The notes beneath the pieces were generated by a model, which saw only the letters and a list, made by a program, of their open reading frames with translations, made no database searches and was not told the origin of the DNA. From the NCBI GenBank assembly GCA_007693385.1, contig REDR01000123.1, forward strand, positions 124,001-188,000: a DNA stretch of 64,000 nucleotides. The letters are read 5' to 3'. The translations under genes and the position numbers were made by a program. Origin of the DNA: Anaerolineaceae bacterium (lineage in GTDB: Bacteria; Chloroflexota; Anaerolineae; Aggregatilineales; Phototrophicaceae). This document shows, in pieces, positions 1 through 64,000 of this stretch; within the stretch, counting starts at the first letter, position 1; every line of letters starts with the position of its first letter.

Positions 1-352
1 GGCTGATGGTCACGCGGTCAATCAACGCGACGCCGTTCTCGGTTGGCTCGAAGATGTGTTCGTGTCGCCAGTAGGCTAACGGCCCCTTGACCATCAGATC
101 AGCAAAGGAATGTTCCGTCGGCCCTTCTTCGTGGCGGGCAATCCAGCGTATCGGGATGAAAGCAAACCATAACGTGAACTCAATTTCGCCTTCGTTCAAC
201 GATGTGCGATCATCGCGGTGTAACTGCATGAAGATGGGTGGCGGGGACAGCTTGCCCAATGCACGCGGGTCTTCATGAAAGTCGATCATCTTCTCAAGTG
301 ATGTATTCATCACGGTACGTTTCTGGTAGGTGTGGGTTTTTGGTTTGGTCAT
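1..352 (-). CDS. SRPBCC/polyketide-cyclase-like protein, 3' part outside window
   Basis: Partial gene read from an ATG at 352 and still open at base 1 (about 117 codons visible). A GGGAG ribosome site lies about 12 bases upstream. The visible protein starts MTKPKTHTYQKR and contains a stretch reading GPLAYWRHEHIFEP followed by NGVALIDRV, the pattern of START-like SRPBCC proteins of the COG4276 type, in which a beta-sheet wraps a long helix to form a ligand cavity. Members are cytoplasmic and mostly of unknown ligand. It diverges from the purine operon across a 244-base gap. Function cannot be narrowed from the visible part; the C-terminal helix that would confirm the fold is outside the window. 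Confidence 0.7.
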   Translation of the reverse strand, partial: MTKPKTHTYQKRTVMNTSLEKMIDFHEDPRALGKLSPPPIFMQLHRDDRTSLNEGEIEFTLWFAFIPIRWIARHEEGPTEHSFADLMVKGPLAYWRHEHIFEPTENGVALIDRVTIS

Positions 353-542
353 CTTCGTCAGCTCCCATTATCAAATGGCCTTATCTTGTCATGCAGACCT
401 GAGTGCATCATTAAGTTGTGCATAACAAAGCATTGCACAAGCGCGGCGTAACGCTTATCATTGTGCTTTAATCGCCACATGCTCAGATCATGTCTTTGAT
501 GAAAAAGATAACGCTGACAACAATTGAACTGATGTAAAATCA

Positions 543-583
543 CGCGGCCTATTTCATCGCTTGGGATAGGCCGCGTTTATTTT
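543..583 (+). terminator. terminator-like hairpin just upstream of purL
   Basis: A perfect 10-bp stem (CGCGGCCTAT at 543-552 with ATAGGCCGCG at 566-575, 13-nt loop) is followed by TTTATTTT. It ends 13 bases before the purL start codon. The gene to the left points away, so no upstream plus-strand gene needs a terminator here. A conditional terminator in the purine leader is possible, but I see no recognisable purine, PRPP or ykkC riboswitch core. No convincing promoter was found in 353-542. Confidence 0.6.
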
Positions 584-596
584 GTGGAGTCGAGAT

Positions 597-3500
597 GTGA
601 CAACCTATCGCATAGAAGTCTGGTCGAAAACAGGACAACGGCACCGTCGGGATGATGTTGATTATCTGCCGGTGAAATTGTATTTTTTACGTGGGGCGCT
701 CACTGTGCGCGATGTTCAGCGCTTATGTGGCGCGATTCTAGCTGATCCGGTGGTAGAAGATTACAGCGTGGATATGGTCTACCGTCCGGATGATGTCGTT
801 CATACCGTCGATGTGACGTTCCTGCCCGGCGTCACCGATTCTGTCGCGGAGAATTTGCTGAAAGCCGCACAGGTAATGGGCATCCATACGCTGGATCAAG
901 CGGCGTCCGGTCAGCGCTTTTTACTGTACCGACAACGCGACGATCTCGATAAACTGGCGGTCAGCGTATTCTCGAACCCATTGATTCAACGCCATAGCAT
1001 TGACCAGCCGATTAACGCGCCATTCGTTGAAGCGGGGACGGCTACCGACCACGTAGACATCATCGCGCTGTGTGATGCCGACGACGAGCGCTTGCTGGCA
1101 ATTAGTCAGGAGCGCCGCCTATCGCTCGACCTGAACGAGATGCGGGCGATTCGTGATTATTTTCACGGCGAAGAGCGCGAACCAACGGACGCTGAATTAG
1201 AGATGTTGGCGCAAACATGGAGCGAGCATTGCGTACACAAGACATTCAAAGCCCGCATCACTTATGAGGGGCCAGCACACGGCGCGGAGGCTAACGCCAC
1301 AGCGCAAACCCAGCAAATTGACGGCCTGCTGAATACTTACATTCGTGCCGCTACCGAGCATGTCGCTAAAGATTGGGTGCGCTCCGCTTTTGTGGATAAT
1401 GCCGGCATCGTACGCTTCGATGATGGTTATGATCTAGCGTTCAAAGTAGAGACGCACAACCGCCCCTCAGCTTTAGAGCCGTTCGGCGGTGCAAATACCG
1501 GCGCGGGCGGCGTCATCCGTGACGTGCTGGGCGTCTCCGCGAAGCCGATAGCCAACACGGATATTCTGTTCTTCGGCCACCCGGATACCGAAAAAGTCCC
1601 TGACGGCGTGCTACATCCGCGCCGCGTGGCGGAGGGCGTCGTCGCTGGCATAGAAGATTACGGCAATAAGATGGGGATACCAACCGTCAACGGCGGCATC
1701 TGCTACGATGCTGGTTACGTGTCAAACCCGCTTGTTTTCTGCGGATGTCTGGGCATTCTGCCGCACGGGACGCACCGCACGCAGGCGCGAGACGGTGACT
1801 TGATCGTGGTGATCGGCGGGCGCACCGGACGCGACGGGCTACGCGGGGCAACATTCAGCAGTATGCAGATGGATTCGCAGACCGGCCAACTATCCGGCGG
1901 CGCGGTGCAGATCGGCCATCCGATACACGAGAAGCAGGTGCTAGAAGTCGTCTTGCGGGCACGGGACGCCGAACTTTACAACGCCATCACCGATTGCGGT
2001 GCGGGCGGGCTGTCGTCGGCGGTGGGCGAAATGGGCGAAAAACTGGGCGCGACGGTGCATCTGGAGCGCGTCCCGTTGAAGTATCCCGGCCTCAGTCCAT
2101 GGGAGATCTGGTTGAGTGAAGCACAAGAGCGTATGGTGTTCGCCGTCCCGCCGGAAAATTGGGAAGAAATGCAGGCTATCTGTGATGGGCAAGACGTGGA
2201 AGCCGTCGCCATCGGTACTTACGAAGCCACCGGACGCTTAACGCTGTATTATGGCGAGAAGCGCGTCGGCGATCTAGCGATGGCATTTCTGCATGATGGC
2301 ATCCCGCAGAAACAACTTGAGGCGGTATGGTCAGCGCCGGGCCATCATGTGCCGGATGAAGTCGATTGGCTAGCGCCATCTGAGGCGGTATTGCGCCTGC
2401 TGGCTTCACCCAACATCCGCAGTAAAGAAGATATCATCCGCCGCTACGATCACGAAGTACAGGGCGGCACGGCAGTCAAACCACTGGTCGGCGTCGCCAA
2501 TGACGGCCCGGCTGATGCCGCCGTGATTATGCCGGATCAAAGTCAACGTGGCGCGGCGCTCTCCGTCGGATACTGTCCGCAATATACCGCGCTTGACCCC
2601 TACGCGATGGCGTGGGCGGCGGTAGATGAAGCGTTCCGTAATGTCGTCGCTGTCGGCGCTGACCCCGATCATGTATCCATTCTGGATAACTTCAGTTGGG
2701 GTAATGCTGACCGTCCCGACAGGCTAGGGGCGTTGGTGCGCTGTAGTCAGGGCTGTTACGACGCCGCTATCGCCTACAACGCGCCGTTCGTCAGTGGTAA
2801 AGACAGCCTGAACAACGAATATCTCGGCGCGGACGGCCAGCGCCACGCCATCCCGGGCACGCTGGTCATTTCGGCGCTGGGGATCGTGCCGGATGTCGCC
2901 CGCACAGTGACGATGGACTTGAAGAAGGCTGGAAATCGTCTGTATCTGGTTGGTGAAACCCACGAAGAGATGGGCGGCAGTCATTACTACACGCTTCACC
3001 GTCTGCATGGTGGCGATGTACCGCGCCCGAATCCTGACGCGATACACACGCTACGCGCATTACACAGCGCGATACAATCCGGCCACGTCCGCGCCTGCCA
3101 CGACCTGAGCGAGGGCGGATTGGCGGTAGCGCTGGCGGAAATGTGCATAGCGGGGCGGATCGGTGCGAATATCGCGCTAGAAATCAGTGAGCCGGACGAT
3201 CTGCGCGTGGCGCTTTTCGCAGAATCGTTGACGCGGTTTTTGGTTGAAGTGCCGACTGACGCCGCCGATGAATTCGAAGCGTTATTCGCCGGTCATACTG
3301 TTCTGAAGATGATCGGGCACGTCAGTTCGACGGATGAACTGAACATCAATGACGGCGCGTTGAAGTTGAAAGTCAGCGAATTGGCGACAGCGTGGCGCGG
3401 TCACATTGATAGCGCGTCGGACGAAGAAATATCGCCAGAGAGCAGACAGAAACCTTCCCGAAGCGAAAAGTCGTCGCGCACGCCGACGAATCGCACCCAA

Positions 3501-4253
3501 CCAAAAGTGATCGTCCTGCACGCGAACGGCACCAACCGCGATCATGACGCGGCGCTTGCCTGTCGTATGGCGGGCGGCGATCCGGAAATCGTGCATATCA
3601 ACCAGTTATTGCGCGATGAACGGCGCATCATGGATTATCACATGCTGGTTGTGCCCGGCGGATTCTCATATGGGGATGATCTCGGCGCGGGCGTGCTGTG
3701 GGCGCTGGACTTACGGCAACGTCTCGGCGACTCGGTGGCGCGTTTCATCGCGGACGCGCGTCCGGTGTTGGGCATCTGCAACGGCTTCCAGACGCTGGTC
3801 AAGGCTGGCCTGCTTCCGGGCTTCGAGGAACGCGAGATCACATTAACCGACAATCTATCCGGACGCTTTGAATGTCGCTGGGTTTATCTTCAGCATAATC
3901 CGGCGTCACCGTCGCTATTCACGGAGGGGTTATCCGAACCGCTCTATGTCCCCGTCGCACATGGGGAAGGGCGGGTGATGGCGCGTTCCGCTAGCGCGTT
4001 AGATCGGCTATGGGACGAAGGGTTAATCGCCCTGCGCTATGTTGATGCGAACGGTGAACCGGCGGGTTATCCGGCTAATCCGAACGGCTCTATGCTGGAC
4101 ATCGCCGCGCTGACGAATACGGCGGGTAACGTGTTCGGCTTGATGCCACATCCTGAAAATCACATCTTTGACTGGCAACATCCGCGCTACCATCGTGGCG
4201 AGCGCGGTCTGGACGGCTTGCGACTGTTCGCCAATGGCTTACGGTTTGCGTAG
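597..4253 (+). CDS. purL: phosphoribosylformylglycinamidine synthase, PurS-PurL-PurQ fusion
   Basis: Makes FGAM from FGAR, glutamine and ATP (fourth step of IMP synthesis). I chose the GTG at 597 because GGAG sits 7 bases upstream; a TTG at 582 has no such site. The 1218-residue protein has three parts. Residues 1 to about 140 are two PurS-like repeats (ADPVVEDYSVD in the first, SNPLIQRHSID in the second). Residues about 150-945 are the PurL synthetase (WSEHC motif near 210). After a charged Ser/Pro linker (about 945-970) comes a class I glutamine amidotransferase (PurQ) with nucleophile Cys1061 in GICNGF and a C-terminal HPEN. The core resembles the small, PurS-dependent PurL, so all subunits of the PurLSQ complex appear joined in one chain. 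It is the first gene of the purine operon; purB follows after 7 bases. Confidence 0.95.
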   Translation: MTTYRIEVWSKTGQRHRRDDVDYLPVKLYFLRGALTVRDVQRLCGAILADPVVEDYSVDMVYRPDDVVHTVDVTFLPGVTDSVAENLLKAAQVMGIHTLDQAASGQRFLLYRQRDDLDKLAVSVFSNPLIQRHSIDQPINAPFVEAGTATDHVDIIALCDADDERLLAISQERRLSLDLNEMRAIRDYFHGEEREPTDAELEMLAQTWSEHCVHKTFKARITYEGPAHGAEANATAQTQQIDGLLNTYIRAATEHVAKDWVRSAFVDNAGIVRFDDGYDLAFKVETHNRPSALEPFGGANTGAGGVIRDVLGVSAKPIANTDILFFGHPDTEKVPDGVLHPRRVAEGVVAGIEDYGNKMGIPTVNGGICYDAGYVSNPLVFCGCLGILPHGTHRTQARDGDLIVVIGGRTGRDGLRGATFSSMQMDSQTGQLSGGAVQIGHPIHEKQVLEVVLRARDAELYNAITDCGAGGLSSAVGEMGEKLGATVHLERVPLKYPGLSPWEIWLSEAQERMVFAVPPENWEEMQAICDGQDVEAVAIGTYEATGRLTLYYGEKRVGDLAMAFLHDGIPQKQLEAVWSAPGHHVPDEVDWLAPSEAVLRLLASPNIRSKEDIIRRYDHEVQGGTAVKPLVGVANDGPADAAVIMPDQSQRGAALSVGYCPQYTALDPYAMAWAAVDEAFRNVVAVGADPDHVSILDNFSWGNADRPDRLGALVRCSQGCYDAAIAYNAPFVSGKDSLNNEYLGADGQRHAIPGTLVISALGIVPDVARTVTMDLKKAGNRLYLVGETHEEMGGSHYYTLHRLHGGDVPRPNPDAIHTLRALHSAIQSGHVRACHDLSEGGLAVALAEMCIAGRIGANIALEISEPDDLRVALFAESLTRFLVEVPTDAADEFEALFAGHTVLKMIGHVSSTDELNINDGALKLKVSELATAWRGHIDSASDEEISPESRQKPSRSEKSSRTPTNRTQPKVIVLHANGTNRDHDAALACRMAGGDPEIVHINQLLRDERRIMDYHMLVVPGGFSYGDDLGAGVLWALDLRQRLGDSVARFIADARPVLGICNGFQTLVKAGLLPGFEEREITLTDNLSGRFECRWVYLQHNPASPSLFTEGLSEPLYVPVAHGEGRVMARSASALDRLWDEGLIALRYVDANGEPAGYPANPNGSMLDIAALTNTAGNVFGLMPHPENHIFDWQHPRYHRGERGLDGLRLFANGLRFA

Positions 4254-4260
4254 CGGGGGG

Positions 4261-5703
4261 ATGATGACTGAAATTTTTGACCATGAAACTTATCTGAGTC
4301 CGTTCACGTGGCGCTATGGTAGCGATGCGATGCGGCGTGTCTGGTCGGATGGACACAAGCGCCGGTTATGGCGGCGGCTGTGGGTGGCGCTGGCAGACGC
4401 GCAGAGGCAAGCGGGTTTGGTCAGTGCGGAGCAAGTGGCCGAACTGCGCACGATGCAGGACGCCATCGACATTGAACGCGCTCATGCCATCGAAGCGGAA
4501 ATTCATCACGATCTGATGGCGGAAGTGCGGACATTCGCCGAGCAATGCCCGACGGCGGGCGGCATCATCCATCTGGGCGCGACCAGTATGGACATTGAGG
4601 ACAACGCCGACGCCCTGCGCCTGCGCGATGCGCTCGACCTGATATTAAACGCGCTACGCGATCTGCTGGCGCACACCGCCGAACGCATCAATCAGCAGGC
4701 GAATCATGTGTGTATGGCCTTCACACATCTACAACCCGCCGAGCCGACCACCGTCGGTTATCGTCTGGCGAATTACGCACAGGATTTACTGGCCGACTAC
4801 GACGCGCTCCGTCGTGTCCGCGCTAACCTGAAAGGCAAAGGCTTAAAGGGTGCGGTGGGCACTTCGGCCTCTTACGCGGAATTATTGCGCGATACCGGCA
4901 TGACGCCGACACAGTTAGAAGCGCTGGTGATGGACGAAATCGGCTTGCAGGCATATGGGGTAGCACATCAGACTTACCCGCGCCGTCAGGATTGGGAGAT
5001 CGTCAGCGCGTTGGCGGGGCTGGCGATGACGACTTATCGCTTCGCGTTCGATCTGCGGCTGTTGCAATCGCCGCCGCTAGGTGAATGGGCGGAGCCGTTC
5101 GGGCGGCACCAAGTCGGTTCATCGGCTATGCCTTTTAAGCGCAACCCGATCAACGCGGAAAATATCAACAGTCTGGCGCGTTATGTGGCGGCGTTGCCTG
5201 CCGTGTTGTGGGATAACGCCGCGCACAGCCTGCTAGAGCGCACGCTCGACGATAGCGGCAACCGGCGTTTTGTGTTGCCGGGCGCGTTTCTGGCAACTGA
5301 CGAGTTACTCAAGCGTATGAACCGCCTCATCACCGGTCTGCGGATTGATGAAGCGGGCATCCAACGTAACCTGTCGATCTATGGCGTATTCGCGGCGACC
5401 GAGCGCCTGCTGATGGAAGCGGTGCGGCGCGGCGCGGATCGTCAGGTGATGCATGAGGTCATCCGCGAGCAATCGCTCCGCGCATGGGACGCTATCCGGC
5501 GCGGTGAACCGAATCCATTGGCCGACCTGTTGGCTGACAACACGGACGTGACGCGCTGGATTCCGGCGGAAGATGTCGCTGACTTGCTCCACGCCGATGA
5601 CCACATCGGCGACGCGCCTGCGCGAGCGCGTCAGATGGCGGCGACCATCCGCGCCGCGCTCGATGCGGCAAAATCAGAAGGGAGCGGAACGGATGCGACG
5701 TGA
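4261..5703 (+). CDS. purB: adenylosuccinate lyase
   Basis: Cleaves SAICAR to AICAR plus fumarate, and adenylosuccinate to AMP plus fumarate. The 480-residue protein carries the fumarase/aspartase superfamily signature as SSAMPFKRNPINAEN near residues 285-300, and the TSMDIEDNA loop near 105 that contributes active-site residues. Its length is usual for the family. Two adjacent ATGs (4261 and 4264) follow a GGGGGG run that starts directly after the purL stop; either could be used. An upstream in-frame extension into purL is not needed. The 3' end overlaps purC by 11 bases, which suggests translational coupling in the purine operon. Confidence 0.95.
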   Translation: MMTEIFDHETYLSPFTWRYGSDAMRRVWSDGHKRRLWRRLWVALADAQRQAGLVSAEQVAELRTMQDAIDIERAHAIEAEIHHDLMAEVRTFAEQCPTAGGIIHLGATSMDIEDNADALRLRDALDLILNALRDLLAHTAERINQQANHVCMAFTHLQPAEPTTVGYRLANYAQDLLADYDALRRVRANLKGKGLKGAVGTSASYAELLRDTGMTPTQLEALVMDEIGLQAYGVAHQTYPRRQDWEIVSALAGLAMTTYRFAFDLRLLQSPPLGEWAEPFGRHQVGSSAMPFKRNPINAENINSLARYVAALPAVLWDNAAHSLLERTLDDSGNRRFVLPGAFLATDELLKRMNRLITGLRIDEAGIQRNLSIYGVFAATERLLMEAVRRGADRQVMHEVIREQSLRAWDAIRRGEPNPLADLLADNTDVTRWIPAEDVADLLHADDHIGDAPARARQMAATIRAALDAAKSEGSGTDAT

Positions 5704-6649
5704 TGACCTGATCGCTATGATCCCGCACGCTCTGAAATCGGTTGATGTCGCCGGTTTAGGCGATAAAACATCGGGAAAAGTGCGCGATATATTCACGCTG
5801 AACGATGATCGGCGTCTGCTGGTGGCGACAGATCGCGTCTCGGCATTTGACCGCGTGCTAGGATACATCCCATATCGCGGGCAAGTCTTGAATCAACTGA
5901 GCCTGTGGTGGTTCGAGCAGTTGGCCGACATCATTCAGCATCACATCATCACATCACCGGATGTCAACGTCAGCGTGGTGCGTACCGCGCAACCGCTACC
6001 CATCGAGATGATCGTGCGCGGTTATATCACCGGTGTCACGAATACATCAATGTGGACGATGTACGCGGCGGGAGATCGTGCGCCGTATGGCGTGCCGTTG
6101 CCGGATGGCTTGCAGAAGAATGACCGCCTGCCGCGTCCGGCCATCACGCCGACGACTAAAGCGGCGGATGGCGGCCATGATGAGCGCATCATGCCGATTG
6201 AGATCATCGAACGTGGCATCGCCTCCGCCGCGCTGTGGGCACAGATAGAGCGCGTCGCCTTAGCGCTATTCGAGCGCGGCCAGCAAATCGCGGATTCTGC
6301 CGGTCTGGTGCTGGTGGATACCAAGTACGAATTCGGCCTAATCGACGGCGAGCTAGCGTTGATCGACGAAGTACATACGCCGGATTCCAGCCGCTACTGG
6401 CTGAAAGAATCGCTGACTTCCGGCGACGCGCCAGACCACTATGACAAAGAGTACCTGCGGCTCTGGTTCGCGGCGCAAGGCTATCGTGGCGAAGGCACGC
6501 CGCCGCCGATGCCGGATGACTTCATTGCTGATGTGGCGGAACGCTATATCAATGTGTATGAGCGCCTGACCGGACGCGCATTTGAGCCGGGTACAACACC
6601 TTTTGCGGAACGCATCCGCAAGCACATCGAACGATGGACGAATGAGTAG
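5693..6649 (+). CDS. purC: phosphoribosylaminoimidazole-succinocarboxamide synthase (SAICAR synthetase)
   Basis: Joins CAIR and aspartate with ATP to give SAICAR. The 318-residue product has the family landmarks GKVRDIF and TDRVSAFD near the N-terminus, IEMIVRGYITG in the middle, and LVDTKYEFG followed by DEVHTPDSSRYW toward the C-terminus. It is of the longer, yeast-like length class rather than the roughly 240-residue bacterial class. The ATG at 5693 has GGGAG about 8 bases upstream, inside the end of purB; earlier in-frame starts lie deep in purB and add no conserved sequence. purE and purK, which supply its substrate CAIR, are not in this window. Confidence 0.95.
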   Translation: MRRDDLIAMIPHALKSVDVAGLGDKTSGKVRDIFTLNDDRRLLVATDRVSAFDRVLGYIPYRGQVLNQLSLWWFEQLADIIQHHIITSPDVNVSVVRTAQPLPIEMIVRGYITGVTNTSMWTMYAAGDRAPYGVPLPDGLQKNDRLPRPAITPTTKAADGGHDERIMPIEIIERGIASAALWAQIERVALALFERGQQIADSAGLVLVDTKYEFGLIDGELALIDEVHTPDSSRYWLKESLTSGDAPDHYDKEYLRLWFAAQGYRGEGTPPPMPDDFIADVAERYINVYERLTGRAFEPGTTPFAERIRKHIERWTNE

Positions 6650-6664
6650 ATAGGCCAGATATAT

Positions 6665-8170
6665 ATGCAAATCTCGGATGAGATGAAACCTTATGAAGAC
6701 AAGCCGCGTGAAGAGTGTGGCGTGTACGGCGTTTATGCACGGGGGCGCGATGTCGCCCGTCTGACTTTCTTCGGCCTATTCGCGCTTCAGCATCGTGGGC
6801 AGGAAGGCGCGGGAATCGTCACCTGTGACGGCGAAGTGGCATGGGTACACAAAGGCATGGGACTTGTGCCGCAGATATTCGATGAGGAGAGTTTGCGCCC
6901 GTTGCGCGGCCATATCGCCATCGGTCACAATCGCTATTCGACGACAGGCGGATCGAACTTTCGCAACACATCGCCATACTTGATCGAGTCGATTGATGGC
7001 CCGTTGGGTGTTTCTCATAATGGCAACCTGACCAATACATTCGCCCTGCGAACGATGTTACTCAAGCGCGGCGTCGGGCTATCATCTACCACCGATAGCG
7101 AAGTCATCACGCAGATGTTGGCCGCCCCGCCGGAGACATGGCTTGACGGTGATCTGATGGATGTGGATGGCGATTATCTGGACGTGTGGCAACATCGCAT
7201 TAAAGCGGTGATGCAGGTAGCGGAAGGCGCGTATTCGCTGACGTTGCTCACCCGTAACGGCTTGTACGGCGTGCGTGATCCGTTGGGGATGCGTCCGCTT
7301 TGTCTGGGTAAACTGGGCGATCAGGGCTGGGTGCTGGCTTCGGAATCCTGCGCGTTGACCACGATTGGCGCGGAATTCGTGCGCGATGTCGAGCCGGGCG
7401 AGATCGTCAAGATTGATGACGACGGCGTACATAGCATCATCGGCAAGCAATCCGAACGTCGGGCGATGTGTATATTCGAGTACGTCTATTTCGCCAGACC
7501 GGACACGCATTTAGAGGGGCAATCCGTCCATGCGGTACGCCAGCAACTAGGCCGACAACTCGCCATCGAATCGCACGTTGACGCCGATATTGTCATCGGC
7601 GTGCCAGATAGCGCCATCCCGGGCGCTATTGGCTATTCACAGCAGACCGGCGTGCCATTCACAGAAGGCTTCACGAAAAATCGCTATATCGGGCGCACGT
7701 TCATTCAGCCCGATGACCAGTTACGTAAGGACAGCGTCAAGCTGAAATTGAACACGTTGTCGGATAATCTGCGCGGCAAGCGCGTCATCGTGGTTGACGA
7801 TTCTATCGTGCGCGGCAATACATCCGGGCCGATTGTGTCGCTGTTGCGCTCTGCGGGCGCGACGGAAGTCCACATGCGAATTTCTTCGCCACCGATCAAG
7901 CATCCGTGCTTTATGGGGGTGGATATGGCGACGCACAAGCAATTGATCGCTTATAACCTGAGCGTGGAAGAAATTCGACAGAGAATCGGCGCGGATACCC
8001 TGCAATATCTGAGCATAGATGGCCTGCAAAAAGCGGTGATGGCTGGTTTACGCGGCAAAGAACACGGCCATTGTAACGCCTGTTTTTCCGGCAAATATCC
8101 GGTGGCGATTCCGCAATGGTTATTTGAGGACGAAGCCGACGCGCCGGTGATCGGCGCATGGGGGCAATGA
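6665..8170 (+). CDS. purF: amidophosphoribosyltransferase, Fe-S type
   Basis: First committed step: PRPP plus glutamine gives phosphoribosylamine. The 501-residue precursor has a 17-residue propeptide; Cys18 (EECGVYGVY) is the expected N-terminal nucleophile after cleavage. The phosphoribosyltransferase site appears as VIVVDDSIVRGNTS. Cys269 (CIFEYVYFARPD), Cys415 (HPCFMGVD), Cys470 and Cys473 (CNACFSGKYP) match the four ligands of the [4Fe-4S] cluster of the Bacillus-type enzyme, so oxygen sensitivity and propeptide processing are expected from that family. The ribosome site before ATG 6665 is weak; an ATG at 6683 would shorten the propeptide to 11 residues. The end overlaps purD. Confidence 0.96.
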   Translation: MQISDEMKPYEDKPREECGVYGVYARGRDVARLTFFGLFALQHRGQEGAGIVTCDGEVAWVHKGMGLVPQIFDEESLRPLRGHIAIGHNRYSTTGGSNFRNTSPYLIESIDGPLGVSHNGNLTNTFALRTMLLKRGVGLSSTTDSEVITQMLAAPPETWLDGDLMDVDGDYLDVWQHRIKAVMQVAEGAYSLTLLTRNGLYGVRDPLGMRPLCLGKLGDQGWVLASESCALTTIGAEFVRDVEPGEIVKIDDDGVHSIIGKQSERRAMCIFEYVYFARPDTHLEGQSVHAVRQQLGRQLAIESHVDADIVIGVPDSAIPGAIGYSQQTGVPFTEGFTKNRYIGRTFIQPDDQLRKDSVKLKLNTLSDNLRGKRVIVVDDSIVRGNTSGPIVSLLRSAGATEVHMRISSPPIKHPCFMGVDMATHKQLIAYNLSVEEIRQRIGADTLQYLSIDGLQKAVMAGLRGKEHGHCNACFSGKYPVAIPQWLFEDEADAPVIGAWGQ

Positions 8171-9432
8171 TGGGCGATACCAACGTCTTGGTCATTGGTG
8201 GTGGTGGGCGTGAACATGCTATCACGTGGGCGTTGCAGAAGTCGCCGCGTCTCGGTGCGCTGTACGTCGCGCCGGGCAACGCGGGCACGGCGGAAATCGC
8301 ACAGAATGTCAATCTGGATACCGTCGCCGAAACTTTGCAATTCGCGGCGGATAAAAACATACATCTTGTCGTGATAGGCCCGGAAGCGCCATTGGTGGCG
8401 GGATGGGCGGACGAATTACGCGCCGGAGGAGTCGCGGTGTTCGGGCCATCGCAGGCGGCGGCACAGCTTGAAGCGTCGAAGGCGTTCTCGAAAGCGTTCA
8501 TGCGCGAGCATAACATCCCGACTGCTGATAGCCGCACATTCAACGATTATGACGCGGCGCTGGCTTATGCTGAAAGTGTCGATCATGCGGTAGTTGTCAA
8601 GGCGGACGGTCTGGCGGCGGGCAAGGGCGTCATTGTGTGTGATGATGTGGCGTCAGCGCGTGCCGCACTCAAGACGATCATGCACGATGCGGCATTCGGC
8701 GCGGCGGGTGATACCGTCATCATCGAGGAGCGATTGATCGGACGCGAAGTATCGATCCTAGCTTTTTGCGATGGTCATAACGTCGCTTTGATGCCCGCTA
8801 TGCGCGATCACAAGCGCATATTCGATGGCGATCAGGGATTGAATACCGGCGGCATGGGGGCATTCGGCCCGGTGGCCGATGTCAGCGCTGACGATCTGGC
8901 ATACTTCCGCGACGCGATCATCAAACCGGCAGTCGCGGGGATGGCGGCGCGGGGCACGCCTTACGTCGGCGTATTGTATGCCGGTTTGATGTTGACACAG
9001 CAGAGCGTCCGCACGCTGGAATTTAACTGTCGTTTTGGCGATCCAGAGACACAGGCCATCTTGCCATTGCTGGATAGCGACCTGTTGACGATTATGCTGG
9101 ATTGCGCGGCAGGGAGCTTGAATCCGGCAGATGTGCGCTGGAAATCCGGCTTTTGCGCGACGGTGGTCGCCGCCTCCGGTGGTTACCCGGGCGACTATCA
9201 GACCGGCATACCGATCAACGGCTTAGACGCGGTGAGCGATAGCGTGGTTTTTCATGCCGGTGTGCGTCGTCTTGAACCCGGCGGTCATGTCACGGCGGGC
9301 GGGCGTGTGCTGGCGGTGAGCGCGGTGGGCGATACGCTCGACTCCGCGCTGGCAACCGCCTACGCCGATATAGCGCGTATCGACTTCGACGGGATGCACT
9401 ATCGCCGCGATATTGGACGCACTGAAGGGTAG
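8167..9432 (+). CDS. purD: phosphoribosylamine-glycine ligase (GAR synthetase)
   Basis: ATP-grasp enzyme joining phosphoribosylamine and glycine. The 421-residue protein starts with the Rossmann-like VLVIGGGGREHAI and contains VVVKADGLAAGKGV (ATP-grasp nucleotide site, near residue 140) and the GMGAFGP and NCRFGDPETQ segments typical of PurD. The ATG at 8167 overlaps the purF stop as ATGA and is preceded by GGGGG; ATGs at 8158 and 8170 are alternatives that change only the first residues. It directly follows purF, which is useful because the purF product is unstable. Confidence 0.96.
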   Translation: MMGDTNVLVIGGGGREHAITWALQKSPRLGALYVAPGNAGTAEIAQNVNLDTVAETLQFAADKNIHLVVIGPEAPLVAGWADELRAGGVAVFGPSQAAAQLEASKAFSKAFMREHNIPTADSRTFNDYDAALAYAESVDHAVVVKADGLAAGKGVIVCDDVASARAALKTIMHDAAFGAAGDTVIIEERLIGREVSILAFCDGHNVALMPAMRDHKRIFDGDQGLNTGGMGAFGPVADVSADDLAYFRDAIIKPAVAGMAARGTPYVGVLYAGLMLTQQSVRTLEFNCRFGDPETQAILPLLDSDLLTIMLDCAAGSLNPADVRWKSGFCATVVAASGGYPGDYQTGIPINGLDAVSDSVVFHAGVRRLEPGGHVTAGGRVLAVSAVGDTLDSALATAYADIARIDFDGMHYRRDIGRTEG

Positions 9433-9445
9433 GGAGGGTATATCC

Positions 9446-10468
9446 ATGTCAGGACAAGACGCTTACAGCAAATCCGGCGTAGACATCGCCGCCGGACATC
9501 GCGCTACGCGATTAATGCGTGATGCGGTGCGCTCAACGTATACGCCTGCGGTGCTATCGGATACCGGCACATTCGGCGGCCTGTTCGCGCTGGACAACCT
9601 GCGCGATATGGCGCGTCCGGTGCTGGTCGCCTCGACTGATGGCGTCGGCACGAAGACGATGGTCGCCGCAAAGATGGGGGTATGGGATAGCATCGGCGCC
9701 GACCTCGTGAATCACTGCGTCAACGATATTCTGGTACAAGGCGCGGAACCGTTATTCTTCCTCGATTACGTCGCATCGTCAAAACTTGATCCGGAGCAAA
9801 TTGCGGCGGTTGTCGGCGGTTGTGCACGGGCTTGCCGCGACGTTGGGGCGGCTTTACTAGGCGGTGAAACGGCGGAGATGCCCGGCGTCTATCAGCCCGG
9901 CGAGATTGACCTTGTAGGGACGGTGGTCGGCGTGGTCGATCATTCACGCATCATCGACGGAACACGAATTCAAGCGGGGGATGCGATCATCGCTTTGCCT
10001 TCCAGTGGATTACACACCAACGGCTATTCACTGGCGCGGCAAGTGCTAGCGCACACCAACTGGACACAGCCGCATAGCGCACTCGGCGAGAGCATCGGCG
10101 AGGCATTGCTCCGTGTGCATCGTCCTTATCTGGATGAGGTGCGGGCGCTGTGGGGTGCGGAAGTTGATCTGCGCGGGTTGGCGCATATCACCGGCGGCGG
10201 AGTTGTGGATAATCTGCCGCGCATCCTGCCGCAAGGACTCAGTGCGGTTATCCAGCGCGGCACGTGGAAAGTCCCGCCGATTTTCAAGCTGATCGCGTCA
10301 CTGGGCGACATCGCCGAAGCGGAGATGTTCCACGCTTTTAACATGGGATTAGGGATGTTGCTCATCATTCCGGCGGGTGAAGCAGAACAGGTGACGGCGC
10401 TCTTACCGGAAGCGGCGCATGTCGGGGAAATCGTCGCCGGTCAAGCGGGGGTGCGCTTCGATGGCTAA
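9446..10468 (+). CDS. purM: phosphoribosylformylglycinamidine cyclo-ligase (AIR synthetase)
   Basis: Closes the imidazole ring, converting FGAM to AIR with ATP. The 340-residue product shows the PurM/PurL-superfamily landmarks: DAYSKSGVDIAAG at the N-terminus, STDGVGTKT near residue 75, DLVNHCVNDILVQGAEPLFF near 90-110 and GGETAEMPG near 140. ATG 9446 has an AGGGAGGGT ribosome site about 8 bases upstream, so the in-frame extension back into purD is not used. It overlaps purN by 8 bases. Confidence 0.96.
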   Translation: MSGQDAYSKSGVDIAAGHRATRLMRDAVRSTYTPAVLSDTGTFGGLFALDNLRDMARPVLVASTDGVGTKTMVAAKMGVWDSIGADLVNHCVNDILVQGAEPLFFLDYVASSKLDPEQIAAVVGGCARACRDVGAALLGGETAEMPGVYQPGEIDLVGTVVGVVDHSRIIDGTRIQAGDAIIALPSSGLHTNGYSLARQVLAHTNWTQPHSALGESIGEALLRVHRPYLDEVRALWGAEVDLRGLAHITGGGVVDNLPRILPQGLSAVIQRGTWKVPPIFKLIASLGDIAEAEMFHAFNMGLGMLLIIPAGEAEQVTALLPEAAHVGEIVAGQAGVRFDG

Positions 10469-11054
10469 GAAGCGGCTAGCGGTGCTGATTTCCGGCAGAG
10501 GATCAAATATGCAGGCGCTGATGAACGCGCCGCATCTGGCGGGCGAGATTGTGCTGGTGGTCGCCAATCGTGCCGCTTCTGCGGGTCTGGAAGTAGCGCG
10601 ACAAGCCGGAATCCAGACGCATTATTTCCCGTTGAAACCATACAAAGATGCCGGTAAAAGCCGCGAAGCGTATGACCGCGATCTAGCGGCGCTGATCCGC
10701 GGATATGCGCCGGATTTAACGGTGTTAGCCGGATGGATGCACATTTTATCCGCAGGGTTTATCGAAGCGCTCAACGGGCACGTGATTAACCTGCATCCGG
10801 CCTTGCCCGGTCAATTCGCCGGAGCGAACGCTATCGAACGCGCTTATCAAGCGTATCAACGCGGCGAAATCACGCAGACCGGTTGTATGGTACATTACGT
10901 CGTGCCGGAGGTTGATGCCGGGCCGGTGATCGACTACGCCACCGTGCCCATTTTGCCCGACGATACACTGGAGACATTGACTGGACGCATCCAGCACGCC
11001 GAACACCGCTTGATCGTAGCGGCAGTTAATCAGGCTTTGCGCGATAACGATTGA
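10461..11054 (+). CDS. purN: phosphoribosylglycinamide formyltransferase
   Basis: Transfers a formyl group from 10-formyl-THF to GAR. The 197-residue protein has VLISGRGSNMQAL at the N-terminus, the catalytic Asn-His pair in NLHPALPGQF (near 105-113), and the Asp of EVDAGPVI near 145. The ATG at 10461 lies inside the end of purM. It is the last gene of the operon. Its last 29 bases are antisense to the end of pyrF, so the purine and pyrimidine operons collide here with no intergenic terminator visible. Confidence 0.95.
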   Translation: MAKKRLAVLISGRGSNMQALMNAPHLAGEIVLVVANRAASAGLEVARQAGIQTHYFPLKPYKDAGKSREAYDRDLAALIRGYAPDLTVLAGWMHILSAGFIEALNGHVINLHPALPGQFAGANAIERAYQAYQRGEITQTGCMVHYVVPEVDAGPVIDYATVPILPDDTLETLTGRIQHAEHRLIVAAVNQALRDND

Positions 11055-11832
11055 TGGTGTCGCGGGTATCGCGGGCGGCCTGCGCTGGATCGTCCGCGAA
11101 GATCACACTGCGTCCGGCGTTGACGATCAACCCGCCACCATCCGGCGACAAGCCCGCATCCAGCATCGCGGCGATGTCACCGCCCTGTGCGCCGATGCCG
11201 GGCACCAACAAGACCATATCACCGACGATCCGCCGGATTGTCCGCAGGTCTTCGGGATAAGTCGCGCCAGCTACCAGCATACAATTGCCGTGAGCGTTCC
11301 ACGTGTCGCGCACATTCTCCGCGACGATCTGCCATAGCGGTTTATCGCCCGCCTGTAAATTCTGAAACTCATCACTCGCCGGGTTCGATGTGCGACACAG
11401 GATGATGCACGTCTTGTCGGCGCGTTCCAGAAAAGGCGCTAACGCCGCGCCGCCGGTATACGGATGCAATGTGACCGCATCGAAGCCGAGATCATCGAAT
11501 ATCGCCCGCGCATAGCCGCGATTGGTGTTGCCGATGTCGCCGCGCTTCGCGTCGCATATCGTGAAGATGGCCGGGTGCGTTTCGTGCAGGTAACGCGCCG
11601 TCAACGCCAGTTCGTGCCAGCCCGCCGCGCCGCGTGCCTCATAGAAAGCGGTGTTCGGCTTATACGCGCTGACGTGCATGTGCGTCTGGTCGATAATCCA
11701 ACGATTGAAATCATACTGCGGCGTGTCACTACGCTTGAAGCGCTCCGGTATTCTGTCGATGTCGGCATCAAGCCCGACGCACAACAACGAGTCAACGTCC
11801 GCCACGCGGCGCAGATATTTTTGAACGCTCAT
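11026..11832 (-). CDS. pyrF: orotidine 5'-phosphate decarboxylase, type 2
   Basis: Last step of UMP synthesis (OMP to UMP plus CO2). The 268-residue product fits the longer type 2 family. The catalytic segment is ICDAKRGDIGNTNRGY (Asp-Lys-Asp network, near residues 90-105), with VPGIGAQGGD near 215 and NAGRSV near 240 forming the phosphate site. ATG 11832 is immediately next to the pyrE stop. It is the last gene of the pyr operon and its 3' end overlaps purN. Confidence 0.95.
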   Translation of the reverse strand: MSVQKYLRRVADVDSLLCVGLDADIDRIPERFKRSDTPQYDFNRWIIDQTHMHVSAYKPNTAFYEARGAAGWHELALTARYLHETHPAIFTICDAKRGDIGNTNRGYARAIFDDLGFDAVTLHPYTGGAALAPFLERADKTCIILCRTSNPASDEFQNLQAGDKPLWQIVAENVRDTWNAHGNCMLVAGATYPEDLRTIRRIVGDMVLLVPGIGAQGGDIAAMLDAGLSPDGGGLIVNAGRSVIFADDPAQAARDTRDTINRYRAKPD

Positions 11833-12471
11833 CTATTGCCCATCCTCACGCCATGCGTGCGGATCATCCAGCCATGCGCGGATGATCGCTTGATCCGCCG
11901 GGCTGAATATCCCGCGCTCGCTACCGACCTGCAACAAAATCGGGAATGTGGTCAGTGTGTGCAGTTGAACACCTGCAGAAGAAAACGCGGCTTTAGCTTC
12001 TGGCATGTCGTAGCTGATGATCGCCAGCGCATGATCGACACGCGCGCCCGCCGCCCTCAGCGCTTCTACGCCGCGCAAACTACTGCCGCCTGTCGTGACC
12101 AAATCCTCAACCAGCAGGACGTTTTTACCGGCGACGTTGCCGCCTTCGACCTGCTGACCGGTGCCATGTGCTTTCGCTTCCTTGCGGACGAAGACGGACG
12201 GACGCGCCATGCGATAGGCGAGCGCGGCGCTGTGCGGGACGCCACCGACGGCAATCCCCGCGATGATGTCGAATGTGATGGCGTGCGCCTGAATAGCGGA
12301 CTCGAATCCGGCGATGATCTTGTGCCATGCGGCGGGATGATAGGGAATATTGCGATTATCCACATAAACCGGCGACAAGATGCCCGACTTGAACATGATC
12401 GGCGACGCTGGCGTGAACTTGACCGCGCCAATATCGAGTAAGGCATCAGCGATGGCCTGCTGGTATGTCAT
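11833..12471 (-). CDS. pyrE: orotate phosphoribosyltransferase
   Basis: Converts orotate and PRPP to OMP. The 212-residue protein has the PRPP-binding motif VLLVEDLVTTGGS near residues 112-124. The start is fixed by an AGGAGG site 9 bases before ATG 12471; longer in-frame readings run into pyrD and lack family similarity. The ATG overlaps the pyrD stop as ATGA, indicating coupling. Confidence 0.95.
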   Translation of the reverse strand: MTYQQAIADALLDIGAVKFTPASPIMFKSGILSPVYVDNRNIPYHPAAWHKIIAGFESAIQAHAITFDIIAGIAVGGVPHSAALAYRMARPSVFVRKEAKAHGTGQQVEGGNVAGKNVLLVEDLVTTGGSSLRGVEALRAAGARVDHALAIISYDMPEAKAAFSSAGVQLHTLTTFPILLQVGSERGIFSPADQAIIRAWLDDPHAWREDGQ

Positions 12472-13619
12472 GGTGTGATGTCCTCCTGCAAGATGCGGGC
12501 GGCGGCTAATGGTCCTTTGAAAACCAGCGCTGACCAGTATTGCGCGGCGTCCGCGCCTGCTGACTTGAATGCGTGATAGCTGATCGGGTCTTGCACGCCG
12601 CCGCACGCGATGATGTCTACCGGATGGCGATGCGCCGTCCGCGTTTCGTGCAGATAGCGTACAGCCTGCAGAGCGTGCGCGTGCAGATCAGCGCCGCCGA
12701 TTCCGGCGTTAATCGTTGGGTCGTCCGGCGACGGTGCGCCGAGCGTGTTGGTGGCGATGACTGCCTGCACGCCGGTTTCGGCAAATGCCGCCATTAAGCC
12801 GTGATATTGCGCCGCACTCAAACACGGACTGACCTTCACCCATAGCGGAATACTGCCGGCGACATATTCGCGCAGGAAATCGACCACCGTACCGCATAGA
12901 TCGCGGGCATGGTCGGTGGTCTGATGGCCGCCGGGATCATCTTCCGTATTGGGACAACTGAGATTCAGCGTGAACCATGCCGGACGGACGCCGCGAGCGA
13001 TGAAAGCGCGGATGCTGTCGATCACGTCGGTTTTGATCTGCGCCGGATCATCGACGGCGGGTGTCGGCGCGATGTTGACGCCGAATAGTGACGGCAAATC
13101 AGGCAAATGCTGGTACAAGAAGCTGGCCGCCGCAACAGCGCCCGGGTTCTTCAAGCCGACGCGGTTCTGTGTAGTACGGCGCTCGGTATGTCGCCAGATG
13201 ACCGTTCCGGCGTTGCCGATGCGCGGATGACGGGTGAATGATCCGAACTCCACCGCGCCGACCAGCGCGGGCATCGTGCGCCAGCCGGGGATGATGTTCT
13301 CCCCAGCGCGGACGGCCGCCAGCGCTTCCGCTTCGCTGTTGAACCCGCGCCCTTTGACGAATCCCGCCGCCAGTATCAACGGATGCGGCAGATCAACGCC
13401 GCCGACGGAGACGCGGCTGGTCGCTTCTGGCGGGAATGAAACAGCCTGTAATGCGCGAAAGCTACGTTGTAGCCATGCATTGCCGTCCACGCGTTTCAGC
13501 ACGCGCAGGACGTTCTCGTGCGCGGCTTGCGCGGAACCGGCGTAGATCATCGGGCGCGTGAGTTGATACAGCGCCGCATTCGCCGCCGTGATAGACGCCG
13601 CGAGCGCCTGCCTACGCAT
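12468..13619 (-). CDS. pyrD: dihydroorotate dehydrogenase with mixed class features
   Basis: Oxidises dihydroorotate to orotate using FMN. The 383-residue product begins with the short helical stretch typical of membrane-associated class 2 enzymes (ALYQLTRPMIYAG, then AHENVLRVLKR), followed by the TIM barrel. QNRVGLKNPGA and FGVNIAP match the class 2 layout. However, the active-site loop reads LNLSCPNTEDD: class 2 enzymes normally have Ser as base (SSPNTPG), while Cys in NLSCPN is the class 1 base. Electron acceptor is therefore uncertain; no pyrK-like partner is adjacent. ATG 13619 overlaps pyrC by 8 bases. Confidence 0.9.
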   Translation of the reverse strand: MRRQALAASITAANAALYQLTRPMIYAGSAQAAHENVLRVLKRVDGNAWLQRSFRALQAVSFPPEATSRVSVGGVDLPHPLILAAGFVKGRGFNSEAEALAAVRAGENIIPGWRTMPALVGAVEFGSFTRHPRIGNAGTVIWRHTERRTTQNRVGLKNPGAVAAASFLYQHLPDLPSLFGVNIAPTPAVDDPAQIKTDVIDSIRAFIARGVRPAWFTLNLSCPNTEDDPGGHQTTDHARDLCGTVVDFLREYVAGSIPLWVKVSPCLSAAQYHGLMAAFAETGVQAVIATNTLGAPSPDDPTINAGIGGADLHAHALQAVRYLHETRTAHRHPVDIIACGGVQDPISYHAFKSAGADAAQYWSALVFKGPLAAARILQEDITP

Positions 13620-14682
13620 AGAGGTTTTCTCCGTAGCCCGCTTCGACCAGCACGCGCCCGTCCTCATATACTTTGCGCCCGCGAATCCATGTCTCGATGA
13701 CACGCCCGCGCACCGTCATGCCCTCAAACGGCGACCATTTGACATGCGTTTGCAGGTCTGCGCCTTTGATGTTGTAGGCCGCGTCGAGGGCAACCAGTGT
13801 GTACGTGTCCGACGGAGTCTTGAGCTTATAAATGCGACGCGGATTATCGGATACCAGCGCGACGGCACGTTCCAGACTCAACCGCCCATCATGCACCGCC
13901 GTCAAGAGTAGCGGCAGGGTGGTCTCCAGACCGGGCACGCCGTAGGGCGGGTTATCGCTTTGTTTTTCGGCCAATGTATGCGGGGCGTGGTCGCTCTCCA
14001 CGATGTCAACTGTGCCATCGGCCAGCGCCGCCCAAAGCGCGTCTTGATCGGCCTGTGTCTTGAGTACCGGCTTCATCCATGCCAACACGCCAAGCGCGGC
14101 CACATCACGCTCGGTCAGCCATAAATGATGCGGGCACACACCGCATGTCACCGGCAAGCCGTCCGCTTTTGCGCGGCGGATGATGTCCACTTCGCGGGCG
14201 GTGGAAACGTGCAAGATGTGGGTCGGCTTGCGATGCTGGCGGACGATCTCGACGATAGCGGCGCATGTCTCATCTTCGGCGTGGTTGGCGAAGATTTTAT
14301 CCGGCGGCCAGTGGGCATAATGCGTCCGACGGATTGCATCGTCTTCTACCAATAGATGGCCGGTAGTGTCGTTATTGAACATCTTCAAGCCGCAGACCGC
14401 ATCGAAGATCACCGGATATTCGTCCCAGTTGCGGTTTGCTCCAGCGCAGAAATAAAGCCCCCAGTCGCATACCGCCTGCTGGTTGATGGCTTCTAGCTTG
14501 GTATCCAGCGCGGCGCGATTGAGCGTATGCGGGGGCGTGTTGGGCATATCAAAGACCGCCCAGTATCCACCGGCGACGGCGGCGCATGTCTCGGTGTAGA
14601 AATCGCCCTTGTGCGCCCAGTCCATGCCGCGCAAATGCACGTGCGGGTCTACCATGCCCGTAATTTTCAGCCTAGCCGCCAT
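13612..14682 (-). CDS. pyrC: dihydroorotase
   Basis: Cyclises carbamoyl aspartate to dihydroorotate in a zinc-dependent amidohydrolase fold. The 356-residue product shows the metal motif MVDPHVHLRG at the N-terminus, a Lys in CGLKMF as candidate carbamylated ligand (near 100), His residues in FANHAEDE and HILHVST, and the catalytic Asp of VESDHAPHT near 240. The ATG at 14682 shares its A with the pyrB stop (TGATG); a GTG one codon earlier is an alternative. Length is between the short and long dihydroorotase classes. Confidence 0.93.
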   Translation of the reverse strand: MAARLKITGMVDPHVHLRGMDWAHKGDFYTETCAAVAGGYWAVFDMPNTPPHTLNRAALDTKLEAINQQAVCDWGLYFCAGANRNWDEYPVIFDAVCGLKMFNNDTTGHLLVEDDAIRRTHYAHWPPDKIFANHAEDETCAAIVEIVRQHRKPTHILHVSTAREVDIIRRAKADGLPVTCGVCPHHLWLTERDVAALGVLAWMKPVLKTQADQDALWAALADGTVDIVESDHAPHTLAEKQSDNPPYGVPGLETTLPLLLTAVHDGRLSLERAVALVSDNPRRIYKLKTPSDTYTLVALDAAYNIKGADLQTHVKWSPFEGMTVRGRVIETWIRGRKVYEDGRVLVEAGYGENLYA

Positions 14683-15752
14683 CACACGCCCTCAAGCCCG
14701 AGTACCTTCGCCAGAAGCGCCATGCGGACAAACATCCCGTTTTCCATCTGCTGGAAATAGACAGCGCGGGGGTTCTGATCGAGAATGTCGTGATCGTTCG
14801 GCGTGCCCATTTCATGCTTTCTGGGCAACGGATGCATCAGAATGACATCACGTGGCGCTTGATTCAGCACGCCGGGCGTCAGGATGAAATTATCGTGTAC
14901 CGCGTCATAATCCGCCTGCCGGATGAAGCGTTCCTGCTGGATTCGCGTCCAGTAGACGACGTTCGTCTCCGGCAGAACTTCAAACAAATCATCTGTCTCA
15001 TGGAACGCGATTTCGTGCTGATTCAAGAAGTCAATCACACTGTCCGGCATCCGCAGGGAGGGCGGCGATACGAAACACAGTTTGACATCTTCTGCACCAT
15101 ATCGTGCGATCAGCTTGGCTAATGAATGCACGGTGCGCCCGTATGTGAGATCGCCGACAAGCGTGATCGTCAAGCCTTGAAGACCTTGCTTGAGGTCAAT
15201 GATGGTGAACAAATCGAGAAGTGCTTGCGTCGGATGCTCGCCCGCGCCGTCACCGCCACTGATGACGGTGGTCGGCGTGACGATGCGTTCGTTGAGGCGG
15301 TCAAGGTAGTAGGCGGCTTCATACGACGAGCCGATTTCTGGATGTCGGATGACAACCAGATCAGCGTAACAACCGGCGGCGCGGACGGTATCCGCGAGGT
15401 TTTCGCCTTTGTATACTGAGGAGAACTTGACGCCGTTGCTGGCGCTGACAACCGCGCCCCCCAGACGTTGCATCGCCGCCTGAAATGACATATCAGTGCG
15501 TGTGCTGGATTCAAAAAAAAGAGAGGCCATCAAACGACCCTCTCCCAATCGACTCAACTCACGATCACCGGCGGCCACACGCTCGCGTAATGTCTGTGTC
15601 GTGTGGAATAACTCATCGAGATCATCGCGCCGGAATTGCTCGACACTGATGATGTGCTTTCGCTTAAAATCGCCTTCAATGGCCGGTGGCCGGTATAGAT
15701 GTAGAAATTGCGCGGTCTGACGCACTAGGGCGTTCGTCCCGTCGGCGCTCAT
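14682..15752 (-). CDS. pyrB: aspartate carbamoyltransferase catalytic subunit
   Basis: Joins carbamoyl phosphate and aspartate. The 356-residue protein has the carbamoyl-phosphate motif FFESSTRTDMSF near residue 80, and HPTQALLDLF near 165. It has an N-terminal extension of about 30 residues compared with the usual 310. No pyrI regulatory chain is next to it. ATG 15752 has GGAGG 8 bases upstream. It is the first gene of pyrBCDEF; the predicted promoter is only about 40 bases upstream, leaving no room for a PyrR-type attenuator. Confidence 0.95.
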   Translation of the reverse strand: MSADGTNALVRQTAQFLHLYRPPAIEGDFKRKHIISVEQFRRDDLDELFHTTQTLRERVAAGDRELSRLGEGRLMASLFFESSTRTDMSFQAAMQRLGGAVVSASNGVKFSSVYKGENLADTVRAAGCYADLVVIRHPEIGSSYEAAYYLDRLNERIVTPTTVISGGDGAGEHPTQALLDLFTIIDLKQGLQGLTITLVGDLTYGRTVHSLAKLIARYGAEDVKLCFVSPPSLRMPDSVIDFLNQHEIAFHETDDLFEVLPETNVVYWTRIQQERFIRQADYDAVHDNFILTPGVLNQAPRDVILMHPLPRKHEMGTPNDHDILDQNPRAVYFQQMENGMFVRMALLAKVLGLEGV

Positions 15753-15792
15753 GGGGTATCCTCCGTGTTAATCAGAGCAGAAGATCATCAGA

Positions 15793-15821
15793 AATCTACC
15801 AGCCAAACCGACGCCCGTCAA
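15793..15821 (-). promoter_or_regulatory. predicted sigma70-type promoter of the pyr operon
   Basis: Reading the minus strand, TTGACG (15821-15816) and TAGATT (15798-15793) are separated by 17 bases. The expected start is near 15786, about 35 bases before the pyrB ATG. It lies between the MOSC gene and pyrB, partly touching the MOSC stop. Confidence 0.6.
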
Positions 15822-15823
15822 TA

Positions 15824-16438
15824 TCACGCGCCCGTAAGGTCATCATTCGTGGCGGACAGGGCATAGATTTTATCGCCCGTGCTGACCGTCAACATGCCGG
15901 CTTCTGTCGGCGCGAGGGTGGCGTAATATCCGCGCATCCCGTCGCTTAGAAATTGCAGGATGGCCTTTAGTTCTTCACCGCCGACCTGACGGTTGGCACA
16001 GTAACGACTGAAGGCATCGCAGGGGGCGGCAGGCTTGATGTTGCACAGTTGAACCGAACCGGCAGGCGTCTCGATCAGTAGGCCGGAAGTCAGATCATCC
16101 GGTGAAAAATCCGGCACAGCATCGACGATGATATTTTCGCCCGCGCTCCCGTCAAAGAGATGATCGCCGAAGCGCTGGCGCATCTGCCGATAATTGGACA
16201 TGAAGCCGATAGAAATGCCGTTGGCGTTGCGCCGATTACGCGATTGCGGGTGCTGAATATGATGTGTGTCGAGAAACTCGCCGCCATCCGCCGTCAGGCC
16301 GACTCCGCCACTTGGCGTCAGCCGTAGCGCGTCCACCACCATGATCGGCGTCACGTCGTACACTTTATTCGGCTTTTCACCGATCTTTAGTGGCGTTCGC
16401 TGAATCTGTACCTGCTGAATCGTGCCTATGAACTTCAC
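15824..16438 (-). CDS. MOSC-domain protein
   Basis: A 204-residue cytoplasmic protein resembling the MOSC family (molybdenum-cofactor sulfurase C-terminal domain), beta-rich proteins that carry a Cys used in sulfur or metal chemistry. Visible landmarks are a beta-rich N-terminal half ending in GSAGENIIVD, and VQLCNIKPAAPCDAFSRYC (near residues 130-150), whose Cys residues match the conserved MOSC cysteine region. Molybdenum-cofactor genes are not in the window, so a substrate cannot be given. It lies 18 bases downstream of the flavin reductase gene, likely in one transcript. Confidence 0.7.
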   Translation of the reverse strand: MKFIGTIQQVQIQRTPLKIGEKPNKVYDVTPIMVVDALRLTPSGGVGLTADGGEFLDTHHIQHPQSRNRRNANGISIGFMSNYRQMRQRFGDHLFDGSAGENIIVDAVPDFSPDDLTSGLLIETPAGSVQLCNIKPAAPCDAFSRYCANRQVGGEELKAILQFLSDGMRGYYATLAPTEAGMLTVSTGDKIYALSATNDDLTGA

Positions 16439-16456
16439 GTTGTCGTCTCCCCTTCG

Positions 16457-16954
16457 CTATGACTCCGGCGCTTGAAATGTGCCCCATGCGCGGCTGGTGT
16501 AGATCAATGGTTGGCCTTCTGTCGTGCCATGTGCCGCCACGACATCCCCGACAAAGATAGTATGATCGCCAGATTCAAACGCTTGATGCACGCGGCAATC
16601 CACCCAGCCGATGACATCCGGCAGGATGGGCGCACCGGTGACCGCTTGTGTATAGCCGGTATGCACGAAGCGATCTTCGATTTCCGGCATCATTCCCGCG
16701 AATAACTTCCCCCATTCGATCTGCGAGTGGGCGAGGATATTGACCGCGAAGAATCCGCTTTGCGTGATGAGTTGGTGCGTGTATAGTCCCTGTTTGACAC
16801 AAATCAGGATCAATAACGGGTTAATGCTGACACTGGTGAATGATGAGGCTGTCATGCCCTTCGGTTGGCCTTCGGCGCTGAGGGTGGTCACAACGGTGAC
16901 GCCGCTCGCCCAGCGCGAGAGCGCCTGTTTGAAGTCTGCCAAATCTGCTGTCAT
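16457..16954 (-). CDS. flavin reductase-like, FMN-binding protein
   Basis: A 165-residue protein of the flavin-reductase (DIM6/NTAB) family, which reduces free FMN or FAD with NAD(P)H, often for a partner monooxygenase. Landmarks are FKQALSRWASGVTVVTT, GMTASSFTSVSINPLL (flavin phosphate and ring binding) and FFAVNIL. I prefer ATG 16954 because the predicted promoter start near 17001 lies downstream of the ATGs at 17035 and 17005, and the extra residues are not family-like. No monooxygenase is adjacent; its partner is the MOSC gene. Confidence 0.82.
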   Translation of the reverse strand: MTADLADFKQALSRWASGVTVVTTLSAEGQPKGMTASSFTSVSINPLLILICVKQGLYTHQLITQSGFFAVNILAHSQIEWGKLFAGMMPEIEDRFVHTGYTQAVTGAPILPDVIGWVDCRVHQAFESGDHTIFVGDVVAAHGTTEGQPLIYTSRAWGTFQAPES

Positions 16955-17007
16955 GATCTCGTCTTTCGTCGCAATAAACCTTGAAACAGTGTAATTAGCC
17001 GACATCC

Positions 17008-17016
17008 ATTTTAACA
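17008..17016 (-). promoter_or_regulatory. extended -10 promoter for flavin reductase/MOSC
   Basis: The minus strand reads TGTTAAAAT (17016-17008), an extended -10 element without a clear -35. It supports initiation at ATG 16954 with a leader of about 46 bases. Confidence 0.4.
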
Positions 17017-17058
17017 GATGATCGATGGTTTTCATCGCACCATTTCATTTCTGTCCGC

Positions 17059-17088
17059 TTGACGGGTTTGCAGACCGTTCACTATACT
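17059..17088 (+). promoter_or_regulatory. sigma70-type promoter of the class III aminotransferase
   Basis: TTGACG (17059-17064) and TATACT (17083-17088) are 18 bases apart, giving an expected start near 17095 and a leader of about 30 bases before ATG 17126. Confidence 0.65.
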
Positions 17089-17125
17089 CGGACGATACAT
17101 TGACTTTGGAAAGGAATATTTGATT

Positions 17126-18499
17126 ATGGCGAATGTATTTAAGGGATTTACCTTCCGTGATGGGAGCGACAAATCACAACACATCGCCGAGCGCGATATG
17201 CGGGCACTGTCGCCCTCTTACACGCGCTCTTATGGCTTCGTGATGGATCGTGGACAAGGTTCGGAGGTTTGGGACGTAGAGGGGAATCGCTATATCGACT
17301 TCGCGGCGGGGATCGCGGTGCTTTCTACCGGCCATTGCCACCCGAAGATCGTCGAAGCGATCAACGCGCAGGCGCAAAAATATATCCACATCGGCGCGAC
17401 GGATTTCTTTTGCCCCTCCCAGCTCGCATTGGGGGAGCGCCTGCAACAGATCAGCCCGATCAACGGCGCACAGCCCGCCGATGTGATGACCTACTTCGGC
17501 AATTCCGGCGCGGAAGCAGTGGAGGCGGCGCTGAAACTGGCGCGTTATCAGCCCGGTAATCGTCATCACGTCATCGCGTTTTACGGTGCTTTTCATGGCC
17601 GGACGATGGGCGCGTTATCGGTGACAGCCAGCAAGTACATTCAACGCAAAGGCTACCCGCACATCCCGGGCGGCGTCGATCATGTGCCGTATCCGGCCAA
17701 GAGCGCCTGTCGTGGTGGTGGGGCGGCTTGCTCACAATGCTGGTGCGATGCGGTGGGATTCATCGAAGAATTCATCATCAAGCGCAAAGTACCCGCCGAC
17801 GAAATCGCGGCGATCATCGTCGAGCCGATACAGGGCGAAGGCGGCTATCTGTTGCCGCAAGATGACTTTTTACCGCGCCTGCGCCAACTGTGCGACCAGC
17901 ACGGCATTCTGCTGATCTCGGATGAAATTCAGGCCGGAATGGGGCGCACCGGAAAATGGTTTGCGATGGAAAACTGGGATGTAAAACCGGACATCATCGT
18001 TTCGGCTAAGGGTCTTGGTTCCGGTATGCCCATCGGCGCGACGATCACCCGCCGCGAGATCATGGAGGCATGGGTACCCGGCGCACACGCCAGCACATTC
18101 GGCGGCAATCCGTTGGCTTGCGCGGTAGCGGTGGCGACGATTGACGTGCTGGAGAATGAGGGATTGCTAGAGAGCGCGACGCGGCTGGGCGAATACACGA
18201 TGAATCGGCTGAACGAATTCAAACAGGATCACCCCTCAGTCGCCCGCGTTGAAGGCAAAGGGTTGATGATCGGTGTGGAGTTCACCGATCCGCACGGCCA
18301 GCCGATCCCGCAATTCCGCGACGAAGTGGCTAACCGTGCCTTCCTCAAGGGGTTGATCTCGTTGGGTGCGGGCGCTAGCACCATGCGCATCGCGCCGCCG
18401 TTGGTCATCACTGAGTCGCTGATGCGCGAAGGTCTGGACATTCTGGAGTCGTGCATCGCAGAACTTGAAGAAGAGATGTGGGACGACATCGCCGGATAA
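17126..18499 (+). CDS. class III PLP aminotransferase, acetylornithine/GABA-type
   Basis: A 457-residue PLP enzyme of the acetylornithine/4-aminobutyrate aminotransferase family. Landmarks are FGNSGAEAVEAALKLAR, the pyridine-binding Asp in LISDEIQAGMGRTG, and the PLP-lysine in SAKGLGSGMPIGA. It resembles the broad acetyl-ornithine aminotransferase family also found in Thermococcales, where relatives include racemases as well as transaminases, so the substrate is not assigned. An unusual Cys cluster (Cys195, 202, 205, 207; sequence CRGGGAACSQCWC) sits between the cofactor halves. ATG 17126 has AAAGGA about 10 bases upstream. No arginine genes are adjacent, which argues against a dedicated argD role. 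Confidence 0.88.
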   Translation: MANVFKGFTFRDGSDKSQHIAERDMRALSPSYTRSYGFVMDRGQGSEVWDVEGNRYIDFAAGIAVLSTGHCHPKIVEAINAQAQKYIHIGATDFFCPSQLALGERLQQISPINGAQPADVMTYFGNSGAEAVEAALKLARYQPGNRHHVIAFYGAFHGRTMGALSVTASKYIQRKGYPHIPGGVDHVPYPAKSACRGGGAACSQCWCDAVGFIEEFIIKRKVPADEIAAIIVEPIQGEGGYLLPQDDFLPRLRQLCDQHGILLISDEIQAGMGRTGKWFAMENWDVKPDIIVSAKGLGSGMPIGATITRREIMEAWVPGAHASTFGGNPLACAVAVATIDVLENEGLLESATRLGEYTMNRLNEFKQDHPSVARVEGKGLMIGVEFTDPHGQPIPQFRDEVANRAFLKGLISLGAGASTMRIAPPLVITESLMREGLDILESCIAELEEEMWDDIAG

Positions 18500-18514
18500 A
18501 ATCGGGCGATGTGG

Positions 18515-18557
18515 CGGCGGGCGGAGAGGTAGACAACCGCCCGCCGTTCTTTGATTT
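18515..18557 (+). terminator. rho-independent terminator after the aminotransferase
   Basis: Perfect 10-bp stem CGGCGGGCGG (18515-18524) and CCGCCCGCCG (18537-18546), 12-nt loop, followed by TTCTTTGATTT. Confidence 0.75.
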
Positions 18558-18580
18558 ATCGGAATAGAAAGGTTTTGGAG

Positions 18581-20638
18581 ATGACCGACGAAAAACGAGC
18601 GATAACCGTTGATGATCTATACCAGATCATCAACGTAGAAGACCCGCAGATCAGCCCGGATGGGCGTTATGTGGCTTTTGTGCGCGTGACGGTGGATCGC
18701 ATGGAGAACACTTACAAGCGCACCATCTGGCTGAGCGAGACGGCGGCGGACACACCAGCGCCACGCCAGATCACACGCGGCGGCAACGACATGCAACCGC
18801 GCTGGTCGCCGGATGGCGAGACGCTGGCTTTTGTGTCTGCGCGTGGCGACAAGCCTCAGATTTATCTGCTGAGTATGGTCGCTCTTGGGGGCGAAGCACG
18901 ACAATTGACCAGCCTGCCGCAAGGCGCGAACAGTCCGGCATGGTCGCCAGACGGGGCGCAGATCGCGTTTTTATCCGCATTGACTGCCGATGAACGCCAG
19001 CGAGAAGACGAAAACGCCGATGATCCGCCCGCCGATAAACTGGCGGCTAAACATCGCAAGGAACGCACCGAACAGGATGAGAAAGAACGCCTTGATCCAT
19101 ATCGCATGTGGCGCGTGCCATATCGTGAGGGCACCGCGTTCATCACCGAGCGTTACGCGCAGGTGTACGTCGTGCCAGTTGATGAGACGTTATCCGGCGA
19201 TGAAGCCCGTCCGCGTCGCCTGACCGATGTCGATGCTAATTATCAGCCGCCGCGCTGGTCAGCCGATGGCACATCGTTATTCACCGGACGGCAAGCCGAC
19301 CCGAACGCCGATGAACCGTTCACCAATATGGCGCTGTATCGTCTGGACGTGGCGACAGGTGATGAAACTTGCCTGACGCCGGATGCAACGCACACTAACT
19401 TTATGCCGTTGCCATCACCGGATGGGCGCTGGCTGGCGTTTGCCCGCTTGCCAGCCAGTCAACGCGGCGACATGGAAGCGATCACACGGTTGAGCGTGAT
19501 GGCGGTGGACGGCGGCGACGTGACCGACCTCAACCTGACGCTTGATCGCTCAGTAGACAGCTATCGCTGGTCAGCAGACAGCGAAACGCTGTTCTTCACG
19601 GCAGATGATCGTGGCGATACGCCGGTATTCAAAGTGAATCACGCGGGCGGTGATGTGCAGATCGTCGGGCGCGGACGCTACCAGATCACCGCCATCGACA
19701 TCAGCGCCGATGGTCAGGTCGTCGGCGTCATCAGTACGCCGCATAATCCGTCGGAACTATGCGCCCTGCGTGAAGGTTCTGCCGCGCCTACCGCGTTAAC
19801 CGCTTTTAATGCAGATTGGCTGGCCGAAGTCATCGTACAAGAACCGCAGGAGATCACCTTCGAGTCGCCGTCCGGCCAGACGATACAGGGCTGGTATATC
19901 CTGCCGGTGGGATACCAGACGGGCGAGCAATATCCGTTAGCGTTGAACATTCACGGCGGGCCGCGCTTCATGTGGGGGCCAAGCACGGAGTCCATGTTCC
20001 ACGAGTGGCAATCGCACGCGGCACGGGGTTACGTCGTCTTTTATTGCAATCCACGCGGCGCGGCAGGTTACGGCGAAGCATTCCAGCGCGACCTGCACGC
20101 GGCATGGGGCGAAGTGGCGATGGACGACATCATGGCTGGTGTTGATGTGCTAGTGGAGCAGGGCGCTGTAGATGCGGAACGCATGGCGATCACCGGCGGC
20201 TCTTATGGCGGCTACATGACGGCGTGGATCATCGGGCATACTGAACGCTTCAAAGCGGCGGTTAGCCAGCGCGGCGTTTATAATCTGGTCAGTTTCTATG
20301 GCACCAGTGATGTACCGATATTGATTTCCAGCGATTACGGCGTCGAACCGTGGGAAGATCATGCGCTGTTGTGGGAACATTCGCCGCTAGCCTACGCACA
20401 CCAGATCAAAACGCCACTACTCATCGTCCATGCAGAGAATGACTTCCGCGTACCGATTGAGCAGGCCGAGCAATTGTTCGCGTGGGTGCGACGGGCGACA
20501 GATACGCCGGTGGAGATGTGGCGCTACCCGCGTGATGGACACGAGCTATCGCGCAGTGGCGAACCAGCCCACCGCGCCAGCCGTCTGAATAAGATGATCG
20601 ACTGGTTTGATCGTTATTGCCAACCAACGCCGGATTAG
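18581..20638 (+). CDS. S9-family prolyl oligopeptidase / acylaminoacyl peptidase
   Basis: A 685-residue peptidase. Residues 1 to about 420 form WD40/TolB-like beta-propeller repeats (ISPDGRYVAFV, WSPDGETLAFVS, WSPDGAQIAF and others) that gate the active site. The C-terminal alpha/beta hydrolase domain has the nucleophile in TGGSYGGYM (Ser near 540), Asp in HAENDFRVP and His in PRDGHELS, a complete triad. No signal peptide is seen, so a cytoplasmic oligopeptidase is likely. A highly charged insertion (near residues 145-180) lies inside the propeller. ATG 18581 follows AGAAAGG; the short in-frame TTG extension at 18551 overlaps the terminator and is rejected. Confidence 0.92.
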   Translation: MTDEKRAITVDDLYQIINVEDPQISPDGRYVAFVRVTVDRMENTYKRTIWLSETAADTPAPRQITRGGNDMQPRWSPDGETLAFVSARGDKPQIYLLSMVALGGEARQLTSLPQGANSPAWSPDGAQIAFLSALTADERQREDENADDPPADKLAAKHRKERTEQDEKERLDPYRMWRVPYREGTAFITERYAQVYVVPVDETLSGDEARPRRLTDVDANYQPPRWSADGTSLFTGRQADPNADEPFTNMALYRLDVATGDETCLTPDATHTNFMPLPSPDGRWLAFARLPASQRGDMEAITRLSVMAVDGGDVTDLNLTLDRSVDSYRWSADSETLFFTADDRGDTPVFKVNHAGGDVQIVGRGRYQITAIDISADGQVVGVISTPHNPSELCALREGSAAPTALTAFNADWLAEVIVQEPQEITFESPSGQTIQGWYILPVGYQTGEQYPLALNIHGGPRFMWGPSTESMFHEWQSHAARGYVVFYCNPRGAAGYGEAFQRDLHAAWGEVAMDDIMAGVDVLVEQGAVDAERMAITGGSYGGYMTAWIIGHTERFKAAVSQRGVYNLVSFYGTSDVPILISSDYGVEPWEDHALLWEHSPLAYAHQIKTPLLIVHAENDFRVPIEQAEQLFAWVRRATDTPVEMWRYPRDGHELSRSGEPAHRASRLNKMIDWFDRYCQPTPD

Positions 20639-20729
20639 CGCCAAAACATGGTCATAGGATAGCGCTATTCATGCGCGTCATGTGTGGTAGGATTCAAGGC
20701 GGTGTTCAAACGAAAGAATGGAGTATTTC

Positions 20730-21986
20730 ATGCGGTTTCGTGTCCTTTTAGTGTTGGTTTTATCGTTTAGTGCGGTTTTCGCGGTCATGGCTGACGAAGA
20801 CGGCGATCAGGATTTCCAAGCCCCGTATACCGATGTACCCACCCTGCGCGGCGATGATGGCGCGTTCATCATCGGTGATCCCTCCGCGCCGGTGACGGTG
20901 ATCGAGTTTGCGGATTATCTGTGTCCGTTTTGTCAGGAATATCACGCGACATCGACACAGTTCATCGCGGACTATGTGCTGACCGGACAGGCACGTTATG
21001 AGTATCGCTTCTTCAACATCATCGACCCCGAACTATCCTCACTGGCTTCGATGGTGGCGGAATGCGCTTACGATCAGGGGCAGTTTTGGACGGTACACAG
21101 CGAAATATATCGGCTAGCCACTGATCGGGCGATCACGCCGGACTTAGCCGCCACCGTAGCCGAAAATATGGACGAGATTGACGGCGAAGCGCTGGTCGCC
21201 TGTACACAAGAAATCGGTCTATTCCAGTACATGGAAGACGGCTTTTATGCCAGTGAGCTAGGCGTGACCGGCACGCCTGCTATCCGCGTGCGCGTGGGTG
21301 ATAGCGAGGCCGGTGTGCTGATGATTGATGGCGAAGCTTACATGCGTGGCGGCGTGGCGCTTGACGTATTGAGCGCGTTCGTCACCGATGATTCGCCTGC
21401 CGATCTGGTTGATTTGCCGAATCGCGTGGTGCGTGACGATTATCTGGCGGATACCAGTCTGGTTGATGCGGATGCCTGCGAAGCACCGTGCTGGCGCGAC
21501 ATCACGCCGGGCGAAACGACATTCGATGAAGCGTTGGAACTGCTTGAAGCTATGCCCGATGTTGGCGAGATCGTGGTGCAGGAATCCGGTCAAGCTCGCT
21601 TCGCAACATTCGGTGAGACGCCTTGCTGTCAGATCGTCAGCGAAGAGGGCGAAGTCGTGACGATCATGCAGATCAACACCGCGCCTTTGATGCAGATTGG
21701 CGACGTGCTGGAACGTTATGGTGAGCCGGTTTACGTGGACGGTGCGCCGTTCACCAGCCGCCAGATCATCTTTAACCTGTACTTCCCGGACTACTCGTTC
21801 GTCGCTTTCGCGTTTGCGGAGAGCGAAGACGAAGTGCCGACTGACGAGAGCGTTGTCATCGGCGTGGTCTATCTTGAGCCGCCAGTATTTGAGGACATCC
21901 TACAAGCCAGCTCGCTGTATGCGTGGGACGGTTATCTGTCTTTGAATGACTACCGTTCGCAGGACTTCGCTATCACGCCGCAATAA
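20730..21986 (+). CDS. secreted DsbA-like thioredoxin-fold protein with extra C-terminal domain
   Basis: A 418-residue exported protein. Residues 1 to about 22 form a signal peptide (VLLVLVLSFSAVFAVMA). Residues about 45-215 are a DsbA/DSBA-like thioredoxin domain with the redox motif CPFC (in DYLCPFCQEYH) and the cis-Pro region GVTGTPAIRV. This predicts disulfide formation or isomerisation outside the membrane. The C-terminal 180 residues (from ACEAPCWRDITPG) are a separate domain with paired cysteines (CEAPC, CC) that I cannot name. ATG 20730 is chosen because TGGAG lies 7 bases upstream, inside the codons of the alternative ATG 20718. Confidence 0.85.
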   Translation: MRFRVLLVLVLSFSAVFAVMADEDGDQDFQAPYTDVPTLRGDDGAFIIGDPSAPVTVIEFADYLCPFCQEYHATSTQFIADYVLTGQARYEYRFFNIIDPELSSLASMVAECAYDQGQFWTVHSEIYRLATDRAITPDLAATVAENMDEIDGEALVACTQEIGLFQYMEDGFYASELGVTGTPAIRVRVGDSEAGVLMIDGEAYMRGGVALDVLSAFVTDDSPADLVDLPNRVVRDDYLADTSLVDADACEAPCWRDITPGETTFDEALELLEAMPDVGEIVVQESGQARFATFGETPCCQIVSEEGEVVTIMQINTAPLMQIGDVLERYGEPVYVDGAPFTSRQIIFNLYFPDYSFVAFAFAESEDEVPTDESVVIGVVYLEPPVFEDILQASSLYAWDGYLSLNDYRSQDFAITPQ

Positions 21987-22016
21987 GCGCAGATAGCTTG
22001 TACTGCATGTTGAGGA

Positions 22017-22055
22017 GGGGCGAAGCGCTGATCGTGGTGCCGCGCCCCTTTCGCA
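22017..22055 (+). terminator. hairpin between the DsbA-like gene and hisE
   Basis: GGGGCG (22017-22022) pairs with CGCCCC (22043-22048), followed by TTTCGCATTTT. It is a moderate terminator for the plus-strand gene; the minus-strand tail is not U-rich. Confidence 0.5.
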
Positions 22056-22067
22056 TTTTAGCGGGAA

Positions 22068-22346
22068 TCATCCGCCGGTATGTCGCCGTTGCAACTCCGC
22101 CTCTATATCGGCTAACGATAAATCAAGCTCGGCCATCAAGACCAGCACATGATAGAACAGGTCGGATATTTCACCGATTTGTTCGTCGCGTCCCTGACCC
22201 AACGCGGCGACGATGACCTCCGTCGCCTCTTCGCCGACTTTCTGCGCGATCTTGTTCCTGCCCGCCTCAAACAAACTATTGGTGTAACTTTTGGCCTGCG
22301 GGTTGGCTTTGCGATCCCCTATGATTTTTTCTAGTTCTGTGATCAT
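22068..22346 (-). CDS. hisE: phosphoribosyl-ATP pyrophosphatase
   Basis: Removes pyrophosphate from PR-ATP, the second histidine step. The 92-residue all-alpha MazG-like protein has [14 protein letters not shown] and [13 protein letters not shown], the metal-binding acidic helices of HisE. It is a separate gene rather than fused to hisI, but its ATG (22346) overlaps the hisI stop as ATGA. Last gene of the his operon. Confidence 0.95.
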
Positions 22347-22702
22347 AACTGCTCCGGTTTGTCGTCAAATTCCGATAATGTGCGAAAAAAGCATGTCGTC
22401 TGGCCGGTATGACAGGCTGGCCCGGCAGGCTCCACGCGCAGTAATAATGTATCGGCGTCGCAATCTACGCGAATTTCTACCACGCGCTGAACATTGCCCG
22501 ATGTCGCGCCCTTATGCCATATCTCGCCCCTGCTACGTGACCAGAAAACGGCCTCGCCGGTCTTGAGTGTGCGATCTAGCGCGTCACGGTTCATATAGGC
22601 CATCATCAGAACCTGATGACTGTGCGCGTCCTGCACGATAGCCGGAAGCAGACCGTCCGCATCCCATTTGAGCGCCTCGCGTGCTGAATCACTCAGTCGC
22701 AT
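22343..22702 (-). CDS. hisI: phosphoribosyl-AMP cyclohydrolase
   Basis: Opens the adenine ring of PR-AMP. The 119-residue product has the family features [30 protein letters not shown], Asp-rich [11 protein letters not shown] (Mg site) and the zinc cysteines in CDAD, CHTG and TTCFF. The start overlaps the hisF end by 14 bases. Confidence 0.95.
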
Positions 22703-23468
22703 ATTCCCACCCCGTCAGGCGCACCGGCACACCGCGTTCATGTAGATATTGCTTCAATTCACCAACGCTAATCTCGTTGTAGTGGAAAAGTGACGCGGCC
22801 AGCGCCGCATCCGCCCGCATATCCTGTAGCGCATCGTAAAAATGCGCCGGTTCGCCCGCGCCGCCGGAAGCGATAACAGGAATAGATACCGCATCCACGA
22901 TAGCCTGTGTCATCTCCAGATCATAACCGACTCTCGTGCCGTCTCGATCCATGCTGGTCAATAGGATTTCACCCGCGCCTCGCGCCTCAACTTCTTTCGC
23001 CCACTCAATAGCGGTGCGCTCGGTAGGGGTGCGTCCACCGTTGATATGCACCACCCATTGCCCGTCGATGCGCTTAGGGTCGATAGCGACGACAATACAT
23101 TGGCTACCGAACGCCCACGCGCCTTTGTCGATCAATTCGGGATTTTTGATGGCCGCGCTGTTGATGCTCACTTTGTCCGCACCAGCCCGTAATGTGGCGC
23201 GGATGTCGTCTATCGTGCGGATGCCGCCGCCGACACAGAACGGAATGAATACCGTCTCCGCGACTTCGCGCACCATGTCGAGCGTCGTCTGGCGATTCTC
23301 GTGGCTGGCGGTGATGTCCAGAAAGACCAGTTCATCCGCACCGGCGCGGTCATAGATGGCGGCCTGTTCTACCGGATCGCCCGCGTCGCGTAAATCCACG
23401 AAGTTCACGCCTTTGACGACGCGCCCGTTTTGCACGTCCAGACAGGGGATTATGCGTTTGGCTAACAT
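22689..23468 (-). CDS. hisF: imidazole glycerol phosphate synthase, cyclase subunit
   Basis: With HisH makes imidazole glycerol phosphate and AICAR. The 259-residue TIM barrel starts [19 protein letters not shown], with catalytic Asp11-equivalent in CLDV and Asp130-equivalent in [11 protein letters not shown] 23468 follows GGAG (9 bases) and lies one base after the hisA stop. AICAR released here feeds PurH, encoded at 60548-62089. Confidence 0.96.
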
Positions 23469-23469
23469 G

Positions 23470-24195
23470 CTAATTCGCTCCGTCACTCAATTTAATGGCT
23501 TCCCGCAGGTCAATCTTGCCGGTATATAGTGCCATGCCGATGATTATTCCGGCGATGTTGCCCGCCTGTTTCGCTTGTCGCACGTCGTCAAGATCGCGCA
23601 CGCCGCCAGAGGCGATGACGTGCAGGCCGGTCTGTGTGGCGATTTCCGCCGTGCCCGCAACATCAACGCCGCCTAATCCACCATCACGGGCGACATCGGT
23701 ATAAAGCGCGTGTTGAGCGCCATATTCAGCCACAACCTGACCGAACTCAGTCGGCGTCATATCGGTGGTCTGTTGCCAGCCGTGCGTGGTGATTTTGCCG
23801 CCCCGCGCATCAAGACCGATGCAGATGCGCTCCGCGCCGAACGCCTCAACCGCCTCTTTGATGATAGGTGGCTGTTGTGCGGCGATTGTGCCCAGTATGA
23901 CGCGGCTCGCCCCTGCTGAGAATGCCGCGCCGATTTGCGCCATATCGCGCAGGCCGCCGCCGAATTGCACCCGCACACCTAACGCGGCGATGCGCTTCAG
24001 CACATCGAGATTATCATTCTGCGCGTTGAACGCGCCATCCAGATTGACGACATGCAACCATTCCGCGCCTTGTTCGATCCAGTTCGTCGCCATCTGCACC
24101 GGATCATCGCTAAATGTAGTCTGCCGCGCCGGATCACCTTCCAGCAAGCGAACAACCTTCCCACTGCGTAGATCAATAGCCGGATAGACGATCAT
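23470..24195 (-). CDS. hisA: ProFAR isomerase
   Basis: Amadori isomerase of the histidine pathway, 241 residues, TIM barrel with [14 protein letters not shown] at the N-terminus (catalytic Asp8-equivalent) and YTDVARDG near residue 170 (second catalytic Asp), and the phosphate motifs FGGGLRD and [16 protein letters not shown] stands 8 bases before ATG 24195, which overlaps the hisH stop as ATGA. Confidence 0.96.
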
Positions 24196-24818
24196 GCGAC
24201 GACCTCCTGACCGATTTTGAGGAAATTGGCGAGCATCTTCAGGCCGACCTGTTGGCTCTTTTCTGGATGAAATTGCACGCCGAAAATATGGCCGCGTTCC
24301 ACACCGGCAGAAAACTGCATCCCGTAGTCGCTGTAAATCAACAGGTCGCTGTCATTGCGTGGCATACAGAAATAGCTATGCACGAAATAAGCATAACTGC
24401 CTTCTGCGATGCCGTCGAGTAGCGGCGACTGACGATTGAAGCGCAGTTGATTCCAGCCCATGTGGGGTACTTTCAAACTGTGATGCGCCGGAAAGCGCGT
24501 GACATATCCGGGCAGAATGCCCAGCCCTTCGTGATGTCCCATCTCGTCGCTATGCGCGAATAAGAATTGCATCCCCAGACAAATACCCAGATAGGGCACA
24601 CCGGCGCGGATTTTATCCTGAAGTGGCGTGATAAGCTTTTGCTTTTGCAACTGCGCCATGCCCGCGCCGAACGCGCCCACACCCGGCAGGATGATTTGTG
24701 TCGCATCTTTCAGATCATCCGGTGATGTGGCAAGGCGCATCTGTGTGACGCCGAGATGTTTCAGCGCGTGCAGGACACTGCGTAGATTACCCGCGCCGTA
24801 GTCAATAACCGCTAACAT
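24192..24818 (-). CDS. hisH: imidazole glycerol phosphate synthase, glutamine amidotransferase subunit
   Basis: Glutaminase partner of HisF. The 208-residue protein has IDYGAGNLRSV at the start, the nucleophile Cys in GICLGMQFLF and the His-Glu pair in FHPEKS. The start is set by TAGGAGGT before ATG 24818. A longer in-frame reading to 24887 passes through the attenuator hairpin and would encode a proline run; I treat that as non-coding leader. First structural gene of the his operon. Confidence 0.95.
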   Translation of the reverse strand: MLAVIDYGAGNLRSVLHALKHLGVTQMRLATSPDDLKDATQIILPGVGAFGAGMAQLQKQKLITPLQDKIRAGVPYLGICLGMQFLFAHSDEMGHHEGLGILPGYVTRFPAHHSLKVPHMGWNQLRFNRQSPLLDGIAEGSYAYFVHSYFCMPRNDSDLLIYSDYGMQFSAGVERGHIFGVQFHPEKSQQVGLKMLANFLKIGQEVVA

Positions 24819-24838
24819 GATACCTCCTACAATAAAAC

Positions 24839-24861
24839 AAAAAACCCGCATCGGTGGCGGG
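24839..24861 (-). terminator. his attenuator terminator
   Basis: On the minus strand CCCGC (24861-24857), a 7-nt loop and GCGGG (24849-24845) are followed by TTTTTT. It lies between the His leader peptide and hisH. Its left arm is part of CCCGCCACCG (24861-24852), which can instead pair with CGGTGATGGG (24912-24903) further upstream, an antiterminator candidate with one mismatch. Confidence 0.8.
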
Positions 24862-24927
24862 GGAGGGTGCGAACCATCATCTAGCAAAACGAAAACATCT
24901 TGCCCATCACCGGCAGGTTGGCGGATG

Positions 24928-24966
24928 TTATAGATGATGATGGTATGTGCTGGTTACATTTTGCAT
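24928..24966 (-). CDS. his operon leader peptide MQNVTSTYHHHL
   Basis: A 12-codon open frame from ATG 24966 to TAA 24928 encodes MQNVTSTYHHHL, with three consecutive CAT histidine codons followed by one leucine. It sits between a near-consensus promoter and an intrinsic terminator upstream of hisH, the arrangement of ribosome-stalling histidine attenuators. The His-codon run (CATCATCTA) can pair with TAGATGATG (24883-24875) just before the terminator. There is no clear ribosome site: the predicted transcription start falls within a few bases of the ATG, so translation may be leaderless. Too short to be judged by homology. Confidence 0.82.
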   Translation of the reverse strand: MQNVTSTYHHHL

Positions 24967-24973
24967 GGTGGGC

Positions 24974-25002
24974 AGTATAACGCGGTAGTTTGCGGTTGTC
25001 AA
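24974..25002 (-). promoter_or_regulatory. his operon promoter
   Basis: Minus strand: perfect TTGACA (25002-24997), 17-base spacer, TATACT (24979-24974). Expected start is near 24967, at or next to the leader ATG. Its -35 box shares bases with the divergent promoter at 24996-25023. Confidence 0.8.
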
Positions 25003-25023
25003 CGTATGCGGATGAAGTAAAAT
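24996..25023 (+). promoter_or_regulatory. divergent promoter for the SAM hydroxide adenosyltransferase gene
   Basis: TTGTCA (24996-25001), 16-base spacer, TAAAAT (25018-25023). The -35 box overlaps the his -35 box on the other strand by five bases, so the two promoters should compete for polymerase. Confidence 0.5.
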
Positions 25024-25091
25024 CAGGCCATCGCCATCGTATTGTATGGCGCAAGATTGGTTATCCGGCGATGTGCCGGAGGAAGACGATC

Positions 25092-25934
25092 ATGAAAACA
25101 ATCGCGCTGTTGACTGATTTCGGGCATGACGACATCTATGTTGGTGTGATGAAAGGGGTAATGCGCGGGCTATGCCGTGATGCGGAATTCATTGACATCA
25201 CACACACGGTCGCCCCGCAACACGTCCGCGAAGCGGCCTTCGCGCTGGTCAATGCGTATCGGTTTTTCCCGTCGGGCACGGTTTTTCTGGTGGTAGTAGA
25301 TCCCGGTGTGGGCGGGACGCGGCGGGCGATTGCCGTCGAAGCGGGTGATTATTGTTTCGTCGCGCCTGATAACGGCGTCTTGAGCTATACATTGCGCGGA
25401 CTGGGCGATTATCACGCTGTAGAACTGACCAACCCGCGCTATCATCTGCCACAGATTAGCCAGACATTCAACGGGCGTGACATCTTTGCGCCGGTGGCGG
25501 CACATCTGGCAAACGGCGAGCGCCTGCAAGCGTTGGGCGGGGCGGTCACCGATCTGGTAAAGATGCCTTTGCCGTTTCTGGAAATCAAAGAGCGTGTCGT
25601 ACAGGGCGAGGTGTTGCACGTTGACCGCTTCGGCAATATCGTCACCAGTATCGGGCGTGTGGAATGGGTGGACGCTGAACGCATCACGTTGACTTCTCGC
25701 TTCGCCGACGCCGCGCCGCCCATCCCGATCTATGCGCCGTCAGCACGCATCAACATCAATGGCGATGTGATAGAAGGGGTGTATCGCACATATAGCGATG
25801 TACGACGCGGCGAAGTTGTGGCGCTAATCGGCAGTTCTAGCCATCTGGAAATCTCGGTCAGTCAGGGCAACGCCGCCCGGCGCTTTGATGTCGCTGTCGG
25901 TGATCGCGTTGATCTGGTCTTGGAGGGCGAATGA
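25092..25934 (+). CDS. SAM hydroxide adenosyltransferase (DUF62/SAM hydrolase)
   Basis: Splits S-adenosylmethionine with water to adenosine and methionine; family related to fluorinase and chlorinase. The 280-residue product has LLTDFGHDDIYVGVMKG, VDPGVGGTRR, FNGRDIFAPVAAHLA and DRFGNIVTSI, then the C-terminal beta domain ending in IGSSSHLEISVSQGNA. The FGNIVTS loop and DPGVG motif match hydrolases rather than halogenases. ATG 25092 has GGAGGA about 9 bases upstream; the extension back to 24990 overlaps the promoter. It overlaps murA by 4 bases. Confidence 0.92.
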   Translation: MKTIALLTDFGHDDIYVGVMKGVMRGLCRDAEFIDITHTVAPQHVREAAFALVNAYRFFPSGTVFLVVVDPGVGGTRRAIAVEAGDYCFVAPDNGVLSYTLRGLGDYHAVELTNPRYHLPQISQTFNGRDIFAPVAAHLANGERLQALGGAVTDLVKMPLPFLEIKERVVQGEVLHVDRFGNIVTSIGRVEWVDAERITLTSRFADAAPPIPIYAPSARININGDVIEGVYRTYSDVRRGEVVALIGSSSHLEISVSQGNAARRFDVAVGDRVDLVLEGE

Positions 25935-27274
25935 TGCAACAATTCATCATCGAAGGCGGCGCACCGCTATCCGGCGAGATGACGCCGGGCGGCAACAAGA
26001 ACTCAATACTCAAAATGTTGCCGGCCTGCTTATTGACCGATGAGCCGGTCACGCTGACCAATGTGCCGCGTATTCTGGATGTCGAAGTCACCATCGACAT
26101 CATGCGGGCACTGGGCGCGGAAGTGACATGGACTGATGATAATGTGTTGCACGTCCACGCGCATAATATCCCTTCTGGCAATATTCCGGTTGACCTAGCG
26201 CAAAAGACACGGGCGAGTTTCGTGTTCGTTGGCCCGTTGCTGGCGCGAGTGGGGGAGGTACGGTTATCCGCACCCGGCGGCGACGTGATCGGTGAGCGCC
26301 GCGTGGATACGCACGTTGTCGCGTTACGGACGATGGGCGCATCCACCACGTTTGAAAAGGGCGTATTCAACATCAAGGCGGCGGAACTGACCGGCGCGGA
26401 GATACTGTTGCGTGAAGCCAGCGTCACCGCGACGGAAAATGTGATTATGGCGGCGGTACTGGCACAGGGCACGACGATTTTACGCAACGCGGCCAGTGAG
26501 CCACACATTCAAGACCTGTGTGAGATGCTGGTGGCGATGGGCGCACAGATCGACGGGATCGGCAGTAACCGGCTTGAGATCCAAGGTGTGGCGAAATTAT
26601 CCGGGTGTGAGGCGCGAGTCGGCGCGGATTTCATGGAAGTCGGCAGTTACATCGGCGCGGCGGTGATGACACGCGGCGAAATTCGCATTAAGCAGGCCGA
26701 CCCGCAACATCTGGACATGACCGCGCTGGTATTCAGTCGGTTGGGTGTCTACTGGGAAGTACACGATCAAGACATCTTCGTACCGGCCAACCAATCGTTG
26801 ATGGTACAGCAGGACATCGGCGGGCGTATCCCGATCATCAAGGCGCAACCGTGGCCGGGCTTCCCGCCTGATCTGATGAGCATTGCGCTAGTGGTGGCAA
26901 CACAAAGCGCCGGAGCGATCATGTTTCATGATTGGATGTACGAGAGCCGCTTCTTCTTCACCGACAAACTGGTACGCATGGGAGCGCGAATCACACTATG
27001 CGATCCGCACCGTGTTCTGGTGCAGGGGCCGACAAAGCTCAAGAGCGCCCAATACATCTCTAGTCCCGACATCCGCGCGGGCATGGCGATTTTGCTGGCG
27101 GCGTTAGCGGCTAAAGGCCAGACGCGCATCTCCAATATCGGCCAGATTGATCGCGGTTACGAGCAGGTCGAAGCTAAGTTGCGCTCATTAGGCGCGAATA
27201 TCTCGCGTGTTTCGCTGGATGCCAGCGCGACGGCGGAGGCGCGGCAGATCGAACTAGCACGCGATGATTCATAG
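25931..27274 (+). CDS. murA: UDP-N-acetylglucosamine 1-carboxyvinyltransferase, Asp-type
   Basis: Transfers enolpyruvate from PEP to UDP-GlcNAc, the first step of peptidoglycan precursor synthesis. The 447-residue EPT-fold protein has GGNKNSILKML at the N-terminus (Lys/Asn substrate contacts) and the active-site loop PGGDVIGERR. The usual fosfomycin target Cys115 is Asp here (Asp118), as in mycobacterial and chlamydial MurA, which predicts natural fosfomycin insensitivity. The chain is somewhat longer than the usual 420. ATG 25931 (or 25934) follows GGAGG and overlaps the previous stop. It points toward selB with only 12 bases between the two stops. Confidence 0.9.
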   Translation: MMQQFIIEGGAPLSGEMTPGGNKNSILKMLPACLLTDEPVTLTNVPRILDVEVTIDIMRALGAEVTWTDDNVLHVHAHNIPSGNIPVDLAQKTRASFVFVGPLLARVGEVRLSAPGGDVIGERRVDTHVVALRTMGASTTFEKGVFNIKAAELTGAEILLREASVTATENVIMAAVLAQGTTILRNAASEPHIQDLCEMLVAMGAQIDGIGSNRLEIQGVAKLSGCEARVGADFMEVGSYIGAAVMTRGEIRIKQADPQHLDMTALVFSRLGVYWEVHDQDIFVPANQSLMVQQDIGGRIPIIKAQPWPGFPPDLMSIALVVATQSAGAIMFHDWMYESRFFFTDKLVRMGARITLCDPHRVLVQGPTKLKSAQYISSPDIRAGMAILLAALAAKGQTRISNIGQIDRGYEQVEAKLRSLGANISRVSLDASATAEARQIELARDDS

Positions 27275-27286
27275 ACGGATTCTAGC

Positions 27287-29170
27287 TTAAGCGTCGGCGT
27301 TACGACCAGCAACTCGCACATCGCCGACACGCCGCGTCTGGCCGATTTCGTCCAGATGCTCTAATAGCGCGATAGCGTACTTGCGCGATGTAGCGAACGC
27401 ATCGCGCACCGCTTTCGCGTCTACGCTTCCCGATCCCGCGATCATGCGGGAGACCCCGGCGGACATCTCCGCATAGGCGGTTGGCGCTAAGATGACATCA
27501 TCGGCTATCTGCACGATCTCTCCGAGCGCGATCAACCCGTATAGCACATCCGCGCCGACAATTTCTACCGCCTCTTTGAATGAGGGTGGCGTGTAGGGTG
27601 TGGCGTGCAATGCCGCCATGAGACGCGCAATCTGCGCCTGTTGTGACGCGCTAAACGTGATCTGATGCGACTCTAGTCGGATGCGATCTTTCTCGATGCA
27701 GACCGGTATTCGTTCGCTCAGCGCGTCCAGCAAGTTTAGCTTGATGCCGAGTTTGCTACGCAATTCTTCACGTGGGATGCCGGTTTGTAGCGGGTTTGCT
27801 TGATGATAAGCGCTGAGTTGATCTAATATACGATCCATCAAACCGCGTGCCGCGCCCGTCGCCATGTATTGCCCGGGTAGAATCTCGATCAGCAGGCCGT
27901 CATCTAACGCTTGCTGGATGGCTGATGGGTCATTGCTGTCGGCGGCGCGTAACAACGCGGAGCTTTTCTGCGGGGTGGTCGTGTGCGCCGCCTGCGCGAT
28001 GCGTTGCGCCGGTGTACCCTGTCGCAGAGATTCCAGCGCTTCGATGACAGGCGGACGAAAACGCTTATGGCGACGGCGGGGCGCGGTCTGAATGAATGTT
28101 CCGCCGCCAATGGTGGCCGGTGGGGAAGGGCTACGGACGATGAAGCGTTCGCCCGCACGAACGACAAGCGGCGTGTCCAGAACCAATTGCACCCATGCAG
28201 ATTCACCCGCCCGTATCTCTTCCGCATCCAGCAGACGGCATCGGGCGACGGCCTGCGCGGTGTGGCAGAACAATTTGACGCGGGCGTTGTGTTTGAGTGG
28301 GTGTGTGGCTTCCGGTAGGTGGCTGTAAAAAACATCGGCGCGGGTGGTCACGCGGGACAGGCCGGGCAGAGATAGCACACTGCCGCGCTCGATACGCTCG
28401 CGGTCAATGCCGGTGATGTTGACCGCTACCCGTGCGCCATTATGCGCGGTCTGGACAGTCTGCTTGTAGCTCTGTAGGCCACGCACGCGCCCGCGAAGAT
28501 CACCGGGTTGAATCTCGATCTCATCGCCCGTCCGCAACGTGCCGCCGGTCAACGTGCCGGTAACAACCGTCCCAAATCCGGCGATGGAGAAAACCCGATC
28601 AATGGGCAAGATCGGGTAGCCTGACGGCTGACGATCCGCCGGATGCTGAAGGCCATCACGGATCGCCGTCATGAGTTCCGCGACACCCTCGCCACTGTGC
28701 GCGGAAACCGGCACAATGGCCGCGCCTTGCATGGTTGTTCCATCCAGCAATTCGGCCACGTCCAGCGCCACCATCTCGCGCCATTCGCCATCATCGATTA
28801 AGTCGCATTTCGTCAACGCGACAACGGCATTATTCACGTTGAGTATATCGAGAATGGCGACGTGTTCGCGGGTCTGTGGCATGATACCTTCATCGACGGC
28901 AACCACCAGCAGAGCCAGATCAATCCCGCCGACTCCAGCCAGCATATTCTCGATAAAGTCACGGTGACCGGGCACATCAACGATGCCGACTGTCGCACCA
29001 TCCATATCGAACCATGCGAAGCCTAAATCAATCGTCAGGCCGCGCTTTTTCTCCTCACGCAAGCGGTCAGGATCAATGCCGGTCAGACGTTGCACCAGCG
29101 CGGATTTTCCGTGATCGACGTGACCGGCTGTGCCGATCACACGCATTCCGTCGGATTGCATGGCAGGCAT
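27287..29170 (-). CDS. selB: selenocysteine-specific elongation factor SelB
   Basis: GTPase that brings Sec-tRNA to UGA codons. The 627-residue protein has the SelB-type G domain (GTAGHVDHGKS, EKKRGLTIDLGF, DVPGHRDF, TKCDL), translation beta-barrels (DRVFSIAGFGTVVTGT), and after HKRF about 240 residues of winged-helix repeats that bind the SECIS hairpin. Start is uncertain: ATG 29170 directly follows the upstream stop without a ribosome site, ATG 29146 (MRVIGTAGHV) matches the family start better. No selA, selD, selC tRNA or obvious selenoprotein gene is in this window. Confidence 0.9.
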   Translation of the reverse strand: MPAMQSDGMRVIGTAGHVDHGKSALVQRLTGIDPDRLREEKKRGLTIDLGFAWFDMDGATVGIVDVPGHRDFIENMLAGVGGIDLALLVVAVDEGIMPQTREHVAILDILNVNNAVVALTKCDLIDDGEWREMVALDVAELLDGTTMQGAAIVPVSAHSGEGVAELMTAIRDGLQHPADRQPSGYPILPIDRVFSIAGFGTVVTGTLTGGTLRTGDEIEIQPGDLRGRVRGLQSYKQTVQTAHNGARVAVNITGIDRERIERGSVLSLPGLSRVTTRADVFYSHLPEATHPLKHNARVKLFCHTAQAVARCRLLDAEEIRAGESAWVQLVLDTPLVVRAGERFIVRSPSPPATIGGGTFIQTAPRRRHKRFRPPVIEALESLRQGTPAQRIAQAAHTTTPQKSSALLRAADSNDPSAIQQALDDGLLIEILPGQYMATGAARGLMDRILDQLSAYHQANPLQTGIPREELRSKLGIKLNLLDALSERIPVCIEKDRIRLESHQITFSASQQAQIARLMAALHATPYTPPSFKEAVEIVGADVLYGLIALGEIVQIADDVILAPTAYAEMSAGVSRMIAGSGSVDAKAVRDAFATSRKYAIALLEHLDEIGQTRRVGDVRVAGRNADA

Positions 29171-30421
29171 TTACGGTAAGGTGGTGTTGCCGGTGATGTC
29201 GTTGACGGTGCGGTTCGTGCCGGTGTCACGGGTGCCATTGCCCGCGCCGGTTGTCATCTCGCCGCTATCGTGTTCTTCGACCATCTGCTGGTAGCGATCA
29301 CGGTACATGCGGGCGCGTTCGCGCTCTAGCTTCCAGATGCGCTCCACGCCATCGCGTAGCGGGCTGATCTGTCCGGCCATCTGGTCTAAGCGCTCCACGA
29401 AGCGCTCGAAATCTTTGTCATGTAGTCGCCAGACCTCATCATTGGATAGCGTGAACTGCTTCCAGCGTTTTTGATCGTCAGTGCGCCAATCGTTCCATTC
29501 TTGCCGGAAGCGCTCTTCGCTCAGGCGTTGCATTTCAGCGACTTCGTTGATGCGGCGTTCCAGACGGTCACTGATGCGCTGGAAGTCTTCAATGATGCTC
29601 CGCATCTGGCGATACGTCTCTTCCCATGTCTGGAAGCGCTCGATATTCTGTTGCATCAGGCTATCTTGCTGACCGAAGCGCTTGAGCAAGTCGTCGATCT
29701 GCTTATCGCGTTGTTGCATCGCCAGCGTTTGCTGGTCGATGAATTCTTGAATCTGTTCGCGCCGTTGATGTTCGGTGTTCTGTACGTCCTGCACGCGGCG
29801 CTCATTACGCAGTGATAGTTCTTCCAATAGGGTGATCTTGGGGCGCACATTGTCGATTTGCTTTTGCGTCTCCGGCAGGTCAGTCTCTAATTCGGAGATG
29901 CGGCGCACATCCTGACGGCGCTGTTCCTCAAGAAATGCTAGCCTGCGCTCTGGCTCTTCCATGCGCTTGCCGATGTCTTCAAGTCGTTGTTGCAGATCGT
30001 TGATAGCACTACTAAGCCGTTCACGATCCTGCTGAAGCGCGGGCATTTCAGTAGTGGCGCGTTCGATTTGTGTTAGCTTCTGGCTCAATTCTTGCACGGG
30101 GCGCGTCAGATGCTCGCGCTCGACTCCGGCGCGGCGTTCGGCTTCGCGCTCGGCGGTCAGGCGTTTGTTTTCCGCCGCTTCTATGATCTGCTTCATCTCG
30201 CGGCGTAGTTGTTCGATAACTTCGCTCTCGCGGATAGCGCCGCCGGTCTGCCCTTTAATCACGTTCTGGTCGGACTCTATGCTAGAGAGGCGACGTTGTA
30301 ACGTGTTAATCGTCTCCTGTTGTTGCGACAGCCGTTCTTCTAGCGTGGCGATGGTGGTTTTGTCCTGCCGTCTTTCTTCGTCCAGCCACTCAATCATGCG
30401 TGCGGCCTGATTAATGTCCAT
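29171..30421 (-). CDS. long coiled-coil protein of unknown function
   Basis: A 416-residue, Gln/Glu/Arg-rich protein with heptad character over nearly its whole length (about residues 5-375), for example ERLSQQQETINTLQRRL and IEDFQRISDRLERRINE. No membrane segment or signal peptide is seen; the last 35 residues are a Gly/Thr/Asn-rich tail. It is not recognisable beyond 'structural or scaffolding coiled coil'. ATG 30421 has GGAGGGAG about 8 bases upstream. Its stop codon touches the first possible selB start, so the two genes are likely cotranscribed; a functional link is not evident. Confidence 0.75.
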   Translation of the reverse strand: MDINQAARMIEWLDEERRQDKTTIATLEERLSQQQETINTLQRRLSSIESDQNVIKGQTGGAIRESEVIEQLRREMKQIIEAAENKRLTAEREAERRAGVEREHLTRPVQELSQKLTQIERATTEMPALQQDRERLSSAINDLQQRLEDIGKRMEEPERRLAFLEEQRRQDVRRISELETDLPETQKQIDNVRPKITLLEELSLRNERRVQDVQNTEHQRREQIQEFIDQQTLAMQQRDKQIDDLLKRFGQQDSLMQQNIERFQTWEETYRQMRSIIEDFQRISDRLERRINEVAEMQRLSEERFRQEWNDWRTDDQKRWKQFTLSNDEVWRLHDKDFERFVERLDQMAGQISPLRDGVERIWKLERERARMYRDRYQQMVEEHDSGEMTTGAGNGTRDTGTNRTVNDITGNTTLP

Positions 30422-30478
30422 TAAATCTCCCTCCATGTGGGGCGATACCGCCCACGCCGATGAAACAAAATCACCGAT

Positions 30479-30487
30479 ATTATAACA
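30479..30487 (-). promoter_or_regulatory. extended -10 promoter for coiled-coil/selB
   Basis: The minus strand reads TGTTATAAT (30487-30479), a strong extended -10, with only a weak TTAAGG at -35 spacing. Expected leader is about 50 bases. Confidence 0.55.
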
Positions 30488-30593
30488 CAAGCCGCACCAA
30501 GCCTTAAGCGGGGGCATTCGCCGGATGTGCAAAAGGCCGTAAACAGGTAGAATAATGAACGTCTGTCAGATGTAGGCCAGCAGGGATAGAACC

Positions 30594-31745
30594 ATGTACC
30601 GAACCAGACAACAATTGATGACAATGGAAGATTCAACTTTAGCGCCTTATGCGCTCCGCAGTCGGGACAGTCGCGGACGGATACAGCCGGAAGAAGAACC
30701 GCAATATCGCACATCATTTCAACGTGACCGTGACCGCGTTGTACATTCGGCGGCTTTTCGTCGTCTGGAGTATAAAACGCAGGTGTTCGTCAATGATGCG
30801 GGCGATTATTACCGCACGCGGCTGACGCATACGCTAGAAGTGGCGCAGATTGGGCGCACACTCGCCCGCAGTCTGGGCGCGAATGAAGATTTAGTCGAAG
30901 TGATCTGTCTGGCGCACGATTTAGGGCATCCACCCTTCGGTCATGCCGGTGAGTACATGCTGAATCGTCTGATGGCTGAGCATGGCGGATTCAACCATAA
31001 TCATCAAAGTTATCGCGTGGTGACCGAACTCGAAACACGTTACCCGAATTGGAACGGCTTGAACCTATGCTATGAGACGCTGGAAGGCATCGCCAAGCAC
31101 GAAACCGAATACGATCTGAGCGAGGCCACCGGCTTTGATGTCGCCATGCGCGGCAGTATCGAAGCGCAGATCGCCAATATCGCCGACGAATTAGCGTATA
31201 ATGCACACGATCTCGACGACGGGATTCAGGCCGGATTGATCGTGCCGGAACAATTAGCACCGCTTGATATATGGCGCGAACTGTGTGATAGGTTATCGTG
31301 GCATAATGGCCGGATGGACGTTATCATGCGCCATCGCTTCATCCGTGAGCAAATCGGCCTACAGGTTGACGACGTGTTGACGCAAACCATGAAAAATATA
31401 CAACAGGTCAACGCGACATCGCCGCAAGATGTACAACGATGCGGCTTTAACGTGGTGGCGCATAGCCAGCGCTTTTTAGATTTCAACCGTCAATTAAAGG
31501 CTTTTCTTTACGAAAATATGTATAATCACTATACTGTCTTGCGGATGTCGAAACGGGCGGAGCGTATCATTCAAGAAGTATTCACCAGCTACGTTGAAGA
31601 GCCGCGCCAGTTACCCGATGAATACCGCGCCCTGCTGGATACTGCGTCATTACATCGCGTGGTGGCTGATTATGTCGCCAGCATGACAGATCGCAGTGCC
31701 CAGACAGAATATCGCCGCTTGTTTGACTCGTTGACCGCGTTTTGA
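30594..31745 (+). CDS. dgt: deoxyguanosinetriphosphate triphosphohydrolase-like HD protein
   Basis: HD-domain hydrolase that removes triphosphate from dNTPs. The 383-residue product has the family start SRGRIQPEE with FQRDRDRVVHSAAFRRLEYKTQV, the metal ligands in RLTHTLEVAQ and LAHDLGHPPFGHAGE, and the later Asp in NIADELAYNAHDLDDG. Length matches the type 2 bacterial family (dGTPase-like, broad dNTP use). AGGGA lies about 8 bases before ATG 30594. The Ser/Thr kinase gene follows after 67 bases on the same strand. Confidence 0.93.
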   Translation: MYRTRQQLMTMEDSTLAPYALRSRDSRGRIQPEEEPQYRTSFQRDRDRVVHSAAFRRLEYKTQVFVNDAGDYYRTRLTHTLEVAQIGRTLARSLGANEDLVEVICLAHDLGHPPFGHAGEYMLNRLMAEHGGFNHNHQSYRVVTELETRYPNWNGLNLCYETLEGIAKHETEYDLSEATGFDVAMRGSIEAQIANIADELAYNAHDLDDGIQAGLIVPEQLAPLDIWRELCDRLSWHNGRMDVIMRHRFIREQIGLQVDDVLTQTMKNIQQVNATSPQDVQRCGFNVVAHSQRFLDFNRQLKAFLYENMYNHYTVLRMSKRAERIIQEVFTSYVEEPRQLPDEYRALLDTASLHRVVADYVASMTDRSAQTEYRRLFDSLTAF

Positions 31746-31812
31746 TCGACGATAACCGTTAAAGTAATAGAGAAGACCGCGCCATCAAGAGCGCATTATC
31801 AGGAGAACGCTT

Positions 31813-33093
31813 ATGACCTCACCCAATTCCCAACCAACAATACTGAAAGGGCGCTACCATCTGATCTCACAATTGGCGTCCGGGGGGATGGCGGTTGTCT
31901 ACAAAGGGGTTGATCAGAAACTAGGCCGCACCGTCGCCGTCAAGATTCTGCGCCCTAGCTTGACGGCGGACCCGGTCTTCATCACCCGCTTTGAGAACGA
32001 AGCGCGGAGCATCGCCAATCTATCACATCCGAACATCGTCATTGTGCATGACGTGGACAGCGACGGCGCGACCAACTATATCGTCATGGAGCTAGTAGAC
32101 GGCAGTGATCTGAAGAAGGTCATCCGCACACACGGCGCTTTGCCGCTTGAGCGCATGATGAACCTGTCCATACAGATTTGCAAAGGGCTGGGGTTCGCGC
32201 ATCGCGCCCGCATCGTTCACGCTGATGTCAAGCCGCAGAACGTATTGCTGACCAAAAATGACGTGGTTAAGATCACCGATTTCGGTATCGCGCAAGCACT
32301 GAGTGATACACAGCCCGCCGCACGTGCTGAAGTGGTGTGGGGTAGCCCGCATTATTTCGCGCCGGAACAAGCACAGGGCGAAAAGCCGACAGCCGCCGCC
32401 GACGTGTACTCGATTGGCATTGTGATGTTCGAGATGCTTGCCGGACGCTTGCCGTATACCGGCGCTAGCCAACAAGATTTAGCGATGGCACATATTCAAG
32501 CGCCGATCCCCGATGTGCGCGACTTCAACCCGAGCGTTCCGGCAGACTTGGCGATTGTCATCAAGAAGGTGATGAGCAAAAAACCGAATGACCGCTACAA
32601 CGGTGCGGGCAAGTTAGAGGCAATCCTGCGCGATCTGCACGGTCAAATGAGCGGACAGACCGCCGCCCCCGCTAGATCACCACAAGCACCCGCCCCGCCG
32701 GATGATCTGCCTACCGCGCCGCAAAAAACGCCGCCGGAGGCCGCGTCGGGTCGTCCGGTACCGCCGCCGCCCGCCTCCATGCCGACACAGCGTTATAACA
32801 TCGCGCCGGATGCTCCTCAACAAGCAACTCGTCCGCCGCAAGCGCCACCACCGCACCGCTACAACGCGCCCCCACGCGGCGGCACTAGCGGGATGCATCC
32901 GGCGCGTGTGCCGGGTGGTGACAGCCAGCGATTGGGCGATTCGCAGGGGTATTCATCGCGTTACCGCGAAGAAGTTGAGCCAGAATTTCAGTGGGATGGT
33001 GTAACCGTCGCGCTAGGATTTCTGGCGCTGATGGCGGTGATGTGTCTGGTACCGTTGTATATCGTGGCTTTTAGCGCCCAATTGGGCGGGTGA
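31813..33093 (+). CDS. Ser/Thr protein kinase, C-terminally membrane anchored
   Basis: A 426-residue Hanks-type (PknB-like) kinase. The N-terminal 265 residues hold the catalytic domain: LASGGMAVVYKG (P-loop), VAVKIL (Lys near 41), the catalytic loop VHADVKPQNVLL (Asp138; HAD replaces the usual HRD, so it is a non-RD kinase), and DFG in KITDFGIAQ. Then about 110 residues are Pro-rich linker, and one transmembrane helix (near 397-420) leaves only a few residues outside. There are no PASTA repeats, so the usual muropeptide sensor is absent. AGGAGA precedes ATG 31813. Confidence 0.92.
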   Translation: MTSPNSQPTILKGRYHLISQLASGGMAVVYKGVDQKLGRTVAVKILRPSLTADPVFITRFENEARSIANLSHPNIVIVHDVDSDGATNYIVMELVDGSDLKKVIRTHGALPLERMMNLSIQICKGLGFAHRARIVHADVKPQNVLLTKNDVVKITDFGIAQALSDTQPAARAEVVWGSPHYFAPEQAQGEKPTAAADVYSIGIVMFEMLAGRLPYTGASQQDLAMAHIQAPIPDVRDFNPSVPADLAIVIKKVMSKKPNDRYNGAGKLEAILRDLHGQMSGQTAAPARSPQAPAPPDDLPTAPQKTPPEAASGRPVPPPPASMPTQRYNIAPDAPQQATRPPQAPPPHRYNAPPRGGTSGMHPARVPGGDSQRLGDSQGYSSRYREEVEPEFQWDGVTVALGFLALMAVMCLVPLYIVAFSAQLGG

Positions 33094-33102
33094 TGTCATG
33101 AT

Positions 33103-33138
33103 GGGGCGCTGACAATTCGCCGCGCCCCGTTGACCTTT
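33103..33138 (+). terminator. hairpin between convergent kinase and LysM genes
   Basis: GGGGCGC (33103-33109) pairs with GCGCCCC (33122-33128), followed by GTTGACCTTTTG. The U-tract is poor; it probably ends the kinase transcript. Confidence 0.5.
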
Positions 33139-33157
33139 TGCTGATGGTGCGCCACAG

Positions 33158-34867
33158 CTATGGTGACACAGCCGCTGGCGTGATGCCCTGTACCGCCGTG
33201 AATGCCGGACGCGGTTGCCCATTCGGGCCGATCAAGCTGAAGAAACACAATTCCGGCAGACCACCGGCTTCAGTGATGGCGCATCCGTTGAAGTTGTGCA
33301 GGAACATCGGGCCGATGTAGCCGAGTTCTTGCCCCAATTCAAAAGCGCGGGGGATGTAAACCGCTTGCTCGGTGAGGCTGGTGTAATTCACAGAAAAGTG
33401 CGGCTGGTTGGGGTTGGCTGGCGGCGTCGTGTCTTCACCTGTGCCCCAGCCGAATTTCGTGACCCACAGCGGAACATCAGGATAGCCGAAACGCTCGATC
33501 AGCGCACGATAGGCCGTCAGATTCTCGCGGAAGTAGAAAACCTCATTCTCGTAGTGGGAATCAATGCCGACTCCGGCCTCACAGCATTCAGCGTCCGGCG
33601 GGTTAGCCTCACCACCCGGATGAATGCCGATACCGTCCACGACTGTGCCTAGCCCTCTGGATAGCAACGTCTCCATGTACAGGCGATCATCAACCGCGTT
33701 GACGCGATCATTGAATCGTGTCGGCGCTAATCCAGCACTGATGATCTGTGCATCCGGGTCAGCGTTGCGGATCACCGTGAACGATTCGCCCAACATGAAA
33801 AGATAGTCCGTGTCGCACATGCGGCGCTCGCAATTCCAGTTACGGCGCAGGTTCGGCTCGTCCCAGATTTGATAGGCGCTGATCTGTCCGGTGTAGCGCT
33901 CGACGACAGTTTCCACAAAGCGGAAGAAATCGTTTAGATCATCCGGCGGGCCGTTCTCGTCGGGACTGGTGCGCGCCCATGCTGGCGCGTTGGTGATAGT
34001 GAACAAAATATCCACGCCCGCTTGTTGCAGGGTGCTAACTATCGCGTCCAACCCGTCGAATTGATATTGATCGCGCTCCGGCTCGACGACGCGCCAATCC
34101 ACGCGTACACGCACCCACGTCATCGGGGTCTGCTCAAGTTGGCCGACCAACTGCGCGGCGTCCTGCTCGTCGAAGTACACCTCCACGCCATAGCCGAAAC
34201 TAGCCGCCGGTAAAGTCTGCGGGACTTCTGCTATCTCGTCGATGACTGCTTCTTCCTCCACAACATCAATCGGCTCGATGTCGGTGGCATCTTCTTCCGG
34301 CGCTTCGTCCACAACTTCGGTCACTTCTTCAGCGTCCGGCGCGGGAATGACGAGCCGTTGTCCGACGAAAATCACGTTGGGGTTCGGGATGTTGTTGGCG
34401 GCGAGGATCGCTGAAACGGTGGTGTTGTACGTCGCCGCAATGCGAGCGAGAATGTCGCCGCGTTGCACAATATGGACTCGCGGCTCATCCGGCGGCGGGG
34501 TGGGTGGCTCAGCGCTGGCGCTGACCTGTAACACCTGTCCGGCAAAGATCAGGCTAGCGTTAGTGATGTTGTTTAGCCGTGCTAGCTCTGCTGTGGTCAT
34601 GTTGAAACGTTGCGCGATACGGAATAGCGTATCGCCACGTTGAACAGTATATGTCTCGGCGATTTCTTCCGGCGCAGGCGGTGCCGGTTCTTCGATTTCC
34701 TGCACTTCATCGACAATAATCCCGTCTTCGATCTCTCCGGCTTCTTCGGATTCTTCGATGGGCGGCGCGGGGTCTTCAGCATCGTCATCCTGCGCCGATG
34801 CGTACCCAACCATCGCGGATAGCATAGCGATGATTAACATGGCGATGATAATACGGCCATATTTCAT
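33158..34867 (-). CDS. exported protein: two LysM domains plus glycosidase-like TIM barrel
   Basis: A 569-residue exported protein. Residues 1-26 form a signal peptide (LIIAMLSAMVGYASA). An acidic Pro-rich stretch is followed by two LysM domains (YTVQRGDTLFRIAQRF near 74; HIVQRGDILARIAATY near 133), which bind peptidoglycan. After a second acidic linker comes a (beta/alpha)8 domain (about 235-560) like GH39/GH5 glycosidases, with the acid/base Glu337 in IWDEPNL. At the strand where the nucleophile Glu is expected (WVTEFGW in relatives) this protein has Lys471 (WVTKFGWGTGE). Either the nucleophile is elsewhere or the domain is a non-catalytic binder. AAGGAG precedes ATG 34867. Confidence 0.82.
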   Translation of the reverse strand: MKYGRIIIAMLIIAMLSAMVGYASAQDDDAEDPAPPIEESEEAGEIEDGIIVDEVQEIEEPAPPAPEEIAETYTVQRGDTLFRIAQRFNMTTAELARLNNITNASLIFAGQVLQVSASAEPPTPPPDEPRVHIVQRGDILARIAATYNTTVSAILAANNIPNPNVIFVGQRLVIPAPDAEEVTEVVDEAPEEDATDIEPIDVVEEEAVIDEIAEVPQTLPAASFGYGVEVYFDEQDAAQLVGQLEQTPMTWVRVRVDWRVVEPERDQYQFDGLDAIVSTLQQAGVDILFTITNAPAWARTSPDENGPPDDLNDFFRFVETVVERYTGQISAYQIWDEPNLRRNWNCERRMCDTDYLFMLGESFTVIRNADPDAQIISAGLAPTRFNDRVNAVDDRLYMETLLSRGLGTVVDGIGIHPGGEANPPDAECCEAGVGIDSHYENEVFYFRENLTAYRALIERFGYPDVPLWVTKFGWGTGEDTTPPANPNQPHFSVNYTSLTEQAVYIPRAFELGQELGYIGPMFLHNFNGCAITEAGGLPELCFFSLIGPNGQPRPAFTAVQGITPAAVSP

Positions 34868-34988
34868 AAGGGTTATCTCCTTCGATTTTTAGGCAAATTC
34901 TGGCAGATTCTTCAGTCGTAACTATAACCATGACTATAACACCGAATCGGGAATTTCCGCCACTTTGCCCGCGCCGATTCCGCAATCA

Positions 34989-34997
34989 TGCTATAAT
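34989..34997 (+). promoter_or_regulatory. extended -10 promoter for the DUF2207/SPFH module
   Basis: TGCTATAAT at 34989-34997 is a consensus extended -10; a TTGCCC at 34965 is 21 bases away, too far to count. Expected leader is about 60 bases before ATG 35066. Confidence 0.5.
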
Positions 34998-35065
34998 GCT
35001 TTTCGGAAAATAGTAGCGTGATGATTAGACAGCTCTATGCTGGAATAGATGGCGAGGAGCAAGCT

Positions 35066-35833
35066 ATGAGACTGCGATTAACCTTTTTAGTAACACTCTT
35101 GACATTGATTTTAGTCATACCGGCGGGGGCACAGGATCGCTCGGTATTCTGGAATCAGTGGGATGTGACAATTACCGACTTTGATCTGGTCAACAATGCG
35201 TTCACTGTGCGCGAGATATACGAAGTGCGCTTCGATGGCACATTCCGTTTTGGCACGGCGGCCATCCCGATGGATCGGCTGGAAGCGATACGCGATGTCG
35301 TGGTGTATCAGAACGGCAATCCGCTAAGGGCTAGTTGTAGTCAACAGCGCGGTACATATTGTGCCCAGCGTGTCGGTACAGATACCGAGATTGTCTACTA
35401 CTTTAACGAACCAATCACGAATGGCGTCGGCAATTTCATCATTGAATATCGCGTCGTCGGCGCATTACGCGCTTATGAGGACGGGGATCAACTGTGGTGG
35501 ACGGCTGTGCCGCAGGATAAATTCGGCTTCTCCGTCGGCGCAAGTATCATCACAGTAGAATTACCGGAAGAATTCGCGCCGCGCCCGGATGATCCGGTGG
35601 CGACTTACGGCGTGGATGGTGAACTGTCGATTGATGGCGCGAAAATCGTGGCTACGGTGACTGACGGCATCGGCGCAAACGAATTTCTAGAAATACGGGT
35701 GCAGTTCCCGCATAGCGGCGAACTGCGCGAACCCGGATGGCAGAGTAGCTTCGACTCGCAACGTGCTTTTGAAGAAAATATTAAACCTCTGCTTGATCTG
35801 CTGTTCATTGCGCTCGGATTTTCCAATAAATGA
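35066..35833 (+). CDS. truncated DUF2207 paralogue, N-terminal domain only
   Basis: A 255-residue protein: signal peptide (LVTLLTLILVIPAGAQ) and one DUF2207 extracytoplasmic beta domain identical to that of the next gene from AQDRSVFWNQ up to WQSSFDS. It ends shortly after (LGFSNK, stop) at the position where the next gene continues into its membrane helix. So it lacks the membrane segment, cytoplasmic part and Gly-rich tail of full members. It could be a secreted decoy or partner, or a decaying partial duplicate. GAGGAGC precedes ATG 35066. Confidence 0.75.
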   Translation: MRLRLTFLVTLLTLILVIPAGAQDRSVFWNQWDVTITDFDLVNNAFTVREIYEVRFDGTFRFGTAAIPMDRLEAIRDVVVYQNGNPLRASCSQQRGTYCAQRVGTDTEIVYYFNEPITNGVGNFIIEYRVVGALRAYEDGDQLWWTAVPQDKFGFSVGASIITVELPEEFAPRPDDPVATYGVDGELSIDGAKIVATVTDGIGANEFLEIRVQFPHSGELREPGWQSSFDSQRAFEENIKPLLDLLFIALGFSNK

Positions 35834-36542
35834 ACGAGGAGCAACTCATGAAATTGCGATTAAGCCTTTTAACAATACTCTTGACATTGATTTTAGTCAT
35901 ACCGGCGGGGGCACAGGATCGCTCGGTATTCTGGAATCAGTGGGATGTGACAATTACCGACTTTGATCTGGTCAACAATGCGTTCACTGTGCGCGAGATA
36001 TACGAAGTGCGCTTCGATGGCACATTCCGTTTTGGCACGGCGGCCATCCCGATGGATCGGCTGGAAGCGATACGCGATGTCGTGGTGTATCAGAACGGCA
36101 ATCCGCTAAGGGCTAGTTGTAGTCAACAGCGCGGTACATATTGTGCCCAGCGTGTCGGTACAGATACCGAGATTGTCTACTACTTTAACGAACCAATCAC
36201 GAATGGCGTCGGCAATTTCATCATTGAATATCGCGTCGTCGGCGCATTACGCGCTTATGAGGACGGGGATCAACTGTGGTGGACGGCTGTGCCGCAGGAT
36301 AAATTCGGCTTCTCCGTCGGCGCAAGTATCATCACAGTAGAATTACCGGAAGAATTCGCGCCGCGCCCGGATGATCCGGTGGCGACTTACGGCGTGGATG
36401 GTGAACTGTCGATTGATGGCGCGAAAATCGTGGCTACGGTGACTGACGGCATCGGCGCAAACGAATTTCTAGAAATACGGGTGCAGTTCCCGCATAGCGG
36501 CGAACTGCGCGAACCCGGATGGCAGAGTAGCTTCGACTCGCG
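35097..36542 (+). repeat. direct tandem repeat, two copies of about 664 bp
   Basis: Bases 35097-35760 recur at 35879-36542 (offset 782) with no difference that I can see by eye, including third codon positions. Outside these limits the copies differ moderately (for example 35761-35783), then match again over 35784-35821 and 36566-36603. The ribosome sites (GAGGAGCAA) are also repeated. Such identity implies a very recent duplication, gene conversion, or an assembly artefact. Confidence 0.85.
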
Positions 36543-37752
36543 TCGCGGATTTGAGGAGAACATCAAACCTCTGCTTGATCTGCTGTTCATTGCGCTCGGA
36601 TTCCTGATCGGGATTGGCGGGCCAATCGGCGCGTATGTGTTGTGGTATTCTCGCGGACGCGATCCCAAAATCGGCCCGGTTCCCAAGTATTTGTCCGAGC
36701 CGCCTTCCGATTTACCCGCCGCCATCGTCGGCGCGTTGATCGACGAAAAAGCGGATACCCGTGACATCATCTCGACGCTGGTTGATCTAGCACAGCGCGG
36801 TTATATGGTCTTTGAGGAAACACAGGAATCCGGCTTATTCGGGCTGACGAGTTCCAGCAAATTCACGTTCAAGCGCACCGATAAACCACTGGATGATCTG
36901 CGCACTTACGAACGCAAGATGATGTCGCACATCTTCACCGGCTCACAGATGGAGCGAACGCTGGATTCGTTACAGAATCGCTTCTACTCTTATCTGCCCG
37001 GCCTTAAGAAAGACCTGTACGAAGAGCTGGTAAAAGAGGAATTCTTCAAAGAAAGCCCGGATGCCACGCGCAATCGCTATAGCGGCATCGGCGGCCTGAT
37101 ACTGGTCGCTACGATGATCGCGGGGTTCTTCGGCGCTGGATTGGCGGAAAATTTCACCGAGACGGTGATGATCTTGCCATTTGCCATCGGTATCGGCGCG
37201 GTAGCGCTGATAATTGCCGGTAACTACATGCCGACTAAGACGCGGCATGGTGCGGAAGAAGCGGCCAAGTGGGACGCTTTCCGCGAGTACATTCAAAATC
37301 TGGAACGTTACGACGATGCGGAAGGAGTCGCCGCAAAATTCGACAAATATTTGCCTTATGCTGTGGCGTTCGGCATAGACCGCGAATGGATACGACGTTT
37401 TGCCCGTGTGCCAACGACGCCGATGCCGACATGGTACTACCCGACCTATCGCGGCGGGCGTTTCAGTCGCGGTTATACCGCCGGCACGCCGTTAAGCCCG
37501 TCCTCCTCCGGCTCCGGCGGTAGCATCATGCCCGATGTGGCGCGTGCTGGTGGCGGCGGCGGTCTGGACGCGATGGGGCAGGGGCTTTCCGGCGGTCTGG
37601 AGTCTGTATCTTCGGGGCTATCGCAGATGCTCGAATCCGCATCACGCACTTTAACCAGCGCACCGTCTTCTAAGAGTGGCGGCGGTGGCTGGAGTGGTGG
37701 CGGATCAATGGGCGGCGGTTCCAGTGGTGGCGGTAGTCGCGGTTTTGGTTGA
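35848..37752 (+). CDS. DUF2207 membrane protein
   Basis: A 634-residue protein of the DUF2207 (YciQ-like) family. Order: signal peptide or first membrane segment (LLTILLTLILVIPAGA), extracytoplasmic beta domain to about 240, membrane helix (LLFIALGFLIGIGGPIGAYVLWY), cytoplasmic winged-helix-like segment (IGALIDEKADTRDIISTLVDLAQRGY), two further helices near 415-460, and a long Gly/Ser-rich tail ending in repeated GGGS. This architecture matches the family. Bacillus YdjH, encoded with PspA and the SPFH protein YdjI, is a relative in a similar neighbourhood. GAGGAG precedes ATG 35848; three more module genes follow. Confidence 0.85.
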   Translation: MKLRLSLLTILLTLILVIPAGAQDRSVFWNQWDVTITDFDLVNNAFTVREIYEVRFDGTFRFGTAAIPMDRLEAIRDVVVYQNGNPLRASCSQQRGTYCAQRVGTDTEIVYYFNEPITNGVGNFIIEYRVVGALRAYEDGDQLWWTAVPQDKFGFSVGASIITVELPEEFAPRPDDPVATYGVDGELSIDGAKIVATVTDGIGANEFLEIRVQFPHSGELREPGWQSSFDSRRGFEENIKPLLDLLFIALGFLIGIGGPIGAYVLWYSRGRDPKIGPVPKYLSEPPSDLPAAIVGALIDEKADTRDIISTLVDLAQRGYMVFEETQESGLFGLTSSSKFTFKRTDKPLDDLRTYERKMMSHIFTGSQMERTLDSLQNRFYSYLPGLKKDLYEELVKEEFFKESPDATRNRYSGIGGLILVATMIAGFFGAGLAENFTETVMILPFAIGIGAVALIIAGNYMPTKTRHGAEEAAKWDAFREYIQNLERYDDAEGVAAKFDKYLPYAVAFGIDREWIRRFARVPTTPMPTWYYPTYRGGRFSRGYTAGTPLSPSSSGSGGSIMPDVARAGGGGGLDAMGQGLSGGLESVSSGLSQMLESASRTLTSAPSSKSGGGGWSGGGSMGGGSSGGGSRGFG

Positions 37753-37774
37753 TGGCTGAAGGAGAATAACAACG

Positions 37775-38290
37775 ATGAATCAAGGACGTTTGGTAGGACT
37801 GATTTTGATGGCGGTTGGTGCCGGTTTAACCGTGATGGCTGGTTTGTTTCTGGCGGTGCGAACCGGCGAAGAAGACGCCACCATGCTCGGCACGGTGCTA
37901 GGTGCGGGATTAGCTTTTATGATCGTCGCGCCGCTTATCGGCTTCGGGTTCTTCATGTGGATCAAAGGCGGGCAGGACGCCGAGCAAGAATCTGAGATGC
38001 AGAAACAGCGGCAATTGCTAGACATCGTGAAAAGTCGCGGGCAGGTGCGTGTCGATGAAGTGGCGCTAGAGATGAGCGTGCCGGTAGATTCGGTCAGGAA
38101 TATGGTGCATCAGCTAGTTGGCTTGCAGGTGTTCACCGGCTACATCAACTGGGATGATGGCATCCTGTTCTCGTCAGAGGCTAGCAAACTGCGTGATCTG
38201 GAAAATTGCGAGAAGTGCGGCGGACGCATTCAGCTCGCGGGACGGGGTATTGTACAATGTCCATTCTGCGGTACGGAATATTTTCTATAG
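37775..38290 (+). CDS. small membrane protein with winged-helix-like and zinc-ribbon domains
   Basis: A 171-residue protein with two N-terminal membrane helices (about 7-27 and 38-63), a helical segment (QRQLLDIVKSRGQVRVDEVALEM) resembling a PCI/winged-helix fold, and a C-terminal zinc ribbon CEKCGGRIQ...VQCPFCGTEYF with two Cys-x-x-Cys pairs. No enzymatic motif is visible. It lies 22 bases after the DUF2207 gene. The zinc ribbon recalls YdjG of the Bacillus pspA-ydjGHI operon, but the membrane helices differ; treat this as analogy. Confidence 0.72.
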   Translation: MNQGRLVGLILMAVGAGLTVMAGLFLAVRTGEEDATMLGTVLGAGLAFMIVAPLIGFGFFMWIKGGQDAEQESEMQKQRQLLDIVKSRGQVRVDEVALEMSVPVDSVRNMVHQLVGLQVFTGYINWDDGILFSSEASKLRDLENCEKCGGRIQLAGRGIVQCPFCGTEYFL

Positions 38291-38328
38291 CGTTCGCATT
38301 GAATTGACCGGAGTGAGAGGGAGAGAAA

Positions 38329-38859
38329 ATGTCAAATTTGTACGATCAAATAGTGAGCAATCGCGGCAGTTTAGAGCGACTGGTCGCCCGTATCCCGGGC
38401 TTTCGTGGCTATCAAGATAAGCAAGCTCGCCGCACGGCTGACCGCATGTTGCGCGATTATATCGTCGGCCAGCTTGATGAGCGTCTGCGCCGTCTGGTGC
38501 GGATCGAGAAGCTAATACTGGATAATCTGGGCATGTCTTTCATGCCGCGCACCCGTGACGCGAAAGGCAAACTACAGCTTTATCGTGATAAAATCGCCAC
38601 CGCCGCGCCCAAGTACGATGGCATGTGGGCGCAGATGAAAATTGAGGGTGAGCAACTGGCCGAAATTTACAGCTTTGACGAAGCGCAAATCCTGTATGTC
38701 GAGAAGATCGACCTTGCGCTGGAGCAACTGCAAGAGGCGGTATTGGAAAAAGAAGGCGTGGAAGCGGCTATCTTTGAGCTAGACGGTCTGGTCAATGAGG
38801 CTATTGACGCTTTCGCGCTACGCGATGATGTACTCACCCGCTTTGCCGATCAAGTGTAA
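38329..38859 (+). CDS. conserved helical protein of unknown function
   Basis: A 176-residue, mostly alpha-helical, charged cytoplasmic protein with no signal or membrane segment. It starts SNLYDQIVSNRGSLERL and continues with long amphipathic helices (RTADRMLRDYIVGQLDERLRRL; LEQLQEAVLEKEG). I do not recognise a family. Its place directly between the zinc-ribbon membrane protein and the SPFH protein, where Bacillus has PspA-type helical partners nearby, suggests a membrane-adaptor role, but no PspA signature is seen. GTGAGAGGGAGAG precedes ATG 38329. Confidence 0.65.
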   Translation: MSNLYDQIVSNRGSLERLVARIPGFRGYQDKQARRTADRMLRDYIVGQLDERLRRLVRIEKLILDNLGMSFMPRTRDAKGKLQLYRDKIATAAPKYDGMWAQMKIEGEQLAEIYSFDEAQILYVEKIDLALEQLQEAVLEKEGVEAAIFELDGLVNEAIDAFALRDDVLTRFADQV

Positions 38860-38878
38860 CGACAAGGAGTTAAAAAAG

Positions 38879-40003
38879 ATGCGTATTATTGACGTTTTAA
38901 GCCATACCAACGTCGGACAGGACGAGTTAGTTTATCGTGAGCCACAGCAAGGACACGGTGATTTCCGCATGGGGTCACAGTTGATCGTCGGGGAGAGTCA
39001 GGCGGCGGTCTTCGTGCGCGGTGGGCAGGCGCTCGACGTGCTGGACGCCGGACGGCACACGCTGTCTGTCTCCAACTTGCCGATTCTGTCTAACCTGATT
39101 AATCTCGGTACCGGTGGGCGCACGCCGTTCTCCGCCGATGTGTACTTCATCAACATGCGCCGAATGCCGCAAGTCGGTTGGGGCACAACGCGCCCGATTT
39201 ATCTACGGACGGATACCGGACTGGGTATCATCCTCCTGCGGACACATGGCGTTATGGAGCTATCGGTTTCTGATCCGATGCTATTCCTCAAAGCATACGG
39301 CATGAATCAGGCGGCAACGCGCCTGCGCGACATCAAAGATCGCATCCAGACCATTCTCATCGGGCAGATTAACGATCTATTGCTCAAATCCGGCGCACAG
39401 AACATCATCGAGGCGAACGGATTACTCGAGGAGATCAAAGGCGCGATGCTGGTACAGGTCAACCAACGTTTCGAGGAGATGGGCTTGCGGATCACCGCAT
39501 TAGAAGCCAATCCATTCGAGAGCCACAATGTCCCGATTGAAGAACTGCGCGATCTGGTGCCGCTTGAAGTGTGGCTTGAGGTGCTAGAGCGCCAGAAACG
39601 GCTCGACATCGGCATGGCGGCGGCGCAAAACGAAGGCTTGGGCGGCGGTCTGGCGGCGGCAGGCGTCGGGTTGGGCGTCGGCCAGAATATCGGCCAGCAA
39701 TTCGGCTCTAACGAAGCGGCTAACATGCAACAACAGATGATGCAACAGCAACAGATGATGATGCAGATGATGCAACAGATGCAGAATCAAGGCAATACCC
39801 CCCCGCAGACGCCACCGCCTGCACCGGCAACACCGCCCGCCGCGCCTGCTGGTGGTAGTAGTAGTTCGCCACAGACGAAAGCCGAAGTACAGGCTTTGAT
39901 TGATAATCTCGACGTAAAATTGATGAGTGGCGAAATCTCGGAGACGGTCTACGAGCGCTTACTCGACAAGTGGCAGAAGCGTCTGGACGAAATGACCGAC
40001 TAA
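38879..40003 (+). CDS. SPFH-domain protein, YdjI-like
   Basis: A 374-residue protein. Residues about 15-245 form an SPFH/band-7-type domain of the 'virion core protein' class (GQDELVYREPQQGHGDFRMGS, VFVRGGQALDVLDAGRHTL, LPILSNLINLGTGGRTPFSADVYF). Next come Gly/Ala-rich and Gln/Met-rich stretches (about 250-305), a Pro/Ala linker, and a C-terminal helical SHOCT-like hairpin (LDVKLMSGEISETVYERLLDKW). There is no membrane helix, so it likely binds a membrane or partner as Bacillus YdjI does with PspA. AAGGAG precedes ATG 38879; the longer reading into the previous gene is not used. Confidence 0.85.
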   Translation: MRIIDVLSHTNVGQDELVYREPQQGHGDFRMGSQLIVGESQAAVFVRGGQALDVLDAGRHTLSVSNLPILSNLINLGTGGRTPFSADVYFINMRRMPQVGWGTTRPIYLRTDTGLGIILLRTHGVMELSVSDPMLFLKAYGMNQAATRLRDIKDRIQTILIGQINDLLLKSGAQNIIEANGLLEEIKGAMLVQVNQRFEEMGLRITALEANPFESHNVPIEELRDLVPLEVWLEVLERQKRLDIGMAAAQNEGLGGGLAAAGVGLGVGQNIGQQFGSNEAANMQQQMMQQQQMMMQMMQQMQNQGNTPPQTPPPAPATPPAAPAGGSSSSPQTKAEVQALIDNLDVKLMSGEISETVYERLLDKWQKRLDEMTD

Positions 40004-40034
40004 ATACACGATCAGATCAACAGAAGATAGACCG

Positions 40035-40068
40035 GAGGGCGTGGCAATATTCTGCCGCGCCCTCTTTC
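40035..40068 (+). terminator. terminator of the DUF2207/SPFH module
   Basis: A 12-bp stem (40035-40046 with 40053-40064, one G-U pair) and a 6-nt loop, followed by TTTC. It separates the module from the convergent gene ending at 40078. Confidence 0.65.
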
Positions 40069-40077
40069 ATGTGTGGG

Positions 40078-40833
40078 TTAGTCCAGCGTGCTTTCTTCCC
40101 ACTCTTCGATGAATTCCTGCAACCCCTCACCTTTGAACTGCTCAAGGCTTTCGTTGCCGTAGCTCTGAATCAGTTCTTTGAGGTTGGGCGATTTCTTGGA
40201 ATCAGCATACACAACGGGGATCGTCGGCTCTTCGATTTCCAGCTTAGCGCGGGGATCAACGAACACGATGATCGGATAGATAGGAATGTCAGCATCGTAG
40301 TCTTCGGTCAAATACTGGATATACTGACGGGCAATCTCCGCGTCGCGGGTCGGGTTACCGATGCCATCCAAGCGCAAGAATGTAAAGATCGTACCGATTG
40401 GCCCTTTGTGAGCTTTCCACTTATCGCCCTTAACTGAAAAACGGCCATCCTGAAAGCGTGTCACCATCGCAAAAATACCCTGCGGCGTGATGAGAACGTG
40501 ACGCGCCGGAAAATGATGATAGTTGTATAGCGCATTCTTGTTGCGATTTGGGACACCCTTCAGCCCTTCCGGAATCACGATCTCCGGACGCGGCACACGT
40601 ACCCACAAATTAGTCATCCTGACCGATGTCAGCGTCGTCATGAAGCCGATGAGCAAGATGAACGGCGTGGCGATGGTATACACAATCGGCACGCTTTCTT
40701 CCGGGATGATACCCAGAATTTGCCCATTGGCGACGAAGAAGCCGAAGATCAAGATCGCCATACTGATGAAAAACAACCATGTTGCGGTGCGTCTGTTCTT
40801 GCGGACGAGTTCCTGATTGGTGACGATTCGCAT
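40078..40833 (-). CDS. membrane protein with NERD-like C-terminal domain
   Basis: A 251-residue protein. Two membrane helices (about 18-36 and 47-68) are followed by a cytoplasmic domain of about 170 residues: YNYHHFPARHVLITPQGIFA, RFSVKGDKW, ARQYIQYL and IPIYPIIVFVDPRAKLEIEEP. This order resembles NERD (nuclease-related) domains, but the metal-binding Asp and Glu-x-Lys motif are not clearly identifiable, so nuclease activity is not claimed. It is 8 bases downstream of the secreted-protein gene and convergent with the SPFH module. Confidence 0.6.
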   Translation of the reverse strand: MRIVTNQELVRKNRRTATWLFFISMAILIFGFFVANGQILGIIPEESVPIVYTIATPFILLIGFMTTLTSVRMTNLWVRVPRPEIVIPEGLKGVPNRNKNALYNYHHFPARHVLITPQGIFAMVTRFQDGRFSVKGDKWKAHKGPIGTIFTFLRLDGIGNPTRDAEIARQYIQYLTEDYDADIPIYPIIVFVDPRAKLEIEEPTIPVVYADSKKSPNLKELIQSYGNESLEQFKGEGLQEFIEEWEESTLD

Positions 40834-40841
40834 ATTGTCCT

Positions 40842-41969
40842 CTAATTCGGTACGAAGTAAGCAACAGGCCCGGCATAGTACAGTTCAGCGCAGATCAACT
40901 CGCCAAAGCGCACAGTCGGCAGGATTTCCCACTCGTGCGGTGCGCCATACGCCAGACCGAGAACAGCGCGGTTCTGGTCAGCGCCGGTCACGCGCAGGCA
41001 ATGGGTGATAGGGTAGGTCATACGCACCGTACCCGGCGAGTTCAGGCCGAAGACCGTCACATCATAGGTGACGTTGCCGCGCCGTGTGTAACCCTCCGGC
41101 GAAGCGGGAGAGTAAGACGCATCGTTAGTCTTGCAACCGACGGCTACGCTGTTGCGATAATTCACGCGGATGTTGGCGGTATCGTAGTAGAGCGCGCCGC
41201 ATCCCCATGTATTAGAATAAGCACGCATCGGCGCGAGGCTGGTATTGGAGTCACCCTGCACCTGTATGATGCGCCCCTGCGAATCACGGGCGATTGTGTC
41301 CACCCGTCCGCCGCGTGTCGTGACGGTCTGATCGGGCGCGGCAGTGGGTGAGACGACGGTGCCATCCGTGATGAGTCCGGCGGTGATACGGGCGACGCCG
41401 TTCATGTCGATATTGACCGGTGCGCTACCGTCGCCAGGCCCGAAAACTTGCGCGGAGCGTAGATTGTTGAGGTCGAATGTGCTGTTAGGCGTCCAACCCC
41501 AATAGGTGAGTACCGATGTACCGGAGCGATCCGCGTTGAACTCGAAGCCGGGCGGCAGGTAAAAGCCTACCCACACCACCGGATCAGTGATCTGTAGCGG
41601 CGGATCAAACACGGCGGTGAATAAGCCAGCTTGATTGATGTTGACCGTCTGGCGTCCGACCAGCGACGAATTAATCGGGTCGCCACCATCAGGGTCTTGA
41701 TAGACGACAACTTCAATCGGCACGTCGGGGATCGGCGTGACGACATCAATACTCACGCGATCTAGCTGTACCGGACGGCTGATGCCGCGTGGCTGAAGAT
41801 CGAAGCCATTCATCACCAGCGACGGCTCATCAATGATGAAAAATACGGCGTTAGCTGTGCCGCTATTGTTGGTCAGCGTGTAACTTTCGGCCTGTGCGGG
41901 TGTGCTGGTCAATATGACGATGCCGCACAGCATCATCGACAAAACCACGAAACGTTTTACGAACTGCAT
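40842..41969 (-). CDS. exported beta-rich protein of unknown function
   Basis: A 375-residue protein with a clear signal peptide (LSMMLCGIVILTSTPAQA, cleavage after about residue 27). The mature part looks beta-rich, with stretches such as VSIDVVTPIPDVPIEVVVYQ and VVWVGFYLPPGFEF, and a C-terminal half with scattered cysteines (GCGALYYD, VGCKTND, HCLRVTG, ICAELYY) that could form disulfides. No enzymatic motif recognised. ATG 41969 has GAGGA 9 bases upstream; an in-frame TTG two codons earlier is unlikely. Confidence 0.65.
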   Translation of the reverse strand: MQFVKRFVVLSMMLCGIVILTSTPAQAESYTLTNNSGTANAVFFIIDEPSLVMNGFDLQPRGISRPVQLDRVSIDVVTPIPDVPIEVVVYQDPDGGDPINSSLVGRQTVNINQAGLFTAVFDPPLQITDPVVWVGFYLPPGFEFNADRSGTSVLTYWGWTPNSTFDLNNLRSAQVFGPGDGSAPVNIDMNGVARITAGLITDGTVVSPTAAPDQTVTTRGGRVDTIARDSQGRIIQVQGDSNTSLAPMRAYSNTWGCGALYYDTANIRVNYRNSVAVGCKTNDASYSPASPEGYTRRGNVTYDVTVFGLNSPGTVRMTYPITHCLRVTGADQNRAVLGLAYGAPHEWEILPTVRFGELICAELYYAGPVAYFVPN

Positions 41970-42027
41970 TATCAATTATCCTCATGACAGACGCGAAGCG
42001 ACTATGCACGGCAATGCTCACATGATG

Positions 42028-42033
42028 TATAAT
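42028..42033 (+). promoter_or_regulatory. -10 element of the yajC-secDF operon
   Basis: A perfect TATAAT stands about 75 bases before yajC. The hexamer at -35 spacing (TGCACG) is poor, so only the -10 is supported. Confidence 0.4.
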
Positions 42034-42107
42034 GCTCCGCGTGGTGGGCAAGAACCGCTCATCATTTTAGAAACTTAACACGTTCCGGTCAAGCGGGGTA
42101 CTGTAAA

Positions 42108-42464
42108 ATGCAAGATTTTGCACTGTTGGCGTTCGTGCTGTTGCTGGCATTGGGCGCGTGGTGGTCGCTGGTGACGTTCCCCAAACAACGCGATTTTTCC
42201 AAGCGACAACAATTTGCGCGTTCGCTAGCGGAGGGCGATGAAGTCATCACGTATGGCGGCATCATCGGCAAAGTTCAGCAGATCGACGCAGAAAAGGGCA
42301 TCGCTTATGTTGAAATTGCGGATGGAGTCGTGTTGCGGATTATCACGGCGGCTTTGATGCAACCATACGACGAAGAAGAGATCGCCGAAAACGCGCGGCG
42401 CGGTCTGCAACGAGCAGGGGTTTTGCCCGAAGACGAAGCCGACGAGCAGAACGCAAAATCATAG
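42108..42464 (+). CDS. yajC: preprotein translocase subunit YajC
   Basis: A 118-residue accessory subunit of SecDF. One N-terminal membrane helix (FALLAFVLLLALGAWWSLV) is followed by the family pattern FARSLAEGDEVITYGGIIGKVQQID and a short beta domain, then an acidic tail. It is the first gene of yajC-secD-secF, the usual order. Confidence 0.92.
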   Translation: MQDFALLAFVLLLALGAWWSLVTFPKQRDFSKRQQFARSLAEGDEVITYGGIIGKVQQIDAEKGIAYVEIADGVVLRIITAALMQPYDEEEIAENARRGLQRAGVLPEDEADEQNAKS

Positions 42465-42525
42465 CTTTATTCTGGATACGACATCAGGTGATGTCGTCCT
42501 ATCATTGTGCGAGAGAAAGGTTTTT

Positions 42526-44016
42526 ATGAGACTTTATTACACATGGCTGGCCGGCATTGTCGCTCTGGCGCTGATAGCGGCGTGGTTGGCGTTCCCAGAC
42601 ACCGAGCCGGATTTCATGAAACGTGGCGGCGATGCTGAGGCATTGGCCGAGTGCGAACTCATCAGCGCGAATCCCGCCGAAGATTGCGCCGAATTTCGCG
42701 GTAGCTTTGAATATCAGCTAGGGCTTGACCTTGTGGGCGGCCTGCGCGTGCTGATGCAGGCCGAGTTGCCTTCGGATGCCTTCACACAGGCCGATCTGCA
42801 AGAGACGGCCAATAACGTCGCCCGCCGTATCGGGGCGCTGGGTACAGCCGATGTCACGGTGCAGACCGTCGGCGGGGATCGTATTCTGGTTGAGCTTCCC
42901 GGCGAAACCGACCCCGAACGCGCTGTCCGCACCATCCAGCAGACCGCTTTGCTGGAGTTCGTAGACTTCCGCAACGTGCCCTCCGGTCAATTCACCGGAC
43001 AGCGCATCCTGACCACCGAGCAATTCAACATCATCCAGAATCGTCGCGCATTGGCTGAAGAAAGCGGCCAACCGTTGGACGATCCGGAACTGGAAGCCGA
43101 AGGACTGGTGAATCCGGCTACCGGCCAGCCATTCCAGACGGTGATGACCGGTGACGGTCTGGCGGCGGCTGTCGCACAGATTCAGATCAGCGATTGGATC
43201 ATCGTATTCGATGTCGCGGGTAATCATCAGATTTTGCATCCGGATTTCAACACGTTTGGCGAATATACCGCCGCGAGCATCGGCCAGCCGATGGCGATTG
43301 TACTGGACGGCGTGGTAATCTCCGCGCCGGTCATCCGTGATCGTCTGGATACCGGCGGCACGATTAGCGGCAACTTCACGGAAGACGAAGCCAAGACGCT
43401 GGCCTTGCAGTTGCGCTCCGGTGCGCTAGCAATTCCCCTGCGCGTGGAGAGTACCGAGCTTGTCGGCGCGACGCTGGGTGATGCTTCCGTTCAAGCCAGT
43501 GTGCGGGCGGGTATCATCGGGGTGGTGGTGGTGCTATCGTTCATGTTCATCTACTATCGCCTGCCGGGATTCTGCGCTGATATTGCCTTGCTGATCTTCC
43601 TGTTGCTCAATTTTCTGGTCTACAAGACTGTGCCCATCACATTGACGCTACCGGCCATTACCGGCTTCTTGATCTCGATTGGGGCGGCGGTTGACGGCAC
43701 GATCCTGATCTTTGAGCGCTTCAAAGAGGAACTGCGCGGCGGTCAATCGCTAAATGCCGCGCTAGATGTCGGCTTCTCGCGAGCGTGGACATCTATCCGC
43801 GACTCGAACACATCGACCATCTTGATCTGCGGTATCCTGTTCCTGTTCGGCCAGACGCCGGGCGCGAGCATCGTCAGTGGCTTTGCGATCACGCTGGCAT
43901 TGGGGTTGATCCTCAATATGTTCACCGCGATGGTCGTCACGAGAACATTCTTGTACGTGGTTATTGATCTGACGAGAGAACAGGTCAATACTCGTCGCTG
44001 GCTACTCGGTGTTTAA
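42526..44016 (+). CDS. secD: protein translocase subunit SecD
   Basis: Proton-motive-force-driven partner of SecYEG. The 496-residue protein has a first membrane helix (near 5-22), the D1 motif YQLGLDLVGGLRVLMQ, the extracytoplasmic P1 domain, and five further helices in the C-terminal half with the conserved ISIGAAVDGTILIFERFKEEL and GFSRAWTSIRDSNTST. AAAGG precedes ATG 42526. secF follows after 15 bases. Confidence 0.95.
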   Translation: MRLYYTWLAGIVALALIAAWLAFPDTEPDFMKRGGDAEALAECELISANPAEDCAEFRGSFEYQLGLDLVGGLRVLMQAELPSDAFTQADLQETANNVARRIGALGTADVTVQTVGGDRILVELPGETDPERAVRTIQQTALLEFVDFRNVPSGQFTGQRILTTEQFNIIQNRRALAEESGQPLDDPELEAEGLVNPATGQPFQTVMTGDGLAAAVAQIQISDWIIVFDVAGNHQILHPDFNTFGEYTAASIGQPMAIVLDGVVISAPVIRDRLDTGGTISGNFTEDEAKTLALQLRSGALAIPLRVESTELVGATLGDASVQASVRAGIIGVVVVLSFMFIYYRLPGFCADIALLIFLLLNFLVYKTVPITLTLPAITGFLISIGAAVDGTILIFERFKEELRGGQSLNAALDVGFSRAWTSIRDSNTSTILICGILFLFGQTPGASIVSGFAITLALGLILNMFTAMVVTRTFLYVVIDLTREQVNTRRWLLGV

Positions 44017-44031
44017 GGGAGGACAAGCGAA

Positions 44032-45393
44032 ATGTTTAGTTTAGTCCAGAAAAGACGTTACTACTTCATATTCTCCGCTATCATCATGACTCTGGGGATA
44101 GCCGTGATGCTATTCTCGACGATCCAAACCGGCAGTCCCTTCCGTCTGAGCATCGACTTTCAGGGCGGCAGTATCTACGAGTTCCAATTCCTTGAAGATG
44201 GCGCGACGGAAAGTAACATCCGCACGACATTCGCCGAAAATGGATTGGATAACGTGGTCATCCAACGGCTGGGTGGCACGGATGATTCGTTCATCGTGGC
44301 CGGAGATGTGGCCGAATCCGATGTCGTGGCGGCCATCACCGCGCAGACAACAGGCGCGGTCAGCACGCAAGATTTGCCGGATACGATTTACCGCTTCCGC
44401 TTCGATGAGGAGGCGCCCAGCATCACGCAGGTGCGTGACGAATTTCCGGCGAATGTCCTGATACGTGCCCGCGCCGATGCTGACTGGTCGGCGGTTGTGC
44501 CGCCGAATTCACTCGACGATGCCGAAGCCGCCTTCGAAGCGTTAAACGCCATCCAGCCGCTAACATACGAGCAGGTTGAAGGCGCTATCTTCGCGCTAAA
44601 TGTCAGTTCTACCATCTCTGAGGTGGAAGTGCGCGAGACGCTGATCTCCGTCGGCCTGAGCGATGTATACGTTCAACGCCGCCCGTATCGCTGGTCGGTG
44701 CGCGGCGCATTCGCTGACCAGCAGACGAATGATGCGATCCTCGATAATCTGAATACAATTGCTGAGGTTGATCCCAACAGCTTACGCATTTCGACTGTTT
44801 CCGAGACTGTCGGACGTGAGGTGACGCAGGCGGCTTTCTTCGCGGTGGTGATGGCCTGTGCGGTTGTGACCGGCTTCATCGTGATTGCATTCCGTTCCGT
44901 GCCGAGTCCGGTGCGCTATGGCGTGTGTGCGGTGGTTGCGATGCTCCATGATGTGATGATCGTGCTAGGCGTGATGTCGCTGATGGGTATTATCGCCGGA
45001 TGGGAGATTGACGCGCTATTCTTGACGGCGGTCTTGACGGTGGTTGGCTTCTCGGTGCAGGATACCATCGTGATGTTCGACCGCGTGCGCGAGAACATCC
45101 CCAAGCATCTCGGCGAACCTTACGAAGCCATCGTCAACCGTAGTGTATTAGAGACGGTGCATCGCTCGTTTGGCACGCAGTTGAGCACGTTTTTCGTGAT
45201 TATCACGATCTTGTTGTTTGGCGGCGAAACCATTCGACAGTTTATCGCAATTTTGTTTATCGGGCTAGTATCGGGCGCGTACTCGTCGCTATTCACCGCC
45301 GTGCCGCTTCTGGTCGCGTGGGAGAAAGGCGAAATCCCCTTCTTGAAGGGCGATGAAACGATGGTCGCCGCACAAGAAGCCGCTTCCTCGTAA
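44032..45393 (+). CDS. secF: protein translocase subunit SecF, enlarged extracytoplasmic part
   Basis: The 453-residue protein has the SecF core: first helix (FIFSAIIMTLGIAVMLF), D1-like LSIDFQGGSIYEFQF, and the C-terminal helices with LTVVGFSVQDTIVMFDRVRENI and RSVLETVHRSFGTQLST. The usual SecF is about 300 residues; here the region between helices 1 and 2 is about 240 residues instead of about 100. It appears to hold repeated P1-like units (IRTTFAENGLDNVVIQRLGG; VRETLISVGLSDVYVQRRP). GGGAGGACAAG precedes ATG 44032. Confidence 0.94.
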   Translation: MFSLVQKRRYYFIFSAIIMTLGIAVMLFSTIQTGSPFRLSIDFQGGSIYEFQFLEDGATESNIRTTFAENGLDNVVIQRLGGTDDSFIVAGDVAESDVVAAITAQTTGAVSTQDLPDTIYRFRFDEEAPSITQVRDEFPANVLIRARADADWSAVVPPNSLDDAEAAFEALNAIQPLTYEQVEGAIFALNVSSTISEVEVRETLISVGLSDVYVQRRPYRWSVRGAFADQQTNDAILDNLNTIAEVDPNSLRISTVSETVGREVTQAAFFAVVMACAVVTGFIVIAFRSVPSPVRYGVCAVVAMLHDVMIVLGVMSLMGIIAGWEIDALFLTAVLTVVGFSVQDTIVMFDRVRENIPKHLGEPYEAIVNRSVLETVHRSFGTQLSTFFVIITILLFGGETIRQFIAILFIGLVSGAYSSLFTAVPLLVAWEKGEIPFLKGDETMVAAQEAASS

Positions 45394-45429
45394 AGGCAGG
45401 GTAGCGTTAGTAAACAGGCATATACAACG

Positions 45430-45463
45430 GGCGGACGGAACTGATTTTACCGTTCGCCTTTTT
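45430..45463 (+). terminator. terminator after secF
   Basis: A 9-bp stem (45430-45438 with 45450-45458, one G-U) is followed by TTTTT. It overlaps the last codons of the convergent kinase gene. Confidence 0.75.
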
Positions 45464-46706
45464 GATTCGCCTTGTCAAAGGGTAGGGTGAAGAAGAATGT
45501 CGTGCCGACACCCTCTTTGCTCTCTAACCAGATTTGCCCCTGATGTGCTTCGATGATTGTCTTGGTGATGACCAGCCCTAATCCGGTACCGGTGGTTTGA
45601 TCGGCGGTGGATTTATCGCGGAAGAACTTCTGGAAGATGTGCTTTTGACTTTCCGGTGATAGACCGTAGCCGGTATCCTGCACACCGACCTGTATCACCG
45701 GCTGGTCATCACTATTGCGCGTCAGGCTGGTATGCAGGCGCACACGACCATCCGGACGATTATATTTGATGGCATTGGTCAGCAGATTCAATAACACCTG
45801 CTTGATCTTCCCGCGATCCGCTTTAATCATCAGCGTGGCGGACTCCACGTTGAACGTCACCCGCTTCTCGTTCGACTGCGGCTTGACGATCTGCACGCTT
45901 TCGCGCAGTAGTTCGGCCATGTCGAAAACGGTCAACTCAAGGTTGGTGCGTCCGGTCTGCATCTGGGCGAGATCAAGGAAGTCGGTTGTCAAGCGCATCA
46001 GGCGATTCGTCTCGTCCTGCATAGTCAAAACCAGATCATCGCGTTTATCGGTGGGCATGTCAGGGCGCAACAAGAGCGATGTGGTCGCTTTGAGCGATAA
46101 AAGCGGTGTGCGTAGCTCGTGTACCATTTCCGCTATAAAATCGCTCTGACGGAACAGACGGGCGTTCTCGATGGCAATGGCGGCTTGACTGGCGAGTGTC
46201 GTCAGGATGTTGATGTCGAATCCGGTGAAGCGGGCATTATTGCGCTTATTGACCGCTTGCACGACGCCGATGATCTTCTTGTGTGTACGCATCGGCACGC
46301 CTAGAATATTGCGCGTCTTGAATTCGATTGTCTCGTCAACAGTCTGAAAGTGTGTCGGCTCGCGGGTGACATCGTGAATGACGCGGGGTTCGCCGTGCTT
46401 GGCGATCCATCCGGCGATGCTACCCTGCATCGGCACGATGATATTTTCCATCTCTTGCGGGTCGAGATTGGATGACGCCTCAAAGTGCAGTTCCCCGGTG
46501 CCGGGGTCGATCAGCATGATTGAAGCGGCTTCCGCATCGATCAACTCGGTAGCGGCGGCGACGATCTGCCGTAGCAGTTGCGCGTGGTCGAATGTCGAGT
46601 TTAGCTGTTTGCTGATCTCGATTAAGCGCTCATAATATGTCACCAGCACATCAGAACTGAGGCCGGATAATTCTTGTGTAGACCGTTGTCTGTGTTTATC
46701 CGTCAT
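45447..46706 (-). CDS. GAF-domain sensor histidine kinase
   Basis: A 419-residue cytoplasmic kinase: N-terminal coil, GAF domain (about 40-185, with AASIMLIDPGTGELHFEAS and LGVPMRTHKKIIGVVQAVNK), a HisKA dimerisation helix with the phosphoacceptor in FIAEMVHELRTPLLS, and the HATPase domain with N box (LLNLLTNAIKY), DTGYGLSP and TGTGLGLVITK. No membrane segment. Its ATG overlaps the Sir2 stop as ATGA. Its input ligand cannot be told from sequence. Confidence 0.92.
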   Translation of the reverse strand: MTDKHRQRSTQELSGLSSDVLVTYYERLIEISKQLNSTFDHAQLLRQIVAAATELIDAEAASIMLIDPGTGELHFEASSNLDPQEMENIIVPMQGSIAGWIAKHGEPRVIHDVTREPTHFQTVDETIEFKTRNILGVPMRTHKKIIGVVQAVNKRNNARFTGFDINILTTLASQAAIAIENARLFRQSDFIAEMVHELRTPLLSLKATTSLLLRPDMPTDKRDDLVLTMQDETNRLMRLTTDFLDLAQMQTGRTNLELTVFDMAELLRESVQIVKPQSNEKRVTFNVESATLMIKADRGKIKQVLLNLLTNAIKYNRPDGRVRLHTSLTRNSDDQPVIQVGVQDTGYGLSPESQKHIFQKFFRDKSTADQTTGTGLGLVITKTIIEAHQGQIWLESKEGVGTTFFFTLPFDKANQKGER

Positions 46707-47479
46707 TCTGATTTCTCCACATAGCGGATAATTTCCGGCAAGATATGCGCCGCACGACCATGTATGACCACATCAGCGTAGCGATCGGCGGGCGTCGGCT
46801 CAAGATTAACGATGATTAACTTCGCGCCGGTACGATGTGCCAGCAACGGGATACCATCAGCAGGGGCGACTTCTAGCGATGAACCGACGACCACCATCAC
46901 ATCACAATCACGGGCGGCGTCCTGTGCGCCCTGTAATTCGCGGAACGGCAGTTGTTCGCCGAACAGGATAACATTAGGCTTTAGTATGCCACTGCCGCAT
47001 TGCGGACAACGTGGCACCTGACCATCCGACAAGAACTGGCGCATAACATTCTCGCCGTCACATACTGCAAAACAGTGAATACAGGTCGCCTGTCGCATGT
47101 GGCCGTGTAGCTCGAATATTTGCCGGTGTCCGGCGCGGGAGTGTAGCATGTCGATGTTTTGGGTGATGACCGAACGCAAATGACCGGCGGTTTCCAGATC
47201 GGCCAGCGCGTGATGGGCGGCGTTCGGCTCGGCACTCAACATCAATTCAGAAAGCGGGCGCACCCAATCATAAAACGCTTGCGGGTCGTGTCGGAAGCCG
47301 TATATGCTGGCGACTTTCAATGGGTCAACATCGCGCCAGACGCCAGAATTTTGACTGCGAAAGTCCGGAATTCCGGAATCGGTACTGATGCCTGCCCCTG
47401 TGAAAGCGACCAGATGCCGACTCTCACCGATAATCGTGGCGGCTTGTCGTATTCTTTCGCAGACATCCTCATTCAGCAT
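46703..47479 (-). CDS. Sir2-family NAD-dependent protein deacylase
   Basis: A 258-residue sirtuin: NAD motif GAGISTDSGIPDFRS, TQNIDMLH, catalytic His in ELHGHM, zinc site CIHC and CPQCG, then PNVILFGEQLP and VVGSSLEVAPADG. It should remove acyl groups from lysines using NAD. The class III residues Tyr and Arg of bacterial desuccinylases are not clearly seen after the ISTDSGIPDFR segment, so deacetylase is the default. The gene overlaps both neighbours (CpaE-like upstream by 1 base, kinase downstream by 4), implying translational coupling. Confidence 0.93.
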   Translation of the reverse strand: MLNEDVCERIRQAATIIGESRHLVAFTGAGISTDSGIPDFRSQNSGVWRDVDPLKVASIYGFRHDPQAFYDWVRPLSELMLSAEPNAAHHALADLETAGHLRSVITQNIDMLHSRAGHRQIFELHGHMRQATCIHCFAVCDGENVMRQFLSDGQVPRCPQCGSGILKPNVILFGEQLPFRELQGAQDAARDCDVMVVVGSSLEVAPADGIPLLAHRTGAKLIIVNLEPTPADRYADVVIHGRAAHILPEIIRYVEKSE

Positions 47480-48609
47480 TAGTCTTCTATCGCAACATCT
47501 TCAGCGAGTTTACTGATCTGGCTAGTGACGATGGCGTTCGGTTGATAGGCGACGATGGGGACGCCTTCCTCCATCGCTTGATAGGCGAGATCGGGCGCGG
47601 CGGCGATGATGGCTCGAATTTCGTGCTTCAGCACCTGCTCGACTTCGTTCCATGGCGGTTGCTGGCTGATCTGCGAACGGTTGATGACCACCAGATGCAC
47701 ACGCTCCGGCTTCTCGGTTTTCAATTCGTTGAGCAAATCCCGCGCCATTGAGAGCGTCACGCCGGATGAATCGACGACCAGAATGATCTGATCCATCATC
47801 GGATGCACGCGGGTGACGACTGGAGACAGGCCACTACCGAGATCAAATATCGACGGTTTCCCCATGCGTTTCATGGCGGCGACAACCGCCTGTGCCGATT
47901 CTACCGAGAAGCTGAGCAATTGCTCACGGGGGTTACTGGACGACAACAGCGCTTTGATGCCAGTCTGATGCGTGATGAGTTCCCGCGTGATCGCGTCCGG
48001 CGTGATTTCGCTGGCTAGCCTGCTGAGGATATTGCCCATCCCTGACGACTTCTCCAGCCCGAGAAATAGCCCCATGCTACCCTGACCGAGCCGAAAATCG
48101 GCGATCATTGGCTGGCGATTCATACCGATCAACGCGGCGGCCAGATTGATGACCAGCGTAGACGTGCCCAGCCCGCCTTTAGCCCCGATGACGCCAATCG
48201 CCATGCCGCCCTCAGTCTGTGATCCGCCGGAACGGGAGCGATTGCGCTGTAACATCGTGCGGACGCGAGAGGCCAACTCGGTGGGGTGGGTGGGCTTGGT
48301 CAGGTAATCGTCCGCGCCCGCCTCAAACCCGGCCACCTTGTCATCAATCAATGTCTTGGCGGTGAACATAATGATCGGGATGTCGCGTGTTTTATCATTG
48401 GCACGCAGGCGACGGCAGACTTCATAGCCGTTCATATCAGGCATCATCACATCAAGGATGATGAGATCGGGGCGTTCGGCTAACGCCTTAGCGATAGCTT
48501 GATTGCCAGCATTGGCCGCACTCACTTCGTAGCCGTTACGCTGAAGCATCAAACCGATTAGTTTTAGACTATCAATATCGTCATCGACGATCAAAATTTT
48601 CTGTGACAT
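47479..48609 (-). CDS. response regulator fused to CpaE/MinD-like ATPase
   Basis: A 376-residue protein. Residues 1-122 are a CheY-like receiver (ILIVDDD; phospho-Asp in LIILDVMMPD; Lys in YLTKP). Residues about 135-376 are a MinD/ParA-type domain with a deviant Walker A (GAKGGLGTSTLVIN) and VVDSSGVTLSMARDLLNEL, close to CpaE-type proteins that position pili or polar complexes. No pilus genes are in the window. ATG 48609 is the family start; the longer reading to 48681 is leader sequence. First gene of the CpaE-sir2-kinase operon, divergent from the next kinase. Confidence 0.87.
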   Translation of the reverse strand: MSQKILIVDDDIDSLKLIGLMLQRNGYEVSAANAGNQAIAKALAERPDLIILDVMMPDMNGYEVCRRLRANDKTRDIPIIMFTAKTLIDDKVAGFEAGADDYLTKPTHPTELASRVRTMLQRNRSRSGGSQTEGGMAIGVIGAKGGLGTSTLVINLAAALIGMNRQPMIADFRLGQGSMGLFLGLEKSSGMGNILSRLASEITPDAITRELITHQTGIKALLSSSNPREQLLSFSVESAQAVVAAMKRMGKPSIFDLGSGLSPVVTRVHPMMDQIILVVDSSGVTLSMARDLLNELKTEKPERVHLVVINRSQISQQPPWNEVEQVLKHEIRAIIAAAPDLAYQAMEEGVPIVAYQPNAIVTSQISKLAEDVAIED

Positions 48610-48712
48610 AGCGACTTTGTAAACCGTATTGTAAGAGACGTTAATTGACGAGAGTCTAGCATGAAAGAAAACACCGCGCAAGAAGCCCCGCGTTTGGATT
48701 TGCTAACTGAAC

Positions 48713-48741
48713 TTGCCCGCATCATTTCCCCCGTTTATAAT
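48713..48741 (+). promoter_or_regulatory. promoter of the second histidine kinase
   Basis: TTGCCC (48713-48718), 17-base spacer, TATAAT (48736-48741). Expected leader is about 35 bases before ATG 48782. Confidence 0.65.
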
Positions 48742-48781
48742 CGCAAGCAAGGGAAGTACATGCAAAGCGAGGCTTTTGTCG

Positions 48782-49945
48782 ATGTCGCAAACCCAGAATG
48801 AGCAAACTCTCCTGCGCGATTTACTGCGTGTGATGGCGGCTACGCCGGATTCTCACGCCTGTTACGCGCATATACTACAGGGCGCTATACAGCTGACGGG
48901 CGCTGATGGCGCGTTCGTCTTTTTGTTCGCGGAGCCGGAACTGAAGGTCTTACAAAACATAGAAGATGCACAGTTTCCGGATGCGTCCACTTTGAAGCCT
49001 GTCGCTAATGGACTGGTGGCGGGTATGAACGTCAATCCGGCAGGTTGCGGCGCAATCTGGCCGCATTGTGTCGTCGCGCCACTGCTTATCGGCGGGGAGC
49101 GCGTCGGCATGTGGGGGCTAGTCTTTGATATTCTGCCGCAATCTGATCGATTATCCGCCGAACAGCTAGACACGTTGACTGACGCTATCATCATCATTAC
49201 GCGGAGTGTCCGCGCTGATGCGCGACATGAGAAGCTCGGGCGCAATCAAAGCGAATTCATGCGTATCGTCGCGCATGATTTACGCTCGCCGTTGACGTAC
49301 ATTCAAGGCTTCGGCAGTATGTTGAGCATGGTTGGCGACTTGAACGATCAGCAATTTTACTATGTCGATAAAATCATGTCCGGGATCACACAGATGACCG
49401 GACTGATTGACAATATACAGGATGCCGGACGCTTTGATCCGGAAACCGGCTTTTATGAGATGCAAAGGGCGCCTTGCGATCTATCAGAAGTGGTTGGTCG
49501 CATCGTGGAAAGTCATCTACTACCGGCTGAAAAGCAGGAACTCATCATTCGTAAGCACATCGCGGACGACATCCCGATCATCAACGTGGATGCGACGATG
49601 ATCGAACGTGCCATCACTAATCTGGTCGATAACGCCATCAAGTACACCCCAAACGGGCGCGATGTGACGGTAACGGTATACCGTGAAGATGACCACATCA
49701 TGATTAGGGTGCAGGATAGCGGGCTAGGCATCAGTCCGGAGAATCAAAAGATGTTGTTCGAGCGTCACGTTCGCATCTCGCGTCAGGAACACAAGCGCGT
49801 CAAAGGTAGCGGGCTAGGGTTGTTCATCGTGCGTAGTGTAGCGCGACGGCATGGCGGCGATGCGTGGGTAGAGAGTGACGAAGGCAATGGAAGCGCCTTT
49901 TTCATCAGCATCCCGTTAATTGAGTCTAACTTATTGGTCAGCTAG
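48782..49945 (+). CDS. GAF-like sensor histidine kinase
   Basis: A 387-residue cytoplasmic kinase. Residues about 10-145 resemble a GAF domain (HILQGAIQLTGADGAFVFLF). A HisKA helix carries the phosphoacceptor in FMRIVAHDLRSPLTYIQGFGSML, followed by HATPase motifs (ITNLVDNAIKYTPNG, VQDSGLGISPENQ, KGSGLGLFIVRSVARRHGG). No membrane helix. ATG 48782 (MSQTQNEQ) lies downstream of a good promoter; the longer reading starts inside that promoter. The divergent response regulator at 47479-48609 is an obvious candidate partner, unproven. Confidence 0.9.
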   Translation: MSQTQNEQTLLRDLLRVMAATPDSHACYAHILQGAIQLTGADGAFVFLFAEPELKVLQNIEDAQFPDASTLKPVANGLVAGMNVNPAGCGAIWPHCVVAPLLIGGERVGMWGLVFDILPQSDRLSAEQLDTLTDAIIIITRSVRADARHEKLGRNQSEFMRIVAHDLRSPLTYIQGFGSMLSMVGDLNDQQFYYVDKIMSGITQMTGLIDNIQDAGRFDPETGFYEMQRAPCDLSEVVGRIVESHLLPAEKQELIIRKHIADDIPIINVDATMIERAITNLVDNAIKYTPNGRDVTVTVYREDDHIMIRVQDSGLGISPENQKMLFERHVRISRQEHKRVKGSGLGLFIVRSVARRHGGDAWVESDEGNGSAFFISIPLIESNLLVS

Positions 49946-50026
49946 ATTATTTTTGCTTTTTGTACATTTTAACAACGCGCCCCGCGCTCGTCGTGCGAAG
50001 CGTATCTTTAGAGGTCTTTTGTCGAT

Positions 50027-51787
50027 ATGTCTATTCAGCTACTACCGGATGTCTTGATCGCGCAGATCGCGGCGGGGGAAGTCGTCGAGCGTCCGGCGTC
50101 GGTTGTTAAAGAACTGGTCGAGAACGCGCTGGATGCAGGAGCGGGTAGCGTGCATATCAGCGTGAAGGGTGGTGGGCGGACTCTGATTCGCATCAGCGAT
50201 GACGGACACGGCATCATGGCGGAGCAGGTCGAGCTGGCTTTCGCCCGTCATGCCACCAGCAAGATCAACACCATAGACGATCTACAGCGCATCATGACGC
50301 TAGGATTTCGCGGCGAGGCGCTATCGAGCATCGCATCAGTCAGCCGCACGACAATCACCACACGTCACCGCGAACAGCAAACCGGCACACAATTACGCAT
50401 CGAAGGCGGCGTCGTAGCGCATCAGCAAGCCATCGGTGCGCCTGCAGGCACAATGATAACCGTCGAGAACCTGTTCTACAATACGCCCGCCCGTCTGAAA
50501 TTCCTCAAGACGGAAAACACCGAAAAACGCCACATCACAGCGCTTATCACGCGCTACGCGATGGCCTATCCGCATGTGCGCTTCACACTGGAGCAAGAAG
50601 GACGCGAGGCCATCCGCACGACGGGAAGCGGCGAATTGTCCGACGTGATCGTGCAGGTGTTGGGGCTGGATAATTTCAAGCATTTATTACCCGTCGAGGC
50701 CGAGAATAGCGGCCCGCCAGCAGTAGCGGTGCATGGTTACACCGGATCGGCGCAGTTACACCGCGCTGATCGTGGACAGATCACATTGTTTGTCAATGGA
50801 CGCTGGATTAGCGACAGCAAATTATTATATGCAGTGGTGCAGGCGTATCAAGGCATTCTGCGCGATGGACGCTATCCGGTAGCGGTATTGATGGTAGAGA
50901 TTAGCCCGGACGAAGTAGACGTGAACGTGCATCCGACAAAGGCCGAAGTGCGCTTTCGTGATGCGAACGCGGTCTTTAAGACGATCCAGCGTGGCGTGCG
51001 TTCCGCGATTATCGCTTCCGGCCAGCGCCCCGATATTGCACGCTCTTCTGAAGTCCGCCATGCGAACGACTGGGGGCAATCGTCGGGCTGGCGCGAACCA
51101 ACGCGCGGCGTTTCTCAGCCGGAAATCGGCTTGCAGGTGCAAGACGACGGGCGCTTGCCGCAACCTTACATCAATCGCAACACCTACTCAGAAGAAGAGG
51201 TTGCGGTGCCGGATGGGGTGGGGCAACCCGTCCGCCCGCGAACACTGCCGCCGTTGCGCGTGGTGGGGCAGGTAGCGGCCACCTACATCATCGCGGAAGG
51301 CCCGGCAGGGCTTTACTTGATCGACCAGCACGCCGCCCATCAGCGCGTGCTATACGAACAATTGGTTGATGCTGATTTTAATATGTCGGCACTCCCCACG
51401 CCGCAGACGGTTGAATTAACGCCGACACAAGCCCGTTTGATTGATGCTCAGATGGATGTGCTCAACGATAATGGGTGTGAAATCGCACCATTTGGCGGCC
51501 ACACATTTCAGGTGCGGGCTGTGCCGGAGATGGCCTTAACTGCCGATCCGCACGACCTTCTGCGTGCCATCGCGGAAGATATGCGCCAGCGCCCCCCACT
51601 GGAAGCCGTGCGCCTGTGCATCAGTGGTTACGGCGCGGTCAAAGCCGGACAGACACTATCACAGGATGATATGCAGGCTATCGTGCGACGATTAGAACGG
51701 GCGCGTGAGCCACTTAAAGACCCGCTTGATCGCCCAACACTGCTACACATGACGGGCGATCAACTAGCGCGGCAATTTGGCCGTTAG
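50027..51787 (+). CDS. mutL: DNA mismatch repair protein MutL with degenerate nuclease motifs
   Basis: GHKL ATPase that couples MutS to later repair steps. The 586-residue protein has the N-terminal motifs IAAGEVVERPASVVKELVENALDAG, DDGHGI and TLGFRGEALSSI, then a variable linker (about 330-400) and the dimerisation domain from about 405. In the C-terminal domain the nuclease motif is DQHAAHQRVLYE (Asp433): the first Glu of DQHAxxExxxxE is Gln. The CPHGRP-type zinc motif is reduced to DPLDRP (Asp568), and ACHxSVKAG reads ISGYGAVKAG. These changes suggest loss of metal binding. AGAGG precedes ATG 50027. Confidence 0.92.
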   Translation: MSIQLLPDVLIAQIAAGEVVERPASVVKELVENALDAGAGSVHISVKGGGRTLIRISDDGHGIMAEQVELAFARHATSKINTIDDLQRIMTLGFRGEALSSIASVSRTTITTRHREQQTGTQLRIEGGVVAHQQAIGAPAGTMITVENLFYNTPARLKFLKTENTEKRHITALITRYAMAYPHVRFTLEQEGREAIRTTGSGELSDVIVQVLGLDNFKHLLPVEAENSGPPAVAVHGYTGSAQLHRADRGQITLFVNGRWISDSKLLYAVVQAYQGILRDGRYPVAVLMVEISPDEVDVNVHPTKAEVRFRDANAVFKTIQRGVRSAIIASGQRPDIARSSEVRHANDWGQSSGWREPTRGVSQPEIGLQVQDDGRLPQPYINRNTYSEEEVAVPDGVGQPVRPRTLPPLRVVGQVAATYIIAEGPAGLYLIDQHAAHQRVLYEQLVDADFNMSALPTPQTVELTPTQARLIDAQMDVLNDNGCEIAPFGGHTFQVRAVPEMALTADPHDLLRAIAEDMRQRPPLEAVRLCISGYGAVKAGQTLSQDDMQAIVRRLERAREPLKDPLDRPTLLHMTGDQLARQFGR

Positions 51788-53010
51788 CGGCTGTTCCAAC
51801 CGAAGCGATTCAGCGGCGCATCGCCTGCAATGGGGCGGAAATCACCGGTCTCGGTTATCGTGCCAATCGTCACCGACCACTCGATGTCATGCCGTTCACC
51901 GGAATCCGGTATCAATTCAACGGGCAACAGCAGGTTCGTGCTACGTGTCGCACCCTGCCACACGCTACCCGCCGTCAGGTCGCGCACCGTGACGATATAA
52001 TACTCATCCGGCTTTAATACACTGACACCTACCCACGACAATCTGACCCGTCCGGTAGTCGTCGCGCCCTGCGGTGGCGATACGATAATCGGCGGGGCAT
52101 AAGTCGGCGTCGGGGTAGCCGTCTCGTCACCGATGGGGGTTGGTGTTGCGGTTGGCGGCGGCAGGCGACGCAAGACGTTCACCCATTGCCCGGCGCCGAT
52201 ATTGGGCGCACAATTCGGGCCGCCGCCAACCTGCTCAAAATTGCATCCGGCGAAGGAAATGTCGGCGTTATACTGTGCGAAAAGCGCCAGCGTCAACCCA
52301 TCAATGCGCTGAACCAGACCGATAACCGTCTGACCGGCTTGAATCTGATACGGCACGACTTCATAGCCACGCGGAATGAAAGCGCGGTCACGCATACGGA
52401 TATCCGGTATATTCTGCGCGGGGACGGCCTCTTCATCCGCCTGCGCAACGATTTCTTCCGGCTCGTCAGGCTCGCTTTCTTCCGGTTCTGGCGGCGCTTC
52501 TAACGACTGTGGATCAGCCGTCGGGCGCGGTATCAAGATGGTATCGCCAACCGGCAAGAAGTCAGCGTTGGGCAAATTGGCATTGATCCGCACGATTTCT
52601 GGAATCACGTCCAGCGTGCGATAATTAAACGGTGGGCGCTGGATAATTTCGATCAACGTCTCGTTCGGCTGAACGACATATTCCCACGGCCCCAGCTCTT
52701 CAGTCGGTGGTACAATCTCCGTCGGCGCGTCGGTAGGTGGCGGCGGTGGCGTAGGGGTCGGTTGTACCGCGACTTCGGTTGGTTCAGGGCTAGGAGTCAG
52801 CGATGGCGTGCTGGTGACGGTAGTCGTCGCGCTCGGCTGAGGCGTATCCGTGAAGGCCGGTGTGTCGGTAATCTCCGGCAGGGGCACAACCGGCTCGTCG
52901 ATGATGACTTCCGGCGTCAGTGTGACTTCTTCCTGCGCGTCGAAGTTGCACGCGCTCAACGTCAGGCCGCCGATTATGATAAGGCTGATGGTCAGTTTTC
53001 GTATCATCAT
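51784..53010 (-). CDS. LysM lipoprotein with C-terminal Fn3-like domain
   Basis: A 408-residue predicted lipoprotein: signal with lipobox LSAC (Cys21). A long Thr/Pro-rich linker (about 30-105) is followed by a LysM-like domain (YVVQPNETLIEIIQRPPFN), an acidic linker, a second LysM-like domain with a Cys pair (YQIQAGQTVIGLVQRIDG; GCNFEQVGGGPNCAP), and a final beta domain (IIVSPPQGATTTGRVRLSWVGV). It is likely anchored outside the membrane and bound to cell wall. It shares its layout with the next gene. Its stop overlaps the mutL stop on the other strand. Confidence 0.8.
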   Translation of the reverse strand: MMIRKLTISLIIIGGLTLSACNFDAQEEVTLTPEVIIDEPVVPLPEITDTPAFTDTPQPSATTTVTSTPSLTPSPEPTEVAVQPTPTPPPPPTDAPTEIVPPTEELGPWEYVVQPNETLIEIIQRPPFNYRTLDVIPEIVRINANLPNADFLPVGDTILIPRPTADPQSLEAPPEPEESEPDEPEEIVAQADEEAVPAQNIPDIRMRDRAFIPRGYEVVPYQIQAGQTVIGLVQRIDGLTLALFAQYNADISFAGCNFEQVGGGPNCAPNIGAGQWVNVLRRLPPPTATPTPIGDETATPTPTYAPPIIVSPPQGATTTGRVRLSWVGVSVLKPDEYYIVTVRDLTAGSVWQGATRSTNLLLPVELIPDSGERHDIEWSVTIGTITETGDFRPIAGDAPLNRFGWNSR

Positions 53011-53011
53011 G

Positions 53012-54370
53012 CTAATTTTCTATCCGTGTTTCCCACGTAAAGGACCGCATCTCGGTACGGAATAGTGAAGTGTCGGGATTGCTGGTGTTGATGATATCCA
53101 CGTACCAGACATATTCATGGCGCTGAATGGACTGGCTGACGGCCTGCAACTGTTCAGGCACGATCAAAAATGTGTCCAACGTCTCGTAATTGTACAGGAC
53201 GCCCGCCGTCCGATCTTCTACGGTTACCCTATAAGTCTCGTTCTGGCCGAGTGATCCGGTTTCCAACCAGCGCAACGTAATCAATTCATTATTGCGGAAC
53301 GCGGCGCGATCTGCCGGACGCTGTAACATCGGTGCGTTGAATGTGGGCGTCGGCGTCGGCATGGCGGTTTCTTCGCCGGTTATCTCCGGAACGGCAGTGG
53401 CTTCCGGCTCGGGGATGGGCACGCGAATTCGCTGGCCGAGATTCAAGATCACACTACAGCGTTCCCCGCCGAACCTCATACCCATGTTGCATTGCGTGAA
53501 CGTCATTTCCGGATTCAAATTACGGATGGATTCAATCGTGGTGTCGTACTGCGAAATAATTGAAATCATCGTATCCTGTGCGCTGACGGTATGGAACTCG
53601 ATACCGGGTGGCAGGGTCGGCGTCGGAATGACGAAGAACTCTTCTAATTCGTCGTCGTCTAACTCTAACACGCTACGCTGACCGTCACTATCCGGCGCAC
53701 TGGCTACCGCAGGATTTCCGGCGGCCGCTTCGTCTTGCGCTGGTGGCGGGGCGGCGGGGTCGGGGATTTCCGTCGGCCATGGGATTTCAAGGCGCTGACC
53801 GGCGATAATCATGCCGATGTCGTTCATGTTGTTGATCTCGACAACCAGATCGAACACATCCGTATCACGATGACCGCAACGGGCGACCACATCAAACAAG
53901 AAGTCGCCACTCTGCACCACTTGATAGCATGGTTCGCGGGTGGCGGTGGGTTCTGGCGTCTCCGTCGGCGCGATAGTCATGGTCGGGGTGGGGATGTCGG
54001 GACCTTCGGTGACCGTCGGCAGGAACAGGCGCGGTGGGCTGGTCGGCGTCGCTTCGTCCTGCGATGCGCTGAAGACGATACCCACTTGATCCATCGCTGA
54101 AGGGGCGACGACTAAGCCTAACCCGATAATCAATAGCGCGGCCAACAATCCGAAACAGCCGAATAGATAACGCTGGCCGGTACGGTACAGGGCGCTCTCA
54201 TACAGGTCTGTCTCGCCATGATCGAAATGATACGACGATTCTTGACCGGTTTTGTCCGTTGTCTGGTTGATCTCAATGCCCGTTAAGGATGTGCCGCAGT
54301 TCCAGCAGACTGGCGCGTTGCGGTGGTTGGATGCGCTACAGATCGGGCATGTTTTAATCGCATCAGTCAA
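53012..54370 (-). CDS. zinc-ribbon, single-membrane-span LysM protein
   Basis: A 452-residue protein: N-terminal zinc ribbon (CPICSASN and CWNCGTS), a cytoplasmic linker, one membrane helix (about 70-92, GLLAALLIIGLGLVV), then outside a Thr/Pro linker, a LysM domain with cysteines (CYQVVQSGDFLFDVVARCG), an acidic linker, a second LysM-like unit (FHTVSAQDTMISIISQYD, then CNMGMRFGGERC) and a beta domain parallel to that of the neighbouring lipoprotein (MLQRPADRAAFRNNELITLRW). The two look like diverged paralogues, one with lipid and one with helix anchoring. Confidence 0.8.
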   Translation of the reverse strand: MTDAIKTCPICSASNHRNAPVCWNCGTSLTGIEINQTTDKTGQESSYHFDHGETDLYESALYRTGQRYLFGCFGLLAALLIIGLGLVVAPSAMDQVGIVFSASQDEATPTSPPRLFLPTVTEGPDIPTPTMTIAPTETPEPTATREPCYQVVQSGDFLFDVVARCGHRDTDVFDLVVEINNMNDIGMIIAGQRLEIPWPTEIPDPAAPPPAQDEAAAGNPAVASAPDSDGQRSVLELDDDELEEFFVIPTPTLPPGIEFHTVSAQDTMISIISQYDTTIESIRNLNPEMTFTQCNMGMRFGGERCSVILNLGQRIRVPIPEPEATAVPEITGEETAMPTPTPTFNAPMLQRPADRAAFRNNELITLRWLETGSLGQNETYRVTVEDRTAGVLYNYETLDTFLIVPEQLQAVSQSIQRHEYVWYVDIINTSNPDTSLFRTEMRSFTWETRIEN

Positions 54371-54405
54371 AATTATTTCCTCTAGCGATTGCTTGCTGAA
54401 ACAGG

Positions 54406-55377
54406 TTAGTTGATGGGGCCACGTGTCGTCAAGATGGTGTTGACGATGGTGCGCTCTGCGGGGACGTTGGCACGGGCTAACACCATGCTATTCTGCACGA
54501 CGGCATCGTGCCCGACGCTAGCACCGCGTTCTAAGTAAACATGCGGCCCGATCTGTGCGCCCTGTCCGACGCTGACTTGCGGATCAATCCGCACCGGCGG
54601 CATCACTTTGACAGTATAGGGCAACTCGCTGAGGATGTGCGTATCCTGTCCTTCATCAAGTAGCATTTTATTGAGCGTCAACAGATCACGGTCAGCGATG
54701 ACCTGAAGAACCCAGTTGGCTTCGGCAATCAACCCGGCACCGCCATCGTTCAAATATGTGGTCGCCACATCCATGAAGTGTAAGTCTTGCCGCGTTTTGG
54801 CGACTTGCGGTTCGACGCGACCTAGATAGTCGAGCATGTCGCCGCCGCAGATGAACAGATCATTCAGTATGAGCGATTTACCCTGATTTTCGGCATGGTC
54901 TGACAGGCGTAAAACCTGTTTATCCTCGACAATGCCATGCGTGAGTGTCGGCGTGTGCGATAGAGTCTTGGGTGCGCCGGAAAAGATGAGTGCTGACGGA
55001 TTTTCACTGTGCAGACGCATCAAGCGCTCCGGAAAATAGGTGTGCATAAAGCTGTTATAACTGCATACCACAAATGGACTCTGGATTTTCTCGGCGATTT
55101 GTCGCATGGTGACTGGTAAGCTGTCGGACATTAAACAGAACATCAGATTGATTTTAACATCGGGCATCCATTGGCCGTTGAGGTAAGAGGCGACGGCTCC
55201 TTCTGCCTCACCGATAACGACGGTATACTCGCGGATGCCGAAGCGATACAGGCGTTCCATTGTGCGGACGAATATCGGTTTACCGAGCGCGGGTAGCATG
55301 GAGTGTGAGCGATTGTAAGTCAGCTTGCTGTGATTGTGTGTGTTGCCGATAGCTAGAATAACAGCGTGATTGACCAC
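54406..55377 (-). CDS. nucleotidyltransferase-like protein with left-handed beta-helix, degenerate active site
   Basis: A 323-residue protein laid out like sugar-nucleotide pyrophosphorylases: Rossmann-type N-terminal domain (about 1-235) and a hexapeptide-repeat beta-helix (about 255-310, VRIDPQVSVGQGAQIGPHVYLERGASVG). The GxGTRL signature is replaced by AIGNTHNHSKL, and the following RPKPLLP motif by NRSHSMLP, removing the usual Arg and Lys that handle triphosphate. Activity is therefore doubtful; a regulatory or scaffold role is possible. AGGAGA precedes ATG 55377. Confidence 0.75.
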   Translation of the reverse strand: MVNHAVILAIGNTHNHSKLTYNRSHSMLPALGKPIFVRTMERLYRFGIREYTVVIGEAEGAVASYLNGQWMPDVKINLMFCLMSDSLPVTMRQIAEKIQSPFVVCSYNSFMHTYFPERLMRLHSENPSALIFSGAPKTLSHTPTLTHGIVEDKQVLRLSDHAENQGKSLILNDLFICGGDMLDYLGRVEPQVAKTRQDLHFMDVATTYLNDGGAGLIAEANWVLQVIADRDLLTLNKMLLDEGQDTHILSELPYTVKVMPPVRIDPQVSVGQGAQIGPHVYLERGASVGHDAVVQNSMVLARANVPAERTIVNTILTTRGPIN

Positions 55378-55416
55378 ATTGTTTCTCCTGAGTTTTTGCG
55401 CGGCTGACCTGATTCG

Positions 55417-55425
55417 ATTATATCA
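55417..55425 (-). promoter_or_regulatory. extended -10 promoter for the nucleotidyltransferase/LysM genes
   Basis: The minus strand reads TGATATAAT (55425-55417), about 40 bases before ATG 55377. No -35 match is seen. Confidence 0.5.
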
Positions 55426-55599
55426 TGGGCGGCACGGTTTATTTAGCGCAGTCTTTATGGTTGTCGTGGTCGTGATGCGGATAAGATATAATGGTATAGG
55501 GTGCATCGCGTTGTTCCATGCGTGCGGGATATACCGAATAGCGTCGTGTCCGTGAAGCGTGTCTGTTTGTGGCGGATATGCGGACTATTTTTGACGTTG

Positions 55600-55608
55600 T
55601 GGTATTAT
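55600..55608 (+). promoter_or_regulatory. possible extended -10 promoter for the HEAT-like gene
   Basis: TGGTATTAT lies about 42 bases before ATG 55651. The rest of 55426-55599 shows no further feature I can support. Confidence 0.35.
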
Positions 55609-55650
55609 GCGCCCTCATGGAATACCGCCACACAACAGGAAGATGGAGTT

Positions 55651-55869
55651 ATGTCTGCTGTAAAACGTATGCTGGATTATCACATCAATCGATTGAAAGA
55701 CAAGCGGCCAGAAGCGCGTTTGAAGGCGATACAGGAACTAGCATTACTCGGCCATCCGGACGCGCTAGACGTTCTGCGCGATGTTTACGAGAACGACGAA
55801 GATATTGAGGTACGGAAAGCGGCTCAACAGGCGGGACGGGCGATCTTCTTGAATCAAAAAGGGGAATAG
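55651..55869 (+). CDS. small HEAT-repeat-like protein
   Basis: A 72-residue helical protein with about two HEAT-like units (RPEARLKAIQELALLGHPDALDVL and DIEVRKAAQQAGRAIF), in the style of PBS-lyase HEAT repeats used for protein binding. ATG 55651 has GATGGAG about 5 bases upstream; the longer in-frame reading to 55501 covers promoter-like sequence. Isolated between divergent and convergent neighbours. Its last codons lie in a terminator stem. Confidence 0.7.
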   Translation: MSAVKRMLDYHINRLKDKRPEARLKAIQELALLGHPDALDVLRDVYENDEDIEVRKAAQQAGRAIFLNQKGE

Positions 55870-55886
55870 CCGGACGGCTATTCCCC
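55856..55886 (-). terminator. valS terminator, shared with the HEAT-like gene
   Basis: An 11-bp perfect stem (55861-55871 with 55876-55886) and GTCC loop; on the minus strand it is followed by TTTTT. The plus-strand tail is only TTCAG, so it acts mainly for valS. Confidence 0.85.
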
Positions 55887-55903
55887 TTCAGCGCGATGGT
55901 TAT

Positions 55904-58558
55904 TTATTGGCAAAGCTCCGCCAGACGCTCCGCGACGCGGGCGGCGCTGGCTTGCAGATCGCGCAATCTGTCGCGCTCACGTTGGACGACATCGGGCGGC
56001 GCTTTGTCGACGAATTTATCGTTGTTCAACATGCCTTGAGTCTTGTTGATCTGTGCGGTGATGCTCTCTTGCTCTTTGGTCAATCGCGCACATTCGACCT
56101 CAAAATCAACCATGTCGGCTATCGGGATATACAGCGTAGCATCACTGACGATAGTTGACGCTGATTTATCCGGCGCGGCGTCGTTGTCCAGTATGTTGAT
56201 CTCGTGAACGTTGCACAACCGCCCGAAGATATAATGATAGCGTGCGATGTTATCCCGATGACTGCCCGGCGCGATGACCGCGCTGAGCTTCTTGGCCGGA
56301 TCAATCTTATATTGATTGTTGCGAATATCGCGCACCCCGCGCACCAGCCCCATCAAAATCTCCATTTGCGACTCGGCGTCGGCGTCGATGTACGTCGCGT
56401 CCACCTGCGGCCATTTAGCTAGCATCAGCGTTTCGCCGTCGTGCGGCAGATGTTGCCACATTTCTTCTGTCGCAAAAGGCATAAACGGATGGAGCAGGCG
56501 CAAGCAAGTATCCAGCACATGCACCAGCACGCGTCGGGCTAGATTGCGTTCTTCCGGCGTGCCATTGTATAGCGCGTGCTTGCTGATTTCCAGATACCAC
56601 GGCGCGAACTCATCCCACAGGAAGCCGCGAATATTGCGTCCGGCTTCACCATATTGATAGGTGTCGAACAGATATTGCACATTTTTAATCAGCCTATTCA
56701 GGCGGCTCATGACCCAGCGTGCGGGAAGGTCGAGCGCATCATGCGCCGGTGCGCCCAGCTCAAACGTATCATCATCCAGATTGCCGACGGTGAAGCTAGT
56801 CGCTTGCCACACCTTATTGATGAAGTTCCAGCTATTTTCCACCCACTCCATATCCAGATTGACATCATTGCCGGGTGTACCACTGGTGACCAACGCGAAG
56901 CGGAGCGGATCCGCGCCGTATTGTTCGATCATCACTAACGGATCAATCACGTTGCCGATGGTCTTGCTGAACTTGCGGCCATCTTTATCACGCACCAACC
57001 CATGCAGATACACGGTATGGAAGGGCGGTTTATCGGTGAACCATAGCCCCATCATAATCATCCGTGCCACCCAGAAGAACAGGATATCGTGTCCGGTTTC
57101 CATGATGTCAGTGGGATAGTAACGCCGGAGGTCGGGCGTATCATCCGGCCAGCCCAGCGTACTAAACGGCCACAACCCGCTACTGAACCATGTGTCCAGC
57201 ACGTCCTCTTCTTCGCGCCAACCATCGCCTTCTGGTGCGGTGCGTCCCACGTAGATTTCGCCATACGGATCACCGTCTTTCTCACGATACCATGCCGGTA
57301 TGCGATGTCCCCACCACAATTGACGGCTGACGCACCAATCTTGAATGTTTTCCAGCCAGTGATAATACACCTTCTCGAAGCGTTCCGGCACAATTTTGAT
57401 GTCGCCATTGCGCACCGCGTCCAGCGCCTTTTGCGCGATAGCGTCCATCTTGACAAACCATTGATCGCTCAACAACGGCTCAATGATTTCGCCGCCACGT
57501 TGCGAGCGCGGCACGGTCATCTGATGCGCTTCGGTTTTGATGGTCAGTCCGGCGGCTTCCATATCCGCCCACAGTTGCTGACGGCACACAAAGCGATCTA
57601 ATCCGGCATATTGACCGCCATCATCGTTGATGGTGGCATCTTTGTTCAGGATATTGATGACTTCCAGCCCATGCCGCATGGCGATGTCATAGTCGTTGAA
57701 GTCATGCGCGGGGGTGATCTTCAACGCGCCGGTGCCGAATTCCAGATCAACATAATCATCGGCGATGATCGGGATTTCGCGGTTGAGCATCGGCACATAG
57801 GCTTTTTTGCCGATCAAATGCTGATAACGCGGGTCTTCGGGATGCACGCACACGGCAGTATCGCCGAGAATTGTCTCCGGGCGCGTCGTGGCAACCGGAA
57901 TACTATCCCCGCCTTCCACCGGATAGTTGAAGTAGTACAGCGTGCTTTTCTCTTCGGCACGCTCCACCTCTAAATCGCTGACGGCGGTTCGTAGACCGGG
58001 CGACCAATTAACCAGACGCGGCCCGCGATAGATCAAGCCCTGTTCCCACAATCGCACGAAAACTTCTTGCACCGCCTCCGATAGTCCCTCATCCAGCGTG
58101 AAGCGCTCCCGCGTCCAGTCACAACTAGCCCCGAGCCGCCTCAATTGCTTGATGATCGTGCCGCCTTTTTCTTCTTTCCAGCGCCATGTGCGCTCTAAGA
58201 AGGCTTCGCGTCCGATGTCGAAGCGCGTCAATCCCTCTTCATTGAGCGATTTTTCAACCTGTAGCTGGGTAGCGATACCGGCGTGATCGGTGCCCGGAAG
58301 CCATAGCGCCGCCTTGCCGCGCATCCGTTCGTAGCGCGTCATCAAGTCTTCTATCGCGGTGCAGAGCGCGTGGCCGACGTGCAAAGAGCCGGTCACGTTG
58401 GGCGGCGGCATACTGATGACGAATGTCTCCGCGTTTTCGTCCGCGCATTCCGGACGGAACCAGCCCTGCGAATCCCACCATTCATATAGACGCTTTTCGG
58501 CCTCCGCAAAATCGAAGTTTTTGGGCATAGGCCGCTTTTCGTATTTAATTTTTCCCAT
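55904..58558 (-). CDS. valS: valyl-tRNA synthetase
   Basis: Charges tRNA-Val. The 884-residue class I synthetase has the HIGH-type motif PPPNVTGSLHVGHAL near residue 52, the editing domain (TTRPETILGDTAV), WFSSGLWPFSTLGWPD, and the KMSKS-type loop GRKFSKTIGNVIDP (KFSKT here). Then come the anticodon-binding domain (from about 605) and a C-terminal coiled-coil arm (ECARLTKEQESITAQINKTQG). It lies 18 bases downstream of a methyltransferase gene, both behind a Val T-box. Confidence 0.97.
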   Translation of the reverse strand: MGKIKYEKRPMPKNFDFAEAEKRLYEWWDSQGWFRPECADENAETFVISMPPPNVTGSLHVGHALCTAIEDLMTRYERMRGKAALWLPGTDHAGIATQLQVEKSLNEEGLTRFDIGREAFLERTWRWKEEKGGTIIKQLRRLGASCDWTRERFTLDEGLSEAVQEVFVRLWEQGLIYRGPRLVNWSPGLRTAVSDLEVERAEEKSTLYYFNYPVEGGDSIPVATTRPETILGDTAVCVHPEDPRYQHLIGKKAYVPMLNREIPIIADDYVDLEFGTGALKITPAHDFNDYDIAMRHGLEVINILNKDATINDDGGQYAGLDRFVCRQQLWADMEAAGLTIKTEAHQMTVPRSQRGGEIIEPLLSDQWFVKMDAIAQKALDAVRNGDIKIVPERFEKVYYHWLENIQDWCVSRQLWWGHRIPAWYREKDGDPYGEIYVGRTAPEGDGWREEEDVLDTWFSSGLWPFSTLGWPDDTPDLRRYYPTDIMETGHDILFFWVARMIMMGLWFTDKPPFHTVYLHGLVRDKDGRKFSKTIGNVIDPLVMIEQYGADPLRFALVTSGTPGNDVNLDMEWVENSWNFINKVWQATSFTVGNLDDDTFELGAPAHDALDLPARWVMSRLNRLIKNVQYLFDTYQYGEAGRNIRGFLWDEFAPWYLEISKHALYNGTPEERNLARRVLVHVLDTCLRLLHPFMPFATEEMWQHLPHDGETLMLAKWPQVDATYIDADAESQMEILMGLVRGVRDIRNNQYKIDPAKKLSAVIAPGSHRDNIARYHYIFGRLCNVHEINILDNDAAPDKSASTIVSDATLYIPIADMVDFEVECARLTKEQESITAQINKTQGMLNNDKFVDKAPPDVVQRERDRLRDLQASAARVAERLAELCQ

Positions 58559-58576
58559 GTTGCCTTATCTCCTCGT

Positions 58577-59350
58577 TCACCCTAGCGGTTTTCGTGCGAT
58601 CAGGACGCGCTCTGTTCTTTCCGTTCTATCTTCAGGTTCCTCAAATCCGGCTTCTAGCAGAACGACTTTCACTTCGTCAGTAGATAGCGGGCGGAAGGTG
58701 ACATGCCGCTTCATGGCACGATAGTCTTTATCTTTACCCTTCAGGATATAGAGGTTCTGTGTAGCGATGACCGGCGGGCCTTCTTCCCATTCCCATATAT
58801 CAAACGTGATAAATTCGTTATCGTCCGAATCAGTGTTGATGAAGCCGGGCAAAAAACGCGGTCTTTCTTCCATAAATGACGCGAAATCGCGCATCCCGAT
58901 GATGACGACGCCGCCCGGACGCAGTAATTCATAGAAGGTGAGGATCGTCAGTTCGATCTCGTCGTCCAGTAGCAGATGCGGCAAACTGTTGCCTTTGGAT
59001 ACAATCGCATCGAACGATCCTTCGACCAGATTCGGCAGGCTCAAGAAATCTCCTTGCCGGAAGTCGATCTTATCAGTCACGCCGTACTGATCGGCAATCT
59101 CTGCCGCTTTACGCAACATGCCTTCGCTAGGGTCAACAGCGACGACATCAAACCCCAATTTAGCGAGAGGGACGCTTTGCGTTCCCGCACCGCAGGAGGC
59201 ATCTAGCACGCGCTCAATGCCTTTGTTGCGAAAGATCGCCCGCAGGCCGAGTCCTTCACGTTCTAGTTGTACTTCCCAATCACGGTAAAAATACGGATAG
59301 TATTCCGCGATGGCATCATAAAAATCTGTGGTGTTGTTGCTGACTGTCAT
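58577..59350 (-). CDS. class I SAM-dependent methyltransferase
   Basis: A 257-residue methyltransferase of the glycine/sarcosine-type or UbiE-like class. Motif I is VLDASCGAGTQSVPLAKLG, motif II VVAVDPSEGML, then IDFRQGDFLSLP and FDAIVSKGNSLPHLL. The N-terminus (FYDAIAEYYPYFYRDW) and closing VLLEAGFEE are typical of small-molecule enzymes. Substrate unknown. It is the first gene after the Val T-box and is cotranscribed with valS, so its expression should follow tRNA-Val charging. The ribosome site before ATG 59350 is weak. Confidence 0.85.
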   Translation of the reverse strand: MTVSNNTTDFYDAIAEYYPYFYRDWEVQLEREGLGLRAIFRNKGIERVLDASCGAGTQSVPLAKLGFDVVAVDPSEGMLRKAAEIADQYGVTDKIDFRQGDFLSLPNLVEGSFDAIVSKGNSLPHLLLDDEIELTILTFYELLRPGGVVIIGMRDFASFMEERPRFLPGFINTDSDDNEFITFDIWEWEEGPPVIATQNLYILKGKDKDYRAMKRHVTFRPLSTDEVKVVLLEAGFEEPEDRTERTERVLIARKPLG

Positions 59351-59383
59351 AATTCAGCACCATGCTATCCTTCAGTAGAAAAC

Positions 59384-59418
59384 AAAAAATCCTCTCGCCC
59401 AATTCAAGGACGAGAGGA
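59384..59418 (-). terminator. T-box terminator hairpin
   Basis: Minus strand: TCCTCTCG (59418-59411), 13-nt loop, CGAGAGGA (59397-59390), then TTTTTTG. It overlaps the alternative antiterminator fold of the T-box. Confidence 0.9.
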
Positions 59419-59652
59419 CACTCTCTCGCGGTACCACCTTGATTCGGCCCATTGTATAGGCCGCACTCATTGGCGCTATGACGGGCGCTCCCGTCGCATC
59501 TTACAGGCCAGCATGTGGCGTTCGGATGCGCAACTCGTGGCGTGACTTTCGAGGAACGATCATAAGCAGGCTTCCAGCCAGTGGCCTGCACTCTCTGACT
59601 ATGAGCGCGTTCGTCTACTCTTCGCCAGTCAACGTTTTTGTGTATTCAACTG
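59384..59652 (-). promoter_or_regulatory. Val-specific T-box leader
   Basis: This fills the 334-base gap between udk and the methyltransferase. Stem I shows an AGTA-type turn (GAGTAGACG) and the distal motifs CAGAGAGTGCAGG and GCTGGAAGCCTGC. In the specifier loop GUC (59546-59544, followed by A) is a valine codon between the arms GAACG/CGTTC and TGGCG/CGCCA. The T-box sequence AAGGTGGTACCGCG spans 59440-59427, with UGGU able to pair with tRNA acceptor ends ACCA. Uncharged tRNA-Val should favour antitermination and expression of the methyltransferase and valS. Confidence 0.93.
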
Positions 59653-59658
59653 CGTACG

Positions 59659-59688
59659 AGTATAGCACGGACAAAAATTAAACGTCAA
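59659..59688 (-). promoter_or_regulatory. promoter of the T-box leader
   Basis: Minus strand TTGACG (59688-59683), 18-base spacer, TATACT (59664-59659). The -35 box overlaps the stop codon of udk (59687-59685). Confidence 0.7.
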
Positions 59689-60350
59689 TCCTGTGCTGAG
59701 CGTTGCGTCCGTGACCATTGAAGCATACTGCGGATGCGATCAGCGATCATATCAATGGCGACGGTGTTAAAACCGCCTTCCGGTATGATGACATCCGCGT
59801 AACGTTTGCTCGGTTCGACGAATTTGAGGTGCATAGGGCGGACGGTAGTCAGATATTGGCGGATAACGGAATCGGTGGTGCGTCCGCGCTCGGTGATGTC
59901 GCGCTGTAGCCGCCGGATGAAGCGCAGGTCAGCGTCGGTATCCACGAATATTTTCACGTCGAATAGATCGCGCAGTATGCTCTCCGCGAAGATCAAAATA
60001 CCCTCAATCAGAATAATCGGCTGGGCGGTAACTTCTAATGTCTTTTCGGCGCGGCGATGTTCGGTGAAATCGTAAGTCGGTATTTGTACGGATTGCCAGC
60101 TTTGCAAACGGGCGATATGCTCACACAGTAGCGGCGTATCAAGTGCGTCGGGATGGTCAAAGTTGAATGATTGTCGCTGTTCAGGGGGCAGATGCGATAG
60201 GTCTTTGTAATAAGCATCATGGGGCAGGTAAGCGATATTGTGTGAACCGACGCGATCTAGTAGCGCGTTGGAAACGGTTGTCTTGCCGGAGCCAGTACCT
60301 CCTGCTACGGCGATTGTCACCGGACTGGGTTTTTGTAACGGATCAGACAT
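59685..60350 (-). CDS. udk: uridine kinase
   Basis: Phosphorylates uridine and cytidine in pyrimidine salvage. The 221-residue P-loop kinase has VAGGTGSGKTTVSNAL, HDAYYKDLSHLP, FNFDHPDALD, IILIEGILIF and the RRLQRDITERGR lid. GGGGAG lies 10 bases before ATG 60350. Upstream is a strong tRNA terminator with no room for a promoter, so expression probably relies on read-through from tRNA-Thr or purH. Confidence 0.94.
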   Translation of the reverse strand: MSDPLQKPSPVTIAVAGGTGSGKTTVSNALLDRVGSHNIAYLPHDAYYKDLSHLPPEQRQSFNFDHPDALDTPLLCEHIARLQSWQSVQIPTYDFTEHRRAEKTLEVTAQPIILIEGILIFAESILRDLFDVKIFVDTDADLRFIRRLQRDITERGRTTDSVIRQYLTTVRPMHLKFVEPSKRYADVIIPEGGFNTVAIDMIADRIRSMLQWSRTQRSAQD

Positions 60351-60371
60351 GGTTTTCGCTCCCCATCACAC

Positions 60372-60407
60372 AAAAATATTGCCCGCGAACGTCAGTCTGC
60401 GGGCAAT
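60372..60407 (-). terminator. terminator between tRNA-Thr and udk
   Basis: Minus strand ATTGCCCGC (60407-60399), 12-nt loop, GCGGGCAAT (60386-60378), then ATTTTTG. Its tail ends about 20 bases before the udk start codon. Confidence 0.85.
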
Positions 60408-60418
60408 AAAAGCACTTG

Positions 60419-60491
60419 AGCCACCGATGGGACTTGAACCCATAACCTCACGCTTACGAAGCGTATGCTCTGCCAATTGAGCTACGGTGGC
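60419..60491 (-). tRNA. tRNA-Thr(CGT)
   Basis: 73 bases that fold as a cloverleaf: acceptor GCCACCG/CGGTGGC, D arm GCTC...GAGC, anticodon stem TACGC/GCGTG with loop TTCGTAA (anticodon CGT, reads ACG), T arm ATGGG TTCAAGT CCCAT, discriminator U. CCA is not encoded. Confidence 0.96.
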
Positions 60492-60510
60492 GCTGTGTGA
60501 ACTGAGGCGG

Positions 60511-60539
60511 ATTATAGCCGGATTGCGCGCCTTCCGCAA
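60511..60539 (-). promoter_or_regulatory. tRNA-Thr promoter
   Basis: Minus strand TTGCGG (60539-60534), 17-base spacer, perfect TATAAT (60516-60511), in the gap after purH. Expected start is about 12 bases before the tRNA. Confidence 0.65.
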
Positions 60540-60547
60540 GATCAAAT

Positions 60548-62089
60548 TTAGTGGCGGAAATGCCGCGTTTTGGTCGTCACCATCGCAATTCCGGCTTTGT
60601 CGGCGGCCTCAATCACCTCATTGTCGCGTATCGAACCGCCGGGCTGTATGATCGCCGTTATGCCGGCATTACTCGCCGCAACCACGCCATCCGCAAACGG
60701 GAAGAACGCATCAGACGCCAGTACCGCGCCGCGTCCATTCTCACCGGCTTTCTTGACGGCTAAATTCACCGCATCAACACGACTGGGCAGACCGCCCCCG
60801 ATTCCCACCGTCGCGCCCGCTTTCGCCAGCACAATGGCGTTTGATTTGACGTGTTGCACCGCTTTCCATGCGAACTGGAGGGCTTCTAGTTCGTTGGCAT
60901 CAGGGGCGCGTTGGGTGACGGTAGTCATCAAAGTGCCTTCTGGATCGCCGACATCAGGACGTTGTACCAGAAAGCCGCGATGGATGTTGCGGACTTCTAA
61001 TTCGCTCCCGTCAAACGGCTGTGTGATGCGAATGAGGCGGCAGTTTCTACGCTTCTCGCTCAATGTACTCTGTGCGGTTTCGGTGAAAGCGGGCGCGGCG
61101 ATGGCTTCGACGAACAACGCGCCTAGAGATTCGACAAAATTATCATCAACCGGACGATTGACCGCGATGACGCCGCCGAACGCGGACACCGGATCAGAGG
61201 CCAGCGCTCGCGGGTAGGCTTCGCTAATGTCGTCCGCACTGGCAATTCCGGTTGGCGTCAGATGTTTGACGATGACCACTGTCGGCTCGGTAAACATGCT
61301 GACCGCCCGCCACGCCGCATCGAGATCAAGAAGATTATTATAGGATAGCGCTTTGCCGCCCAGCACCTTACCGCCAAAGGGGGTATCACCCATTCGCGGC
61401 GCGTAAAAAGCGGCTTTTTGATGCGGGTTTTCGCCATAGCGCAGAACATCCACACGATGAAGCGCCAGCGACATCTGCGACGGTAGCTCGTCACTGACGG
61501 CTGGTGCGGATTGTGCGCCGGTAGCGAGATAAGCGTGAATGGCAGTGTCATAGTCGCGGGTATGGGCGAATGCCTTGACCGCTAATTCACGCTTGAGTGC
61601 TAAATCGACATCGCCACTGGCTTTCAATGCGCTGGAAACGCGCCCGTAATCATCAGGGTGACAGACGCATGTTACATGGAAGAAATTCTTGGCCGCCGCC
61701 CGAATCAGCGTCACGCCGCCGATGTCGATTTGCTCGACGGCATCCTGTAGTGTGGTATTCGCCCGCGCGATTGTCTGCTGAAACGGGTATAGATTACACA
61801 CAACCATCTTGATCGGTGCAAAGCCGTTATCGTTGAGATCGTCAAGGTCTTGCTGTGTAGCACGAGCTAAAATACCGGCATGGATGGCCGGATGCAATGT
61901 CTTGACCCGTCCATCGAGCATTTCGGGTAATCCGGTCAGGCTCTCGACGGGCGTTACATCCAATCCGGCTTCGCTCAGAGCGCGTTCTGTGCCGCCACTG
62001 GCTACAATGTCCCAGCCGAGCGCGATTAGATCGCTGGCGAATTCGACGACGTTGGTCTTGTCATAAACACTAATCAGAGCGCGAGGCAT
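60548..62089 (-). CDS. purH: bifunctional AICAR formyltransferase / IMP cyclohydrolase
   Basis: Last two steps to IMP. The 513-residue protein has the N-terminal MGS-like cyclohydrolase domain (LISVYDKTNVVEFA, IVASGGTERAL, GRVKTLHPAIHAGIL) and the formyltransferase domain (RYGENPHQKAAFY with catalytic His, PVSAFGGVIAVNRPV, VKHLTPTGIA, ending in DAFFPFADGV and IIQPGGSIRD). In place of the common KHxNPCG motif it has KHLTPTG. It is separated from the other pur genes by 50 kb. AAAGGA precedes ATG 62089. Confidence 0.96.
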   Translation of the reverse strand: MPRALISVYDKTNVVEFASDLIALGWDIVASGGTERALSEAGLDVTPVESLTGLPEMLDGRVKTLHPAIHAGILARATQQDLDDLNDNGFAPIKMVVCNLYPFQQTIARANTTLQDAVEQIDIGGVTLIRAAAKNFFHVTCVCHPDDYGRVSSALKASGDVDLALKRELAVKAFAHTRDYDTAIHAYLATGAQSAPAVSDELPSQMSLALHRVDVLRYGENPHQKAAFYAPRMGDTPFGGKVLGGKALSYNNLLDLDAAWRAVSMFTEPTVVIVKHLTPTGIASADDISEAYPRALASDPVSAFGGVIAVNRPVDDNFVESLGALFVEAIAAPAFTETAQSTLSEKRRNCRLIRITQPFDGSELEVRNIHRGFLVQRPDVGDPEGTLMTTVTQRAPDANELEALQFAWKAVQHVKSNAIVLAKAGATVGIGGGLPSRVDAVNLAVKKAGENGRGAVLASDAFFPFADGVVAASNAGITAIIQPGGSIRDNEVIEAADKAGIAMVTTKTRHFRH

Positions 62090-62166
62090 AATAATCCTTT
62101 ACTGGTCAATCCATAGTTGTACATTCACGATCATACCGCAGATAACGTTGTCCTTTGTATGGTGGA

Positions 62167-62943
62167 TTATGCTTGCTGACGCCGCCGCCAGCGTTTGAGC
62201 AACCACAGGCCATAGAATTGATAAATCCAGTGAATGAATGGAAAGACGCGCCCGACCATGTAAAATATCTGGTAGGGAGATGACGGGCGAACGTGTTTGC
62301 GATTATGGCGAATACCATTGACGATGCGTCCAGCGACGAAATCGGCGGTCTGACTGGGGCGCAATTGCGGCGTGGTGGGATTAGCCGCTTGAAAGAAACC
62401 GGTGCGCGTGGCGATGGGATACACCAGCATAAGACGCGCCTCTGGCGGTGCTTCAAAGCGATAGCCCCATGTGAAATGATTGAGCGCCGCTTTCGTCGCA
62501 CCGTACAGCGCATAGCCGGGGATCGGTAGTTGGGCGATGGCCGACGCGGTAATGACGACCATATGCTCGCGTCCGGGGTTCAGCGCCCGCATCCGTGTGA
62601 TGGTGTACAACGGCGAGAACACGTTAACGCGGTGGATCGCTTCGATTTGCTCCCAGCTCGTCGCGTGGAAATCGCCGTAATAGGCGAAACCAGCGTTAGC
62701 GATGAAAATATCAACGCCGCCGATCTGCTCGGTAGCATAGGCGATTATCTCGTCAACTGTCTCCGGTTGGGATAAATCCGCTTGATAGGGCAGAATACGG
62801 GCGCGACCTGCTTGTGGCACATCGAACGAGTCGCGGTCTACAGCGATGATACGGCAATCGTATGCGGCCAGACGCTTTAGCAATGCCAGCCCGATACCCG
62901 ATGCCGCGCCGGTGAGGATGATATTCTGATTATCTATTTGCAT
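62167..62943 (-). CDS. short-chain dehydrogenase/reductase
   Basis: A 258-residue classical SDR. The nucleotide motif is TGAASGIGLALLKRL, then IANAGFAYYG (NAG motif), catalytic Ser in VVITASAIAQL and YxxxK in YALYGATKAAL. Asp after the second strand (VDRDSFD) favours NAD over NADP. The C-terminal 40 residues contain hydrophobic and basic stretches (FYMVGRVFPFIHWIYQFYG), which may associate with membrane, as in lipid-modifying SDRs. Substrate unknown. It ends 77 bases upstream of purH on the same strand. Confidence 0.88.
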   Translation of the reverse strand: MQIDNQNIILTGAASGIGLALLKRLAAYDCRIIAVDRDSFDVPQAGRARILPYQADLSQPETVDEIIAYATEQIGGVDIFIANAGFAYYGDFHATSWEQIEAIHRVNVFSPLYTITRMRALNPGREHMVVITASAIAQLPIPGYALYGATKAALNHFTWGYRFEAPPEARLMLVYPIATRTGFFQAANPTTPQLRPSQTADFVAGRIVNGIRHNRKHVRPSSPYQIFYMVGRVFPFIHWIYQFYGLWLLKRWRRRQQA

Positions 62944-63042
62944 GTGTGTCAGACTGTTATTTTATGATGCACAAACGATCAAAGTTGGTTATGATGTTAT
63001 CATGTTTCGCGCTAGCTGATAAGCACTGTGGAGAATACTGCA

Positions 63043-63402
63043 ATGGACTACAAAATTAGCGTCTCCATTATGAGCGGGGCAGAAGATGGCAATATGTTGG
63101 AATATAGCCTGATGCGCGGCGATGGTAGAAAGACAGCCACCGGTTGGGTACTTACAATTGGTCGCCATGATGAGAACGACATCTACCTGCGTCATGACCT
63201 TTACACTTCGCGCTACCACGCAGAGATTATCTGCGATAGGGGAGCATGGTACCTACGAGACCTCGACAGTACGAACGGCACATTCTTTGAAAACCCTGAC
63301 GATTACTTCAACGAACGACGGATTTATGGCACACATAGCCTAACGGAAAATCAACTTTTCCGCATCGGGCGCACATGGCTACAGTTCGAATCCATAGAGT
63401 AG
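63043..63402 (+). CDS. FHA-domain protein
   Basis: A 119-residue phosphothreonine-binding protein, essentially one FHA domain: TIGRHDENDIYL, SRYHAEIICDRGAWYLRDLDSTNGTF, and LTENQLFRIGRTWLQF. ATG 63043 has GGAG 9 bases upstream; a GTG at 63028 is less likely. It would read Ser/Thr kinase output, such as that of the kinase at 31813, or of the product of the next gene. That gene starts 9 bases downstream. Confidence 0.9.
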   Translation: MDYKISVSIMSGAEDGNMLEYSLMRGDGRKTATGWVLTIGRHDENDIYLRHDLYTSRYHAEIICDRGAWYLRDLDSTNGTFFENPDDYFNERRIYGTHSLTENQLFRIGRTWLQFESIE

Positions 63403-63411
63403 AAAAGACCC

Positions 63412-64000
63412 ATGAATATTACTTTGCGAGATATTTTAATCGGGGCACGACAAGAGTCTTTTCGGATGCGTCATTTCTTCATCGGCGTGGAGCATATTTT
63501 CGTCACGTTGTTGCAGATACACGGTAGCATCGCGGCCAGCGTGATGCAGGAATGCGGGCTGACACCGGAGTATGTCGTCAACGCGGTGCGGCGGAAAATC
63601 AGTAAAGGCGGCAAGGAGCGCACATTCGTTGACCTGCGGCGGACAATACGTGCCGAGACGATACTGGACATCGCCCAAGAAATCGCGCTGGAAGCAGGAC
63701 GCCGCGAAGTCAATGAGCGCGATGTTCTGCTGGCAATCCTCGAAGAAGGGCAAAGCGTCCCGGTGCGTGTACTGGCGGCTTTAGGACTAAACGACACGCA
63801 AAAGTTGATCGACATGGCGCGAAGCTACACGATGAATGTCGATTCGCAACAGCCATATATCCGCGTGATATACGGCGCGGAATTCGACGTTGATGAGCCG
63901 CTAGACCGCCATCAACTGTTACTATTGCGTCGCATGTTCTACGGCTATGATCGGATTCGAATCGAGCGACGTCTGACCGGAGGCTACAGCGATGCGACAC
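63412..64000 (+). CDS. Clp N-domain protein, truncated by window end
   Basis: An open frame of 196 codons from ATG 63412 running off the window. Residues about 1-130 resemble the double Clp N-terminal repeat (GARQESFRMRHFFIGVEHIFVTLLQ; IAQEIALEAGRREVNERDVLLAILEEG), the adaptor-binding module of ClpA/ClpC. What follows is not an AAA domain: FDVDEPLDRHQLLLLRRMFYGYD, then IRIERRLTGGYSDA. The last motif recalls the GGFSGA glycine loop of choline/aminoglycoside-kinase-like folds. So it may be a Clp-N plus phosphotransferase-like fusion rather than ClpC. Near-certain cotranscription with the FHA gene. Confidence 0.7.
   Translation, partial: MNITLRDILIGARQESFRMRHFFIGVEHIFVTLLQIHGSIAASVMQECGLTPEYVVNAVRRKISKGGKERTFVDLRRTIRAETILDIAQEIALEAGRREVNERDVLLAILEEGQSVPVRVLAALGLNDTQKLIDMARSYTMNVDSQQPYIRVIYGAEFDVDEPLDRHQLLLLRRMFYGYDRIRIERRLTGGYSDAT

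Follow-up and report, generated by a model that had tools for sequence, protein, structure and literature searches.

The DNA ahead of hisH in a Chloroflexota genome (Anaerolineaceae bacterium, GCA_007693385.1) raises the question of whether a short His-containing reading frame and a terminator form a histidine attenuator there, and of where translation of such a leader would begin. We addressed it in a window of 64,000 nucleotides, by which we mean the whole stretch of DNA that was analysed (contig REDR01000123.1, positions 124,001 to 188,000), from an assembly of 3.59 Mb in 137 contigs that is 97% complete. We consider it very probable that the locus is a ribosome-mediated transcription attenuator for hisHAFI whose leader starts at or near the 5' end of the transcript; within this reading, we infer the start site, the leaderless translation, the stalling and the response to histidine. 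Downstream of the putative attenuator, the minus strand carries the genes in the order hisH-hisA-hisF-hisI: hisH, the first gene of the operon (24192..24818; TIGR01855, 231.8 bits), with its ATG at 24818 and AGGAGG ahead of it, hisA (23470..24195; TIGR00007, 253.4 bits), hisF (22689..23477; TIGR00735, 382.4 bits) and hisI, for phosphoribosyl-AMP cyclohydrolase (22343..22702; NF000768, 168.2 bits). Upstream, a promoter scan places the -35 box TTGACA at 25002-24997 and the -10 box TATACT at 24979-24974 of the minus strand, separated by a 17-nt spacer. This promoter, with 11 of 12 consensus matches, is the best of three promoter-like sites in a 5 kb scan, in which the number of such sites is not above that in shuffled sequence, and the transcription start predicted from its spacing is 24967-24966.

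The leader reading frame, found in the frame listing at 24966-24928 of the minus strand, encodes the peptide MQNVTSTYHHHL in 12 codons and a stop (ATG CAA AAT GTA ACC AGC ACA TAC CAT CAT CAT CTA TAA). It is probably leaderless, with its ATG (24966-24964) 7 nt after the -10 box, and its stop codon lies at 24930-24928. Three consecutive His codons within this short frame upstream of the his genes, CATCATCAT (24942-24934, minus strand), constitute segment 1, the proposed sensing site. Between the leader and hisH, the terminator scan and the folds place an intrinsic terminator, CCCGC-CACCGAT-GCGGG (segments 3 and 4; 24861-24845, minus strand), with the T-run TTTTTTGT at 24844-24837; the 5 terminator-like sites of the 5 kb scan show no excess over the 4.9 expected. 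The near-perfect promoter, the 12-residue His-His-His frame and the terminator before hisH that a first-pass annotation had described are thus all present on the minus strand. The same annotation had proposed that the His codons pair with 24883-24875, and in the minimum-energy fold of the free RNA they do pair with a protector strand, GATGATGG, at about 24881-24874, while the terminator is formed (z = -2.3, with 1 of 200 shuffles as low); this exact protector element was not found in the aligned relatives. It had further paired 24912-24903 with the left arm of the terminator. This pairing, between CGGTGATGGG (24912-24903) and CCCGCCACCG (24861-24852) with one mismatch, is borne out, and the antiterminator is longer than noted. 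Its strand, segment 2 (AACCTGCCGGTGATGGG, 24919-24903, minus strand, with CGGTGATGGG as its core), is supported by ribosome-edge folds and by covariation in one group of relatives, here called sub-type A. The additional bases AACCTGC (24919-24913) pair with the right arm and the first T's of the terminator (GCGGGTT), so that the predicted antiterminator joins AACCTGC-CGGTG with CACCG-AT-GCGGGTT and occupies the terminator loop and right arm. A local hairpin, GCAAGATG-TTTT-CGTTTTGC (24903-24884, minus strand), is predicted by the folds between segments 2 and 3, and its sequence is not conserved.

These elements suggest the following course of events. RNA polymerase would start at the leader ATG, give or take about one nucleotide, and the 5' AUG of the leader RNA would be loaded directly by a 70S ribosome. 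With enough charged tRNA-His, the ribosome would reach the stop codon, where its front edge would cover the start of segment 2, or, alternatively, it would be released and the His codons would pair with the protector strand; either way the terminator would form and transcription would end before hisH. With uncharged tRNA-His, the ribosome would wait on the His codons and leave segment 2 free to pair with the terminator loop and right arm, and transcription would continue into the his genes. In folds of the window sequence, a ribosome edge at 24938 or upstream gives a terminator probability of 0.94-0.98, an edge at 24934-24918 gives 0.00-0.02 for the terminator and 0.85-0.87 for the antiterminator, and an edge from 24914 on returns the terminator to 0.87-0.98. 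A His codon in the ribosomal A site would place the edge near 24928-24922, which is the antiterminator state. At the border between the last two states, the terminator probability is 0.10 for an edge at 24916 and 0.87 at 24914. Because the window's leader stops 14 nt upstream of segment 2, a ribosome at its stop codon would cover segment 2 only marginally, whereas in most relatives the frame crosses segment 2. In the fold models, the position of the stop codon at this border is a weak point of the mechanism for the window genome, where the terminator may form again only once the ribosome has left and the His codons have paired. All folds are equilibrium models that leave aside kinetics and coupling.

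We compared the region ahead of hisH across 88 genomes of the window's family, its own among them, and 44 from other families in the order; genomes within one genus are not independent. Within 250 nt upstream of hisH, 65 of the 88 family members carry a run of three or more His codons, compared with about 0.6 expected from shuffles, and none of the 44 genomes of the other families does, where hisH is usually internal to its operon. An acceptable His-containing leader with a terminator is present in 78 of the 88 family genomes, and a terminator in nearly all relatives; a few members (e.g. L004, L114, L124, L127) are without such a leader. The promoter is nearly invariant: about 80 family genomes carry TTGACA and TATACT, exactly or nearly so, the -35 hexamer recurring unchanged in nearly all family members and the -10 hexamer in most. 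Among relatives the His codons are kept in frame while the remaining peptide varies, and at the sequence level the leader is variable except for the His codons and segment 2. The leader frame ends in ...PVLA* or ...PVLV* in sub-type A, which comprises most genera, and in ...ARAMRGA* in sub-type B, which is one large genus; such ends, seen in most relatives, come from the frame reading across the antiterminator strand. Through this comparison, a His attenuator at this locus is well supported and no longer only plausible. Among the records compared, the hisH upstream region of L031 (JAHHHY010000001.1), which is named Pleurocapsa minor GSE-CHR-MK-17-07R, has the same features as that of G015, a member of the Chloroflexota family, and the cyanobacterial name looks like that of a mislabelled MAG.

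The first-pass annotation had suggested a comparison of relatives for conserved His codons and covarying stems, together with fold prediction, and both came out in favour of the attenuator, with the His runs just described, covariation in sub-type A and three states that follow the ribosome edge. The complementary strands are CCGGTGTTGG with CCCGCACCG in sub-type A and CAGAGCGA with TCGCTCTG in sub-type B, which is rewritten relative to A with complementarity kept. Segment 2 pairs with the segment 3 of its own genome at a mean of -13.0 kcal/mol, compared with -9.5 for shuffles and -10.9 for the segment 3 of other genomes. In sub-type A, none of 1000 column shuffles matched the pairing of the real alignment, while sub-type B shows weak covariation, with 13 of 1000 shuffles reaching its pairing for 8 pairs and 122 of 1000 for 10 pairs. 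The window was aligned with sub-type A, and in the folds its antiterminator and terminator exclude each other. When the ribosome was masked in the folds of 78 leaders, the mean terminator probability was 0.48 with the ribosome at the first His codon versus 0.95 at the stop codon, and the effect had the expected direction in 73 of the 78. Shuffling the spacers removed the switch behaviour of the family, reducing the difference in terminator probability to 0.05 (maximum 0.13 of 20 sets) from 0.48 in the real sequences, and the number of full switchers to 6 (maximum 11) from 41 of the 78 leaders. In silico, the fold thus depends on ribosome position as predicted, marginally so at the window's own stop codon. 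A covariance model, R1, was built from 35 sub-type A sequences; in the window genome only the known site scores well, and the next match (E = 0.006) resembles an ordinary terminator. Ten R1 matches outside the family within the class (E <= 0.001) were rejected, as they have no His run and resemble ordinary terminators.

We next consider the start of the leader, on which the most serious competing explanation bears, namely that the attenuator is real while its leader is not leaderless, transcription starting further upstream and leaving a 5' UTR that is short or devoid of a Shine-Dalgarno sequence. The window's leader ATG, 7 nt behind the -10 box, coincides with the transcription start expected from that box; no other in-frame start codon follows the promoter, and a Shine-Dalgarno sequence would not fit in between. 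We scored the start spacing in 80 family leaders with strong promoters and observed that, of 68 in-frame codons lying 6-8 nt after the -10 box, 13 are ATG, compared with 1/64 expected, with 9 genera of the family represented (p = 5e-11 at 1/64, a value that ignores relatedness among genomes that are not independent). A second peak of in-frame ATGs lies 27-32 nt after the -10 box (35 of 132 codons), and many of the family's leaders begin 18-35 nt downstream of this box, frequently preceded by a Shine-Dalgarno-like motif, which speaks for the competing explanation, as do the spacings of 9-14 nt that occur in other families and the lack of a general leaderless peak in the window genome, of which about 300 kb were scanned twice. 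Against it, the short spacing dominates elsewhere in the order: of 28 leaders sampled outside the family, 16 have their ATG at 6-8 nt and 23 within 6-10 nt, and the distance is 7 nt in most members of two other families (f2 and f4). Furthermore, the pattern TTGACA, TANNNT, 6-8 nt, ATG occurs 13 times in the window genome versus 0 times in a reversed control. Overall, we regard a leader with a 5' UTR as unlikely in the window, and the suggestion of the first-pass annotation that the leader is leaderless gains support from the ATG excess and from the dominance of this spacing in the other families of the order. Predictions of leaderless genes exist for 4 of 12 Chloroflexi genomes, covering about 5% of genes (PMC3160421). 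On a HisH tree whose resolution is too low for independent changes to be counted, parsimony requires at least 3 gains or losses of the leaderless form, of which the starred branches force only 1; most simply, leaderless leaders would be the older state, and some members of the window's family would have acquired a 5' UTR and a Shine-Dalgarno sequence.

A leaderless attenuator that is read by the ribosome has also to be weighed against control of the terminator and its folds by a protein or small molecule, with the leader left untranslated and the His run a by-product. Leader translation is only predicted, and T-boxes control other genes in the same genome, as at 59403-59641 of the window (minus strand), where a T-box leader (Rfam RF00230, 116 bits) precedes a methyltransferase-like gene and valS; the window genome thus appears to combine T-box control of some genes with a leader peptide at the his operon. 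However, we found no credible match to Rfam riboswitch, T-box or leader families at the attenuator site, the T-box covariance model included, and the Rfam His leader gave none at its gathering threshold nor at E values up to 10. The conservation of the His codons in frame, with an otherwise varying peptide, also argues against such control, and so does the position of similar leaders in other lineages. Outside the family, hisH is mostly operon-internal, often after a sequence read as hisB, and a similar His leader stands before hisD in families f2, f4 and f8 of the order and before hisG or hisD elsewhere in the class, so that a His leader precedes whichever gene opens the his operon, be it hisH, hisD or hisG. 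We therefore consider control without translation improbable. A restriction of the element to the family was likewise rejected, because elsewhere hisH is usually internal and a similar leader precedes hisD or hisG. Upstream of hisG in several families of the class, the His leaders L387, L397, L399, L405 and L409 are followed by a different recurrent terminator, GACTAGTT...AACTAGTC.

Another possibility, which would add to ribosome-mediated attenuation, is that the terminated leader RNA or the peptide also acts in trans, as in Sinorhizobium meliloti trpL. Termination would leave an RNA of about 125 nt with the ATG at its start, similar to rnTrpL (PMC7298713), but the variability of the leader outside the His codons and segment 2 makes a trans function a poor prospect. 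Finally, although the promoter-like and terminator-like sites in 5 kb are not above shuffles by number, a constitutive promoter and an ordinary terminator around a chance His-rich frame, without regulation, can practically be dismissed given the His runs (65 of 88 versus 0.6 expected), the loss of the switch upon shuffling and the covariation of sub-type A.

We also observed candidate leaders before genes other than his. In the same class, a Thr/Met-rich frame, MKSVHFATTMTMNTSGPRREAFVHGMK, begins 10 nt after a TAGAAT -10 box (L328; G212:C7, leader before 33-1475, minus strand) and is followed by a terminator and then an aspartate kinase, which makes it a candidate Thr/Met attenuator. In the window genome, a consensus promoter is followed 7 nt later by the ATG of a 28-aa frame ending in ...SLRSCTACQHRG (L349; G000:C105:12079-12117, minus strand), which has two Cys in its last part and is followed by a possible terminator and a cysM-like cysteine synthase gene, making it a candidate Cys attenuator. 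Also in this genome, the frame MPCVIAAVMQG (L341; G000:C71:8413-8452, plus strand) has a consensus -35 box and an ATG shortly after the -10 box, and a terminator-like hairpin follows it upstream of an RpoD-type sigma factor gene, while the 11-codon, leaderless-looking MLPAWKALKEK (L337; G000:C10:139716-139755, plus strand) ends just before a gyrA-like gene. Several other matches to the pattern in the phylum (e.g. L319, L321, L330, L331, L333) were discarded as ordinary gene starts or chance. It is conceivable, though we put it forward tentatively and would not count on it, that leaderless leader peptides are a general means of amino acid sensing in one Chloroflexota class, with 70S loading on the 5' AUG of attenuator RNAs ahead of hisG, hisD or hisH (His), aspartate kinase (Thr/Met), cysteine synthase (Cys) and perhaps rpoD and gyrA, and that within one family the attenuator has switched between leaderless and Shine-Dalgarno-led initiation.

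We then compared the proposed attenuator with known systems. It shares with the his attenuator of Salmonella and E. coli (HisL) a His leader peptide, an intrinsic terminator, a competing antiterminator and his genes downstream. The enterobacterial his attenuator uses a multi-segment pairing scheme, whereas a single antiterminator strand serves here; of the competing folds of enterobacterial type that the first-pass annotation had proposed, the principle stands, while the pairing scheme is simpler and the frame of most relatives crosses the antiterminator segment. Unlike HisL, the leader of the window has no match to the Rfam His leader and is probably leaderless. Its run has 3 His codons, with mostly 3-5 in relatives, compared with 7 in the E. 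coli his leader (PMC3896937). Candidate His attenuators in Firmicutes are described for the Bacillus cereus group, Peptostreptococcaceae and Erysipelotrichales (PMC9413887), and a His leader for hisS paralogs in bacilli (PMC2965389); these resemble the present case in having a His leader, a terminator and an antiterminator found by comparative genomics, and differ in phylum, with a leaderless start unmentioned in the passages concerned. The trp attenuator RNA of S. meliloti (trpL/rnTrpL) likewise begins with the ATG of its leader ORF (PMC7298713), but it carries Trp codons, belongs to the Alphaproteobacteria and has a known start site, which is predicted here. Mycobacterial polycysteine short ORFs (Canestrari et al. 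2020, as summarised in PMC9031893) are, according to that summary, also leaderless and sense an amino acid by ribosome speed, in their case cysteine in Actinobacteria with an effect on downstream translation, while the output predicted here is an intrinsic terminator. A T-box leader, too, senses tRNA charging for amino acid genes, but none matches at the attenuator site.

Leader-peptide systems had, to the knowledge of the authors of a 2010 survey, previously been shown only in Proteobacteria and Actinobacteria (PMC2965389); the Firmicutes case was that survey's own, and further Firmicutes were added in 2022 (PMC9413887). We found no report of leader-peptide attenuation in Chloroflexota in the open literature, which omits most papers of subscription journals, in agreement with the earlier remark that such peptides are little described there. 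The mechanism is thus classical, and, because no Chloroflexota report was found, its occurrence in this phylum and the conserved leaderless start appear to be new; it stands ahead of his operons with different first genes. A conserved His attenuator in a Chloroflexota class widens the known range of this principle and suggests that its origin or spread was not a single event. Where the leader begins is the question more amenable to test, and such short genes are likely missed by annotation pipelines. Leaderless and Shine-Dalgarno-led versions of the attenuator coexist in one family, so that nature itself provides the material to ask whether ribosome and RNA polymerase are coupled differently when loading is leaderless.
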